Shown piece after piece: positions 1 through 64,000 of a stretch of DNA of 64,000 bases (positions within the stretch are counted from its first letter, which is position 1; each line of letters starts with the position of its first letter). This stretch comes from Bolinopsis microptera (taxonomy: Eukaryota; Ctenophora; Tentaculata; Lobata; Bolinopsidae): contig NC_087075.1 in NCBI RefSeq assembly GCF_026151205.1, positions 10,648,303 to 10,712,302 of the forward strand, written 5' to 3'. Position numbers and translations under genes: made by a program. The notes beneath the pieces are model-generated. The model had not been told where the DNA came from, did not search any database, and saw only the letters and a list, made by a program, of their open reading frames with translations.

Positions 1-110
1 CTACATATGCCTCATGATAATAATGTCGTATATTTTTAATTCTCTTTGCTGTATTGTATAATGTACTATTTGTAAAAGTTTCAAATCAAATCAAATCAAA
101 TCAAATCAAC
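1..110 (+). mobile_element. 3' end of a LINE copy with AATCA-repeat tail
   Basis: The segment ends in a run of 5-bp repeats (AATCA)n at about 82-110, preceded by a TTGTAAAAGTTTC stretch. The same stretch and the same tail end the LINE at 20400-21785, so the two are 3' ends of one family. Only the last ~100 bases are inside the window and no coding sequence is visible. Confidence 0.6.
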
Positions 111-860
111 GTTTGTTTTATTTTGTTAAAAATTTGACAGTGGGACTGATAAACATTTTTTTTATATACAATAAAGTAATTCAAGTGTTGCAATTGGCAG
201 AGCACAATACAGAGGTAACGGAAATTGTCCACTGCTACCAATATTATATAATATGGAATATCAAAAATCAAATATATACACATCTACTCCATCATAGGGG
301 CAGGGATGAGGTTATAAGAGACTGATAAACATTGAACCTAAGAATATCCTTAATCTGGCCCCTGTATTGATGGCACATGACTGGCACTTGGCATAGCAGT
401 AATAAAATTTGATCTTTTGAAGCAACGCCTTTTCAACATTTTACAAATTCAAAATTGCAAAAATAACATTACATGTATCACTTTCTCGAGAAAGTTTCAC
501 TGAGGGAAAAGGAGTCTTAAGATCAAGTAGACCCATTCATTCACCATTAGTTTTTTGACGTATTAAGGATCTAAGGATAATATACCTATGAAACATTTTT
601 CTCAATACACAGGGCATCGAAGATACAATCAACATGGCAAAGGTAAATGTCCATTCGAAGATTTAAAATTTTGAGTATTAAGTTGTTGAAAATGTGAATG
701 ATCAAAAACAGTAACCAACAATGAACAAATCAAACTGCCAAATTAATTATTAAATAAAAGTTCTAGACAAGGGATAGTTAAAAACAACACCAAGTCTAAT
801 CTTTCCCCAAAGCAAATAACTAAATATCAAAAGTTCATTGTAATTTTTGTCAATATTTAT
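111..860. other. AT-rich intergenic DNA, nothing recognised
   Basis: Only two short antisense-overlapping open frames of 60-70 codons occur here. They have no start context, family resemblance or splice structure, so I see no gene, RNA or repeat that can be supported. Confidence 0.5.
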
Positions 861-883
861 TGTTTGCTCTAACCAGAGCCCTC

Positions 884-2050
884 TCGCTTGCAGTAGCGCG
901 CGACCGTGGCAAGCTAAGGAGTATATTACTGGGCCGCGCTCAGCCTGTCATTCTGCCTAATCTCTATATGTTTATGAACATGATAGCCTGAGGTCCCCAA
1001 GTAAGGAGTATATTCTACTTGTGAAACAAGCGCGTCACGCAGTACGCGTATACACATGGCTATGCATGAAATCTATTGTCATAAGCTAAATTTCGGAGAT
1101 AATACAGATCAAAAATATTATTCATATAAAGATTTTTTATAATTTTTCATAAATCATGCACAATCAGCGATAATATATTGCTTTGGGGTCTTCCTTTTCT
1201 CAGCTTGGTAAGTCCAGTGTATTGATGGCAAAAATGAGGTAAGAAAACGCTGGTCCGTCAACAGGACCCCTTAAAATATGTTCAATGTTTTTAACTTTCT
1301 CCACCGACTACGGGCCACTTTTTCTGACAATGGTTCAGCATTTGGCATTGCAGCGTTTATACAAGTTTTTGTCAGAGAATTACAAACATTTTGGACTAAT
1401 TATTCGCAACGTTTGTTAATTGACGATGTCAATTCATGGCAGCTCGGCGCGGCACAGTAGCGCATCGCGCTACAACAACGGGTGTTACTCTTGACGGATG
1501 GTACTTGTCTAAATTTTATCGAAGTAGAGCGCGACTCAGCGCGCTCCTAGCTTTCTTCTCGAAATATTGGCCAGAGGTATTTAATCATTCATTGTCATAC
1601 GTTGTATGACCAGCCGCGCACGAGTGCGCGGCTCCCCTGTATCGTAGAAATTCTATAGAGTGGGTTCCACCATATAGTGAAACGACCGTGGGGGTCACGA
1701 CGTGATACAAATCATCCAAAAGCTTTGTAAAGTTTTAAAATATTAAATAATTTACTACCAGACGCATACTATTCCATATTTGTATTTATAATTATATTCA
1801 TTAATTCCTCCAAAGTACTTGATTCACGATGTCAATCCTTCGCATCTCGCCGATCTGCATACGTGGTTGCGAGAAGAATTATTTGATGCGCGGCGCGACC
1901 CAGTAGTGCATCGCGCTACAATGAAATTGCTTGTCATACGTTGTATGACCCGCCGCGCACGAGTGCGCGGCTCCCCCTGTATCGCCGAAACTCTACAGGG
2001 GTTTCCACTATAGTGAAGCGACCGTAGGGTCACCACATGATACAAGAAAT
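884..2050. repeat. Mosaic of GC-rich dispersed repeats (left copy)
   Basis: GC-rich blocks stand out from the AT-rich surroundings. Blocks at 1590-1700 and 1927-2045 are diverged copies of one another: both begin with a GTCATACGTTGTATGACC motif, continue into a CCGCGCACGAGTGCGCGG palindrome and end near GTGATACAA. Blocks at 1416-1472 and 1820-1920 share a CAGTAGYGCATCGCGCTACAA motif after a GATGTCAAT start. The same blocks recur at 40390-41280 in other orders and orientations. The CAGTAG..GCGC..CTACAA part vaguely resembles a tRNA D-arm, so a SINE is possible, but no B box was found. The block at 930-985 (reverse) also recurs at 3325-3365 and 46505-46560. Confidence 0.55.
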
Positions 2051-2158
2051 TGCTACATTACGTAAGCCAAGCTTCGCATACGAACATGTGTAATTTAATT
2101 ATGCATAATGACTTGAAAATTAGTGGAAGATGATTTTTAAAAACGTCTTATTTATAAT

Positions 2159-2479
2159 TTAACGGGTGATACTCGTAAAATATTTGTTCCATATATTAGG
2201 ACCGTCGACGAGTCCAACTCGGCGCGCGTCCTAGTAGGTTATAAACCTACAAATATATAATATACTACATACTAGGCACTAGGGATATGTGCGCTTGTGG
2301 CTACTGGCTTGGTAAATCATAAATTTTCGATACATAGCTTGATACATACATATATAGCTTTATTATTGCAGTCTTACTTTATAAGATAACCTATGTTTGT
2401 AGGTTTACAACCTACCGCAAGACGCGCGCCGAGTTGGACTAATATATGGAACAGATATTATACGAGTATCACCCGTTAA
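2159..2479. mobile_element. TTAA-flanked MITE with ~90-bp TIRs
   Basis: A 313-bp element (2163-2475) is bounded on both sides by TTAA. Both ends start CGGGTGATACTCGTA and remain near-identical through the TTCCATATATTAG motif and a GTCCAACTCGGCGCGCGTC block, then ACCTACAAA. The inside is non-coding. TTAA target duplication is the hallmark of piggyBac and Kolobok type elements, so this is most likely a non-autonomous member of such a family. Partial copies lie at 3377-3475 and 40588-40760. Confidence 0.75.
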
Positions 2480-3376
2480 CTTGTTGTTCATTGTTAATGA
2501 ACTGGCCGACGGCCGTGACCTGGTGAGCGCTTTTTCGTAGCATTTCATGCCTCGGGACATAAGTACTTCGAAGAATGAAGAAATTTAGACAAGTAACATT
2601 AGTCATTGCAATTAATTGAAATTGTTAATCTTTCCGCGCTGCTCGGCGTGGTCCATATAATAATATTATAATTCGAAAGATTCTTTTTTACGACCGCCCA
2701 CGTGCAAATCAGACGAAAAATATGAACTTGCGTAGTAACCATGGTAACGAAGGTTATTACACGTGCACGTGCAATGATTTGTGATTGTTTTAACGTCATT
2801 TTGATCGGTTTTGTTGATCATATTACGCTGTGTTTATATTAGTAGAAACAATATTTAAATTGGCTGTATCTTCGGTTTTGTAGGATATTATTTGACGCGA
2901 TTTAAACTTACTAACAAAAAACACTATTAGCTTCCTCCCTGTGACCACGGGTTTTCTAGTAGTAATATAATACAGTGCATGGCGCATCTGATTGCCTATC
3001 TAACGAAGATCTTAGATCCCAGTAGTGCTAAGTGCAATGCACTAAAAATAGCGCTAACAAATCCGTCAATGTTACTTTGTGCTTTGAAGCTTTTGTAAAT
3101 TGTAAGGATTTGCTCAGTGCATGTAATGGGATAATATTTCGTTATAAGAAATTGATCAGATCCGTCAACAACTTATATCATGCATATTGCATAAGCTGTG
3201 GGAACGTTTTTCAATTTGAATTAACGTTAGATATAAATGCCATGCATATGATTGTGAATTGAACTAAATCTTAACTTACCTCAGGCTATCATGTTCATTA
3301 TGCATTATGATTAACATAATAGAGATTCGAATAGAGATTCGGCGGAATGACAGGCTGAGCGCGGCCCAGTATAATC
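2480..3376. other. Intergenic DNA, nothing recognised
   Basis: There is no splice-consistent coding sequence. The small open frames of 66 and 76 codons here have low-complexity, family-less translations. The right edge (3325-3365) holds a copy of the GGCGGAATGACAGGCTGAG repeat also seen at 930-985 and 46530-46560. Confidence 0.45.
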
Positions 3377-3475
3377 TTAACGGGTGATACTCGTAAAATA
3401 TTCGTTCCAAATATCAGGACCGTCGACGAGTCCAACTCGGCGCGCGTCCTGGTAGGTTATAAACCTACAAACTAA
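3377..3475 (+). mobile_element. Solo end of the TTAA-type MITE
   Basis: TTAA is followed by the same CGGGTGATACTCGTAAAATA terminus as the full element at 2159-2479, through the GTCGACGAGTCC and AACCTACAAA parts. No matching second end is found nearby, so this is a truncated copy. Confidence 0.65.
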
Positions 3476-4218
3476 ATCAGTCGATTTAAAGTTATTATAA
3501 TTAACTATTAACTGTCATGCAACGTTAATATAATCGATATTTATTTCTATTGATTCACGTCTCACGATTAACAAAAATGGGGACTTTAGCTTTATCAGAA
3601 ACTGACAAAAAACAATGATCATTAGATCGAAATACGATCAGCTGACGTACTTTATATTGATAATAAACTATTTTAAAAGTATACATATTGTTCTGAGATT
3701 TTAATATAGTAAATACAAATGATAAATTTCAAGATCAATGGCTTTTAAACTTAAAGCACATGCATGATTGAACAAACAAAAAATAACTCCACACTGTACT
3801 ATATTGACATTGTGTAATGTGTATCAGCACTCCAATCGAAGTGATATTATGATATTGATTTTACATCCCAATTTCATCAGAAAGTCTTCCTATTCAATGT
3901 CTCGATCTGAAAGTTCTTTGAAAATCTCAGAAAGTCTTTGAATGGCTCATAAACTCTTGTTATTAGATTTTGTTAAGTCTAACAAGGACGGGTTGCTTTC
4001 GTTTCGAGTGTGGGCTGGGATTGTACGCACAAACGAACTCCCTGAAATTGGAAGGTCATTATTCATCAAGCAGTTATTATTAATTATTATATTTATACGG
4101 CAAAAGATGCACATCATTTTAGGGGTACCACTTTCGTAGATTATTTAATATTTACCTTTTGAAATCTTACTCAGTACTCATATCTGACATAGTGCTAAAT
4201 TCAAAATTTAATTTGATA

Positions 4219-5597
4219 CTAGGTAACTAACTTAAACAAAGAAAGCGGAATATCTGGGGCGGACGAGGGTTCAATGTATTGATCCCGAGATATCACGACT
4301 TGTTGATCCTGACCGTCATGATCTAATTCCCATGCCTTATAGTTGCACCTGTGAAAGTGAGCGTCAAAAATACCTAACATTGTTTGTATTAATTTTCGAC
4401 TTAAGCTTATTCTTAACTGGTTTGACTATCTGAGAAATAATCGATGAGCTTACAGTTATAATTATAGCTAGTACTAGTAGTAGGATAAGTAAGGTTATCT
4501 TTACCTGTCGGAAGTTTTTCTAGGTGTCTCAAGTTCTCCTCCAGCAGTAAAACACAATCTGGGAAATCTTGACTCTTGTTGAGACGATGGTTGAGATTGC
4601 GTTACTCTTGGCGGATTGATCCCTGATGAGTGTAATTCAAAAGTGGATGATCACGTCAAAACACGGTTAATGCTAATACTCATATAATATTACATGTAAA
4701 TCGACATGCACAGTGCCAGCATCATCAATATTTTGACGACCCTCATCTCCTTTGATTTTGATTTATCGGCGTGCGGTTTGAATAAGCGGGGAATGTTTCG
4801 TAACTTGTCACTTGCAAGATCAAAGATGAATCAATGATTTAATATTACTCTATATGCGGCGGTTGGAAAATTGTTTGTAAGACGCTTTGAATGACCACAT
4901 TTAAAACCATTGTTATGCTGATTTTACATTTTCCAGTCGGAATGTCTCATTGCGGTCCGTCAAATTCCATGTTTTTCACAATTTATTCAGATTTAAATAT
5001 CTAAACTTAAAGTGAGGAAAAAAAATGATAAGCACACAAGTGACAAACGAATTAATTTTAAGCAGCTAATTTTTACATAATGAAATCGCAAATCAAACTG
5101 TTTATACTTGAAATCTTAAAAAGTTTGCAGTAACTAGTGGTTTAGAAAGAAAGATCTAGAAAAAAAGATCAACTGTACCTGTTTTGGAACGTTGTATTTT
5201 ATCCTCTGGAATTGTTGGTAGTTCAATAACTGTTGCCTGGTCCCATTTATATTTGTGAATTTTAAATCTGGTGTCCTGTATTAAAAAGAATCAACAAAAA
5301 GAAAATAGTTAACATGTTTTGTTGCGAAGAAAGTTCTAGCAAAAGGACCACATCAATATTTATAGAAAACTTCGAAAGAAAACAAAAGAAAGAAACAAGG
5401 GTTCACAACCAACAACTTTCGCGTACGTTAAACTTGCGTTTTTCCTTTTCCCGGTTCCCTTCTTTTCTCCAGGGATTCGTCCGAGACCGGTTGCTTCTAA
5501 CAACAAGTCTTAATTGCTCTTTAAAGAACAGAAGTTCTAGGTTCCTCTCCATCTTCTCAGTCGGATCCTCCGTCGGAGGAACACATGAAGACGTCAT
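4219..5597 (-). CDS. Unrecognised four-exon gene
   Basis: I do not recognise the product. Three exons are well supported by GT-AG borders and matching phases: 5275-5179 (ends phase 1), 4622-4505 (ends phase 2) and 4348-4219, ending in TAG. They encode hydrophilic sequence (DTRFKIHKYKW..., GINPPRVTQSQ..., RCNYKAWELDH...). A first exon 5597-5427 is proposed: ATG opening MTSSCVPPTEDP, a basic stretch, and a phase-0 donor GTACGC that joins in frame; this exon is less certain. The joined product would be 171 residues with no signal peptide and no clear domain. A separate frame at 5952-5749 encodes a hydrophobic leucine-rich segment (RIVLLLLLVSGLSYSFLWLL) that could be an upstream transmembrane exon, but stops and a frame change separate it. 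The gene lies on the same strand as NPC1, downstream of it. Confidence 0.6.
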
Positions 5598-7499
5598 AAT
5601 AACGTTTCCCAGAAGTCTCGATTTTGTTAAAATACAGTGTACAGAAGGTGTTACAATTTTCAAAAGTCTTGAACTCGTTGGTTTGAAATACAGAATATCT
5701 TTTAGTTCTTTCCACCGTATATCTTTATCTATTTACACAAATACAAGCTTAAGAAGACCTACGCCCGAAATAATTTTCCGATATAATCGATTTCAGATCC
5801 GTCACCAATCTCAACAACCACAAAAAGCTATAACTCAAACCGGAAACCAACAGCAATAAAAGGACAATGCGACTTATCCAGCTCCACACGTGACACGACA
5901 AATTATCAATAAGTCGTTTCTTAACCGTTATACTGTTGTACAAACCGTGCAACAGTCCGAATCATTTAAACTAACAACAATCGGAATAACAAAGCACGCT
6001 AAGTGCCAATCACATAGTGAGGGAGACGACACCACTAAGGCTGCTTGTTGGGAAAGAAGTGCATGTAAAAATTATTACATAACGTTAAAAGTAATGTGTT
6101 AGAGTTAGACAACGAGTTGCGGCGGGAGTTAATTAACGGAATAACATTTTGAGGATTTATCACTATCAGTTACAGATGTGAATATCTTTAACATCTATAA
6201 CTATAGATGTTAGAGATATACAAAAAACGCACGAAAAAAAAACCTAATGGTACGGTTATCTTACAGTTATATGTTATTAAATAACACTGTATGTCATGCA
6301 GTGTATATAAAAGCAGTGGTCTGTTTGGTTTTCAGCTTTACAACATGTAATCGTGTTAATGTTATCGGCAGCCTGTTATCTATTTGGATTATACATAGAA
6401 AGAGATAATACGGTTTAGAATCGATGACCTCAATCCGAAAAAATTACTTTTTACAGGACGGCACGAAACAGCACAGCACAAAAGGATCCCTGGACACGAC
6501 TCACTCACTCAGCACAATTTTGGGTTCGACACAAAAACTTAAACTAAAAGACATGGCATGGCACGACGAAATCCTTAGACGCCATCAATTTCATCACGCC
6601 AATCGCGGACATTGAATAAACCGTAACGTTGTATAGTTCACCTTGACACACGCTGCAACCCCTTATCATACTCTGCATACCCCGCGCCACCTCTCAGGCG
6701 CGCCACCTCTCAGCCACCACTCGTAGGTACGTGGGAACTCGAGTAGTAAGACTAAGAAGAGTTTAAAATGTTCTAGAATCTTTCTTGCTGAATGAATTAA
6801 CTCTATTTATTGGAGACTATTTTCACTACTAGTACTAACTAAAACCGTCTTTCAAAAGCTCAATATGCTTGTCGTAGCGGTAAAACGATGACTATGGTCA
6901 CAAATTTCAATTTTTTGACGTAAACGTCCTGTATGTAGTAGAAATAAAACCATTTTATCTTGTATAAAATTAAAACCTATCGCAATTTTTTATTACTTCT
7001 TAAAAAATGGGTTTATATTTTAAACTAAAATTTAAATTCAACCAAATCGGTTACGTGTTTGTATAACTGTAAAAATTAGCAAACTCAAGAAAACCGTTAT
7101 AATGATAATAATATCCTTGCCTAAATCTTGTTGGAAATCTAAATGAGAATAAAACATACATAAAACGTAATAATTTCATTTGATCAGCATGATTTGAACA
7201 AGATTTTATTTGTCTTATCAAATCTGCACCAAATAATACCGTTCCACATTAACCACAGCTTAATGTAATAGTCTTCACATACAATAACATTGGCTACCTT
7301 GATTCTTAATTGTAAAATATCTTTACAGTTTAATCTAGATAAAAATCATGAAATGATAACCTCTACAAGGGCGACCTAACAGATAAAAAAACATTATTAC
7401 ATACTAATGAAACGGAAATTCCTAAGCTAAATCCGGTTTCAAAATTGACCAACCCTTCTTTGTTTACAGGTCAACTTGTTCATGCCAAAACCACACAAC
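5598..7499. other. Intergenic DNA between the unrecognised gene and NPC1
   Basis: This stretch should contain the promoter of the minus-strand gene below 5.6 kb and the NPC1 3' flank. A TATATAAAAG motif at 6304-6313 reads on the plus strand, but no plus-strand gene follows it convincingly; the 63-codon frame at 6424-6615 has no family resemblance. The rest is AT-rich and featureless. Confidence 0.4.
6304..6313 (+). promoter_or_regulatory. TATA-like box, plus strand
   Basis: TATATAAAAG matches the metazoan TATA consensus. No identifiable gene lies directly downstream, so its use is uncertain. Confidence 0.25.
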
Positions 7500-7505
7500 T
7501 TTATT
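7500..7505 (-). terminator. Candidate NPC1 polyadenylation signal
   Basis: AATAAA on the minus strand lies about 90 nt after the NPC1 stop codon. It is the nearest canonical hexamer; a very short 3' UTR would result. Confidence 0.45.
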
Positions 7506-7595
7506 ATGTTGTCCTATACCCAATCAAATAGTTAACCTAATCACTTAATAAACTAGCTAATTACCCGATTAACAAGTCAATCTACCACGTACTAG

Positions 7596-10500
7596 TTAAT
7601 CGCCAAGGAATCCTAAAAATGCGGGTAAAAATATAATGGTATGTGCCACACACAAAACATTAATTGTAAAGAACATTTTGAAATAAAAGATAACAAAAAG
7701 CTGGGATTTAGCGGCCGCAAGAACTATCACCCCAACAAAGTTCGTCATGGCAATCCCACTTACAATAGCAGGTCCAGTCTTTCTCACCGCACTTCTAGCC
7801 TTCTTCATCCTCCCCACCTCTTTGCTCATAGTATACGCTTGTACAATATTAGCTGAAAACTCCACAGCAATTCCAACTGACATGAGAAGGTTAACCAGAG
7901 ATAAGGCATTTAGAGGGATATCCAGGTACACCATGCTCCCGATCATATCCACTGTGCACATTGTTACAGACAGCATCACACACAGTGCCGCATGGACCTG
8001 GAACCCTAGCAGCACTAATGCGACTATGAAAGTAGCTATTACAGTGACCACCAGATTAACCGCGCATTCACGCACGATAGTATCGTACTGCTCGTAGTAC
8101 GGGTAGAAAGAAGAGTAAGCGTACACTTGGATGATGTCATTGTTAGCGTTCACCTCGTCTGCAATCACCAGGGCTTGTTGTCGGGCGGTGATGAAGTCGT
8201 GAGATGTGGAGAGTCTGCCGTGGGAGGAAGTGAAGCGACCAGAGATAACGGATCTGTTTGAGGAGGAGAACTTGACGCTGTTGGAGTGGGAGACTGCTCC
8301 ACCTGGGGGAGGGAGGCGGTGTTAATTATATAATACCACTTTAACATGTACAATTAATAAACTAACCAATTAAATGGGCACCTTGCAAGAGTGAACTATT
8401 CGGGTGGTTCAAATATTTTACTGTCACTGAAAGAGAAACAAAATATTGTTACCTTTAGAACACCCAGACCCATCTGTTCTAGGAACATCAGATATGAACC
8501 ACTGCATGTACTTATACTTTGTTTCATCAGTCAGACTATCTCTATCACACTCCCCACAACCCTCTCTCTCCTCTATCGACGGACAGAACTGGTCCCCTTA
8601 TTCCAGCAACATGGATCTGATTCCAGCCAGTTTTCACTGAACACTTGCATGAATGAGCTTCCCTTACCGGTGATATACTGAAAATCTACTGAATCTCCGT
8701 ATTTATTGATAGTTCTGAGTAACGAGTCTGTGTTTGAGATTAGCTCTCCGTATGTTTTATCTTCGTATACATCTAAAGGTGAGCCGTCTTTAGATTTAAA
8801 AACAAAAGACATTCCAGGTCCTATCCTATAGTCATTGTAGGCGATGTGGTAATAGTCGAGAAGATACGAGTCACTGGGTAGAGCCATGGTAGGTTCTAGA
8901 CCTAATTTGAGGTCCGGTATCAACATGACGTTAGCAATTGTGAAACAGCCGAAGAAGATGAGGATAAACGCAGGGATCCATTTGTTGTAAAGCAGATATT
9001 TGGACCAGTATTCTTCAATAAACCATCTTGTGGGACCTCTGTCGGCTTGGCTCAGTTCAGTTTTTACGCAGCATAGCACATCGAGCCTGGACAATTTGAA
9101 ATGATTTCAACCGATAGACAAATTAGATTAAAGTTCCAGAATAATCTATGTGATGAGTTGTTCACATGCTCCAAAATCGCATCATTAATATTAATTTTGT
9201 AAATAGTGTATTGTAAAATAATTTTGTAAATAGTGCCTGACACACAACCTATGTGATCTAATAAACCACTGAGGTCACAGCCAGATCACTATTGACCTAC
9301 TTGGCAATGTGAATTATTTACCTGCCGCTGAGCTGCCTCTTGAGATCCAAACGTATAAGAATCAAGAACACAGTGCTCTGTAAGATAAAGTTCATAAGCA
9401 GAGCAATGGTAGCGTTGTAGGCAAAGTTCTGGACAGAGGGCATGAAGGAGAGAGACCCAAGAGCGAATGCTACCTGAATGAAGGGCAGATTAGATACGAT
9501 AAATTTAAAATTTCAGAGAATTAGAGATTAGATAAGATACACAAATCGGATTACCCGTTCAAAAATATCTATCAAAGTCAACGCGTTCTTTGAATCGTAG
9601 ATCATACGTAACGGCGGATTTCAATTTAAGTTACCCGATCAAATGGCAATCACTAAATGTTAAAACGTATAAAATAAAGTTAGAAAACTTACCATCTGAC
9701 AGAGTGAACTGAGGATCATGGCAGGGAACACATCCCTCATCATTGAGCTCAAGATCCCTCTAATAGCTGTAGAGTTGAGGGTCTCATCCCGCTCTATCTT
9801 CTCGCTGATTATCCGCTGTATTCCCTGTTACAATTACTGTTGTTAGGTCGGGCAGATTGAGACTCAGAAGTTTACTGACGCCCGAAGTCATCGCCTATTT
9901 TGTTTTAATGGATTAAATGTCAAAGATGTTCACGTGTAAAATAGAGAATTTTAAAAATTACGTTTCCTTAAAACGGGTTTGTAGGAAGAAAGTCTAGACC
10001 TTTTTATCTGAGAATCACACAAACCTGCACCATGATGTAAACATTGTCCACTCCGACAGCTAAAATCAAGAAGGGTATAACTTCAACAACTATCAGTGTA
10101 GTAGGGAGTCCAGCGTAGGACGTCGCGCCCAGAGCACTCACCACGCTTACCAGTACTATGACGACGCCTCCCACCCCTAGCAACGCCTGGGATTGGTTTG
10201 ATTTTTGCACGTGGGACTTATGAGCGGTTCTGATTGGTTGGTAGTTATAGCTGCTTTGGGAATGACCACGCTGCAAGGGGGGTTCTATTGCACGTTAAAG
10301 AGTGAATTTTACATGCAATAAAACCATGCAGATAGCAGGATCAGCCGTGCAAAAATTAACACATTATGCAATAATAAAAAGACGAAATTTATCAAAATGG
10401 GTTTTTTAACATGTTTTATAACTCAGCTCCTACCTTTGAGTTGAGTAGGCAACCTTTAAAGGAACAGTCAATGTCCCCGAGTGTTATTCCTACATACACG

Positions 10501-13500
10501 AACATTAGAATGTAACTCAGCACAATAGTAAAGATATCCGCGTGAGAGGCCCTGTTTATCTCGTCCTGGGAGAATGTTGAGGTTATTGAGGTTACTGAGG
10601 TTATTATAGAGTTTATTGAGGTTGTAGTTGAGGTTAATGATAATGAAAATGTGGGAGACTGGAGTGTCTTGTAGATTTGTCTGTTAGAGCTTAAACAGAT
10701 GAATGTAACATGTGCAATGCGCATGACTATATTTATACTACTGATAACGTTACACAACTGATGACGTCATACCTCTAAAGCCCTGTCAGTACTAAACGTT
10801 ATCTTCAGATCAGTTCTTCTTCCCGTCTCCTCTAACAAGTACTCCTTCATAGCTGTCTCCCACTTCAAGATATTATCTAGTTTCGTGTCTGATCCGTCTA
10901 GAGCGAAAGTAACCGCCAGTAGGGTTGAGTCCATGTAGTCGAGATCCTTAGCGTCGTAACCACCCAGTACGATGTTAGTAGCAGAGGGTCCCCGGAATGA
11001 GGCTAGACATTCCGGTAAAGCTGTAGCTTCTGCACATAACTCCATTCTGAGAGAGGTATGAGTTATCACTACAACAGTTATCATTCTACACGAGCTTGCT
11101 GCTAGCATTGTTGTTCGAGCAAGGTTCTTTTATCAAATTAGCATGTTTTGATAAGGTGATAAGTATAACTCAGATAAGGTACGGATAAACCTACCTCTTG
11201 ATATACTCGGTAGGGTTATCCAGAATGTTTCTATCGTTATCCATCCACTGGAAGACAGACAGAGTAGCACAATCCTCTCTTGGGTTGGTCTTGTTGAATT
11301 CTCCGAGCGGCTTGTAGCACAAGTCCGAGTATGATACTTCACCCACTGTAAAGGTTGTTTGTTAAACTAAACAAATTTTAAGTTAGCGGTTAAAGTATAG
11401 TAACCATAACTAATCGTTGTTGATTGCTGCTCTTATTGATGATGCAATTTCCAAGATACAGGGACAGCAATGAGCTTGATTCCTTAAAGGGACAAAAGTA
11501 GAACGTACCTTTTAGAGACTCGATAGCAACCATCATGTCGTAAGTTTGTTTCATTATATCGGGGTTAAAGATTCCGTTAACAACTTTATTGTTAACTCCG
11601 AATGTTGAGGGTGATCTCTCTTTGATTACCATCTGAAAGGGAACAAAAACTTTAAACTTAGATTAAGAGAATGTTCCGTGTGAGAATGAATTTAATTATC
11701 TTATCAATGGGTATCTTATCAGTAGGGCGATCTATGAATATTGACTATCATGAATAATGAATATTTGTTTTCTGAGCTTTGAAAATGAGTTATTAAAAGG
11801 GTGAAGGTGAGCAGAAAATGAACAAAAAGGAGAAATATAAACTTTGAGATTACCTGACAAGTACGATACGTAGTTCCAAACTGACTGTCAAAGTCAATCT
11901 TCTGCATCCTACTGATACTGTCTTTTGAAGTCCACAGTTCCACTGGATCCGTCGTGATCCTGAAACAGAAGATTATGTGAATCACTCTCGTGAGATTTGT
12001 ATTAAGAGATTGATATTTAACCGGGGGGGGGGGGGGGGGGGGGGGTGCAGGTACTTTTTTGATGGAACATAACCCTAAAAGTACCCGAGGGGTGGGTGGG
12101 TGTTTATTGAAATTTTCGAAAAGTATCATGGTACTTTTTTTGTCCCAAAAAAAAAGAATTGGTACCCCAAAACATGATTATAAAAGTACATGGTACTTTT
12201 TCATTACCAAAATGTTAGAATTGGGTTTTTCTGAAATTATACCTAGCTTGTTGTAGATCTAATTGGGTTTTTCTGACATTATACCTAGCTTGTTGTAGAT
12301 CTAATTGGGGTTTTCTGAAATTATACCTAGCTTGTCGTAGATCTAATTGGGTTTTTCTGAAATTCCCGAAATTATACCTAGCTTGTTGTAGATCTAATTG
12401 GGTTTTTCTGAAATTATACCTAGCTTGTTGTAGATCTAATTGGGGTTTTCTGAAATTATACCTAGCTCGGTGTAGATCTAATTGGGTTTTTCTGAAATTA
12501 TACCTAGCTTGTTGTAGATCTAATTGGGTTTTTCTGAAATTATACCTAGCTCGGTGTAGATCTAATTGGGTTTTTCTGAAATGATACCTTCCCCCTTTAG
12601 ATATAATTGCAATTTCTGTAGCGGAAAACCTTAAAAAACCTTAAATTTGCACTTTATTGCATTACGTTTGTCCAAACTTTCGCACTGTGGACCTTAAAAA
12701 ACCTTGAATTTAACTGTTTTGGACCTTAAAAATGGGTCAAAAGGGGCCCTAAAAGATGTGAAAAAACCTTAAAAATGACTCTCAAAAATGCCGGCAACCC
12801 TGCTCACAAGTCACATCGAGGTGTCAGAACATCTTCAGTTTAGGAAAACTGATAAACAGGAATTTTTTTAAAAAAAGGAGGGGGTGGGGGGTCATTCGGG
12901 AAAATTTCGAAAAGTACCGTGGTACTTTTTTGAAATTTCGAAAAGTACCGTGGTACTTTTTTGTTATTCCATTCGTGAAGGAGGTGGGTGGGTGGTTTTT
13001 TTCAGAAATTTCGAAAAGTCAGCATTTGTTCCATCAAAAAAGTACCTGCACCCCCCCCCCCCCCCCCCCCCCAATTTAACTGATTAGGTTTTATGAAATT
13101 ATAATTTAGCACTAAGATTAACATTAGATATCGATCTCTAGTGTTTATAATAATAAAGATTATTTTATAAAACAACTAACTAACTAATGTTAATTAATGC
13201 TAATTAATACAATGGTTGACTGACCTGAAGTTGTACCAGCCCCCACAGCATACACCAGCCAGAATGAAACATACTACCAGCACGATGTACCAGTAATCAA
13301 ACACCAAATTGGACCAACAGTCACCTGTTTTGGCAATCAGTTAGATATTATATTATTATCCCAAATAATATTATATTATTAGCTCAAACGTAAACAAAGA
13401 AATCAGTTCGAATTGTTAAGTTGTACTTAGATTAGTTTGGCGAGGGCACTTTAGATTGTTTATCGAATCTTTGCTTAAATTATTCCCTAGCCAAATATCA

Positions 13501-16500
13501 AATATCTTATCAGGATTTAGGATATAAATTTATCTGAACTTACCTAATCATACATTTTATAAATACGTTTAGTTATCTGAACTTACCTAATCTTGGGCCG
13601 AGTCGGAGCCAGCATTGATAAGCAGGTTCCTGTTTCTTCTTTACAAGTGACCTATTTTCGTATTCTGTGGGAGGATTTATGTCATGATTATATTATTTTT
13701 GTGCGATAACTTGAAGAATAAGAACCATAGACTTGATTTAAGAATATAAAATGTTCACAGACAATGAATGTATATTTTGTGAATTGGTTGGAGAGGATCT
13801 AGCTGAATTAACAATCTGTGGGTGCAAATGTAATCACAGAGACATGCTTATAAGATAAAACAATCAAAAAGCGTTAATTGGATGCATCGCTTGTTGAACA
13901 GACATCATTTCAGTTACAAGAGTAAGAATTATCTTCAATAAGAAGAATCAGAGTGATCGGTACTAACTGATAACCCCTGCTATTATATTAATTAAGTGAA
14001 TCTGTACCAATTCCTTCTGTCATAATTAACAGAAGCACTATTCATTTCGGAAAATCACATATTTTTGAGTCAAAACGTTTGACATGATGCATACCGTTAC
14101 TATTTCCATTCACCAACATCACTTCGACTTCTTCTATACAGGCCCCATTTTCACCATGATGATTTGGCATTTCAGAAATTCCATCATCTGAATGTATTAA
14201 AATTCTTTTTTTCTTCGTTCAAAGAGAAATGCAAATTTTTTCCGTACAAATGAACGATAACAATCTTTATGTAAATAGCATGGATTTACTGGATATGTGA
14301 TCATTATTTTGTGATTTTATGATATGTTATTTAGGTGTCTGGTATTAGAAGAGGACTTGAGCTATATAAACTATAAAGTTGAATGAAGGACTAGTTTTAA
14401 TTCTAAATGAAAAGCTCGAATACGATGAGATGTTTAGATACCATGAACAAAAGTGCTATGAAGGTAGATGAAGAGATCATCTTTTTTCTGCCGTCTCTTG
14501 TGAACTAAAAAATGAATAAAATTCCGTTATGTATTTATGCACTTTGAATTATGCTTATCCTGAAAATCGTGTTCATGCTGCTAACTTACGAACTTTTGAC
14601 TCCTCAGTCATTTGTCTCTGTGTCTCATGGTGATATTTGAATGAAGTGAAGGTCTGAGTCACGTTCTCTAAAACATATTTTAAATTCCTGAAACTTCCTT
14701 CTATTCTGGGGATTGTATTGAAAAACATTCAGCAAATACAACAGCAACAGTAACTGCAAGTCAAATGCAGAGCTCACGTTGATCTGGCAACAAGGGTATA
14801 AGTAAGCCACAACGTTGCGAACACAACAGCTAAAAATGCTTCACTCGCTCATGAAAAGGAGAAAGTATGTAGAAACTTCACATATATTACCCAAGCCCTC
14901 CCACTCCCTCCCTCTGTGGCTCTGTAATTACTTTAAGACGCAATAATAGCGTAGAAATTACACTAGCAAGCAATTCTAAACCTTGACCCGAAATGCTAGC
15001 TTACTTTATATGTGAACTCTCCTCTTTGAATTCAATGAACAAAACTGCTTTACATGAATCTATCTAGCAATCATACTTCGAAGAGAACCACCTAATTGAC
15101 TAATTAACTAATTAATTACCAGTAGTAGGCAGAGGGGATGCAGTGCTAGCTACGGAGAGGTTTGGAGAGAGAGGAACATCATTAGGACGGGAAAGTTCAG
15201 GGGAGATTGAGGTGCCGTACTCTGCGTTACCGTTCTGATGCGTCTAATCAGGGTGGAGGTTATTATATTATTACACAAATTGTAGTGTTAAACTACACTA
15301 AATATCTTACTTCATTTCTCCGATATAAATTAAGGGTTAGCATGATTATTATAGCAATCCGAGTGAGTGGAAAAGAATAGAAACTTGAAGCTGATAGTCA
15401 AAGTTGATTAAGCATAAGCTTGATCGAGCCTCGTGAAATGGATTAATAGAAGACTAAAATTACTTACTTAATTAATAGATTAATTAATTAATTAATTACT
15501 TAATTAATTAATATAAGATTAATTAATTAATTGATATAAAACATACAGGAACAGGGCTTGTTAGTTCGGCTCCCTTGTTATCTAGTCCGGTAGCAGCTAC
15601 TTGCTTTATTTCTATAATATCTGAAGTATTAGTAATTTAATTCTTGGATTAAATATTTTCAGACAATAAATATTTTAGTACTTTATTTATCAAACAAATT
15701 AATGATCACAGTGGACAAAAGTTGGTAATTAGATCACTTTACAACATTTGGATCACACATCACAACCACGTATCGCACTCATACATCACAACTTAATATT
15801 GAAAATCTTTGATTTTTAGACCCTACGATCGAAAACTACAGACAAAAAGAACTAAAATCCACTATAATATAATAGTAACTAGCCGAGTTACTAAGGCAAC
15901 TAATTTGGTTGCTATAGTAACTTGTGCCCGTTGCTATGGTAACTAGTGCCCCAAACTAAGAAACACGAAAGTAGAACACCTGTCTGATTACTTGTAGTAG
16001 TTTTAGTTTTGTGTAGGAATGTGAGGACTACAACTAGTATTATCCAGACCAGGCAGAGAGCCAGTCCTACTGGCAGAGTGTAGTGCCAGGTCCTGGGGAG
16101 GATGGGTTAGTGGTTAATAAGTAATTAGTAATTAGTAATTAGTAATTAGTAATTAGTAATTAGTAATTAGTAATTAGTAATTAGTATTTAGTAATTAGTA
16201 ATTAGATATTGAATCATTGATGTGTTAATTGATATGAGACTTGTTTTTAAATTTTTTTGGTTTTAATCTGACAAAAGGTCTTATGAGTTATGTGGACGTC
16301 GAATCATCTAAATCTCACCGATTAAATCGTAAACTTTTTGCAATGGTACTAATATTATAATTAAAACATATCAATATTATTTATTAACAAGTCTGACTTA
16401 GTTATAGTAGTTACTTTATACTTACTTGATTGTGTTCTTATCTACAAACACTGGGCATGTGATCTGCTCACAGTTGTAGCAGTCACATGTCTTGTTGTTT

Positions 16501-19500
16501 ACAGTATCCGAACAGTCAAACACATCCTGATGAAGAATTCAGTGTTAGAAATATAAGTTAAGTTAACAATGTTAGAAATATTGGAAATTTTAAAAGTAAA
16601 GAAAAAAAGTGAAAGGTGAAAAAGCGAGATTCCAAAATTGGATGCAAAGAATCTCACTTTTTTTCACATGGACTACCCCTTCCTACACTTAATGATCTTT
16701 ATTCAACCCAACACACGTTGGTGTATTATTAGCAACTTAAGTTCTAACCTCATCAGTTTTAGGCTTCACGTACTCTACAGAGGAAGTATCCTGGACGATG
16801 AACTCTACTTTTAGGTCTGTGTAAGCGTTATCTCCTAGCTTCACGTAGAATGTCTTCTGGTCACAGTCAGCACTTCCACACACGTACACGATCCCTGGAT
16901 GAGGGTTTAGTTAAAATGTCTACTTGAGATAAAACGCAATCACTTTTAAGATAAGAAGTTCCACTTTCAAACACAGGTTTTAGACGGGATGTTTTAATTT
17001 CGATATTGAGTTTAAATTTTCAACTTTAATCTTTTAATTGAACAGTAAAATTCACATAGGGAAGTAAAAATTATCACCCATCGAGCACAGTTTCCTGAAG
17101 ACCCAAATTTCTCGGTTACCTACCAATTCCGCCGGAGATGGAATCCCGCACGTTCTTGCAAGCGTCGTAAATACGCCGCGCAGCATCTTTAGTGATGAAG
17201 TATCTGATACCGGACACTGTGGTCCTCGAATCAGTGGCATTCAAAGTCGAATTAGTTATCTGAAATAGGGAGAACCATCAATTGCAAAGCTCAAGAATGT
17301 CTGATAGTGATACAAAATATTGCACGAATAAGATAGATAGATAAATATTTCTAACAGAACCAATCATACCAGAAATTTCTAATCACACATGAAGACTATT
17401 ATCAGCATACTTAAAATACCTGAATGAACTGGGCGTGGTTGGGATCACAAAAGAAAGCACATTCTATTGCCTGGAAGTCCCAGTAGCATGCATCACAACC
17501 GCCTATGATGTTCTTCACTACGTCCAACCTGAAATATTAGAGAATGTTAATTTTGTACATATAATACATGTAATAGGTAGGTCTCATCTAAAATTAACTG
17601 TTTTTGAACAAGTTTGATCGTTAAAAAGGTTTGTATCTTACTGTTTGATAAAGTCTTGGAGCTGATCTTTATCACAGCAAACATTCTCTTTATCTGCGTA
17701 CTGGAAAATGTAAATTATACTACAGAGAGAACGGAAAAAGCATATGAAATAACCCCAGCCTCACCAAGATCACCAAGATTACCAAGATCACCAAGATCAC
17801 CAAGATCACCAAGATCACCAAAATCACCAAGATCACCAAGATTACCAAGATCACCAAGATCACCAAGATCACCAAGATCACCAAGATCACTGATCAAACG
17901 TTTTGATAGTCTTTATATTTATGTATATTGTATAAGTAACTTATGTTTAGTTTTATATTTAATAGGCAAGTTATATCGATATTTCGACTAACCATAGGAC
18001 AAGCAGTCTTCAAGAGTTGTAGGTGTTCATCGTCAGGTACTATTGGATCCACTGTATTATGAGCACAGGGTAAACTTGATCCACAGGAATTCTGAGGTGG
18101 GGAATGTGTTAGAAATGAGAATATAACAAGGATATAACAAGAATATAACAAGAATATAACATATAATACCTTCCGGGAATTATATCCACTAAAAGTCTCG
18201 GACACTGAGAGCTGATAATTTGCCGATATATCCCGCAAGGGAAGCATATAATAAACTAGAAACCCGCTAGTTGAAAGCTTTGTTCGAAGAAATTTAAAAA
18301 ATCAGTTATGTTTTAATTTCTATTCATCATCTAGCTCTGTTATACTGTAGAAATTTTGGATTCTTTCGTCAAGTTTTAGATATAAATAGATATATTCTCG
18401 ATTGTATTGCCTGAATAAATAGTATCTGGAGAGAATATTTGTAGGATACAATACTTGAGTAGGAACAGTGTGCCTCGTGACGTGTAAAGCTGTAGGTGCT
18501 TTGCACGACAATAGCTGGATAACGCAACATTGTTCACACTTCACACACGTTTCGTGTACCTTCTTAGCTTATCAATTACAGTGAATGGGATATTGAGTAG
18601 GGATAAGGGAATGTTATGACATGATTGGATCTTGTGATATAAAGTAACAGTAGCTCATCGCATGTAATCCTCAACAAGCTAGTATATTTTTACTACAAGC
18701 TTACAGGAAAAATGTTTCATCCTTTTATTTTGTTCTCGATAGACTCGGCCTGGGTCAGCTGCCTTATAAAGCGAAACAAATCTATTCATTGCTATAGCTC
18801 AATTTAGAACATGTTCACTTCTTAATTTCTAGCTTCTATGTACAGAGTTGTCATATGAACTCTACCCCAGATCTAGCCCATATTTTCTAGGTCAATTATA
18901 TTCAATCCATGGATCACATCACTAATTATACGCCACAAGCTTCAAGCTTATTCACGCTGTTATCAATCTACCTTTTTGTTCGTATTGATTCGTGATCAAA
19001 GGGACCTGGGACAGTTACAATATTCCGTATTATTACAACCTGTTCCTGACCATATATTTATCTTGTACGATTTTAAAGCTTTTTTTTAGTATGAGTGTTG
19101 TGCCTTATAATATGGTAAACACTAGTTTTCTGCCTACCTAGCTCATAGGCTTCCTCAAACCTGTAAATCCACTAGCTGAAAGCTTTATTCAAGGAAATTT
19201 AAAATCAGTTATGTTATAGTTTCTTTTCATCATGAATCATCTATCTATCTACTTATCTATGATCTAGCAGCTAGCTCCGTAATATAAATTATATGGATTT
19301 TTATTTGCTGTTAACGATAAAGGTTTTATTTAATTCCCTAATCGATACTTTTCACCGCATCAAAAAACATCAATCACAACCACAGTTATGGATAAATTGT
19401 AAATTGTAATGTGAGCTGGTTATGACTACGTATCATAGAGCATGGCAACGCGCGTTGCTAATCTGTTCTTGCTCGCGCACGTGCAATCTCTTGATGTTGC

Positions 19501-20035
19501 TAAGCAACGACGCAGTTAACCTTTGCTAAAATAACGCCATTATTCTAACGTTTATTTTACCTCACTTCCGACGTTCGTTAATAATAATTATAAAAAATCT
19601 AAAGCAAGAAACCTCGATCAAAATTTTAAGAATGCTATATTCTATTCCTATCCTTTTTACAACCCTGATAAAAATGGCGAGGTTTCAACTCCATTTGCGA
19701 GCTGAAATTGGTGTCACCATAGGGTAATTTTTTGGTAATGTCCCCGTTGTCGGGGGGATTTCGTCAAGTTAAAATATAATACAGATAATATAGCATGAAA
19801 CACATAACATAATATAACAGTATAAGCTTATAAAGTTATAAGGTATCAGGAATAATATGGCACTTTGCCTAAAATTAAATTGATATGAAACTCAATAATA
19901 ATCTAAAATGATTTCTACCTGTAGGATACATTTCCCAGGTTCGTGTGTGTACTCATCGCTATAGTCCTCCGTATACACACAGAGCAGTAAACACGCTGAT
20001 AGGACCGCCGCGGTAAGGGCTGATCTAGTGTTCAT
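7596..20035 (-). CDS. NPC1: NPC1-family lysosomal cholesterol transporter, 23 exons
   Basis: NPC1 moves LDL-derived cholesterol out of late endosomes/lysosomes. Exons: 20035-19919, 18091-17993, 17700-17642, 17528-17420, 17259-17124, 16894-16749, 16526-16426, 16092-15980, 15611-15547, 15234-15120, 14187-14095, 13664-13587, 13324-13225, 11959-11854, 11632-11509, 11345-11195, 11046-10773, 10565-10434, 10186-10025, 9824-9693, 9473-9322, 9086-8453, 8302-7596. All borders are GT-AG and phases agree. Length is about 1301 residues once one base is allowed for in exon 22, near the family's usual ~1280. Seen in order: signal peptide ([19 protein letters not shown]), Cys-rich N-terminal sterol domain ([11 protein letters not shown]), first transmembrane segment, TTDPVELW junction, [10 protein letters not shown] lumenal loop, sterol-sensing domain ([20 protein letters not shown]), CCV motif, second lumenal loop, last RND helices (FYFKMFF). 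A G4 run at 8594-8597 breaks the frame just after DPCCWNK. The protein stops straight after the last helix, without the usual tail. Confidence 0.95.
12022..13073. mobile_element. Poly-G/poly-C capped inverted-repeat element in NPC1 intron 13
   Basis: The element is flanked by the 7-bp direct repeat ATTTAAC (12015-12021 and 13074-13080). It starts with about 23 G and ends with about 24 C. Next to each cap comes TGCAGGTACTTTTTTGATGG or its complement, so the ends are inverted repeats. The interior holds several AAAAGTACCGTGGTACTTTT palindromes, a 42-bp tandem array and C/T-rich filler, and no open frame of note. Short TIRs and a 7-8 bp duplication fit a hAT-type MITE. It sits wholly between NPC1 exons 13 and 14. 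Confidence 0.7.
12215..12595. repeat. 42-bp tandem repeat, about nine copies
   Basis: The unit TAGATCTAATTGGGTTTTTC plus TGAAATTATACCTAGCTTGT recurs every 42 bp (GATCT at 12256, 12298, 12340). One unit carries a 9-bp internal duplication. It lies inside the poly-G capped element. Confidence 0.85.
15470..15535. repeat. AATT-rich microsatellite in NPC1 intron
   Basis: Repeated TTAATTAA/AATTAATT units lie directly upstream (gene sense: downstream) of NPC1 exon 9. Simple low-complexity DNA. Confidence 0.7.
16118..16206. repeat. 7-bp microsatellite (AGTAATT)n in NPC1 intron
   Basis: About twelve near-perfect copies of a TAGTAAT heptamer sit in the intron before NPC1 exon 8. Confidence 0.85.
17755..17892. 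repeat. 9-bp minisatellite (AGATCACCA)n in NPC1 intron
   Basis: About fifteen copies of AGATCACCA with a few A/T variants lie between NPC1 exons 2 and 3. The period is a multiple of three, so both strands stay open (SPRSPR and GDLGDL translations); these are not proteins. Confidence 0.9.
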
Positions 20036-20395
20036 GGTTAGGAGAGAGAGGTTGTTACCGCACCATTACACAGTACCTATAAGTGGGCGGTAAAGTTAGC
20101 GGTGTAGTGAGAAAGGGAGCTTTCACTCGGTTTAAAACAGGGAAATGTATCAACTGTAACAAAATTTTATGATATAATAAAATTTCAAACAATTGAAACC
20201 ATCAAATTGGCGGGCATACGATCCGTTTCATGGTATGGTTATAGAAAAAACAATACCAATCCTCAGTGCAGTTGAGCTCTCTCTTTGGGAAACCAAGCAA
20301 CAACTATTTATTAATAGAATAAAATAAATATAATAATATGTAGTAGTCAGTGTAGCTTACGTTGCAATTATCGAGCTCTGTTATCTTTTGTAAAT
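20036..20395 (-). promoter_or_regulatory. NPC1 upstream region
   Basis: The minus strand has a GC-box-like CCGCCCAC followed by an ACTTATAGG TATA-like element at about 20075-20092, some 50 nt before the NPC1 start codon. This is the only promoter-like block in the interval; the remainder is AT-rich. Confidence 0.3.
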
Positions 20396-20399
20396 TGCG

Positions 20400-21785
20400 A
20401 TAAGTTCAGTTTGATGCTACCGCGTAGTTAGCCTTTGCGTGTGTACTTGTACATTCCTATACAAGTACACTATGGAGGATGATCGTAAGGTGACCCAATC
20501 TCTGGACCAAATTCAAGGATTCGAGTATGATGAACAGACAAAATTGAAGGACAGTTGTACTAAGTGGTTCATTGCGCTGGGAAAAGAACTGAAAATAGAC
20601 GAAGGAGATATTGGTGGAGAATATGGACAGAGAAATATTTATGGCTCCAACTGTCTATAAAAAGCATCTGGCACTTCGGCTTGTGGAAGCAATAGACCTC
20701 GTTCAACGGCATGAATGCCAGATGGCTAAAATGGAGGAGATCATATATTTCTTGAAGACGGAAGCGTTAGAAGACAAGGATAAGTTGATCAGGCTGCAGG
20801 GCCAGCTGCTTGTGCAGAAGGACAAAGAACTAGAGTTGTTTAAGACATCGGTTAAGAAGACAGTGCAAACAACGGTGGAGTCAGGGATTAAGAGCTACAG
20901 TGCAGCTGTACAACAGAAAGGTGAAAGTGGTACGGTCTGCGACAGTAACATACTGAAGAAGGTGATGAAGAGTGTGGCTGCAGAGGAGGACAGGAGCAAG
21001 AACCTGATTGTGTTTGGGTTGAAAGAAGAAGAGGGAGAACAGCTTCCAGCGCTAGTAACCGCAGTTCTGGAGGAGATTGGGGAGAAACCTCACTTCGAAG
21101 CGACTAGAGTCGGCAGGAAGATGACAGGTAGTACGACTATCCGACCAGTAAAGATCACTGTCCCAAGCTCAACAGCGGTTCAACAGATTCTGATGAAAAC
21201 AGGAAGACTGAGGCTAGTTGAGACCCACAAAAATGTATGGATCTGTCCAGATAGATCTAGCGAAGAACGAGCAACGAGGAAACATCTGGTTACCGACCTG
21301 AAGAAGAAAAGGGCTGAACAGACTCATCTCGACCACTATATCCGGTACGGGAAAGTCTGTAGCCGTGATAAGAAACCACCATGAAGCAACTCATGTCTCT
21401 CGGACACTGATCAGTATTTGAATGAGTATTGTGTATCTTAATAGTTTTCGGACGTTATCTGTATTTGAGAGACAATTTTATAATTTATATACGAGCTATT
21501 TCTTGATTGTTTCACACTTCATATTTCATAATTTGTTTCACACTTCATATTTCATAATTTGTTTCACACTTCATATTTCATAATTTTATTACTAGGTGGA
21601 GGTGACGTTATTGAGACTTTGGGCGGCCATAAACCTCGTGTTTTAAAAGTTGTCCTCTGTACTTGTTTCACTGACCCACGCTTTATAGCATTTATACATT
21701 TCGGCCCATTTTATATGTTTGTTCGATTTGCTGTACATTTGTATATTTGCTATTTTGTAAAAGTTTCAAATCAAATCAAATCATA
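20400..21785 (+). mobile_element. ORF1-only LINE with AATCA tail
   Basis: One ORF1-type gene is followed directly by a short 3' region and an (AATCA)n tail at 21765-21783. ORF2 (endonuclease and reverse transcriptase) is absent. The 3' end matches the copy at 1-110. This is either an internally deleted LINE or a half-LINE family that relies on partner elements. Confidence 0.7.
20472..21384 (+). pseudogene. LINE ORF1 protein, frame broken
   Basis: ORF1 proteins of L1/L2/CR1-type retrotransposons bind RNA and act as chaperones. Translation begins MEDDRKVTQSLDQIQGFEYD, changes frame near 20611-20660, then stays open for about 250 codons. The second part has a charged coiled-coil-like stretch (residues like LEDKDKLIRLQGQLLVQKDK), then an RSKNLIVFGLKEEEGE segment typical of the RRM-like middle domain, and a basic C-terminus ending KKPP. 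The frame change means it is unlikely to be made intact. Confidence 0.7.
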
Positions 21786-22600
21786 TAAACGGAAGACAGG
21801 AGACACTTCAAAAGTTCAAAAATACTATTCAATTATCATAAAATTTAAAATATCAATCAAGAAAAGGATAAAACGAATTACTTTTTGAAATATATCTGAC
21901 CATAAACTCAAATTGAAATACACACGTTTTCCGCAAGATACAGCTGATTAACGCTAGAAAACACACAATGATAATCTTGTAATCGAATTTCACCCCACAT
22001 TCATGGACCGGCACAATTGTAAGAATTTCGAACGATTCGTGCTGAATCAAGAGATATATTAGAACTGCTCGAGAAGGTGTGGCTCGGGCAGACTTAGGAT
22101 CTCACCATCAAGTATAAAACAGAAATTAAACAAAGGGATAACATAGAGCAGATGTTGTCACCGCATTATCACGAACAGCACGAACAAAGACAGAATAATA
22201 AGACTGGTACACGTGACCCTATAATGGTGTAGAGTACACACAACACACCGACAGAGATTGCTCAGTATACAAAGTACAAATTGCGTGCGGAGTAAGTAGG
22301 GAGTCAGTGGGGAGTAAGTTTAGACTTACTCCGCACGCAATTTGTACGCAGATTCAGTTCTAGGTATAAATAAGCGTACTGTAACGTACAGTGCCTTGTC
22401 TTTTGTCAGCATTGTTGCGTGTGCACTTTAATTTAGTTTAATGCGTGGTTTGTTCGCTTACCGCTCATTTACCGGAATCCGGATGTTTTGTAATTTGAGG
22501 ATTCCAAATTTGGGGTATTTGAAGCGTGCAGTCTTTGAGCTTATCAGGTTAAATAATTTCGTGTTTTCATGAATCGTATTACAGTTTTTCTGTGAAGATT
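21786..22600. other. Intergenic DNA with one long hairpin
   Basis: There is no gene signal. Perfect 24-bp inverted arms, GTACAAATTGCGTGCGGAGT... at 22274-22297 and its complement at 22324-22347, surround a 26-nt loop. This could be a MITE remnant. Confidence 0.5.
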
Positions 22601-22989
22601 CTTTTTGAAAGTTAGTGTGATGTCAGTGTGGAGGTCAGCTGAAAGTCTGAACGGAAACTTTTAACATGGCCTCGTTGTGGTCGGTATATAATCTCTTCAT
22701 GATTTAATTCTGCCATTTTTAATTACAACTTTTAGTCATCGCTTCAATATACTTTGTGCTACCTTATTCAACATGCGTAATGCACTAATACAGCAAGGCT
22801 GGAAGTGGACAAATTCAACCATTCGCCAATGGAAACTAATATGTAAATTGGTTTTGTAGTAAAAAAGCAAGTGAACAGATATAGGTCAAACTGAATGATT
22901 AATGAGGCACTGTAAAATATAAAACTACATCTGAATTTTGCTTGAGAAGAAGCCAAAAAACGAGCATAAGTTTAAAAACGAGTCCTTCA

Positions 22990-25900
22990 TAATTTATCAA
23001 ACCAGTTTCTTAAACCGGTAAATAAAAATACTTGTCAAGGAACTAGCACAACCGCTGTAATTCTAGAGTAAGTGGGAACAAGTGAAACAATCCTATGAGG
23101 TGATTATGATCAGATTATCTATATTACCTGATAAATAATAAAACCTAATTATTTCATTTTCAGAGTTTTATAGTCACAATTTTCGTATTACTCAGTTGAT
23201 GAAGTAAAATATAATGTGACAAAGTAAAATATATTCGAAGAAATAGTGTTAAACATAATTTGTTGCTTACTAAGTTTGTTACTGTTGTCTTAAACGAATT
23301 TGTTGCTTTAATGTTGCCTTACTGTTATCTTAATGTTGTCTTAATGTTGTCTTATCGTTTGTTGTCTTATTGGTGTTTGTTGCGTTAATGCTGTCTTAAT
23401 GTTGTCTTATTGTTGTCTTAATGTTGCATCGGTGTTCATTCTAGTTCCCGTCATAAGAAACAATTTATTGTGTGATAGTGTTAATATAGTTGCTGTTGTT
23501 GTCGTTGTTGAAACTGTGATTGAAATGTCGAGATGTGAAAAGCTGAACACATTTATAGAGGGGGGGGGGGGGGGGGGAGAGGAGGAACTTTGTATGAAAC
23601 CTCGTTAAACTATAAGATCAATGTAATTAAAATTAAACTGGCAAATAAAAATACTTGTCAAGGAACTAGCACTGTAATTGTAAAGTAAGTGGGAACAAGT
23701 GAAACAACCGATTAAGTAATCAATGTCAATTGTAAAGAACCAAAAAGGCCCCGAATAATGTCATAACAAAAAAGCCCTCTGTGAGTTACAACAGGATTAA
23801 ATATCTACACACCGGCAAGGTACACACCGGCAAGGTACAAACCGGCAACGTTATACTTCAACAAGGAATTCGCACAATCTGAATCACTACAGGAGAGCAT
23901 AAAACTCAGAATTAACACAACTCTAGTGTCCACCATTGTGCTGATTCTAACTCAACCCCTTGTTAAAATTGGACATATACTAGGCTCTTGGCTATTTTCG
24001 TTGCACGAGTATAAAAGTATAAATGACGTTATCAACAATGAAATATATTGAAATGTGACTCGTGATGTGTTATGTGTAATAATGCACATAATATGCAGGT
24101 TTCTGTGAGTAATATTTGTGTCTAGACCGAGTGAGAGTCCTTGTTCGTTACTATCAGTTTAAGTTGTGAAGTATTCGTTGTGTTGTACTGCCAAATTTGT
24201 CACACTATTTAATCTAAATTGGTAGGGGGTAATAATGATTTTGTCATGAAGATGATAGCTCTAGGATTGAGTTTAACCACGCGAGATAATGTCTTGAGTA
24301 TTTTATTCATTAAACTTAACTTCCTTGTGGACCATTTGCCAGTAAATTAAAGCTTTGTTTTCTATGGTGCATTGACGCCAGTATATTTGTTAAAAACTTA
24401 CGTCTTAAACATGGGATCGATCAAACTTTACGATTTCTCTCCGGTCTATAACATTACCAGTACCATTACCAGTTAAACTATATAACTATATAAGAAGTAT
24501 TGTTGTTATCTGTTTGTTGACGCGGGTGTGTGACGTGTGTTAAACGCATTGTACTGTTACTTCACACCTTTCACACCTTTGACAACGTTGACACAGTGCA
24601 TACACACATGAAGATTGCAGAATACTGCATATGTTGCTTTTATCATGTTGTCAGAGCCACATCTTCATTACATAACACTAGTCATTTCATTATATAACAC
24701 TAAATATAACAAGATTAAATTGATCAAAAACAAATCTACACAAGCTGTAAATACGTAAAGCTGTAAATACGTATACTCAAGCATATACCTAAACTCATTC
24801 ATGTTCTAAATAAGAGTGACAAACGAAAAGGTAGCGACAAAGAGTGACAAAGTGACAAAGAGTGACAAAGTGACAAAGAGTGACAAACGAAAAGGTAGCG
24901 ACTGAAGTAAAGGATATAATGTCGGGTATACTGATATCATTTTCAAAGTGAGCCGTTTGCACACTTGACTGTTACATACCTATTCCATATTTTGTAACTT
25001 TAATTATTTAACAAGATTATTAGTCATTAGTTAATCATGTCTTGCTAATGCTTAGCTTAATTTTGGTAATTATTCAATTATAAACCTGCACAGATTTACC
25101 TCTCAGCGACCCGTCCGTTTGTTGTTGAAGTTTAATATTTTCTTATTTTATTTCTTTTGAAATTTCCTGCCAGTTATTTTCCCGTTAAGTAACGAAAAAA
25201 ATTATCAAAGGGGTTCATTCCTGTTTTTGAAACTTGTTACGTAGTTGCAAATTGTTTGAATTCTCGTGAGATTATGAAATTTTAAAATTAGGATTATGAC
25301 CTTATCGAACGTTAAACCCCATAGCTTTTTACAGGACATCGTAAATCGTTCAATGACTGTAAACAAAGAAAAAGGGACATTATAAGTTGTGCCATTTCTT
25401 GCGTTTAAGTTGTCAGGAATAGGAAACAGCAAGACAATTAAACAAATACTCGCAGCGAAACAGAATTTAGTCGCAAAATAACTGTACAAAGTATTTGACG
25501 CGAATATAACACACCTACTACAACTTTTAAGCAACTCTGATCACTCTTAACAATAACAACAATATTATAAGCACTATAGCACCAGCAGGAGTAGCACCAG
25601 TAGCAACAAGTTAACACTTGTAGGCTTTACACTGCATTACTATCTCTGGTGATGTAATATCGCTATAGAGAGCTATAGAGAGTATGAGGTGATTATGACC
25701 AGATTATCAAACTATTCGCTTATTATTTGCGGGATCAGCTGAAAGTGGAACGCACAAGAAAGTAATATACCCATGCTTCCACAATCCACAACAAGGCGAC
25801 AAGATGATACAGCAAGGGTCAGCATGAACGGGGTATGAAACTTGTGTTCCCGATGAAATTCCTCGCTTACACTAGCTTACACTAACTGGTAACTCTACTC

Positions 25901-27560
25901 AGTGCACATACATTATCATATTAATAGCAGTTATAGCTAGATGTGACCAGATCACCGCATTATATGAGGGTATAAGAGACAAACATTGTCTAGTCATTGG
26001 GCACAGTTTATTGTGTGATAGTGTTGATATAGTTGCTGTTGTTGTTGTTGAAACTGTGAATGAAATGTCGAGATGTGAAAAGCTGAACACATGTAGCTAT
26101 AGAGAAGGGGGGGGGGGGGCGGGGAGAGGAGGAACTTTGTATGAAACCTCGTTAAACTATAAGATCAATTTAATTATGGTAAGATTTCCGTTAATGATTC
26201 TTCTGCAATGATTCACAAGACAAGAAATGGCGGTTAGAACTTTGTTTGATATTACTCCTTCCCAGATCGAAAAGAATACATACAGACCACACTAGTAGGA
26301 ACAAGTTAACACTTGTAGGCTTTACACTGCATTACTATCTCTGGTGATGTAATAACACTATGGAGAGCATGAGGTGATTATGACCAGATTATCAAACTAT
26401 TCGGTTATACGCGGGATCAGCTAAAAGTGGAATGCACAAGAAAATAATATATACCCACTTCCACAACAAAGCGACAAGAGTAAGACGATATTACAGCAAA
26501 GGTCAGCCTGAACGAGGTATGAAACTCGTGTTCCCGATGAAATTCCTCGCTTCCACTAGCTCACTACACATACATTATATAAATAGCAGTTATAGCTTGA
26601 TGTGACCAGATCACCTCATTGATGGTATAAGAGGTAAACATTGTCTAGTGCTCGCTTGAGTCTTTAGATACAGTTTATTGTGTGATAGTGTCGATATATA
26701 TATTTGAGGGACCACATGCAAAACTGGTATATCTGTTTTTGATAGTTTTGAGATAAATGTATTTTAATGATTTATAAGATTCTATATCATGTGTAAAACA
26801 CACTTCTAAAAAATGGTATATCTGTCTATATACCATTTTTAAAACTAGAATTATTCCGAACTGGTATATCTCACGATATACCATTTTTTCTATACTATTA
26901 ACAATAAAATAATTTGACTGAGAATGGTATATCTGAAGATATACCATTTGGGTTGGCTAAAGTCTATAAAATGTGTATAGATATACCGGTTTTATAGAAG
27001 ATAAGTTTCTTGAAGGTGGTATATCTGCAGATATACCATTTTGTTTTCATGATTGTTAAAAGCTGAAATGGTATATTGTAACGTATACCAGTTTTGGAAA
27101 AATAAAATTTCACTTTTTTTCAAAAATTTCTTCAAAATTGTTCAAAAAAAGTTCCAAAGATGCACCTTTTCACCCTGAAGACTATGTGCTACCTGCGCAA
27201 AATTGGTATATGTTCAGATATACCAGTTTTGCATGTGGTCCCTCAATTTTGCTGTTGTCGTTGTTGAAACTGTGATTGAAATGTCGAGATGTGAAAAGCT
27301 GGACACATTTATAGATAAGAGGGGGGGGGGGGGCGGGGAGAGGAGGAACTTTGTATGAAACCTCGTTAAACGTTCAGAACAATTTAATTATGGGGTGAGC
27401 GTCGTCGACGCTCAGCTAAGGATTCTGAGTGAATACCTTTTAAATGGTAAGATTTTCGTTAATGATTCTTCTGCAATGATTGACAAGACAAGAAATGGCG
27501 GTTAGAACTTCGTTGGATATTACTCCTTCCCTGATTGAATAAAACACATACGGACCACAC
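22990..27560. repeat. Cluster of diverged ~0.7-kb duplicated units with poly-G tracts
   Basis: Several blocks recur in the same order. The block TGTGATAGTGTTRATATAG to GAAACCTCGTTAAACT is at 23472-23610, 26012-26160 and 26682-27375 (the last split by a MITE). GGCAAATAAAAATACTTGTC is at 23020 and 23638. AACACTTGTAGGCTTTACAC is at about 25613 and 26310. AGAACTTYGTTKGATATTAC is at about 26236 and 27505. Each long block carries an 11-18 base G run. No coding sequence is consistent between copies. Confidence 0.75.
26704..27246. mobile_element. 543-bp MITE with 32-bp TIRs and internal hairpin array
   Basis: Perfect 32-bp inverted ends start TTGAGGGACCACATGCAAAA. The inside has five further short palindromes of the form GGTATATC...GATATACC, spaced 60-80 bp apart. 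It splits the third copy of a duplicated block whose two other copies (23472, 26012) lack it, giving a built-in empty-site comparison. Confidence 0.85.
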
Positions 27561-28599
27561 ATTACGAGTTTTTAAATGTTTTTTTTTCAGTGATGACACC
27601 AATCCACATGCGAAAAGTCAGTATAGTAAAATCAAAGGCCGTTAGAAACACGATAGCTGAGAAAATGCGAACGGAATAGAATAAAAAATACGATTTAATG
27701 TTATGCGCACTGCACCTTTACTTCTCGAGGATCACCTGATTTTAAAAATCTCATAAAATCTTGACATATACTTGACAACCCCAGGCTCGTCATTAAACCC
27801 CTACATTAACAGTTAACTCTGTCATTGTATAAGGTCAAATTAGATTCCAGATTCTAGTCAGTGTAGTGGTACTTGCTACTTGTGTTACACTGCACTGGAA
27901 GCTGTAATTGTTAATCTGAAAGTTTAAACTTTTAATGTTTCCTAGTGGCCGGTGATTTAAGAACTGGCGTATTTTCGGTGTATAATTAGGCACTTTGCAC
28001 ACAGTTCGCACTAGTGTATTAGAGACTTGAGGGCGGGTGTAGACATAATATGCTCTCTCTACACTCACACTTTACACACCCAGACCATATATATATGTGT
28101 AGGTTTTGTTATTAGGGTGTTCAGTTCCAACTTTAGTATTTGTGTTTCGCGTGTTTTCGCTCCTGCCGCTTTTTAGTTTGCGTTATAAAGCGTTCGTTTT
28201 TATGTGTAATTTTACTTTTGCACTTCGATACAAGGTGGAAATTCGTTGAAGAGTTTAACAGATTTCTTGTTAATGTTTACTAATCTTGCAATTGGTAGAA
28301 ATTTACCATGATAAAATATCTTAGAAACGAGGAGCATTTTGAAATTCAAAGTCAACGAAAAAAATTCAAAACGGCCATGCCCACATCGCCAAACAGACAA
28401 CAGTAATACTATTTGGTCAAATAGCTGGCACACAATTACAATATCTGCAGCCATTATCATACCAGCGGCAAAATTACCCATCCTGCTATTTGCTAACAAC
28501 ACGTTTCAACAAACAAGATTTTAAATTTAGATTGGAACAAAACCGCGACGGGATAAAAATAACTGAAAACTAAATAGGCAGGTACTGGTGACTTGATGT

Positions 28600-28722
28600 C
28601 ACGTGGTACGACGCGCGGCATGGAGTTAGGAATATAAGCGTGTAATCACGTGATACTCCACGTGCCACGTGACATTACACGTGCCACGTGATATTACATG
28701 TGCCACGTGATATTACACGTGT
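28600..28722. promoter_or_regulatory. Cluster of CACGTG E-boxes
   Basis: CACGTG occurs repeatedly in a short stretch, partly as a tandem repeat of a CACGTGCCACGTGATATTA unit. CACGTG is the site for bHLH-zip factors (Myc/Max, USF, TFE/MITF). No gene start is identified next to it, so it may be only a minisatellite. Confidence 0.4.
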
Positions 28723-29881
28723 TGCTGCTACTGTCTGCACATTTTTCGCACTTGGTTTGCTAGATATGTGTTTTAATTGTCATTTCCTTCTGGCAGCTAA
28801 TCTATTCGTGCAGATAAGTGCAATGATTAGAAATAGGTCAATTAACGAAGGTTGCAAACAATTATATACTTCTGCTTTCTGACGATTATATCTTAACCTG
28901 GGAGGTAATTTTCACGTCACTAATCACACGTGAAGGAAACAATGATATTCACTACAAAATATACATTATCTTTGTAAAATAGACATTTTGAGATCGCCAT
29001 GATCTCATTAGACTATTTCTGTAAAGTGGCACACAACTTGCCAACACTACTGACAGGGTGTGGTTTTATCCACATCCGCGCTACCATCTGACTACCATTA
29101 AAATTGCGCCACTTTTTGTCGACCTGATTAAATTCTACTTATCCATAACAGATTTAAATATTTTTTCTTCAGAAATCAGACTTGATTGAAGCATCTTTAA
29201 AGAGATTAGTATAATACAAAATAGAGATTCTACAGCCACAAATGCTATAGGAGTTATGGCAATACCCGTAGCGACATACTGATTAAGAAACTAAGGGCAC
29301 TTAGCCTAAACCACTACACATCGTATAAACAATGTATGCACTGTGTAATTGTAAAATGTACCTACTTAGTTATGAAAAGTAATCTTATGGATGGTATCGA
29401 GCTCTATAGTCTACAATATAGCCACAATACGGCCATTGTAACCCAAATACTTCCTCATACGGCCTCTAAAATTTAGCCAGTGATAATTATATGGCCTCTG
29501 TTACACGGCCATTAAAGATTAGATTTACCACAGTGATGTACTCGTACGACTGATGACTGTACGCGGTCCGCTAATTACTTAATTACGTTAAGTACTGCAC
29601 ACGAAACAATAAATACCGTACGGTATTAAGATATAAAACGACTCAACTGTAATACGAATGTTGAGAATGGTTTATAGTATATAAGATTAGGTTGCGAGGA
29701 TTTCTCATTACTGCTCAAAACTGTAGTTGATATATTTCCACTATCTTTGATGTAGCTAATAGTGATAAGATCATGCGTATATAACGCAGGAATGGCAGTA
29801 TAATAGATTGAATTTGTTTTGTTCGTTTGTTGCTGCCTCTGGTAGGACGCCATCCAGCTTTAAATACTTTCTACAGAGGAC

Positions 29882-29933
29882 GATCTTTTTACTTTATTTT
29901 TGTTGTATAAAACAAAAATAAAGTAAAAAGATC
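29882..29933. repeat. Perfect 23-bp hairpin
   Basis: The arms 29882-29904 and 29911-29933 are exact complements (GATCTTTTTACTTTATTTTT...) around a 6-base loop GTATAA. It may be a MITE remnant or a small-RNA-like fold. Confidence 0.8.
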
Positions 29934-32140
29934 TTTCACCTATAGAGTGTACAACTGTACAAATACACTCTGTATTATCTGTTTTGGGGTTTCAAATAAA
30001 AGGTACAGTTGACAGATGATGCTTCAGCAAGGAGTAGGAACTGTCTCTTTAGGCACAAACAACATAATATGACCACTGGGTAAATATGAATTCTTCTCGC
30101 TGGCCCTTACCTAGGAATCTGTCCCTTTATACCTGAGAATTTGTTACTTCAAGCCAACCCCTCGGTCTCGGTAAGCAATTCTCGGTAAGTAAAGCCATGT
30201 TAAACTTCCTCCTGGACAATAGAACGCCAGAAATTTGTCCAATTAAATGATACCTACCTATACATAAAAGGCCAAATTACGGGAAATTTGCACATTCCTG
30301 AACAATTTTATGAGATTTTAAGTCGGATATTTCTAAAGAACTAACTCTCCGCAATTTAAGTGATTTGCAGATAGAGCTTATCAAAAGTGCAAACTTTCAA
30401 ATGTTTAAAATGTGTCACTCCCAAGTAAAGGTCAACAAGCATAGAAAAAAATTAGGAATAAAATATTTGGTTGGTTATCAACTTCAAGTACTAATGTCAA
30501 TTTGATTTCAGCTGAATAAGCTGCTGTAAATAGAATTTATAACTAATCAAATGTTACAGACAAAATTCCGCTTGTTACAGTCAATTGGTTGAACTGGAGG
30601 AAATATTAATAACTCATTACGTCACCCTAGCAAAGCAGTCTAACACACACACGCACACTCCTTTTGCAGCGTGATGTAAAATCTATTAAGAAACAGGGCA
30701 GAAAATCAGTAAAAGTAGCAACCAATTACCGCTCGATTACCGCAACTAATAAGGTAATTACAGACACTAATGTAGTAATTATAGCAAGCCACATTCAGAG
30801 ACAGTGTGCGTACGTTACCGTATATTAAAACGAAACACTTTTATAAATATACCATATCCAGGAAATTGTTTGACAGTGACTCAGTGAGCTAATACTGTAT
30901 AAGCAAGCTGTTAAACTACAGTCTACATGTACTACACTTATATAGTGTACACTTCAGTTCTTTGTGTTTTTGTGATAGCAGTTCGAGGTTCTGGTCGTCA
31001 AGATTCGTGTACTCAGAAATGGTACACGCATGCACTCTAGTTCGACATTTACCTTAGCTCGTTACGTACTGAATTCCGACAAGACAACTTCGACTGTCGA
31101 ACTACGGTACGCTATACCTGGACTCTAGTTCGACACGAATTTGAACGAAATCAACCAATACAAAGCATCGATGGTTGGTATTTTTATAGCATTGATTATA
31201 CCATGAAACTTTCCGTTCGTCAGCCTATTTTGAGTGTTTAACTTGTGCGATGTAATATAATAAAGGTTATGATATTTATTAAAATCCAGCACCGAACAAA
31301 TTGATGAACAAAAGCCATGAAATTAACTTCATTGATTCCAATTGTGTATTTTTTTATACCGTACAGATTCTACCTTATCGGACCTAATTTGGACGAACTT
31401 GCCCTGTGAGACTTATTTCTGGTGAAATTAACATCTGTTGTTGCACGCAGCTCTATCAATCATATTGTAATCGTTTCAAACAGTTTTTGGCGTGTTAAAA
31501 TTCATCATGTATCGAGTAGTCTGGTCAACAAAGCTGAACAGCTCATTCCGACCTAAAAATAACATTATTTAAAACAATTCATCATCAAGCTAGGCAGATC
31601 GTAACAATAAAGCGGCAACTCACTGTATAATAGTCGGCGTGTTAATCGCTTATAAGTTTAGCAACAATTAAAATTAAAACCGTCTGAGATACGTTCAGAT
31701 GTACATAAACTAAATAGTCTTCTCTATAGTATATAGTAAATGCCAGATTTATTTAGTAATTAAGTTCGCATGCATTGATTAATAATGTGTCAGGCCTTTC
31801 CAATCAGTGATGTTCAGCTTTACATTAAGAGCTATTAAGGCTTTTATATTGGCATTTGGCTACCGTTAATATTAGGACGCAATGAAACACCGGATTACAA
31901 GGTATATATCATGCATGGTAACTGTTAAGCGGAGAAGATTAGGATCGACCATTTTAAAATCTTCCTTTAAAATATAGCTAAACCGCCGTTACTGTTTAAC
32001 TTTATTTAAACTTGCCATTCTTTTTGATATCTCGCTCCTTATATATTAGTCAGTGACAGTATAGTCAACAACATCGGATATATTCTGGTCATTCGTTCAA
32101 ATTGATCCACCGCTTAAGCTGCACATGAGCAGCTGAACGA

Positions 32141-32293
32141 TGAAGCCCGACGAAAACGATCGTAAGGACGATTACAAGCCCTGGAGATATTTGTCAAGGA
32201 AGTCTCAGTTTCAGGCCAGACTGCTGACTGTTAGTAAAAATCGAATGGTTGGAATCGAAATAGAACAAACTTCTAACGGAGCGGAGTACTGAA
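32141..32293 (+). CDS. Possible first coding exon, 50 codons, unknown
   Basis: The frame opens MKPDENDRKDDYKPWRYLSR and runs 50 codons to TGA. Composition is protein-like, and a GTTAGT donor inside could end a first exon after about 30 residues. No downstream exon could be joined, so this remains a guess. Confidence 0.2.
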
Positions 32294-32460
32294 TAGGCAA
32301 ATTATATCTGAAGATTATTTAAACTGATCAATTCTCAACGCAATGTCCGGGACAAGTTGTCCCGAAGCTTGGCATCGGCCAGGAAAACTGTATGTACCAA
32401 AACCTGCAACGAAAATAAACAACTTACTCTAACCAGTTTAGCACAGTGACTGGTGAATGA

Positions 32461-32521
32461 GCGTGTAACACGTGAGCGCGCGTTTCGTCACGTGACGTCA
32501 CTTTTCGTCACGTGACAAGTA
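32461..32521. promoter_or_regulatory. E-box/CRE cluster
   Basis: Three CACGTG sites, one fused to a CRE (CACGTGACGTCA), lie in 60 bp. The same composite is found in arrays in kinase introns at 50.4-51.9 kb. Confidence 0.35.
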
Positions 32522-35066
32522 CCCGCCAATCAGACATTGGATCGGCGGTAACGTGGGACGAAGTACTGCGTGTTTAATCTACACTCATAATTTTCTCCGT
32601 CGTTTGAAAATGAATGTACATTTGAGTGTATCCGCTTGTGAATACTGCTCGGTGTTTTACAGAAATTGGACATGGTTGTTCGATATGTTTTATATTTTGC
32701 TGCTCTTCGGTCGCACACGTAATGTCAATTAGTCTGTTGAATTTTGAAATTCAAGTAATTGCCAGTTTTTATTTATAGATCAGTTTGATTTTCGATGAGG
32801 CCAACTTTTAGAGTACCCACCTTTTCAGTTGACTGTTACCACACTTCTAAACTATACAAGCAGGTCAAGTTCACGGCTCGTTAGCTCACTATAATATCAA
32901 TAAAACAAAGATAAGTTGATTGTTGATGTTCCAAGCTGTGTGTAAACACGCTGTTTGCATACCGCTCTAAGGGGATTGTGTAGATGCCAAACATACCGGA
33001 AATTCCATTGAAACTGATCGATCACACAGAGAACAAAGAAGTAGAACGAAGGTCCCGCTGCAATAGATCAACAATAGATGGTTAATTATATAAACTGGCA
33101 ATGAAATTAGTCTCATTTCACAACTTATAGAGCAACGCACTAATTCGACACACGCAATAAAAGTTAAACAATATTATCCAGACTGGCTTATACATTTCTA
33201 TTGACATAACATATCGTTGAGTTGGCATTCGTTTATTAGGTAATATCTCGTTGTCATTTTATGATTTATCCATTTATCGATTTATAGTTATATCTTATAC
33301 CGATAAGATCATTTCCATCCGCCGTTTTTATTTCTTAACGATCGTTAGGAATACGATTGTCTAAAGTAAGCATGCAGTGATTGTTGTGTCAGCTGACTTA
33401 CATTTTGATAAGTATAAAGTTAAACTGTTACCCACAAACTTGATATCATATAAAGAAAATGTTTATAAACAGAAATATTCGATTAATTCATTAAACTTTT
33501 ACGAAATGTTGAGTAACATTCTACCTATCATACACTTACTTAGATTACGCTACTGAAATGCAGGAGTCAACACACATTTAGAAGATTAAATAACAAATAA
33601 AAGGGGCTGTGGACCGAAGATGTTAGGCTAGATTTTGGGAAGGGTATGTTTGTTTCATAAAATGGCATTCACCAGTTTCTCTCAATTGGCAAATTATCAC
33701 GAATGACATGTTCAGCTCCATTGGAATGTAAAAAACCTATTATCTCTTGACTACGGCCGCTAGACGTATCCTAACATAACATGTTAACTGCATCATTGCA
33801 ACTCTTAAGCTCTCAGTCCAGTTATAGAATATATAAGACATTCCTCCGAGGAATGCGAACTAATTTACGGAACGCTAATTGGTCTAAAGCTTCCCAGATC
33901 ACCGATCAATAGTCTGATATTTCACTCCCGTTACAGATCCCTATTTCCTACATATAGCTGCGCTAGCTCTTTGTTGTAAATTATATCCTTGTTATCGTAA
34001 TTGGCGATGTTTCTTTCGTGATGAGAGCGCTGAAATCGGTTTTTACCTGTTCCTTGATCTTTTCACTTGTTTTTCATAAATTCGATAACAATTTCCTCGC
34101 ACATAATATATTAAAGTCATTATTGTAACGGTATGTTAGAACCAGACAGAAACAAAGTGTGAAGGGCCTGAAAGTTTAAAATATAATGTAGATCAGTATG
34201 TATGTGAAAACTCATCTTTCACTCGCTAGTTATTTTCCAAAGTATAAATTGAGCGCAGAAAGCTATCGTTTTCAATCAGCCAGAACTAAGATGTAATTCC
34301 ACAGATCTATTAATAGAACAGCAGGCCGCTTCAACTGTTATCATAATGCACTATTTGCACCTCCTGTATTGTTACATGTACTAGTAGAAGGCGGATGTTT
34401 CTTTTTCACGCTACTTCAAACACACCCTTTTTAACACGTTGTTTCAAGTTGCTTTGCTTTGTGTTATATTAGCCAAGGGAAAAAGGGGCGTTTTGATAGT
34501 TATAATGGGCATTTTCCTCCCCTAAAAATTCTTCAGAAGTAGTGCAAAACTATTTAAAGGTGTTGAATGTTATGAAACAGCACTTAAAGCCCCCTCCCGG
34601 ATTGCAACATTGCCATGTTACGAAAATAATCGCCGAGCTAACAAAATATGCGCCATTCTTAGTAGCAAAATATTCGCCATGTTATAGCAAAATATTCGCC
34701 ATGTTATCATTTATTTGCAATGCTGCGCGCGATGATGCAAATATTTCATAAAGAGGCAAATATTGTGGTTTGAAAAATTTGCCTTCTTAGCAAAATATCC
34801 GCCAAACGCTCAAATGCGCGTAGCAAAATATTCGCCATGTTGTGAATAATTTGCATAACATTTAAAGTTTAAATTTATTTTCTGATCTAGAGCTCGAAAC
34901 TAATCAAAAATATTTATTTAGTTATTTATTTACCTTCATGACTGTTCCTAGCCAAAAATTGCACACTTCCTTATCCCTCGAACGTCATGTTTTATGACTG
35001 AAATCAACATTTCGATCCGGCATTTCATGTTAATTTGTTATGGCTAAAGGGGATTAAATTTAGTCG
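32522..35066. other. Intergenic DNA with a short interspersed repeat
   Basis: There is no gene. At 34600-34860 the phrase GCAAAATATTCGCCATGTT recurs four times with variants on one strand, and related GGCAAATATT phrases occur inverted nearby, suggesting a degraded inverted-repeat element. Confidence 0.4.
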
Positions 35067-36748
35067 ATGAGTTGCAAGGACAAAAGAAAATCGCGATTAT
35101 TTAGACCAAAAATCGCGGCGCCGCGACAATCCAAACTAAGAATAATCGCGGCGAATTTGCGGCGAAAGATAATGTATTTGCAGAGCTAAATTAGATGTCC
35201 TAATCACACTGAAGTAGCAAAAAAACGAATCCCTCATCGGACTACTGTGATATACTAATCTTACGGCTGGATATTGAAAATGCAGAGGAGTAATAATAAT
35301 ATTATTGTATTGTGCGAGTTAAATTAAAAGTATTGTACCCAGACTTCTACAGGCTAGAAATCTTGGAACAGTAAACAAAATATTGATTTGATTCAGAGAA
35401 ATAAACTCGCTGTTCCATTTTGACACGGTAGGTACTACTCTATCGTAGATTTGGTTCATAATGCAGCATCATGATGAGGAGATACAGTTATTATCTCAAT
35501 TCTCATAGTCACGTGATAGTAGCTGCCAGAGTGACGGGGTCGGGACTCGGGAGAGGCTTATTAGTGAGATAAAAGTCAGATTATATTCGACTATCCTATG
35601 TGATCTGATAACAATATTTTGTTGAGTAGACTAAGAAAAACCATGATTTAACTAGTGGTGAAGCTAGCGAAGAGAGTGATTTAAACAGAATCGCAAAAAT
35701 ACCCCGAATGATGCGATATTTTAAAAACCAAGGGAGGGAGGGAGGCCAGGCAGGGAGGGAGAAAGTTTCCGGTAATAGAACCACCATGATTTATAAATCA
35801 GTGAGCTTGTGGAAAATTAAAATCAGATCATAGATAACACAATCATTTATAATCATATCTCAATTAAGGACAAAAGAAAATCATGATTATTTAGGCCAAA
35901 AATCTACTGATCAACTTTATGTCTATTGGTCAAATGAATGTCTAGTAGTAATGGTCATGTTTATTGTTTATGTCTAGTGGTCAAGATTTAGGGAAGTTCT
36001 TGGCTAACAAGTGACAAGGTTACGTCAGTAGCTTAGATGAGAAGTCGTATTTCAAAAACAATTGTTTGGTTTTTTGGACAGTACTTTTCAATAAAAATTT
36101 AAAATTACGTATGACACCGTCGAATTGAAAAGTGCGACTAGTCCGTACTTTTCATTTTAGGTCAGCAGGCGAGTGGGTTAAGAAATGCTGACGGTTGTCC
36201 ACGGTTCATGCTACCCTGATCATTATGAGCCGAAGTACATATTAATTTCGGTTTTCTAAAGTTCGTTCCTAGTACAAACTCCTCGATGTACAATTTTGGA
36301 CTCGAGACTTCCTCCTTGTAATACTATCCCGGAAGGCAGGCCTCCTTTTGCACTACGAGCTCGGAAGCGGGAGCTCTGCCTTCAGAGGTACGTATCGAGA
36401 ATGACTCTGACCAAAGATTTTTGTAAAGTCAAAATCTTTTCAAAGTTTTTCTGGAAACTAATTTTGTTCACGTTTCATGCTACTCGGATATCCGGCCGGA
36501 ACCGGATTCAGCCGCGTGAATATCCGGTCGGTTCCTAGTCCGTATAGTACCTACATTCGAAAATCGGAAGGCTGTGATTGGTTCCATATACTACTTATAA
36601 AGAACGTACTAATATTAGGCCCTCAGATTTAGGATAAAGGAAAATGCGATTTTTCTCGGAGAGCTAAAAAAATCGCGATTTGTCGCGGAGATTGGGGAAA
36701 ATCGCGATTCCGCACATGCCGCGATTACCTTTTGTCCTTGATGAGTTG
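35067..36748. mobile_element. Non-autonomous hAT-like element, 8-bp target duplication
   Basis: A 1666-bp element (35075-36740) is flanked by exact 8-bp direct repeats ATGAGTTG. Both ends begin CAAGGACAAAAG followed by A/T and a CGCGATT motif. Eight-base duplication with short TIRs is the hAT signature. The inside has many AATCGCGATT palindromes and a second copy of the terminus at about 35870, so it may be a nested or rearranged element. No transposase is visible. Confidence 0.8.
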
Positions 36749-37064
36749 TGTGGCAGACAAGATTCTTTGAGATTCATTCTGTGAACATTATATGAAGCTG
36801 ACTAGGTTTTTTCTATATAAAGGTTTTTTCTATGTATTATAATCATGGTGTCCTTTTAACAATAGGACATCATAATATGATATGTATATAACGGATAACC
36901 TCGCAACCTGCATTTCACTTTTGGTAACCGTAGGACCAAAGGATATTTAAAGACAAATATTTGTACTAATTTTAATTTGATACTAATTCTAATTTCAATT
37001 CTAATTTGCAATTCCACGTGACTTAAAATTATTCGAAACAAATATAACGTTGTGCGACTGCTTA

Positions 37065-37109
37065 GGGGTCGTTCACATATTACGTAATCAAATTTGAACA
37101 AATTTGTTA

Positions 37110-37142
<33 letters not shown>

Positions 37143-37330
37143 AATCAACCGTAATCAGTTTTACCATTTATACGTCATAACTATTGTGTTAATATTTCAC
37201 TAACGTTGTCATTTAGAAACCCCCTCCCTCCCCAGTCCCCGGCCTCAGCAATTACGTAATCTGTGAACTGTGAACTGTGAACTGTGAACTGTGAACTGTG
37301 AACTGTGAACTGCGAACTGTGAACCACCCC
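37065..37330. mobile_element. MITE with TTA target duplication, poly-C core and expanded TIR
   Basis: Ends are GGGGTCGTTCACATATTACG and its inverted form, flanked by TTA on both sides (PIF/Harbinger-like). The core has about 30 C. In the right TIR the CTGTGAA heptamer has expanded to about nine copies. It lies about 100 bp upstream of the first Ly6 gene. A relative is at 46977-47746. Confidence 0.8.
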
Positions 37331-37429
37331 TTAGAAGAAAAACTGCCCACCTAAATTATGTAGAAAAGAAATTGTCCCACTATATTATTAAAACTGAAAC
37401 GCATTATCCAGCAAAGAATTTTACCGACA

Positions 37430-39171
37430 ATGTTGAGATCCTGTGCCATTCTCCTCCTCCTTGTCTCTGTCTCCACCGCCCTGACCTGCTACAAATGTGC
37501 GGTATTTAACATGACAGTAATGACAGAGGAGCAGGCCGGTCAGATGACCGGAGCTCTAGTTCTGCTAGGTTAGTTTTTAAATTTATTAGTGTTTAAAAGT
37601 TGTCAGTTTATTAGTTGGTTAGTTTATTAGTTGGTTGGTTTTTTAGTTTGTTAAATTATTAGTATTTGTAAGTAGGTCATTACGCTTAATAAATGTGTTA
37701 CATAATAGTAATTCTGTTTGGTAGAAGATTATCTGATGACTTGAAACATTTGGTTCTGACGAAAATCCAATATTATTATAACGTGACTCCAAATTTGGGC
37801 GGACCATTAACCTGCTAGTTCTCTAACTCATTACAGCTATTAGTATTAGAGACCAATTTCAGGGCACTGTAATCATCTAAGTAAGCACGAAGGTGTTAGA
37901 TTGCCTGGTGTTTAATTGGCCCATTAGGGTAGTCTAAACTCTGATTTCCTTACAATTGCTGTACCAATTAGTTCCAAATCACCGTCCTCAAGTAGCCGAA
38001 AAGATCTGTTTGTCTAATTTGCATAAACTGTAACGTATCAAATCGTTTAGCAACCGCCTGTAAAGGAATGCAGACATTTGACCCGGTCCCCCAAAGCGTG
38101 AATTAACTGAGGAGGATGTGACAATAACAACTTGTCTCAATTTAACAACTTATATCGATAACAACCTGTCCCAATATCTTGTCTCAATAACAACTTGTCT
38201 CAATTTAACAACTTGTCTCAATAACAACTTGTCTCAATAACAACTTGTCTCAATTTAACAACTTATATCGATAACAACCTGTCCCAATATCTTGTCTCAA
38301 TAACAACTTGTCTCAATAACAACTTGTCACAATAACAACTTGTCTCAATAACAACTTGTCTCAATTACAACTTGTATTAATAACAACTTATCTTTGATCA
38401 GGTGCGCCGAAGTGTACCATAATTGAGGAGGATGTTACTCAGCAATGTGAAGCTAATCAGGACCAATGTCAAAAGATATCTGTAAGGTATACTAAAATCT
38501 TTGTTGTAAGCAGTTTCAATTCAAGTTACCTGTTTCTGGTAACTTACATTCTCAAGTTACCATGCTTTGTGGTAACAGGTAGATTCTTATTAGCTTCCTG
38601 TGTTTGATATCTGCTCTATAAATACAGCTGTAAATAACCATTTTTGGTAACCTTAATTTAATTCTTTAAAGCTAACGTTCTGTTTATCACAGTTCTAAGC
38701 TCGGAGGAGATGAAGCCCATGATGGTTATCTCCTACAGTGTGGCCAGTCTTCATCAATCGAAAGTTTATGTCCAACTTATACGGGAATGGCTAGTAAGTG
38801 ACAAAAGTTGATAGTCTTATAAATAACTAGCTTGTTGTTCTTTATCTCCTTTCTATTTCTAATAAATGGGAAAACAACAAAACGATCACTTTTTAGCAGC
38901 TTGATAAACCGAAATTCGTAGCTAATAGCAATTCCCAACATTTACACACAGTATTTATTTCACATGTCACATGACCATCGGTTTAACAAGAATTATGAGC
39001 TAACTAACGAAGATATCCTCAGAACTGGCAGGATTTATTATTGATGGCTGTTCATCTGAAGGGTGTGACTCCAGCAAGTGCTACGATCCAACCAGCGGAG
39101 CTACATTTTCTAACCACAATCTGTACATTCTGATCGCTTCTCTTGCTACTTTCATTTTAGCATCTCTGTAA
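37430..39171 (+). CDS. Ly6/three-finger-type GPI-anchored surface protein, 4 exons
   Basis: Ly6/uPAR-fold proteins are small disulphide-rich, usually GPI-anchored surface proteins; the ligand cannot be told. Exons 37430-37568, 38402-38486, 38693-38793 and 39023-39171 join with phases 1, 2, 1 to 157 residues. Residues 1-17 form a signal peptide (MLRSCAILLLLVSVSTA), followed at once by LTCYKC, the typical first finger. About ten cysteines follow in the mature chain (KC, QQC, QC, LQC, LCP, DGC, GC, KC). An NMT glycosylation site lies in finger one. The last ~20 residues (ILIASLATFILASL) are a hydrophobic GPI-type tail. Cys spacing is not canonical at the end (no clear CCxxxxCN), so the assignment is by overall form. 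A 17-bp minisatellite fills intron 1 up to the exon 2 acceptor. AATAAA is at 39406. Confidence 0.8.
38125..38398. repeat. ~17-bp minisatellite in Ly6 intron 1
   Basis: Repeats of AACTTGTCTCAATAACA with variants run right up to the exon 2 acceptor. The paralogue at 44.4 kb has only two or three such phrases, so the array expanded after duplication. Confidence 0.8.
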
Positions 39172-40389
39172 TTGTATAGGACCAAGATTTAAGAACGAAG
39201 ATAAATGCTACACATTATTATCAATGATAAGAATAATAATTATAAGTAAAACTGGTGATAGGTGAATCACGCGACTCTTTTTTGTAAAATCAAATCTTAG
39301 CTAGGATATTAATCGTCATTTTATTAGGAAGATATGTTATTAGAAAGATAAAAGGGTAAACCACAGTAATCGATACGCGTATTGGTGGTGTAATTTTATT
39401 TCGCAAATAAAATGTGTGCAAATTTGTTCACTGTATTTTTTCAATTTGCCCATGGAACTTACATAATAATATATTTTATAATATTCATGTTATAATTTTG
39501 TTGTTGCTGTTTAACTTTACCTACGCAGTTACATGGAACGATATGATGTTTATATCTTTTATACACACTAGCAGGAAGATTTATAGTATTGAGGTTTTTT
39601 TCGTTCCGGAAAAATATCAAATTCTGAAACATTTTGATTCAGTATAGGTCCTAATATTAATTAATTTCAATTTCCTCAAGATATTGGGTGTGCAAATTGT
39701 ACTTATTTGTAACATCAAACATAGTACCTGTACCTTTCTGTTTATATTGTAATTTGTTTAGGTTAATACGAGATTTAGATATCATTGTGTGCGTTAATCT
39801 TTTAATTAATTTTAAAATAATATGGCGATTTTTATTTTTTTAAATCCTTGCTGTGTTGTCATATGATTTTTCTTTACGATCGCACGATCCACTAATTTAT
39901 CTACGTTCAAGGCAATCAAGGCAGAAAGACACAAAAACAAAATATTATAAAAATTTGTGATCTAAAAAGAAAATATCTAAACTAAAATCACATTTTAACT
40001 CAAATTGCGTGACATAATTATAAGTATAACAGTAACATGTATAATTAGATATGTCTTCAAGTATAAGTGAAACTTGACTTAGGGGCATAATACAAATTAA
40101 AAGGTGGTTATTGAAGTTTTTTTTATAAGGGACATTCAAATATTACAGACGTAATCACTTAAATTGCAAATCAAAGGGAAGGCCGGGATGTTTTAATTAA
40201 TTTCGCTAGTGTAATTTTAACACTATATGTGTGAAACTGATCACGGAGGGGGGAGTTCAAAATTTGACCGAAAATGTATTCCACAATTTGTGATCAATTA
40301 ATGACCCCAATCCTATTAATAGTTATAGTTTCGTTATGTTCATATCATGAGCTCCAAGTACCCACGTGGCTGTTTTTTGACCGTTCCAA
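39172..40389. other. 3' flank of first Ly6 gene and AT-rich spacer
   Basis: AATAAA at 39406-39411 is a candidate polyadenylation signal. The part around 39810-39910 resembles 47810-47930 downstream of the second Ly6 gene, marking the right side of the duplication. Nothing else is supported. Confidence 0.5.
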
Positions 40390-41280
40390 CTTGTATCACG
40401 TGGTGACCCCCACGGTGGTGACCCCCCTTCGACGCTACAGGGGGAGCCGCGCACTTCGTGCGCGGCGGGTCATACAACGTATGACAAGTTCCAACTAATC
40501 TATTCGGTAATACTAATCACTATACACTCATCGTCTCACTTTTCAAGTTTACTTTCGTTCCCCTCGCAAAATTATTCTACCAGGATTTTAACGGGTGATA
40601 CTCGTAAAATATCTGTTCCATACAGGACCGTTTAATTGACGATGTCAATTCATGGCAGCTCGGCGCGGCACAGTAACGCATCGCGCTACAAAGGACCGTC
40701 GACGAGTCCAACTCGGCGCGCGTCCTAGTAGGTTACTAGGTTGTAAACCTACAACCAGGATTCTGCTTAGTCTCGCATATATATATGAATATCGCATGTT
40801 AACTCACATCAGCTCGCCGTTTTAGAAAGCTTGCGTCTTTATTAAGTTTAAAAAAGATATTCTCACCCTCTAAGAAACTCCTTGTATCACGTTGCGACCC
40901 CCACGGTCGTTGTAGCGCGATGCACTACTGGGTCGCGCGCGCATCCAATAATGCTTCTCGCAACGTATGCAGATCGGCGAGATGCGAAGGATTGACATCG
41001 TGAATCAACCACGGTCGTTTCACTATGAGTATGGTGACGATACACTACAGGGGAGCGGCGGGTCATACAACGTATGACAAGAAACTCCCGTTTGGAATGA
41101 ACCTTGTTTTTGACGGATGTTACTCGTCTAAATTTCTTGATCGAAGTAGCGCGCGCCGCTTTCTTCTCGAAATGGCCGCTTTCTTCTCGAAATGGCCTCT
41201 TTCTTCTCGAAATGGCCCAATGGCAAGTGCTAGTGCTACGAAATAGCGCGCGCCGAGCCAGACCATTAACAATGGTCAAA
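40390..41280. repeat. Mosaic of GC-rich dispersed repeats (right copy)
   Basis: This holds the same blocks as 884-2480, rearranged: the GTGATACAA to GTCATACAACGTATGAC block (40392-40492, reverse), the TTAA-MITE end (40588-40760) with a GATGTCAATTCATGGCAG block inserted, and the CAGTAGTGCATCGCGCTACAA block (40905-41015, reverse). A CTTTCTTCTCGAAATGGC triplicate lies at 41158-41218. It is probably nested insertions of the same non-coding families. Confidence 0.55.
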
Positions 41281-43970
41281 CCTTAAGTTTATTCTACTTT
41301 ATATTATGTTTCCTTGTGTTTGACCTCTGTTTGAGTGTCAAAAATCTTAAATATGGGTGCTACTTGTGATGAACTCTAGAAGGATGGGATGGTACAAGTA
41401 ATACTCGGTCTGGCCGTCTGGAAGTGGAAGCCCATATGCCATAGAATTCCAGTTCAGAAACTGAGTAAGGAGGTGGCAGGTGCAGCTACTGATGATCAGA
41501 AGCCTCCTAGTCCTTAAAGTTTATTTGGGTTAGAAACGACATTTGGGTCCCTACCCTCGCACATAATTATTTTTAATTTTCTTCTTGTGTTCCACAACTT
41601 TGGTTTCCGTATTTATGATTTAAGAATTAATTTTAGCGTCCCTCTTTGCTCTTTGACGAATATTTATCAGCATTCCGGTTCCCGTAATTGTTCAATGTTC
41701 ACCCTTCTTGGAGCAGTTGACAGTGACACATATATTCTTAGAAGTTGACCAATAGTTTAACATGATCGTCGCATAGACATAACAATCATGTCATGTTAAC
41801 CTGGTGACAAATATTCGTTAAACCAAACAGGATTTACAAATATTTACAAACAAAACACAACACAACTGTTAACAGTTTTGTTTTATTTGTAAATATCTCT
41901 ACTATTTCCTTGTTGCTGTTTGATCATAATTCACCTCTCGTTCGATTATATTGGTATCATGAATATTGTATTGGCCGAAACAACTAGGAACCGACTGTCT
42001 GGGGTTTCGGTTTAGTTGTCAGATCACCGGAAATGCAGCCGGGTATAAATCTATTTTGCCGTTTGCCGTATTTTGCCGGTCAAGAACCGGCTGTTTAGTG
42101 CATTTACAGAAAAGGAAATTTCAAACTACCGGATCTTGCAGGAAATCTTAAATCATAATTAAGCTTTCTATTAAGATACCTGTTGACACACGTGCAACCC
42201 CTTTTCCCGTCCGGCAAATAGGGAGGGGGTGGTTTTGAAATTTCGGACAAATCTGGACAGAGGGAGGGAGGTTTCTGAAAATCCGGAAATTTTGGCAGAA
42301 TTAACGAAAAAGTCCCATTTATTTCAACTCTTTGAGACTAGTTACTCTGTAAGTTTAGATCCCTGTATTTTGAACGAGTACTTAAATGTATTTAAATGTA
42401 ACTGTGCTAAACTTCAAACTTGTTCGACACTAAATGTATTATTGTCTTTTTTAAGTAACTACACATTTTTATTAACCATGAATTTGAGTTGGTTTTATTT
42501 GTACTTTTAAAAGTAGCTGGAAATCCAGACGTCCGGGGGATCGGAGGGGGGGGGGGGCGTGGTCTGAAAATCTGCGATTTTGGCGGACGTCCGGCCTAAG
42601 TAGATGGGCCCTTAGGCCTTACTGCAACAAGTAGACCCATGACTTAAAAGTAGGTTCTTCAGCTCCAGTACAATGCATTACGTAACAAGGTTTGGTCTAA
42701 GAGTAAGTAGTGTTTCCAATATTTCGATAGGAAGCTGTCCATGTCTTTCAAGATAAAATGAAACCGCACCCTTATATCTCGAACTCAGAATACTACTAAT
42801 ATAGAATACCAAACCCATGACGTACGACCAAACCCACCAACGACTTATACATTCAAGGTCTAAATTGTGTTATAGGCTAGTTTTAAAGTTGAAAATCGAA
42901 AAGTTTGAAGTTGCACACGTGGGAACACGCCCAAATTGATTTAAAATAGCTAATATCACTGAAAATTGCTATTTTCACGATTTTTATCAACTTTGGAGTC
43001 CCGTTGTGATCCTAGTTCTTTTTGAAATCTTCTGAAATTTTGCATGCTTATCAAACTATATATACAATACCACTATGCAAAAATTTACGGTGATTCAATA
43101 TTGTATGCGCACGCAACGTCCGCTCAAAGTTTGCACGGGCAAAAGGTGCAGAGAATTTTGCTCATTCGTGATTTCGAATATATTCTATTTCTGCTTTCCC
43201 ACGATATTTAAATGGCATTATATATGAATTTAATGCCAACTTGAATGATTAAAAAGTGCCATATTCAGTCTGTTATCGACAGATATGCATACCTAAAAGA
43301 GTAAAACAAGGAAACGTTTTCAAAGGTAAAATTTCGAAATCGTTCAAAGTACCTCCTTATTAATGAAGTTTCGACTGTGTAAATTATACGAAACTCGAGA
43401 GACTGTGGGATACTGAAGGAAAAGAAGCAGTTCTAACGAGCGCTTCTCAAACACAAGGATATATCTTGTGAACTTGGTTAGTATATATGAAACATTTGAC
43501 ATGGAGTTGTAGAGTGAGTGCGCTCGCTTTTCGAGTTTTCCCATTCATTCACGGCTTACGAATTGTAATAAAGCTTACTGAATGGGAAAAGCGAGCGACC
43601 GATTTCATTCTCGGTATCAATTTGCATTTGCGGACGGTTCCTCAAATTAATATCATTTTCTTTTGTTTGGAAAAGAGAGACACTGGCAGCGGTTCACTCT
43701 ACCCATGACTATGGGTTTTGGTCAAATCATATAAGCGATTCTACCTTTTAGTTTTAGTCTTTTATAACGGCGTACACAGCTTATCTGCATTGATTGTTAG
43801 TGCAATACATGTTGTTAATAATGATTTGTCCTTTCTATTCTGTATTTGCTTGTTGGTTTTAGTTCAGTACATGATAAATCAAATGTCACTTATCGAGAGA
43901 CCGCAATTTGTATTCGAAACTCACACGTGACACGGCCCCATCCGTAAAAAAGTACGCAACTAAACCATTT
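41281..43970. other. Intergenic DNA, minor inverted repeats
   Basis: There is no supported gene. Partial inverted repeats occur at 41825-41897, and at 43519-43600 (CGCTCGCTTTT...TTTCCCATTCA against TGAATGGGAAAAGCGAGCG). An ACCAAACCCATGAC phrase near 42810 recurs inverted near 43710, perhaps ends of one element. A GGGGGG tract is at 42546. Short frames look random. Confidence 0.35.
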
Positions 43971-44056
43971 AGAATAGAAACTGTCCCACCATATTATTAT
44001 TATTAAAACTCTAAGTCTAACGCATTATGATTATCCAGCAAAGAATTTTACCGACA

Positions 44057-46879
44057 ATGTTGAGATCCTGTGCCCTTCTCCTCCTCCTTGTCTCTGTCTC
44101 CACCGCCCTGACCTGCTACAAATGTGCGGTATTTGACATAGCTGCAATGACAGAGGAGCAAGGATCTCTTATGGGCACCGTTCTAACACTGCTAGGTAGT
44201 TTTTAAATTTGTTATTTTTTAAAAGTTGGTAATAAGTTGTTTGTTTGTTAGTTCATTAGTTTTTGTAAATTGTTAATTATGCTGAGTAAAACTAAATGTG
44301 TTTCCCGACCTCATTGTATTTGAAAAAATAAAATATACTACGAAATTATGTGATGACTTGTTAAAGTTATCGGATAATTAAACCTGTCTCAAAAACAACT
44401 TGAAACTTGTCTCAATTAAGACTTGTCTCTGATGAAGTGATCAGGTGCGCCGAAGTGTGACTCAACTGAGGATGATGTTACTCAGCAATGTGAAGGTAAC
44501 GAGGATCAGTGCCACAAGATATCTTTCAGGTAGACTAAAAGTAAAATCCTTCTTTAAGCGTTTCCTGTTGCCATTTATTGGTTACCGTTTTGATCGATGA
44601 TCAACAGCTTGAGCATTAAGTTTGTAACAAAATGTAAGCAGTAATTATTAGTAATCATTTTTGGTTGATTGATTCATTAAAGTTAGTTAAAGTTCTGTTT
44701 ATCACAGTTCTAAGCTCGGAGGAGATGAAGCCCATGATGGTTATCTCCTACAGTGTGGCCAGTCTTCATCAATCGAAAGTTTATGTCCAACTTATACGGG
44801 AATTGCTAGTAAGTGAAAGAAGTTGCTTGTCTTATAAATAACTAGCTTGTTGGACTTGACATCATTTCTATTTCTAATGGGAATCCAATCCGGCATACAT
44901 TGTACATTATATAGATTTACAGTCGAGTTGGTCTCCCATTGAATCGCTAGCCCAAATTATTAAAAAATTCTCGGGAAAAGGCCCTGAGGGTGTGAAAGTA
45001 ATCTGGTTCGGTGTATTTTTGGACGCTGATTTCGAATCACCCCCGGTCCCCATGACGTAGGGTAAAAATGCTTCCCTAGAGAGTTGTGGGCAAAAAACTA
45101 TTTTGGTCACGTGACAGGCTAGTAAAACACGAATTCGATTACTTAGGGCTCGGTTTAGGGTTATGGATAGCTTCGGGGTTATGGTTAGGATAAGAGTTTA
45201 TTTAAAACCGTTTTAATAAAACAAATATTTAATAAAACAAATATTTATTTTTACGGCACAATCAAACAATATCAATAATAAATAAATCAGGGGAGGTTTG
45301 AAGAGGTTTCAAGTGCCGAAGGCCACTGCTTATCTTTAGGATTTGAGAGTGACCTGTGCTTGAAACCCCCTCAACCATCCACTACGTCAATAAACTCATT
45401 ATACAAATATAGAAAAATATAATTATCTAAGCTAAAATTGCTTATTGGTCTAGTTTGGTGACATAGGAGAGCCCAGTTGAGTTTTAGTTTAGGTTTATGT
45501 TTTAAATCATAGTTTGAAAGGTTAGCCATGTTTCATGGCAGAGAGAGATATCATGTGTGCAGAGCCGTACCGGATGTAGAATTTGAGATATAATATAGAT
45601 TAGTTACCATATATTAGGGTCACCTCGATTTTGGAGGGATAGCAAGTGCTTTTTAAGGTTAGATTTAATAATACCTGACGAGGCTGATAAGTCTGAAATT
45701 TTGGAAGAACCCGGGATTATTATCCCATCTTCATTAGCATCACATATTTCGAATACATAGGGGATGAGATCATTCCAAATTTTCGTAGAGGTGTACAAAA
45801 AGTTCTGTTGGGAGATATCTAACCTCAGTAATGGGACAATCAGACGAAGTTTTTCATTTCTAGGACAGAACTTGAAAAGATCTTTAATCGACTGGGGGAC
45901 ATCAAATTTAAGAATTTTGAATAGTTCCATAAATGTATGGTACATGTGCAGATTCTCCAGGTTGATAATTTTCTGCTCAGTGAATAGCGGTTTAGTGTGT
46001 TCAAGACAGTAGTTCTTGCTAGCCATATGTTCGTTATAAGTTCTTGAACGTGCACAGCTTAACCTAGGTTAAGTAGTATTCTTTATGATCAAAATTAGGA
46101 ATGTTACCAAATAGCAGTCTTATACATCGTTTTTGAATTGCAAAGATTTTATTCAGCTTATATTTAGGGATCCCACCCCAGCAACTTATACAATAGCTAA
46201 GATGTGACATAAAAAGAGCATTGTATAGTTTCAAATATTCAGATTTGGGAATGAATTTGCAAATTCTCTTAATCGATACAATACTGGAGTTCAGCTTTAA
46301 AGATAAATGATTAAGATGTGGTTCCCAACATAGCTGTTCGTCTATTATCACCCCAAGAAACTTTGTACATTGAACTTTTTCTAGCTTTTTGCCATCTATT
46401 GAAATCGTTAGATTCCTGTTAAAGGGCCGTGTTCTGGCACAGGTCTGTGTTGCTCTTGACAAACCTGGCTGAAAATGCATATAACAACTTTTCCCTGCAA
46501 AAGTTAGGCTATTATGTTCATAAACATATGAATAGAGATTCGGCGGAATGACAGGCTGAGTAAGTTTTGTTCGGCTGCAAAACCGTAAAAACCAAAGTCA
46601 CGTGATAATTCAATTGGGCGAGCGAATTAGTAAGAGCCGTCTTTAACACAACAAAACAATCACTTTATACAGTTTATAGCTACTTCAATTTGATAAACTG
46701 AGATTCGTTGCTTATACCAATCCCCGATTTTTACACCCGGTATTTATTTCAGTTAGTCATGTCACATGACCATCGGTTTTACAAGAATTATGAGCCAATC
46801 TAATGAAATATCCGCAGGTCTGATGGGATTTGTTATTGATGAGTGTACAACTACTACAATTTCAGCAACTGCTTCATAA
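44057..46879 (+). CDS. Ly6-type paralogue with shortened last exon, 4 exons
   Basis: This is a duplicate of the gene at 37430-39171. Exons 44057-44195, 44445-44529, 44708-44808 and 46818-46879 have the same lengths (139, 85, 101) and phases for the first three. The joined product is 128 residues and stays in frame. Signal peptide, LTCYKC start and exon 3 are nearly identical; exon 1 has changes in the loop after AVF. Exon 4 starts with a matching SLMGFVIDEC but ends SATAS, so the last two cysteines and the hydrophobic GPI-type tail are missing. Intron 3 has grown to 2 kb by insertion of a LINE fragment. The product would be secreted, or the gene is decaying. AATAAA is at 46928. Confidence 0.7.
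45604..46480 (-). mobile_element. LINE reverse-transcriptase C-terminal fragment
   Basis: Two overlapping frames (46480-46064 and 46026-45604) encode the end of a CR1/L2/Jockey-type ORF2. Visible are KFLGVIIDEQLCWEPHLNHL, the YNALFMSHLSYCISCWG thumb motif, IQKRCIRLLFGN, then WNDLIPYVFEI and a C-terminal SNLKKHLLSLQ tail. The catalytic YADD part and endonuclease are absent, so it is a 5'-truncated dead copy, inserted antisense in intron 3 of the second Ly6 gene. A frame break lies near 46040. Confidence 0.85.
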
Positions 46880-46976
46880 TTCAATTCGATTATAATTCAA
46901 TATTAAGTAATTTGTTTCCAGAAATGGAATAAATTTTTCTTGAAGAGATTAATTTTAAAAAATATTGCATAAATTT

Positions 46977-47746
46977 GGGGTCGTTCACATATTAAGTAAT
47001 CACTTTTTGGACAATTTTTACCCCCCCCCCCCCCTCCTCCATAATCAGTTTTACACATAGCTATTGTGTCAAAATTACACAAGCGTGATCATTTGGAAAT
47101 CCCCCCTCCCCCTCGGCTGATTACGTAATATCGTCACCTACAAATAGAAAGGGCCTATGTCGACACAGGCCCTTTTAAAAAACTATACCAGCACGAAAAT
47201 CTGTGGAACCATACCTACCATATCCCCAAATACAAAGTCAATTGGGTGAAAATTGAATATCCTTAATTTGTTAAAAGGGCCTATATATTAACATAGTCCT
47301 TTTTCAATAAACTGAACTGCTACTGATATTGATAAAATAAAAGGGCACATGTCGACATAGGCCCTAACAAATTGTTGGAATGTGATGCTCAAAGAAATAA
47401 ATTTGAAAGTTAAAAGGACCTATGTACACATACGCCCTGTACAGTGTACCGATGCTCACATGTAAGATGTTTCAATTAATTAAGAGGGGCCTATGTAATT
47501 GTATCGAATGTTGTTTTAAGTAAGCCTATGTCAAAATTAAATCAATTACCCCAATTAATCGAAAAGCTTCAGGAACATTTTCAGAGTGTAGGCCAGTCAT
47601 TCTTTCCATTTAGGATACATAGAAATCAAATTCAAATGCCTATCCTAAAATTAATTTCCATAAATAGGTTTTTATGCATTATCTCAAAACGACTTTTTTC
47701 GACATAAGCCCTTTCTATTTGTAGGTGACAATATGTGAACGACCCC
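46977..47746. mobile_element. MITE related to that at 37065, with nested inverted repeat
   Basis: Ends are GGGGTCGTTCACATATT and its complement, with TTT on both sides as a possible 3-bp duplication. Inside, a second inverted pair (GTCACCTACAAATAGAAAGG at 47134 and its inverse near 47710) encloses five or six short palindromes of the GGGCCTATGT...ACATAGGCCC kind. The left arm carries a run of 14 C. Confidence 0.75.
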
Positions 47747-49836
47747 TTTGTAAAATGTTACGAGATTTTGGTATCATTGCATGTGTGCGTTTATCGTTCA
47801 ATAAATTAAAAATAATACGGAGTTTTTTCTTTTTTAATTCTTCATGTCTGTGTTGAAATACGACTTTCCTTTACAATCGCACGGTCTACTCATTTTTCTC
47901 ATTTCTAGGTTAAAGGCACCCACTACGAGCCGCACGTAGAGCAAAATGTTCACCTTGAGTATGGGAAGGTTTAATGCATATTTTCAAATAGTTCATTACT
48001 ACTTAAGGCGTGATTCATTACATTTACAGCCAAAATAATCTTGTAGCACATTCCTGAGACTCGGAATGTTGACTTGAAAACAGTTTTTATTCTCTGCTCT
48101 TCGTACCAGCCTCACAGTTCTGTTAAACATGTTGCTACACGTTAATGTATAGTGCATACGGATACCTCTGTCGGCCGGCGCGCGAAAAGGGGTTGCAACG
48201 TGTTTCAAGTTAAACACTACCGAGTGCCTCGGTCGACAGAACTGGAGGTCCCACTGTACTGCCGCGGATCTTATCCGGCTGATAAATGATAATCCTATAG
48301 GTCTACTCCAAACTAAGCTCCATTCATTCGAAATCTTTACTGTAGTCTGTAGTAGACATGTTCAGAAAAGAAACAACATTTTCAATAAAACTCCGAGAAA
48401 ATTGTGCATTTAAACAATAATAGCGATTATTAATTAGTGTTAAATCCTAATTAATTAATTAATTGGGATCGAGCGGTATAATTGCTCATTTTAAAAACAT
48501 TTACAAAAGTCATTCACTTTCATTTCACAATCTCTCAAATATCTTCATCTGTAAATCTAAAAAGTGACTATCACGCCCGATTTAAATTAAATAATGTGCC
48601 TTCTGACCGATAATATAAATAAGGCCCACGTACCTGGCATGCCAGACCCCTAACTGTGCACGCCTCCTTCCCATGAATACACTTCTTTAATTGTCAGTGT
48701 ATAGTGAGCGAAAAGATCAGCAAGTGATCTTTCAACTTTGTCTATACACCCGGATACTGGTGGAGGCGTGAGCCATGTATTATTTGCTACAGAATATCTC
48801 TTTAATATTAATTATGAAGTATTTCAGGACATATTCTGTTTCAGAATCATAATTTCTAACATTCTGCATTTTGAACGGTAGATGGCATGTTTTATCGATG
48901 TTTAAATTGTAAATTTTATTTATCTTTCTCAAAAATATGGCTCAACCCACCATCAGTCTATTAATCAAGTCTACTTTTCTCATTTTATAACTATATTATG
49001 TATTCTCTAATTTTATATTCGTACTTTCTAAATCGACCAGTGCAAGTATTTTTTACCGTGATACTAATACTAATAGTGATACCAAAAATCATCCCTCTCA
49101 CTCTTAAACGTATTCTGTAGATCAAATTTTCTATGTGTACTTGCTCGATCGGAAAGTGCACGAAATTATTAATCGTGATACTACCAAAAATTCTCTGAAG
49201 AAAACATTAATTAAATCAAACTACTTCGAAATATCTTGACTGATAAAATTGTCATATCCATTAATTCATTAAAAAAATCATCAAATAGGCTTGCAGTTTA
49301 ACCTACGTCTCTTAAATAAAGTTCATCGTTAGACATAATCAATAATCCGCGAACAAATTGACACGTGTTCTCTAAAGAATCTTCTCTTCTAACATTCTCA
49401 CAACAAATCAGCTGATATTATCCATAGTTTCTTGTCCTGTCTTGATACTCAGACATCTTTGTTATTTATCACGTGATTCGTTGCTATAGAGTCACGTGAT
49501 GCGTTGCTATGGAGTCACGTGATGCGCGCAGCGGCGTTTCACGTGGGGGGGGGGGGGGCTTCATTTGTCACGTGGGCACGCTGTTCATACAAAGGACTGA
49601 TGATATCGTGTTTGAAACTGTTTTCTTGTTCGACAGAACTGAAGAAAAATTAAATAAATATCAAAGAAAGAGAATTGTTACGCTACTCTAATCACAGAAA
49701 GCAGAATCATCTTATTGTTGACTGATTGAAGCAGAACTAACTTGATCATTCAGTATTGTGGGCTGAATATAGTGAAATATACATTCAACATCCCATGATA
49801 TAATTACGAAAAGTAATAATAATATAACATATTAAA
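47747..49836. other. Intergenic DNA between Ly6 paralogue and receptor kinase
   Basis: There is no supported gene. A 72-codon minus frame (48217-47999) has a Cys/Arg-rich translation but no partner exon. A GGTTGCAACGTG stretch near 48190 beside GTCGGCCGGCGCGCG resembles phrases at 42190 and 6650 and may be a transposon end. E-box sites cluster at 49469-49580. Confidence 0.4.
49469..49580. promoter_or_regulatory. CACGTG cluster with GTTGCTAT (RFX-like) spacers
   Basis: Five CACGTG sites lie in 110 bp, separated by GTTGCTATAGAGT and GTTGCTATGGAGT, which resemble X-box half sites. A 13-G run follows. It lies just past the 3' end of the receptor kinase gene. Function unknown. Confidence 0.4.
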
Positions 49837-52800
49837 TCATATATCGCATATATAATACTCACGTGACAGTCGGGAATTGTAACGAGGAAGATTAAATATT
49901 CTACATAGTTGCGCTGTACTGATTCTCTCGTGCGGGTCTGTGTGCCACATTTTATTCGTTATCACTATTAACTGAAATTGTAGTGTTGCAACTTTGCAAT
50001 TTGGAACGTTATTTGGAACGTTATTTGGAACATAATTTAGAACGAAACATGAAATTCTTCGTTTCTTCTCAGATGGCAAGGTTTGGATTTAGGTGGAAAG
50101 AATAAAAAAGCTCATTCAAAGATACGTCGTCATCTGCCAGTACTAAAGGGAAATATAACAAGAATTTATAACAAAAATATTATAATTAAAAGAAGAGCTT
50201 ACCGATTTGATGATAGGAGAAATGGTGGTCCAGTGTGCTGCGATGGGCGGTCTGAATTTAATGTTATTCCTGTACATGTTGCGCATGTAGTCTCTAACAA
50301 CCTGGAGATAGTGAATGTTGAAACTGAAGCACAATTATATCAATATAGTAGAACATGACGTCATTATAATGCTCGGTGACGTCATCATAGCACCACGTGA
50401 TGTCATCATAATACCACGTGACGTCATCACAACACCACGTGACTTTACTCACACTTGACGAGGTGGAGGTGGAGCTAATATCAGGGAATCTATTCAACAG
50501 GTATGCCCCGTACGCCGTATGGTTCTGTATCTGACACCGGGGTATGGTGGTGGTGGTGTAGTCTGAGGGGTGCGGGCGAGAACTGGGGCTCATCTTGGAG
50601 GTCTGAAGGAGAGGTGAGTGTTAGTAGTTAGATAGAAGATCTTCAAATGAAGACGTAGCAAAACATGAATATATATAATCAAACAAGTCCCGTCACCAAA
50701 TAACACGCAAGTTAAAAAATTAGCGTCATCACCATATCACAACGTGACGTCATAACTACACCACGTGACGTCACCACTTCAACACGTGACGTCATCACAA
50801 CACCACCACTCACCTCGTGTCGATTGTGAGGCTCATTGTGCTTGCAGCACACATAAGACAGCAGCTCCCAACTAACAAGGGACATACTGTACACGTCTGC
50901 TTTGTAGAGGTTTATCCTCTCTACTCCGGTGGAGAGCAACACTTCTGGGGCGGTGTATTGGGAGGTGCCTCCGCTACCGTCCCTGGGGGAGAAGGGTGTT
51001 AAGGTATCAATAACAAAATAATAATATTGAAATAATATTCATAAATTATAAATACTATTTCACTAAAGATGAGAGGGGTGGATTACATATTTGTGCAAGC
51101 GATTATCACATTACGATTCCCTTTGGGGAGCCGGACTCTATAGTTCATAAATGGTGGGAGGGCTGGATCGAGTTATAAGCTAACCAACCTGACATAACAG
51201 TCCTGTCTGTGTTTCTCTTGACTATGCCCAAAGTCAGACACCACCAATTTAAAAGGGCAGGAGTTTCCCGTCTTGGTACCGGGCCTGCTACCCACTAGAA
51301 TGTTCGCTGTTTTTAGGTCTCTGTGGAATACCTCCAGGTCGTGGAGATAGGACATTCCGCTGATAATGTCCTGAGCAGTGGAATGTTATGGTGGAATGTT
51401 ATGGTTTAGCAGCGGGAAGTCAAAAAACTAGTGAATCAGAAAGATGATTTATTCATTTGCAGTAGATGAACAGGCGTTTTAAAGTCATAACCGCCATTTT
51501 TATTATGAAAACAGGCGAACCGTGTCATGTTAGAAAGAGTGTTAATTTCAGCAAATAAAAAGAAGAAACAAATAAAGAGAAGAAACAGCGGTTGTTTTTT
51601 AATTTCTAACTCACCCTCATAAAGGATTGAGCCCAGCTATCCCTCATCAAGTAATGACCGCGGGATATTAAGAAGTCCTTCAGAGACCCATAGGCGTAGT
51701 ACTCGGTACAAAAATAGCTGGAAAATAAAAATAATTATTTTCCAAGATACATTTGTAATCGTGATGTATATTTTAATTTGCACCACATTATGAAGTTAAA
51801 TAACTTTATACCGCAGAATGACGTCACCACAACACCACGTGACGTCACCACAACACCACGTGACGTCACCACAACTCACTTGTTTCTGACGGACATGACA
51901 CTCTGGAGGTGTGGTGACATTCCTCTGACGTGGGGTCTGTTTCCCATACTCCTCCAGAGGTACTCACACACGTTGTCATGTGATAGCACTGAGATAACGT
52001 TCAGTTCGTCCTCCATGTGTTTTCTTTTCTTGTCTGTGTAGCATTTTATTACACCTGAAGAGGAAAAGAGATTGGAGAGAGTATGTTTTAGAGCAACAAA
52101 CAATTACTTAATATTTATCTCCAATTATAGTTTACAATTAAATTTCATTAATTTTTATTGATTGGACGCCTTGTTTTTAAATCATAGTTGACCAAATAAT
52201 TTAGGCGTAAAACAATACATATCTAAACTATGATACTTTTAATAAAATAAAATGACTTTACAAAAATACAACATGAAATAAACAACTTCGGGGCTACTTT
52301 ATCTAAAGACTAGCTAAAAACACTTTATCTATATCTTTAAAAAGATGAATAGATCACTCACCAAAATAAAAGAAAATATAACTACAAAAGTACAACACGA
52401 AACTACTTAATCTAAATTTCACTCAAAGTTGAAACTCTTCCGCCAACCCCAACCAATGTTCACAACAGAAAGTGGGTGAAAAGTCATTAACTGGTACCCC
52501 CTTCTTGAACTCCTCACTGGTAAACCACTCCTGTAGCTGAGGTAAATCCTGGAAGTGCTGTAGAAGTCTACCAATATTAGTTGCTTTGGCTACATGCTCC
52601 GGAGCAAACTTATCTATTTGACTTACAAACTCAAACACCATAAAGTCGACATAGGTCAACTTTTCACCCAACACAAACGGATCACCTTCTCCAACAAACT
52701 TGTCCAGAACCCCCAGCTTCTTCTCCAAGTTCTCCAAATATTCCGGATCCATTTCCTTAAACTTCTCCACCTCAAAACATATATCCGTGAAAGCTGCTCG

Positions 52801-55800
52801 GAGATCTGTTACTTCCTGTTCAATCATCTCACACTTCACTATTGTATATCTCCTTCATTATCTCCTGGCACCAGTCCAAACTTCCTGCCCAAATACCTGA
52901 TGATAGCCACGCTCTGAGTTATCTTTATATCACCGTCTATCAGATAAGGAAGATTTGGCAGATCCAATCCTAGATTGTATTTCTCTGCCTTCCACCGAGT
53001 GAACCCTGTTTTATCCAGAGGATCTTGGTCATCTTTCCAGCTCACACCGGAGTATCTGAGTATAAGGCGGGATATCTCACCCATAGCACGCACATTCCAG
53101 TAGCAGAGTGTTATTGACATTCCTTCTACAATCATGTGAAATAATCAGGTTAGAATATAGGCTGACTTTTTGCCGCATTGCAATTTGCAGCACGAATAAA
53201 AAGTATAAAAATGAAGATAAATTGTTGCAAACCTTTCTTTTTGTTTCCAATACCGTCCACCCAGTGAACTAGAGCGATAACTTCATCTTCAGAGGACTTC
53301 CACCGGGACGAGAGAACTCCCTGAAAATGGGAACTTTTAGATCTCTGATTTTTAATCTCTCGAGATATGTTATTAAAGTGAGTGTGCAAGTTAAAGTATA
53401 CAATTAGTTAGGGCAAGAGTTGATTTTTCTGTGAACAAATTCGTAACAAAGGTTTGTATACAGGAATGTGTTGTCCATAGTCCCAGGAACCACAAAAAAA
53501 AACTTTTGGGCAAACATTTTTATAGTCATTTTTCTCCAGGAACCCATACGCCCCACCCCTAATATTGGTTATTCGACTCCCGAAGCACTTGAGATCTCCA
53601 AAGGGGATGCAAAATGACCGCAATGGCCACATTATGGCAGGCGAATGATAGTTTCAGAACGATTGGGGCTTTATTTTTCGAAATAAATGGAATTTTTCTA
53701 AATTTTTCTCAATTTTATTGAAATTTCGAAAAAAAATACACCAAATTATTCTTAACGCTTATTTCAAATCTATTTCAAAACTCATCTACAAATAACAAAT
53801 ACAGTTAATCTAAAATGTGTATTCTCAGTAAATACCATGACAATTATTAATACACAGTTAATATTAATCAAAATTCGCTTGTTCTTCAGGTTCATCATGT
53901 CTAATGTTTGTGCAGTTCATACCATGGCATCGTACACAAATATTGAAGCCATATTTCCTACATGAACATCTGAAAGTCAAACAGGCCTGTTCCACATCGA
54001 CAGAACAGTTACAACATATAAGGTTCAAAATAGACTCTGGAGCATTTATAGCTTTTGTTGCAACTGGTTCGTAAGTGCCACCAGGAGCCAATTTCCAGCC
54101 GTAGTCAAGAGGATTCAGACTGTCAGCGTTGAGCATGACCCAGTTATGGTACTGTAAGTAAGCTCTAAGGATGTGCTCCGTTGCTGAAGCTATTGTTGGA
54201 GGTAGCCTATTCGGATTGAGACTCTTTTTCGCTACCATCCTATTGTATGCTAGGAATCTCAAAGCAGAAAGAGTCTTTTTCTTGTCACCATAAATGTACT
54301 GCAAGAAACAGAGGCCTGCCTCAATAATCTTTTCTTTTGATTCTAACACCGAAAGTAATGTTGCCAACTGACCTTGCTCATCAAAGGTGAGAGCTTTCTT
54401 TAGCACTTTAATTTTTAACCTTACTAAAACCAAACAGTCCACTGACGCTATCACAACCTGAAATACTATGAATTAGAAGAAGTATCTCCTTTTCTTTATG
54501 ATCTAGATGACTTGATATTTCTTTGATTGAATATGTACCCTTCTTCGTTGTTAGATAAATATCATTGTGATGGTCACTGTTGAAATGATGTACTAATAGA
54601 CAAACTATATCGGTATCCTCTGCCTTCAATTCAACATCGCCAAGGAATGACATTTCCAATGTTTTCTTTGCAATTAAAGTATCAGCATCGTTACAAGCTC
54701 TGATCACTTCAATACCATTTACAGTAAAAATGCTTGAGATAAGGTCGATCAGTTCTTTTTTGTTATTGTTGTTGCTCAGAAATGTTGTTTTGGTGACAGT
54801 ACAAAAGGTGGATTTCTTTACAGCAATATTAGCACAGAACGCTTTTACTCTCCTCTTGTGCTCGTGATCTTTAGTAGAAGGCTCATATCCATCAAAAATC
54901 ACAATAACTTCCCGATTTTTTGGGATAAGCTTCAGCCAACCTCCATCAATGACTAGTGGGATCGTGAAGCTGCAAGATTTAAGTGTAGATTGGTTTATGT
55001 TTTTGAGGTAGCTACCAAGAGCAGCCTTATTAGATTTCCTCATCATCTGATATTGATCAAATAAGCTCATCGGCACCACAGTTAACTCGTATGTTAGGCA
55101 TTCCTCTATTGAAGTTTCTCTATCAGCAACCAAGACTAGACGGTTAAAACACTTCAACGGATCGACTGCAACGCTTTTATTATTCACTTTAACCTGCTTT
55201 CTTAGTTGTGTCAAGTTCTTTGCTTTACCTTTGATACTTATCTTATCGATGAATGTCAACCCATCTAGCTCACGTTGAAGGACAGCCCCAACGGCCAAAC
55301 ATTCCTCGGGATTCACCTCATCGTTCCCAGACTGTGATATAAGACCAGTCGAAAAAGATATTAACTTAGTCTTATCTTCGGATTCTGTAAAGTCGACAAT
55401 AACTTTAAACCAAGTTAATAATTTTCCAAATACATCACAGTTTTTCTTGATTGATGACTTGGTAAGATCTGAGTGGATGGCAGCTTTAGTTGGTACTAAA
55501 GCTAATTCAGTACCAACTAGTTGGTAGTTGGTACTGAATTAGCTAATGAATCTCCAAAAGACTGATTTATTAAAGCCATCTGATTCAGGGTGGCCACCTA
55601 TAACTTGTGAGCGGACTCACGATTACGCATCCTTCCACTTGTTAATCTACCACTAGATTTACCTGCCCTCATAAGGCTCTGCTCTATGGAGAGGTCAGTC
55701 CACACCCCGGCCCACTCGTGGTCGTTGTAAAGTTGTAACAAACCGTGTGAAGCCCAGTTACTTTAAAGGTCTTTAAAAGCACCCCATACTTGACTTCAAA

Positions 55801-58800
55801 AATAGCATCCTGCTCCAAATACAGTCTTAAAGCTTTTGCATACTGTCCCCTACCAGCTGCTGCGAAGTAGGGCAGCATCAAAGCTACTGCTGATAAGTGC
55901 ATATTGTAGTCGTGCAACCTCTCTGCTCTTATGAAGTCCTTTACTAGTGTTATCATGTTGTGGTAAGTAACCCATAGAGCTGATGTTCTACTGTTGGAAA
56001 ACAGGTTCTTTAGAAGCAGAGTTATTTTCTCTGATAAATCCTGAATAGATTTAGTCTTAAAGTTAACACCTAGATTTTCGTTCACACATTTGTCGATGTA
56101 ATCTTCCAAGTCTACTAGTTCATCGTCGTAAACTTCTTCCTCTATAATGAAACAACAAAGAGCGGCGTCGATTTAATGTACCCCATACAGTTTTTTTTCT
56201 ACTTTATTCATATTATTTATCATTCTTATCTATACTACGTTTATGTCTCTTTTTATCACCAGCCCTATTTTTCTTATCTGAATTTTCTCTTTTCGTAAAC
56301 AGTTTTCTCTCATCACAATTTGTTCTTTAAATCTGCTGTTGTTTGTTAGTTAACCTTGATATTTGTTAATTGAAGTTATTTCCCGAGTAAGATTTGAAAT
56401 AAGCGTTAAAAATAATTTGGTGTATTTTTTTTCGAAATTTCAATAAAATTGAGAAAAATTGAGAAAAATTCCATTTATTTCGAAAAATAAAGCCCCAATC
56501 GTTCTGAAACTATCATTCGCCTGCCATAATGTGGCCATTGCGGTCATTTTGCACCCCCTATAGAGATCTCAAGACCTTCGGGAGCCGAATAACCAATATT
56601 AGGGGTGGGGCGTATGGGTTCCTGGAGAAAAATGACTATAAAAATTTTTGCCCAAAAGTTTCAGCTGGACAGTTTTTTTTGGTGGTTCCTGGGACTATGG
56701 ACAACACATTCCTGTAGACAAACCTTTGTTACGAATTTGTTCACAGATTGACCCATAAACAGCAATTCTTGCCCTAACTAAATAAGAAAAGTATTTTTTG
56801 TGGGGGCTGACTATATTAAAGTATATTAAAATGTAGGTATTTTTGCCGATTTGACCCCGGGAATATACTTGAACACACTTTAATATAAAGGTTATATCCC
56901 CAATTTTGTTTGCAGGTAAAGCTGTAAGGGGAGGGAGAGAGAAGCAGCTAGAAGTATCGTGATCAAATTAGACCTTGTATATATTTCAGATAGAGTTGCT
57001 GCAGGCCACTGTGCTTTATGGTACGGCACCAGTTTGTCGGGCACGTGATAACCGAGTGACGAAGTCACGAGGAACAGTCACTTGATAGATAACGTGACCT
57101 ATGTTAGCCAGCGAGAAGGGCTGGATTTCATGCTCAAGCAAAATTAGATTCACAATTCACATCATTATAGTTTGAGAGAACAGCAAGGGTTTTACCTGGG
57201 AAGTGGGGACCCCAGGCTATAATGTTCATATAATGTCCAAGTTCTATAACTTACCTTAAAGTTTTATAGGCCATATTTCCGAGTGTCTTCGTGGTTTAAA
57301 TATTTGTGGACGTGTAGTAAGATAAAGCCCCAAGTCATGTAATCAAATTAAGAAATAGACTGAACAATTCGATTCGTTAACTGCTGCCCCCTTTTAATTC
57401 GATTTTCTTTATAATTTTATAACGCTTTTGAAAATTCAGGGTTTTTTATAAATTCAGCTTATAATGGTAATCTTTCTTCGCTCTTATACTTGTTATAAGT
57501 GTGTCGATGGTTTAATAGTTCGTCGACAACTATCAAACTAAATTCTGTTTATAATACTAAATAATCATGGATGGGTTGCAGAATAATTAGGTTTTGATAC
57601 AATTATTAACTTATATAATCATTGACAAATAAAGTTTTTTGATACAACCACAGTGATATCACTGAAGAAAATATAAACATCATACATAATATTACATTGT
57701 CAACTCGAACATAAAAATGCGCAATATGTATAAAATATACACTGTTCAACTAGTTCTTGGCACGGTTAATGCACGGTTAATGCATGGTGAAGGCACGGTT
57801 AAGGCACAAGGGTTACATAAGGCAAGGTTGAGGCACGGTCACTTAATGCACGGTTAACGCACAAACTGCCCATAAGCAACCATTATGGTTGCTTAAGGCA
57901 CGGTTAACGCACGGTTAACGCACGGTTAACTAAGGCACATGATCTGAATGTGACGATCCAGACTCTTCAAATTAAGTTAACATCTCCTGAGCAAGAATCC
58001 CGAGATTCATGCTTACTAATTATGTACTCACTAGACGGAAATTTTCTTCTTCTTGTTACTATAGTTCATCTACCACAGTCCTGAATACACATTATCTTAT
58101 CTCATGGAATGAGATATTCATGGAATGTGTGGCTGTAAGTGTCATTGTCAATTGTTACTATAGTTCATCTACCACAGTCCTGAATACACATTATCTTATC
58201 TCATGGAATGAGATATTCATGGAATGTGTGGCTGTAAGTGTCATTGTCAATTGTTACTATAGTTCATCTACCACAGTCCTGAATACACATACCTTAGTTC
58301 CCAAAAATTTGTGTGCCATTATATTGAGCACAATTTATTTGAGCCCGAAAAATTTGGGCAGAAAATTTGAACTCATTTGGGCGACCGAAAATTTGGGCAC
58401 AAATTCTTCGAAAAATGAACGATTTTCCACTAAAATTTCAGTTAGATATTTGCCTTAGTTCATTATTACTCCTTATAGTTATTATTCCAGTCATTTGCTA
58501 GCTATTCCAGTTATTTCTATTCATTTAAAATATAAGCCTTTTTACTTGGTCAAGCCATGAATGACAGATTAGAAAACCAAAATTTCAAATATTATTTCAC
58601 TTGGATATGAAGAAAAAGCCATCTTTCTATAGATTTCAGGGCCACAGGCCAAATGCCAAAAGTTTGGTTAGCAAAAAATTTGGCAGACGGAAAAGATTTA
58701 TGCAATTAATTTGGTCTGCAAAAAATTTGGGCGAGAGGCCCGCTCAAATTTTTTGTCGCCCAAATTTTTGGGAATTAAGGTATCTTATATCATGGAATGA

Positions 58801-61800
58801 CATATTCATGGAATGTGTGGCTGTAAGTGTCTTTGTCAATTGTTACTATAGTTCATCTACCACATTCCTGAATACACATTATCTTATCTCATGGAATGAC
58901 ATATTCATGGAATGTGTGGCTGTAAGTGTCATTGTCAATTGTTACTATAGTTCATCTAACACAGTCCTGAATACACATTATCTTATCTCATGGAATGAGA
59001 TATTCATGGAATGTGTGGCTATAAGTGTCATAGTCAATTGTTACTATAGTTCATCTACCACAGTCCTGAATACACATTATCTTATCTCATGGAATGAGAT
59101 ATTCATGGAATGTGTGGCTGTAAGTGTCATTGTCAATTGTTACTATAGTTCATCTACCACAGTCCTGAATACACATTATCTTATCTCATGGAATGAGATA
59201 TTCATCGAATGTGTGGCTGTCGGTATCATTGTCAATTGTTACTATAGTTCATCTACCACAGTCCTGAATACACATTATCTTATCTCATGGAATGAGATAT
59301 TCATGGAATGTGTGGCTGTAAGTGTCATTGTCAATTGTTACTATAGTTCATCTACCACAGTCCTGAATACACATTATCTTATCTCATGGAATGAGATATT
59401 CATGGAATGTGTGGCTGTAAGTGTCATTGTCAATTGTTACTATAGTTCATCTACCACAGTCCTGAATACACATTATCTTATCTCATGGAATGAGATATTC
59501 ATGGAATGTGTGGCTGTAAGTGTCATTGTCAATTGTTACTATAGTTCATCTACCACAGTCCCGAATACACATTATCTTATCTCATGGAATGAGATATTCA
59601 TAGAATGTGTGGCTGTAAGTGTCATTGTCAATTGTTACTATAGTTCATCTACCACAGTCCTGAATACACATTATCTTATCTCATGGAATGAGATATTCAT
59701 GGAATGTGTGGCTGTAATTGTCATTGTCAATTGTTACTATAGTTCATCTACCACAGTCCTGAATACACATTATCTTATCTCATGGAATGAGATATTCATG
59801 GAATGTGTGGCTGTAATTGTCATTGTCAATTGTTACTATAGTTCATCTACCACAGTCCCGAATACACATTATCTTATCTCATGGAATGAGATATTCATAG
59901 AATGTGTGGCTGTAGGTGTCATTGTCAATAGTTACTATATAGTTCATCTACCACAGTCCTGAATACACATTATCTTATCTCATGGAATGAGATATTCATG
60001 GAATGTGTGGCTGTAAGTGTCATTGTCAATTGTTACTATAGTTCATCTACCACAGTCCTGAATACACATTATTTTATCTCATGGAATGAGATATTCATAG
60101 AATGTGTGGCTGTAGGTGTCATTTTCAAATTGAAATAGGTATTCCGGAAAGTTCATCTGCCACATCTTCGACGTCGTCGTCTCATCGTGGTTGTCTTCGA
60201 TTCTAATTTCTTACAAGTAAGTTTCCTAATTGTTCATCTGCAACTTTCAGGACATAATTAACGGGTCAAGGAATCTTGACCCGTAATTATAAGTGATTTG
60301 AGAGTTTGAATTACCAACGACTTATTTAATACGATTCAGTAGCAAACAACACTACAGCAAAATGCACACTGCACTCAACTCCTCTCTGCAATTTATCAAT
60401 AGAATTCAAGTTTAATTCAATTCTCTTTCTGGGATATAAAGATAAATAATATATTATATAAATAATATATATATGAATAATATAAGTAATAACCATAATT
60501 GGGTTAGCGGGGTAAGATTCGCTGTCCTTTTATACTATAATCTTATTATGGGAGGGGGCACTATTTGCAGGGTCTGTTTGGACTGCAGAGAGAGTTCATA
60601 CTTTCATACGACAAGGGGCAGGTGTGGTGAGGAGTTAACAAGGGTTAATTTCTAAAACGATTTAAATAAAAATGGAAAGTGGTTCAATACGGGAGTGGTG
60701 AGGTGTAATAGTCGGTGTTCGGACCTTATGATCATGGAATGTGGTGCCTAATAATGACTTAATTATCCACGAGAAAGTAATTAGTTTCAGGAGGCAGGAC
60801 TTACCTCGAAGTAAATAGTTTCAGGAGGCAGGACTTACCTCGAAGTAATTAGTTTCAGGAGGCAGGACTTACCTCGAAGTAAATAGTTTCAGGAGGCAGG
60901 ACTTACCTCGAAGTAAATAGTTTCAGGAGGCAGGACTTACCTCGAAGTAATTAGTTTCAGGAGGCAGGACTTACCTCGAAGTAAATAGTTTCAGGAGGCA
61001 GGACCTCTCCAATAGTACTGACACTGTGATCTGTCTGACAGTAGAAGGTACTAGCACTAGAGTTGAGGGAGTGAGCGTCAAGTTGGTCTAGTGAGATCTC
61101 TGATACGGTGTTGTTGGAGGTGTGGACCAGGTGGTCTAGTTTCATGTTACCTCGCTTCTTTAGCTGCAGACCTCGCTCTCCTGACGCGATAAGGATTTAG
61201 GTCCTTCATTTAGATAACAACAATCTTTTTCAAAAGTTTCTTTTTTAAAAGTTCATTATTATAATTGTTGACCTAGAAAATCTGGTTTTAACTGTGGCAC
61301 CAGCTTTAATCGTCCGATCCTCAAACATTTTACCAACGCGTTGATAGTGTAAAATAAAATACTACATGTACTATACAAATCAAAAATGGTTGTCTAAGGT
61401 AATTTTAACTGATGCCTACCAAGTGAAGGGTTGGCGCGAAGTTGAGGAAACAGGTCACTTTTACTCAAAAACTGTCTGGCTCGCTCACAAACCGGGTCCA
61501 ACATGTCGAACTTAGTAACGTCGTCTCCAATAAACCTGGGAGAATTCGTGATCATTGGAATGTACAGCATGTTTGAAGTAGATCGTTTAAATGTTAGCCT
61601 TTATCTTGGATCATTATTATTATCATTATCACTATTGTTCATTATACCTTACGAGAAATATTTATACTCGACGAAATTCCGGTGACCTATATGATTTGGG
61701 AACGAAAATATGGGATTTTTGCCGAAAAAAGGGATTTTTTTTCATTTCTTAATATTTTACAAAAATAAAACCCAATATTTGAGAAAATCAATTAAATAAA

Positions 61801-63127
61801 ATATGAAATTTGAAAAAATACAAGTCGATTTCTTCTTGATCTTCTTGATCTTCTGGTTCAGGGATGTTTCTCTCTCCAGTGTAGTCCCAGGTGTAATACT
61901 AGTGTTCATTTGTTAGATGAATCATATTGATAGCTTACTATATATAGTAAGCTATCAATATATACTATCTATATATAGATAGTAAATCGACTAAGTTTCT
62001 TTTTATTAATACGTGAAAAATAATTTGGGGGAAAAATTATGGTGACCTAAATTTTGGTAGTCCGAAAATATGGTGTTTTTTTCCCGAAAACCACCGACTG
62101 TCGTACCTTTTAAATATGTATCGTAAGGTATATATAATTCATTATTAAGTGATTATGAATCACTTCAACAAAATAGGGTCAAAATCAAGAAAAAGTTTAA
62201 ACAACCCGGTTTTGGATCCTGCAGTTTCGATGCTTATAAGTTTTAATACAGTGGCTACGCTTTTGTTGACAATGTTGATCAGTTTATGTTGACAGTTGAG
62301 AATGGCGGTAAAATTGTGAAATCGGCGCTTGTAAAATATTGTTAAGCCGTGTGTGTTTATAACTGAATGCTTGACGATTGTACTTTAATCACATGAGCGC
62401 CGAAATTGTGCGCTTTTCTACGCCGCGCAGTAGACTCTACCAGGAGTTAAACGACCAAAAAGCATGTGTGTAGAGAAACCAGATGATGATCAAATTTCAC
62501 GACAGAGAAGACGTAACTCGAAGAAATGCTGGCGGTATTCCATCCACTAATTAATAAAAGCTTCGGTACCAAGGGAATTCAAATTACAGAAAAAGTTAAG
62601 ATGAGATAAACGTCAAACAGGAGGCTGGAATGAAAAAATTTCAGAGTGGGGTATCTAATAACAGGAAGTCTTATTCGTAGATGGAAAGACTCAATAAATG
62701 AGACCCACTTTTTTAACTCGCTCCACAGCACGAAGTAGTAAGAGAAACATACCCTAATAAAGATTGGTCATTATTTTAATATAATAATTATATGGACACT
62801 GTGTACTTTACTACTGTGTAGATGTAAAATAAATCCTCTGTAATGTATACTTACGACGATAAAATGTGGAACATTTTATTAAAATTCTGTGACTTGAACC
62901 ATCAAATGTTTATAACGGTACTTAAAAATAAAAAAAACAAGCATAGAAGCATACAAATTGAGTATAATAAAGAGTGTAAAGAACTTACCCTTGGATCTTG
63001 AGATAGTATCTGACAGCAGCTAGCAGGAATATTATGCTAACAAGAAGAATCGCCGCCCCCGCACTAGCTGACAGTATCGTAATGTAATCTGCCCGAGTTT
63101 TGTGATCTGAGTCCCTCCGAGAATTGT
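49837..63127 (-). CDS. TGF-beta-receptor-type serine/threonine kinase, 5' end outside window
   Basis: Receptors of this family bind TGF-beta/BMP/activin ligands and phosphorylate partners or SMADs. Exons: 63127-62989 (transmembrane, AGAAILLVSIIFLLAAVRYY), 61535-61420, 61180-60975 (juxtamembrane), 53320-53233, 52054-51880, 51717-51615, 51370-51189, 50982-50814, 50602-50453, 50301-50203, 49971-49837. All are GT-AG and phases agree. Kinase motifs: Lys in GVIKCY, Glu in MEDELNVI, HRDLKTANIL, SDFG, GGTSQYTAPE, ADVYSMSLVSWELL, RPPIAAHW and MWHTDPHERIS. The last three are typical of TGF-beta receptors, closest by eye to type II. Odd points: no clear glycine-rich loop, no GS box, a long juxtamembrane part, and an insert of about 30 residues after helix F. 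The last exon ends ICDI. The ectodomain is beyond 64000; a GTAAGT donor (minus) sits exactly at the window edge. Confidence 0.85.
50355..50452. repeat. E-box/CRE tandem array at kinase 5' splice site (1)
   Basis: Four to five units of about 20 bp containing CACGTGACGTCA or variants start right after the donor of exon 50602-50453. CRE (TGACGTCA) and E-box (CACGTG) overlap in each unit. Confidence 0.8.
50724..50813. repeat. E-box/CRE tandem array at kinase 5' splice site (2)
   Basis: Four units of the same composite follow directly after the donor of exon 50982-50814. Confidence 0.8.
51816..51879. repeat. E-box/CRE tandem array at kinase 5' splice site (3)
   Basis: Three near-perfect units with CACGTGACGTCACCACAACA follow directly after the donor of exon 52054-51880. 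Confidence 0.8.
52423..53135 (-). CDS. Mu-class glutathione S-transferase, intronless, frameshifted, nested in kinase intron
   Basis: GSTs conjugate glutathione to electrophiles in the cytosol. The first frame (53135-52839; likely start the second Met at 53120) holds ITLCYWNVRAMGEISRLILR with the catalytic Tyr of Mu enzymes, the NLGLDLPNLPYLIDG strand and KITQSVAIIRYLGRK of the glutathione site. It stops after NEGDIQ. The second frame (to 52423) continues at once with CEMIEQEVTDLR, the helical domain, and the TYVDFMVFEFV N-capping segment, ending EEFQL. Together they cover a normal ~215-residue Mu GST. A two-base shift near 52840 breaks it, with no room for an intron. It lies on the same strand as the kinase between exons 53320-53233 and 52054-51880, only 97 bp from the upstream donor, and has no introns although all neighbours do. 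A retrocopy, alive or dead, is the likely origin; assembly error at the shift is possible. Confidence 0.85.
53864..56109 (-). pseudogene. Decayed PIN-like nuclease/zinc-binding protein of the TIR element
   Basis: Three parts are visible. The N-terminal part (56109 to about 55684) has WVTYHNMITLVKDFIRAERL and LMLPYFAAAGRGQYAKALRL, followed in another frame by a WAGVWTDLSIEQSLMR segment. The middle (about 55480-54408) has acidic motifs in the order VIDGGWLKL, VIFDGYEPSTKDH, CNDADTLIAKK, KAEDTDIVCLLVHH and SISGCDSVSG, a PIN/FEN-like nuclease pattern. The C-terminal part (54454-53864) has LNPLDYGWKL and a Cys-rich CCNCSVDVEQACLTFRCSCR end. I know this arrangement from large uncharacterised families in fish, cnidarians and arthropods, but cannot give a family name. 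Frame changes near 55720, 55620, 55500-55546 (a small palindromic insertion) and 54440 (A5 run) show it is broken here. Confidence 0.75.
55494..55546. repeat. Small palindromic insertion in the PIN-like gene
   Basis: AGCTAATTCAGTACCAACTA and its inverse lie face to face around a short GTTGG duplication, with a further TTGGTACTAAAGC copy on the left. It disrupts the reading frame. Confidence 0.6.
57755..57935. repeat. ~11-bp minisatellite (GGCACGGTTAA)n
   Basis: About ten irregular copies of GCACGGTTAAYG/GGCACGGTTAAC occur in a large kinase intron. Confidence 0.8.
58053..60150. repeat. 99-bp satellite, about 16 copies, interrupted by a MITE
   Basis: The unit starts TTGTTACTATAGTTCATCTA and recurs every 99 bp (58053, 58152, 58251, then 58785 onward). 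A 489-bp MITE splits it at 58292. Since 99 is a multiple of three and the unit lacks stops in one frame, a 453-codon plus-strand frame exists (58601-59962). Differences between units mostly change the amino acid (Glu/Asp, Ser/Ile, Leu/Pro, Met/Ile), which argues against coding. It lies in a kinase intron. Confidence 0.9.
58290..58782. mobile_element. 489-bp TA-flanked MITE inside the satellite
   Basis: Ends are CCTTAGTTCCCAAAAATTTG and CCTTAATTCCCAAAAATTTG (inverted), flanked by TA. The satellite sequence resumes on the far side. Interior repeats of AAATTTGGGC occur in both directions; no coding sequence. Confidence 0.8.
60783..61012. repeat. 34-bp tandem repeat copying a kinase splice donor
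   Basis: The unit contains CTTACCTCGAAGTAAATAG, i.e. on the minus strand ...TTCGAG|GTAAGTCC. TTACCT begins at 60801, 60835, 60869, 60903, 60937 and 60971. The last is the donor of kinase exon 61180-60975 and the others are exact copies downstream in the intron. Use of a later donor would add 34 nt and a TGA stop. Confidence 0.85.
61690..62110. other. Kinase intron with two long perfect palindromes
   Basis: A 38-bp perfect palindrome (61924-61961, centre ACTATATATAGT) is followed at once by a 22-bp one (61963-61984). Diverged TATGGTGACC/ATATGGGATTTTT phrases on either side hint at a worn inverted-repeat element. Confidence 0.6.
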
Positions 63128-64000
63128 CTGAAATAAAGAGTTTATAGGGGTGTTTATAATCGGTGTGGAGGGAGTTCCATATACTGTTCATAATATAAAT
63201 AGAGCCAAGAAGGCCATGGCGTATACTTGCCAACATTTTGGAGAATGCTGGTACTTGAAATACTATTGGTGTATTTCATATTTGGTGCACTCACGTAATA
63301 TATATTATGCTTTGTGAAAATATTTTGACACGTCAAATTTTCGTCTACATAAAGTGTTAAGTGTAAAGTGTAAAGCTGTGTTCAATATCATGTTCTAAGA
63401 AAATGCGAAAGAAAAAGTTCCCCACAGACAGCGATATCATTATATTATATAAACCATACCGAGATTTTAACCGTTTTGTGTGTTACATTTAGAACACAAA
63501 ACATCTCTCAGTTCCAGTGCCACAGTAACTAAACACCTGGTTCCAGTTCAAGATAAAGGTAAAAGATGTAATGGTCGCATAATACCGCACGGAATCGCAT
63601 CACACTGACATTCATACATATAAATGAATGTACTCTGTTGATATATCATCAGAATAACAGTCAGCAGGCGTTAGCTTGACGATAGCTACTTCACGAATAT
63701 TTATAATCGGACAACTGTAGGCTAATTATCCTGTCAATCAGATATCACACAGAATATAAAAACACAGAAACGCCAAGTCATAATTTAGAGGATGGAATTA
63801 CAGTTCCGGGCCGCTCTTTCATCGCCAATTAATAAGTTTGATACTTATAATTGTCGATATAAGTGAGCTTTCCTAGTTCATCTCGCATAGCTGTGTTATC
63901 AGCACATTCAGTATTAGACTCTGAACACTTACAGGCTGTGGCCTATATGACCTAAAGGCAAAAGACTGGCAGTAAGAGGTATTAGACCCATAACACTTAC
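63128..64000. other. Kinase intron upstream of the transmembrane exon
   Basis: No ectodomain exon with a fitting phase was found. On the minus strand the very first bases of this stretch (64000 downward) read GTAAGTGTTATGG, a strong splice donor, so the next upstream exon probably ends just outside the window. Confidence 0.4.

Follow-up and report, generated by a model that had tools for sequence, protein, structure and literature searches.

A Cys8 zinc finger is a feature of Academ transposases, DUF6589 is the core of fungal Academ proteins, and the X of the AcademX lineage stands for XPG. Target-site duplications are TTAA in Kolobok and TA in Tc1/mariner elements. Exonuclease 1 and FEN1 are host repair enzymes that are not known from transposons. 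The Academ superfamily and its AcademX lineage reportedly go back to Kapitonov and Jurka (2010) and to Kojima (2020), said to be the defining paper.

According to PMC10045372, AcademX elements generate duplications of 3 or 4 bp, and the Academ lineages differ by carrying a helicase or a nuclease. ISL2EU, of the PHIS superfamily, likewise pairs a transposase with a nuclease, but this is a separate YqaJ exonuclease accompanied by AT duplications (PMC4482050), whereas varied 3-bp duplications and a FEN/XPG-type nuclease are found here. KolobokE, KolobokP and KolobokD also combine a DDE transposase with a nuclease; their nucleases differ from ours, being of the PD-D/ExK, His-Me finger and DEDDh types (PMC9587614).

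The element studied here resembles AcademX, a described group that has received little study, in its 3-bp duplications (against 3 or 4 bp, PMC10045372), its nuclease and its inverted repeats. The AcademX enzyme is called simply a nuclease in that paper, and its comparison with the exonuclease 1-like domain found here is one of descriptions. AcademH, which would be the sister lineage if the AcademX label is right, differs by a helicase and by duplications of 9 or 10 bp (same source), and scans of three long frames (P0001, L038 and L039) reported no helicase family. We consider it likely that the element belongs to a cut-and-paste DNA transposon of the AcademX type, of which it would be a non-autonomous copy with an internal deletion and broken frames; the match to Academ is by description.

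Limits and gene content of the element

The element lies in the window, that is, the whole 64,000-nt stretch of DNA analysed, and its limits agree exactly with those first proposed. It begins with TAGTTAGGGC and finishes with GCCCTAACTA, and related copies have identical ends. The features are as follows.

53402..53404, unstranded: left copy of the target-site duplication, AAT, read directly
53405..56780, minus strand: entire element of 3,376 bp, with an internal deletion and a minus-strand gene, ends read directly
53405..53801, plus strand: terminal inverted repeat (TIR) on the gene's 3′ side, from an inverted-repeat search and arm alignment
53864..54472, minus strand: open piece 3, encoding 202 aa with the last part of the nuclease region and the Cys-rich tail (53906-54013)
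54408..55538, minus strand: open piece 2, encoding 376 aa with the FEN/XPG-like nuclease
55500..55544, unstranded: perfect 20-nt palindromic duplication within the gene, one of its lesions
55684..56172, minus strand: open piece 1, 162 aa, beginning at family residue 83, with FIRAER at 55903-55935
56173..56359, minus strand: 5′ remnant without the family reading frame
56360..56780, minus strand: TIR on the gene's 5′ side, from an inverted-repeat search and arm alignment
56781..56783, unstranded: right copy of the target-site duplication, AAT, read directly
18256..18450, plus strand: empty target site in a dispersed repeat, matching the joined flanks of another copy (L014) minus one 3-bp duplication

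The long inverted ends already seen in the first-pass annotation were recovered as arms complementary over 302 nt (93%), 94 nt (89%) and 28 nt (86%) in the window, with 96.1% identity between the left and right TIRs across 361 aligned bases. Alignment of the flanks showed that the TA taken in that annotation for a target duplication is the outermost pair of the inverted repeat and lies inside the element; the true duplication is of 3 bp, AAT at this locus. An Rfam search of the window at gathering scores found nothing.

Between the repeats lies the single minus-strand gene that had been described, with its FIRAER motif, FEN/PIN-like acidic motifs and Cys-rich tail, now split into three open pieces. 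The nuclease motifs of piece 2 fall within 54933-54959 (IDGG), 54849-54899 (FDGY), 54675-54698 (DAD), 54600-54623 (DTD) and 54420-54461 (GCD), and no Pfam family exceeded its cut-off on piece 3. The segment 56228-56400, which takes in the inner edge of the TIR, matches one longer copy (L030, contig C9) at 94%. Relative to the 861-residue query, the window copy lacks everything before residue 83, and with it the candidates for D2 and E as well as, farther upstream, the one for D1. The reported lack of a DDE frame is therefore correct for the window copy, because this region is deleted; it does not extend to the element type, since full-length relatives carry a DDE-like triad.

Copies of the element and full-length relatives

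A search of the genome with the TIRs gave at least 41 matches (40 of 297 candidates scored), and remnants of the same single gene were present in all 21 elements extracted from the window family. Of the 24 elements whose ends could be used, 23 were flanked by direct repeats of 3 bp, whereas 20,000 shuffles gave such a match in 2.3 on average and in 10 at most; the remaining element (L019) has a 4-bp duplication, so that all 24 fit the length given for AcademX. The 3-bp duplications vary in sequence and include CAA, GTA, CTG, CAG, AAG and GTT. Looking for empty sites yielded one, that of L014, inside the same window; the flanks of L011 did not provide a clean one. A shared frameshift was found in 11 of the 15 readable copies of the window family, which probably moved in trans.

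Several loci were incomplete. L030 carries the 5′ TIR and a zinc-finger-like exon with 45% identity to that of L036 over 60 residues, its second TIR not being found within the 7.5 kb examined. L024 is a lone unpaired repeat, and L029 has one repeat in the segment examined, which extends from the wrong side of that repeat. The short loci L032-L035 were left out of the analysis. Six weaker hits had suggested a second independent family, a possibility rejected when L031 was recognised as a member of the window family that is more ancient and degraded, at about 85% identity.

Relatives were also selected by protein similarity rather than by their repeats. One full-length element measures 7,694 bp and has a 1,342-residue frame. 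Four full-length copies on four contigs, of 7.6-7.8 kb and 99.35-99.66% identity, share a 1,438-residue frame that is unbroken in two of them, and a third lineage of full-length relatives is also present. All six protein-picked loci with both flanks (L036/37, L038/42, L040/43, L044, L045 and L039/41, four of which belong to one family) have inverted repeats and 3-bp duplications. The ends of these elements begin TAGT, apart from one altered end in the C5 copy.

The same protein is constant across the lineages at merely 22-34% identity, and full-length copies of three lineages contain no second frame longer than 300 residues. For the one pair of frames compared, dN was 0.27-0.28, while dS came to 1.64 with one method and reached saturation with the second, which indicates purifying selection on the protein in this single pair.

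Small open frames, minisatellite and antisense, also occur in the full-length copies.

The nuclease, the DDE-like region and the Cys-rich tail

A profile built from four nuclease regions matched exonuclease 1 in the PDB (best E = 6.5e-06), and five of the six PDB sequences among the matches listed were exonuclease 1. In the profile alignment, the FDG, AD, DxD and GCD motifs line up with those of this enzyme; the nuclease part of the element is thus homologous to the exonuclease 1/FEN1 family, and its motifs are invariant across four lineages. Single nuclease sequences gave no such FEN/XPG match in the PDB.

In the full-length relatives, the same polypeptide carries the DDE-like triad, in the motif order DNxD, T[FL]D, SGLE, with D1-D2 and D2-E spacings of 157-169 and 45-48 residues in three lineages, from an alignment of three rows only. 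The candidate residues are D365, D527 and E574 in the translated L038 frame. Complete relatives also show, by eye, N-terminal Cys/His motifs that are zinc-finger-like. The comparison with known transposases proposed in the first pass was negative: a profile of the DDE-like region matched no solved structure, and no Pfam transposase was detected in the window, window-family or relatives' proteins scanned. DUF6589 did not match the relatives' proteins in the Pfam scan; elsewhere in the genome it gave signals at two sites, only under its threshold.

The Cys-rich tail of L038 was recognized as Pfam TCR/CXC (24.6 bits, cut-off 23.5), a cut-off not reached by the tails of P0001, L039 or the window copy. 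This tail apart, single-sequence Pfam and PDB scans gave nothing above cut-off or at E < 0.03. Relatives were absent from viral contigs in two pattern scans with six peptides each, and from phages by tblastn at E 0.01. The protein type presumably corresponds to 'uncharacterised' entries that fill animal gene catalogues. Nothing on this protein was noticed in the literature titles and abstract openings, and passages of PMC4455052, PMC5753468, PMC12730594, PMC10799480 and PMC9783078 contained no mention of XPG.

Classification and a possible transposition mechanism

Membership of Tc1/mariner is contradicted by the TA inside the repeat, the 3-bp duplications and the empty site, and that of PIF/Harbinger by the duplications listed above, the Harbinger duplication being TWA (PMC4482050). 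An undescribed transposon type, as initially suggested, is unlikely because AcademX, with 3-4-bp duplications and a nuclease, is already in print (PMC10045372), and the elements are probably new families of this described kind. In the strongest alternative, which we hold to be improbable, the FIRAER/CXC-like unannotated animal family would be the transposase of a superfamily unrelated to Academ, sharing the 3-bp duplication and the nuclease by coincidence; cutting would be divided, within one chain, between a DDE core and the FEN flap nuclease, with the nuclease acting on the second strand, and the near-identical copies would be the first active members. A transposase part that no Pfam model recognizes and the lack of a DUF6589 match agree with this, but the published AcademX lineage, separated from the helicase lineage by its nuclease (same source), argues against it.

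It is much less probable still that the protein is a constant cargo moved in trans by an unrelated Tc1/mariner, Harbinger or ISL2EU transposase. Varied 3-bp duplications fit neither the TA of Tc1/mariner nor the AT of ISL2EU and the TWA-only duplications of Harbinger, the last two as given in PMC4482050. The copies with the common frameshift, which probably moved without making the protein, and the Pfam scans, which recognized no known transposase in the elements, would suit such a cargo; the lack of another frame longer than 300 residues in three lineages and the purifying selection in the pair tested do not. That the FEN-like nuclease is itself the catalytic transposase, acting without DDE chemistry, is the least credible proposal: its motifs are invariant and it is the sole domain that significantly matches a known enzyme, but a D-D-E pattern of typical spacing lies upstream and is equally conserved, and strand joining is not known for FEN-family enzymes.

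The protein is very probably the mobilising one, because it is encoded by the constant gene and by the only frame above 300 residues in full-length elements. The first-pass annotation was thus right in seeing a constant gene, for which it left open a mobilising or a cargo role; a type devoid of a transposase core is not supported. The protein would bind the inverted repeats, and its DDE core would cut the ends and transfer them into a target staggered by 3 bp, gap repair giving the 3-bp duplication. The nuclease would probably process the second strand or flaps at excision or joining. Window-like copies keep the repeats, and intact copies may mobilise them in trans.

Taken by itself, the window copy is unremarkable provided that the AcademX label is right. 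The elements identify as part of a mobile element a protein type of which Pfam had named only the Cys-rich tail, and the near-identical full-length copies (99.4-99.7%, two with intact frames) offer material for testing what the DDE-like core and the nuclease each contribute to the 3-bp duplication.

A long-inverted-repeat element and its copies

53405-56780: element with long inverted repeats

Analysis of this feature confirmed a long-inverted-repeat element around one gene, as the first-pass annotation had described. Its arms pair in three stretches, of 302 nt (93%), 94 nt (89%) and 28 nt (86%), and the left and right repeats agree at 96.1% over 361 aligned bases. The gene lies on the minus strand, where it is split into three open segments (162, 376 and 202 residues). 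A perfect 20-nt palindromic duplication is located inside this broken gene (55500-55544), and an inverted gene piece was observed near one end of the L009 copy; both are perhaps template-switch lesions. Two exons of a glutathione S-transferase gene, with N- and C-terminal Pfam domains, are found close to the element (52423-53144, minus strand).

A search of the genome (264.65 Mb, 232 contigs) with the element's repeat revealed at least 41 matches, with scoring limited to 40 of the 297 candidates. Twenty loci and the window cover 28 of these 41 matches; L029, among the remaining 13, was seen on one side only. The repeats are paired in 19 of the 20 loci and single in L024. From the loci, 20 elements were extracted in addition to the window's own, the second element of L011 being cut at one end. 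All 21 contain remnants of one common gene, covering 180 to 861 of the 861 residues of the window-family query. None of the 21 carries a single open frame across the query length, the longest frame having 706 residues.

The middle of the gene is largely absent in four elements (L013, L017, L027 and L028). A long TCC-type minisatellite replaces it in L027 (2398-4245), and Pro/Ser-rich frames resembling this minisatellite also occur in L030 (about 4240-5770) and L013. The element extracted from L010 harbors a 2-kb stretch absent from the other elements (2763-4738 in gene orientation), whose open frame, judged by eye, resembles the terminal part of a reverse-transcribing element. Decayed copies of the window family with identical match scores were found at several distant places on contigs C5, C6, C10, C12 and C13 (e.g. 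L031), which suggests that a larger unit bearing a dead element was itself duplicated.

Target-site duplication and empty site

With the ends of window-family elements set at TAGTTAGGGC...GCCCTAACTA for reading the flanks, a 3-bp direct repeat was found around 17 of the 18 copies with both ends intact, the eighteenth (L019) showing 4 bp; L023 and L027, with one damaged end each, and the cut L011 element were excluded from this count. Together with six distant elements, the 3-bp duplication is present in 23 of 24 cases, against a mean of 2.3 and a maximum of 10 in 20,000 sets of shuffled flanks. The TA first read as the duplication belongs to the repeat itself, as its outermost pair.

An empty counterpart of the L014 insertion is present at 18256-18450 of the window: once the element and one ATT were removed, the L014 flanks aligned straight through with it at 182 of 198 positions. 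The source of this empty site is a dispersed repeat (18246-19233) sharing 71-92% identity with the flanks of the L011 and L014 elements. The joined L011 flanks gave no match of the empty-site kind in their short form and only a rough alignment in a longer form (78%, with gaps), and were left out of the empty-site evidence.

Full-length relatives and the encoded protein

The frame of locus L015 yielded at least 81 matches in the genome (63 of 374 candidates scored), among them a group at 52-69% identity, with one open frame of 1,342 residues. This frame belongs to a 7,694-bp element (L036/37, paired pieces of one locus) ending in TAGTTAGGG/CCCTAACTA, with repeats 98.4% identical over 370 bases and a GTT duplication. 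A search with the region of its protein between D1 and D2, two of the three candidate acidic residues (D1, D2, E) of a DDE-like region, gave 85 matches, including some relatives at 31-34% identity, and five loci were taken from this list. Four of them, on contigs C12 (L038/42), C5 (L040/43), C6 (L044) and C2 (L045), form one family of 7,552-7,761 bp, 99.35-99.66% identical. In the three copies for which they were measured, the repeats span about 275 bases and agree at 94%. The duplications are TTT, CTG, TTA and AAA, and the C5 copy has one altered end. Two of the copies, C12 and C5, keep an unbroken frame of 1,438 residues; in C6 and C2 this frame is interrupted. A minisatellite lies directly before it (L038 1311-2105 and the corresponding part of L040, L044 and L045); it is open on both strands, with IKSVHLRDIVPVC and MNRLYHAHRDNITQ units, and its length differs among these near-identical copies. 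The fifth locus, L039/41, represents a third lineage: its repeats are 94.6% identical over about 595 bases, its ends read TAGTACAGAC, and its duplication is TAC.

Thus, repeats and 3-bp duplications bound all six loci that were picked from the two protein match lists and have both flanks. That the protein mobilises these elements, one of the two readings offered in the first-pass annotation, is well supported.

Upstream motifs (DNxD, T[FL]Dx[PQ]L[WY]xKA, GxxH and SGLE) are kept across the lineages, and SGLE is followed by a nuclease region (IDG, FDxY, AD, DTD, GCD) and then a Cys-rich tail. The candidate residues are spaced by 157-169 (D1-D2) and 45-48 residues (D2-E), as is usual for DDE transposases; a profile of the DDE-like region had no match in the PDB. 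Of the six PDB sequences listed for a profile of four nuclease regions, five are exonuclease 1 (best E-value 6.5e-06), whose acidic motifs align with those of the profile, and one is a different protein at 0.046. The L038 tail exceeds the Pfam cut-off of TCR/CXC; those of the window, L039 and P0001, another of the long frames scanned, fall below it. Over 705 codons, the L015 and L036 frames share 61.3% identical residues. Their dN is 0.27-0.28; one method gives a dS of 1.64, and with the other dS is saturated. For this sequence pair, the values show that purifying selection has acted on the protein.

Probable affiliation and derivation of the window family

AcademX transposons carry an XPG nuclease. 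The elements described here resemble them in their 3-bp duplication and FEN/XPG-type nuclease and have inverted repeats; they are therefore filed as probable AcademX on these described features. In the excerpted text of PMC10045372, AcademX duplications are 3 or 4 bp and those of AcademH 9 or 10, a difference linked to their encoded helicase and nuclease. According to excerpts of the respective sources, ISL2EU and Harbinger differ by their AT and TWA duplications (PMC4482050), and the Kolobok nuclease lineages by other nucleases (PMC9587614).

The proposal of an undescribed transposon type without a transposase was not supported: the relatives keep DDE-like motifs, and the window copy is without the three candidates. 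Its likeness to the family query begins only at residue 83, past the D2 and E candidates and with D1 further upstream, so this copy lacks the DDE part. It retains a 5′ stretch otherwise met in L030, which itself has a zinc-finger-like exon with 45% identity over 60 residues to an exon upstream of the L036 frame, and a piece of L009 aligns with P0001 through D2 inclusive (68% over 91 residues). From these remnants, we infer that the window family consists of differently deleted derivatives of one longer element. A frameshift after AEDTDIV is common to 11 of the 21 elements (two of them in L011), with the unshifted form in four and the site unreadable in six; copies with the common frameshift probably spread using protein supplied by other copies.
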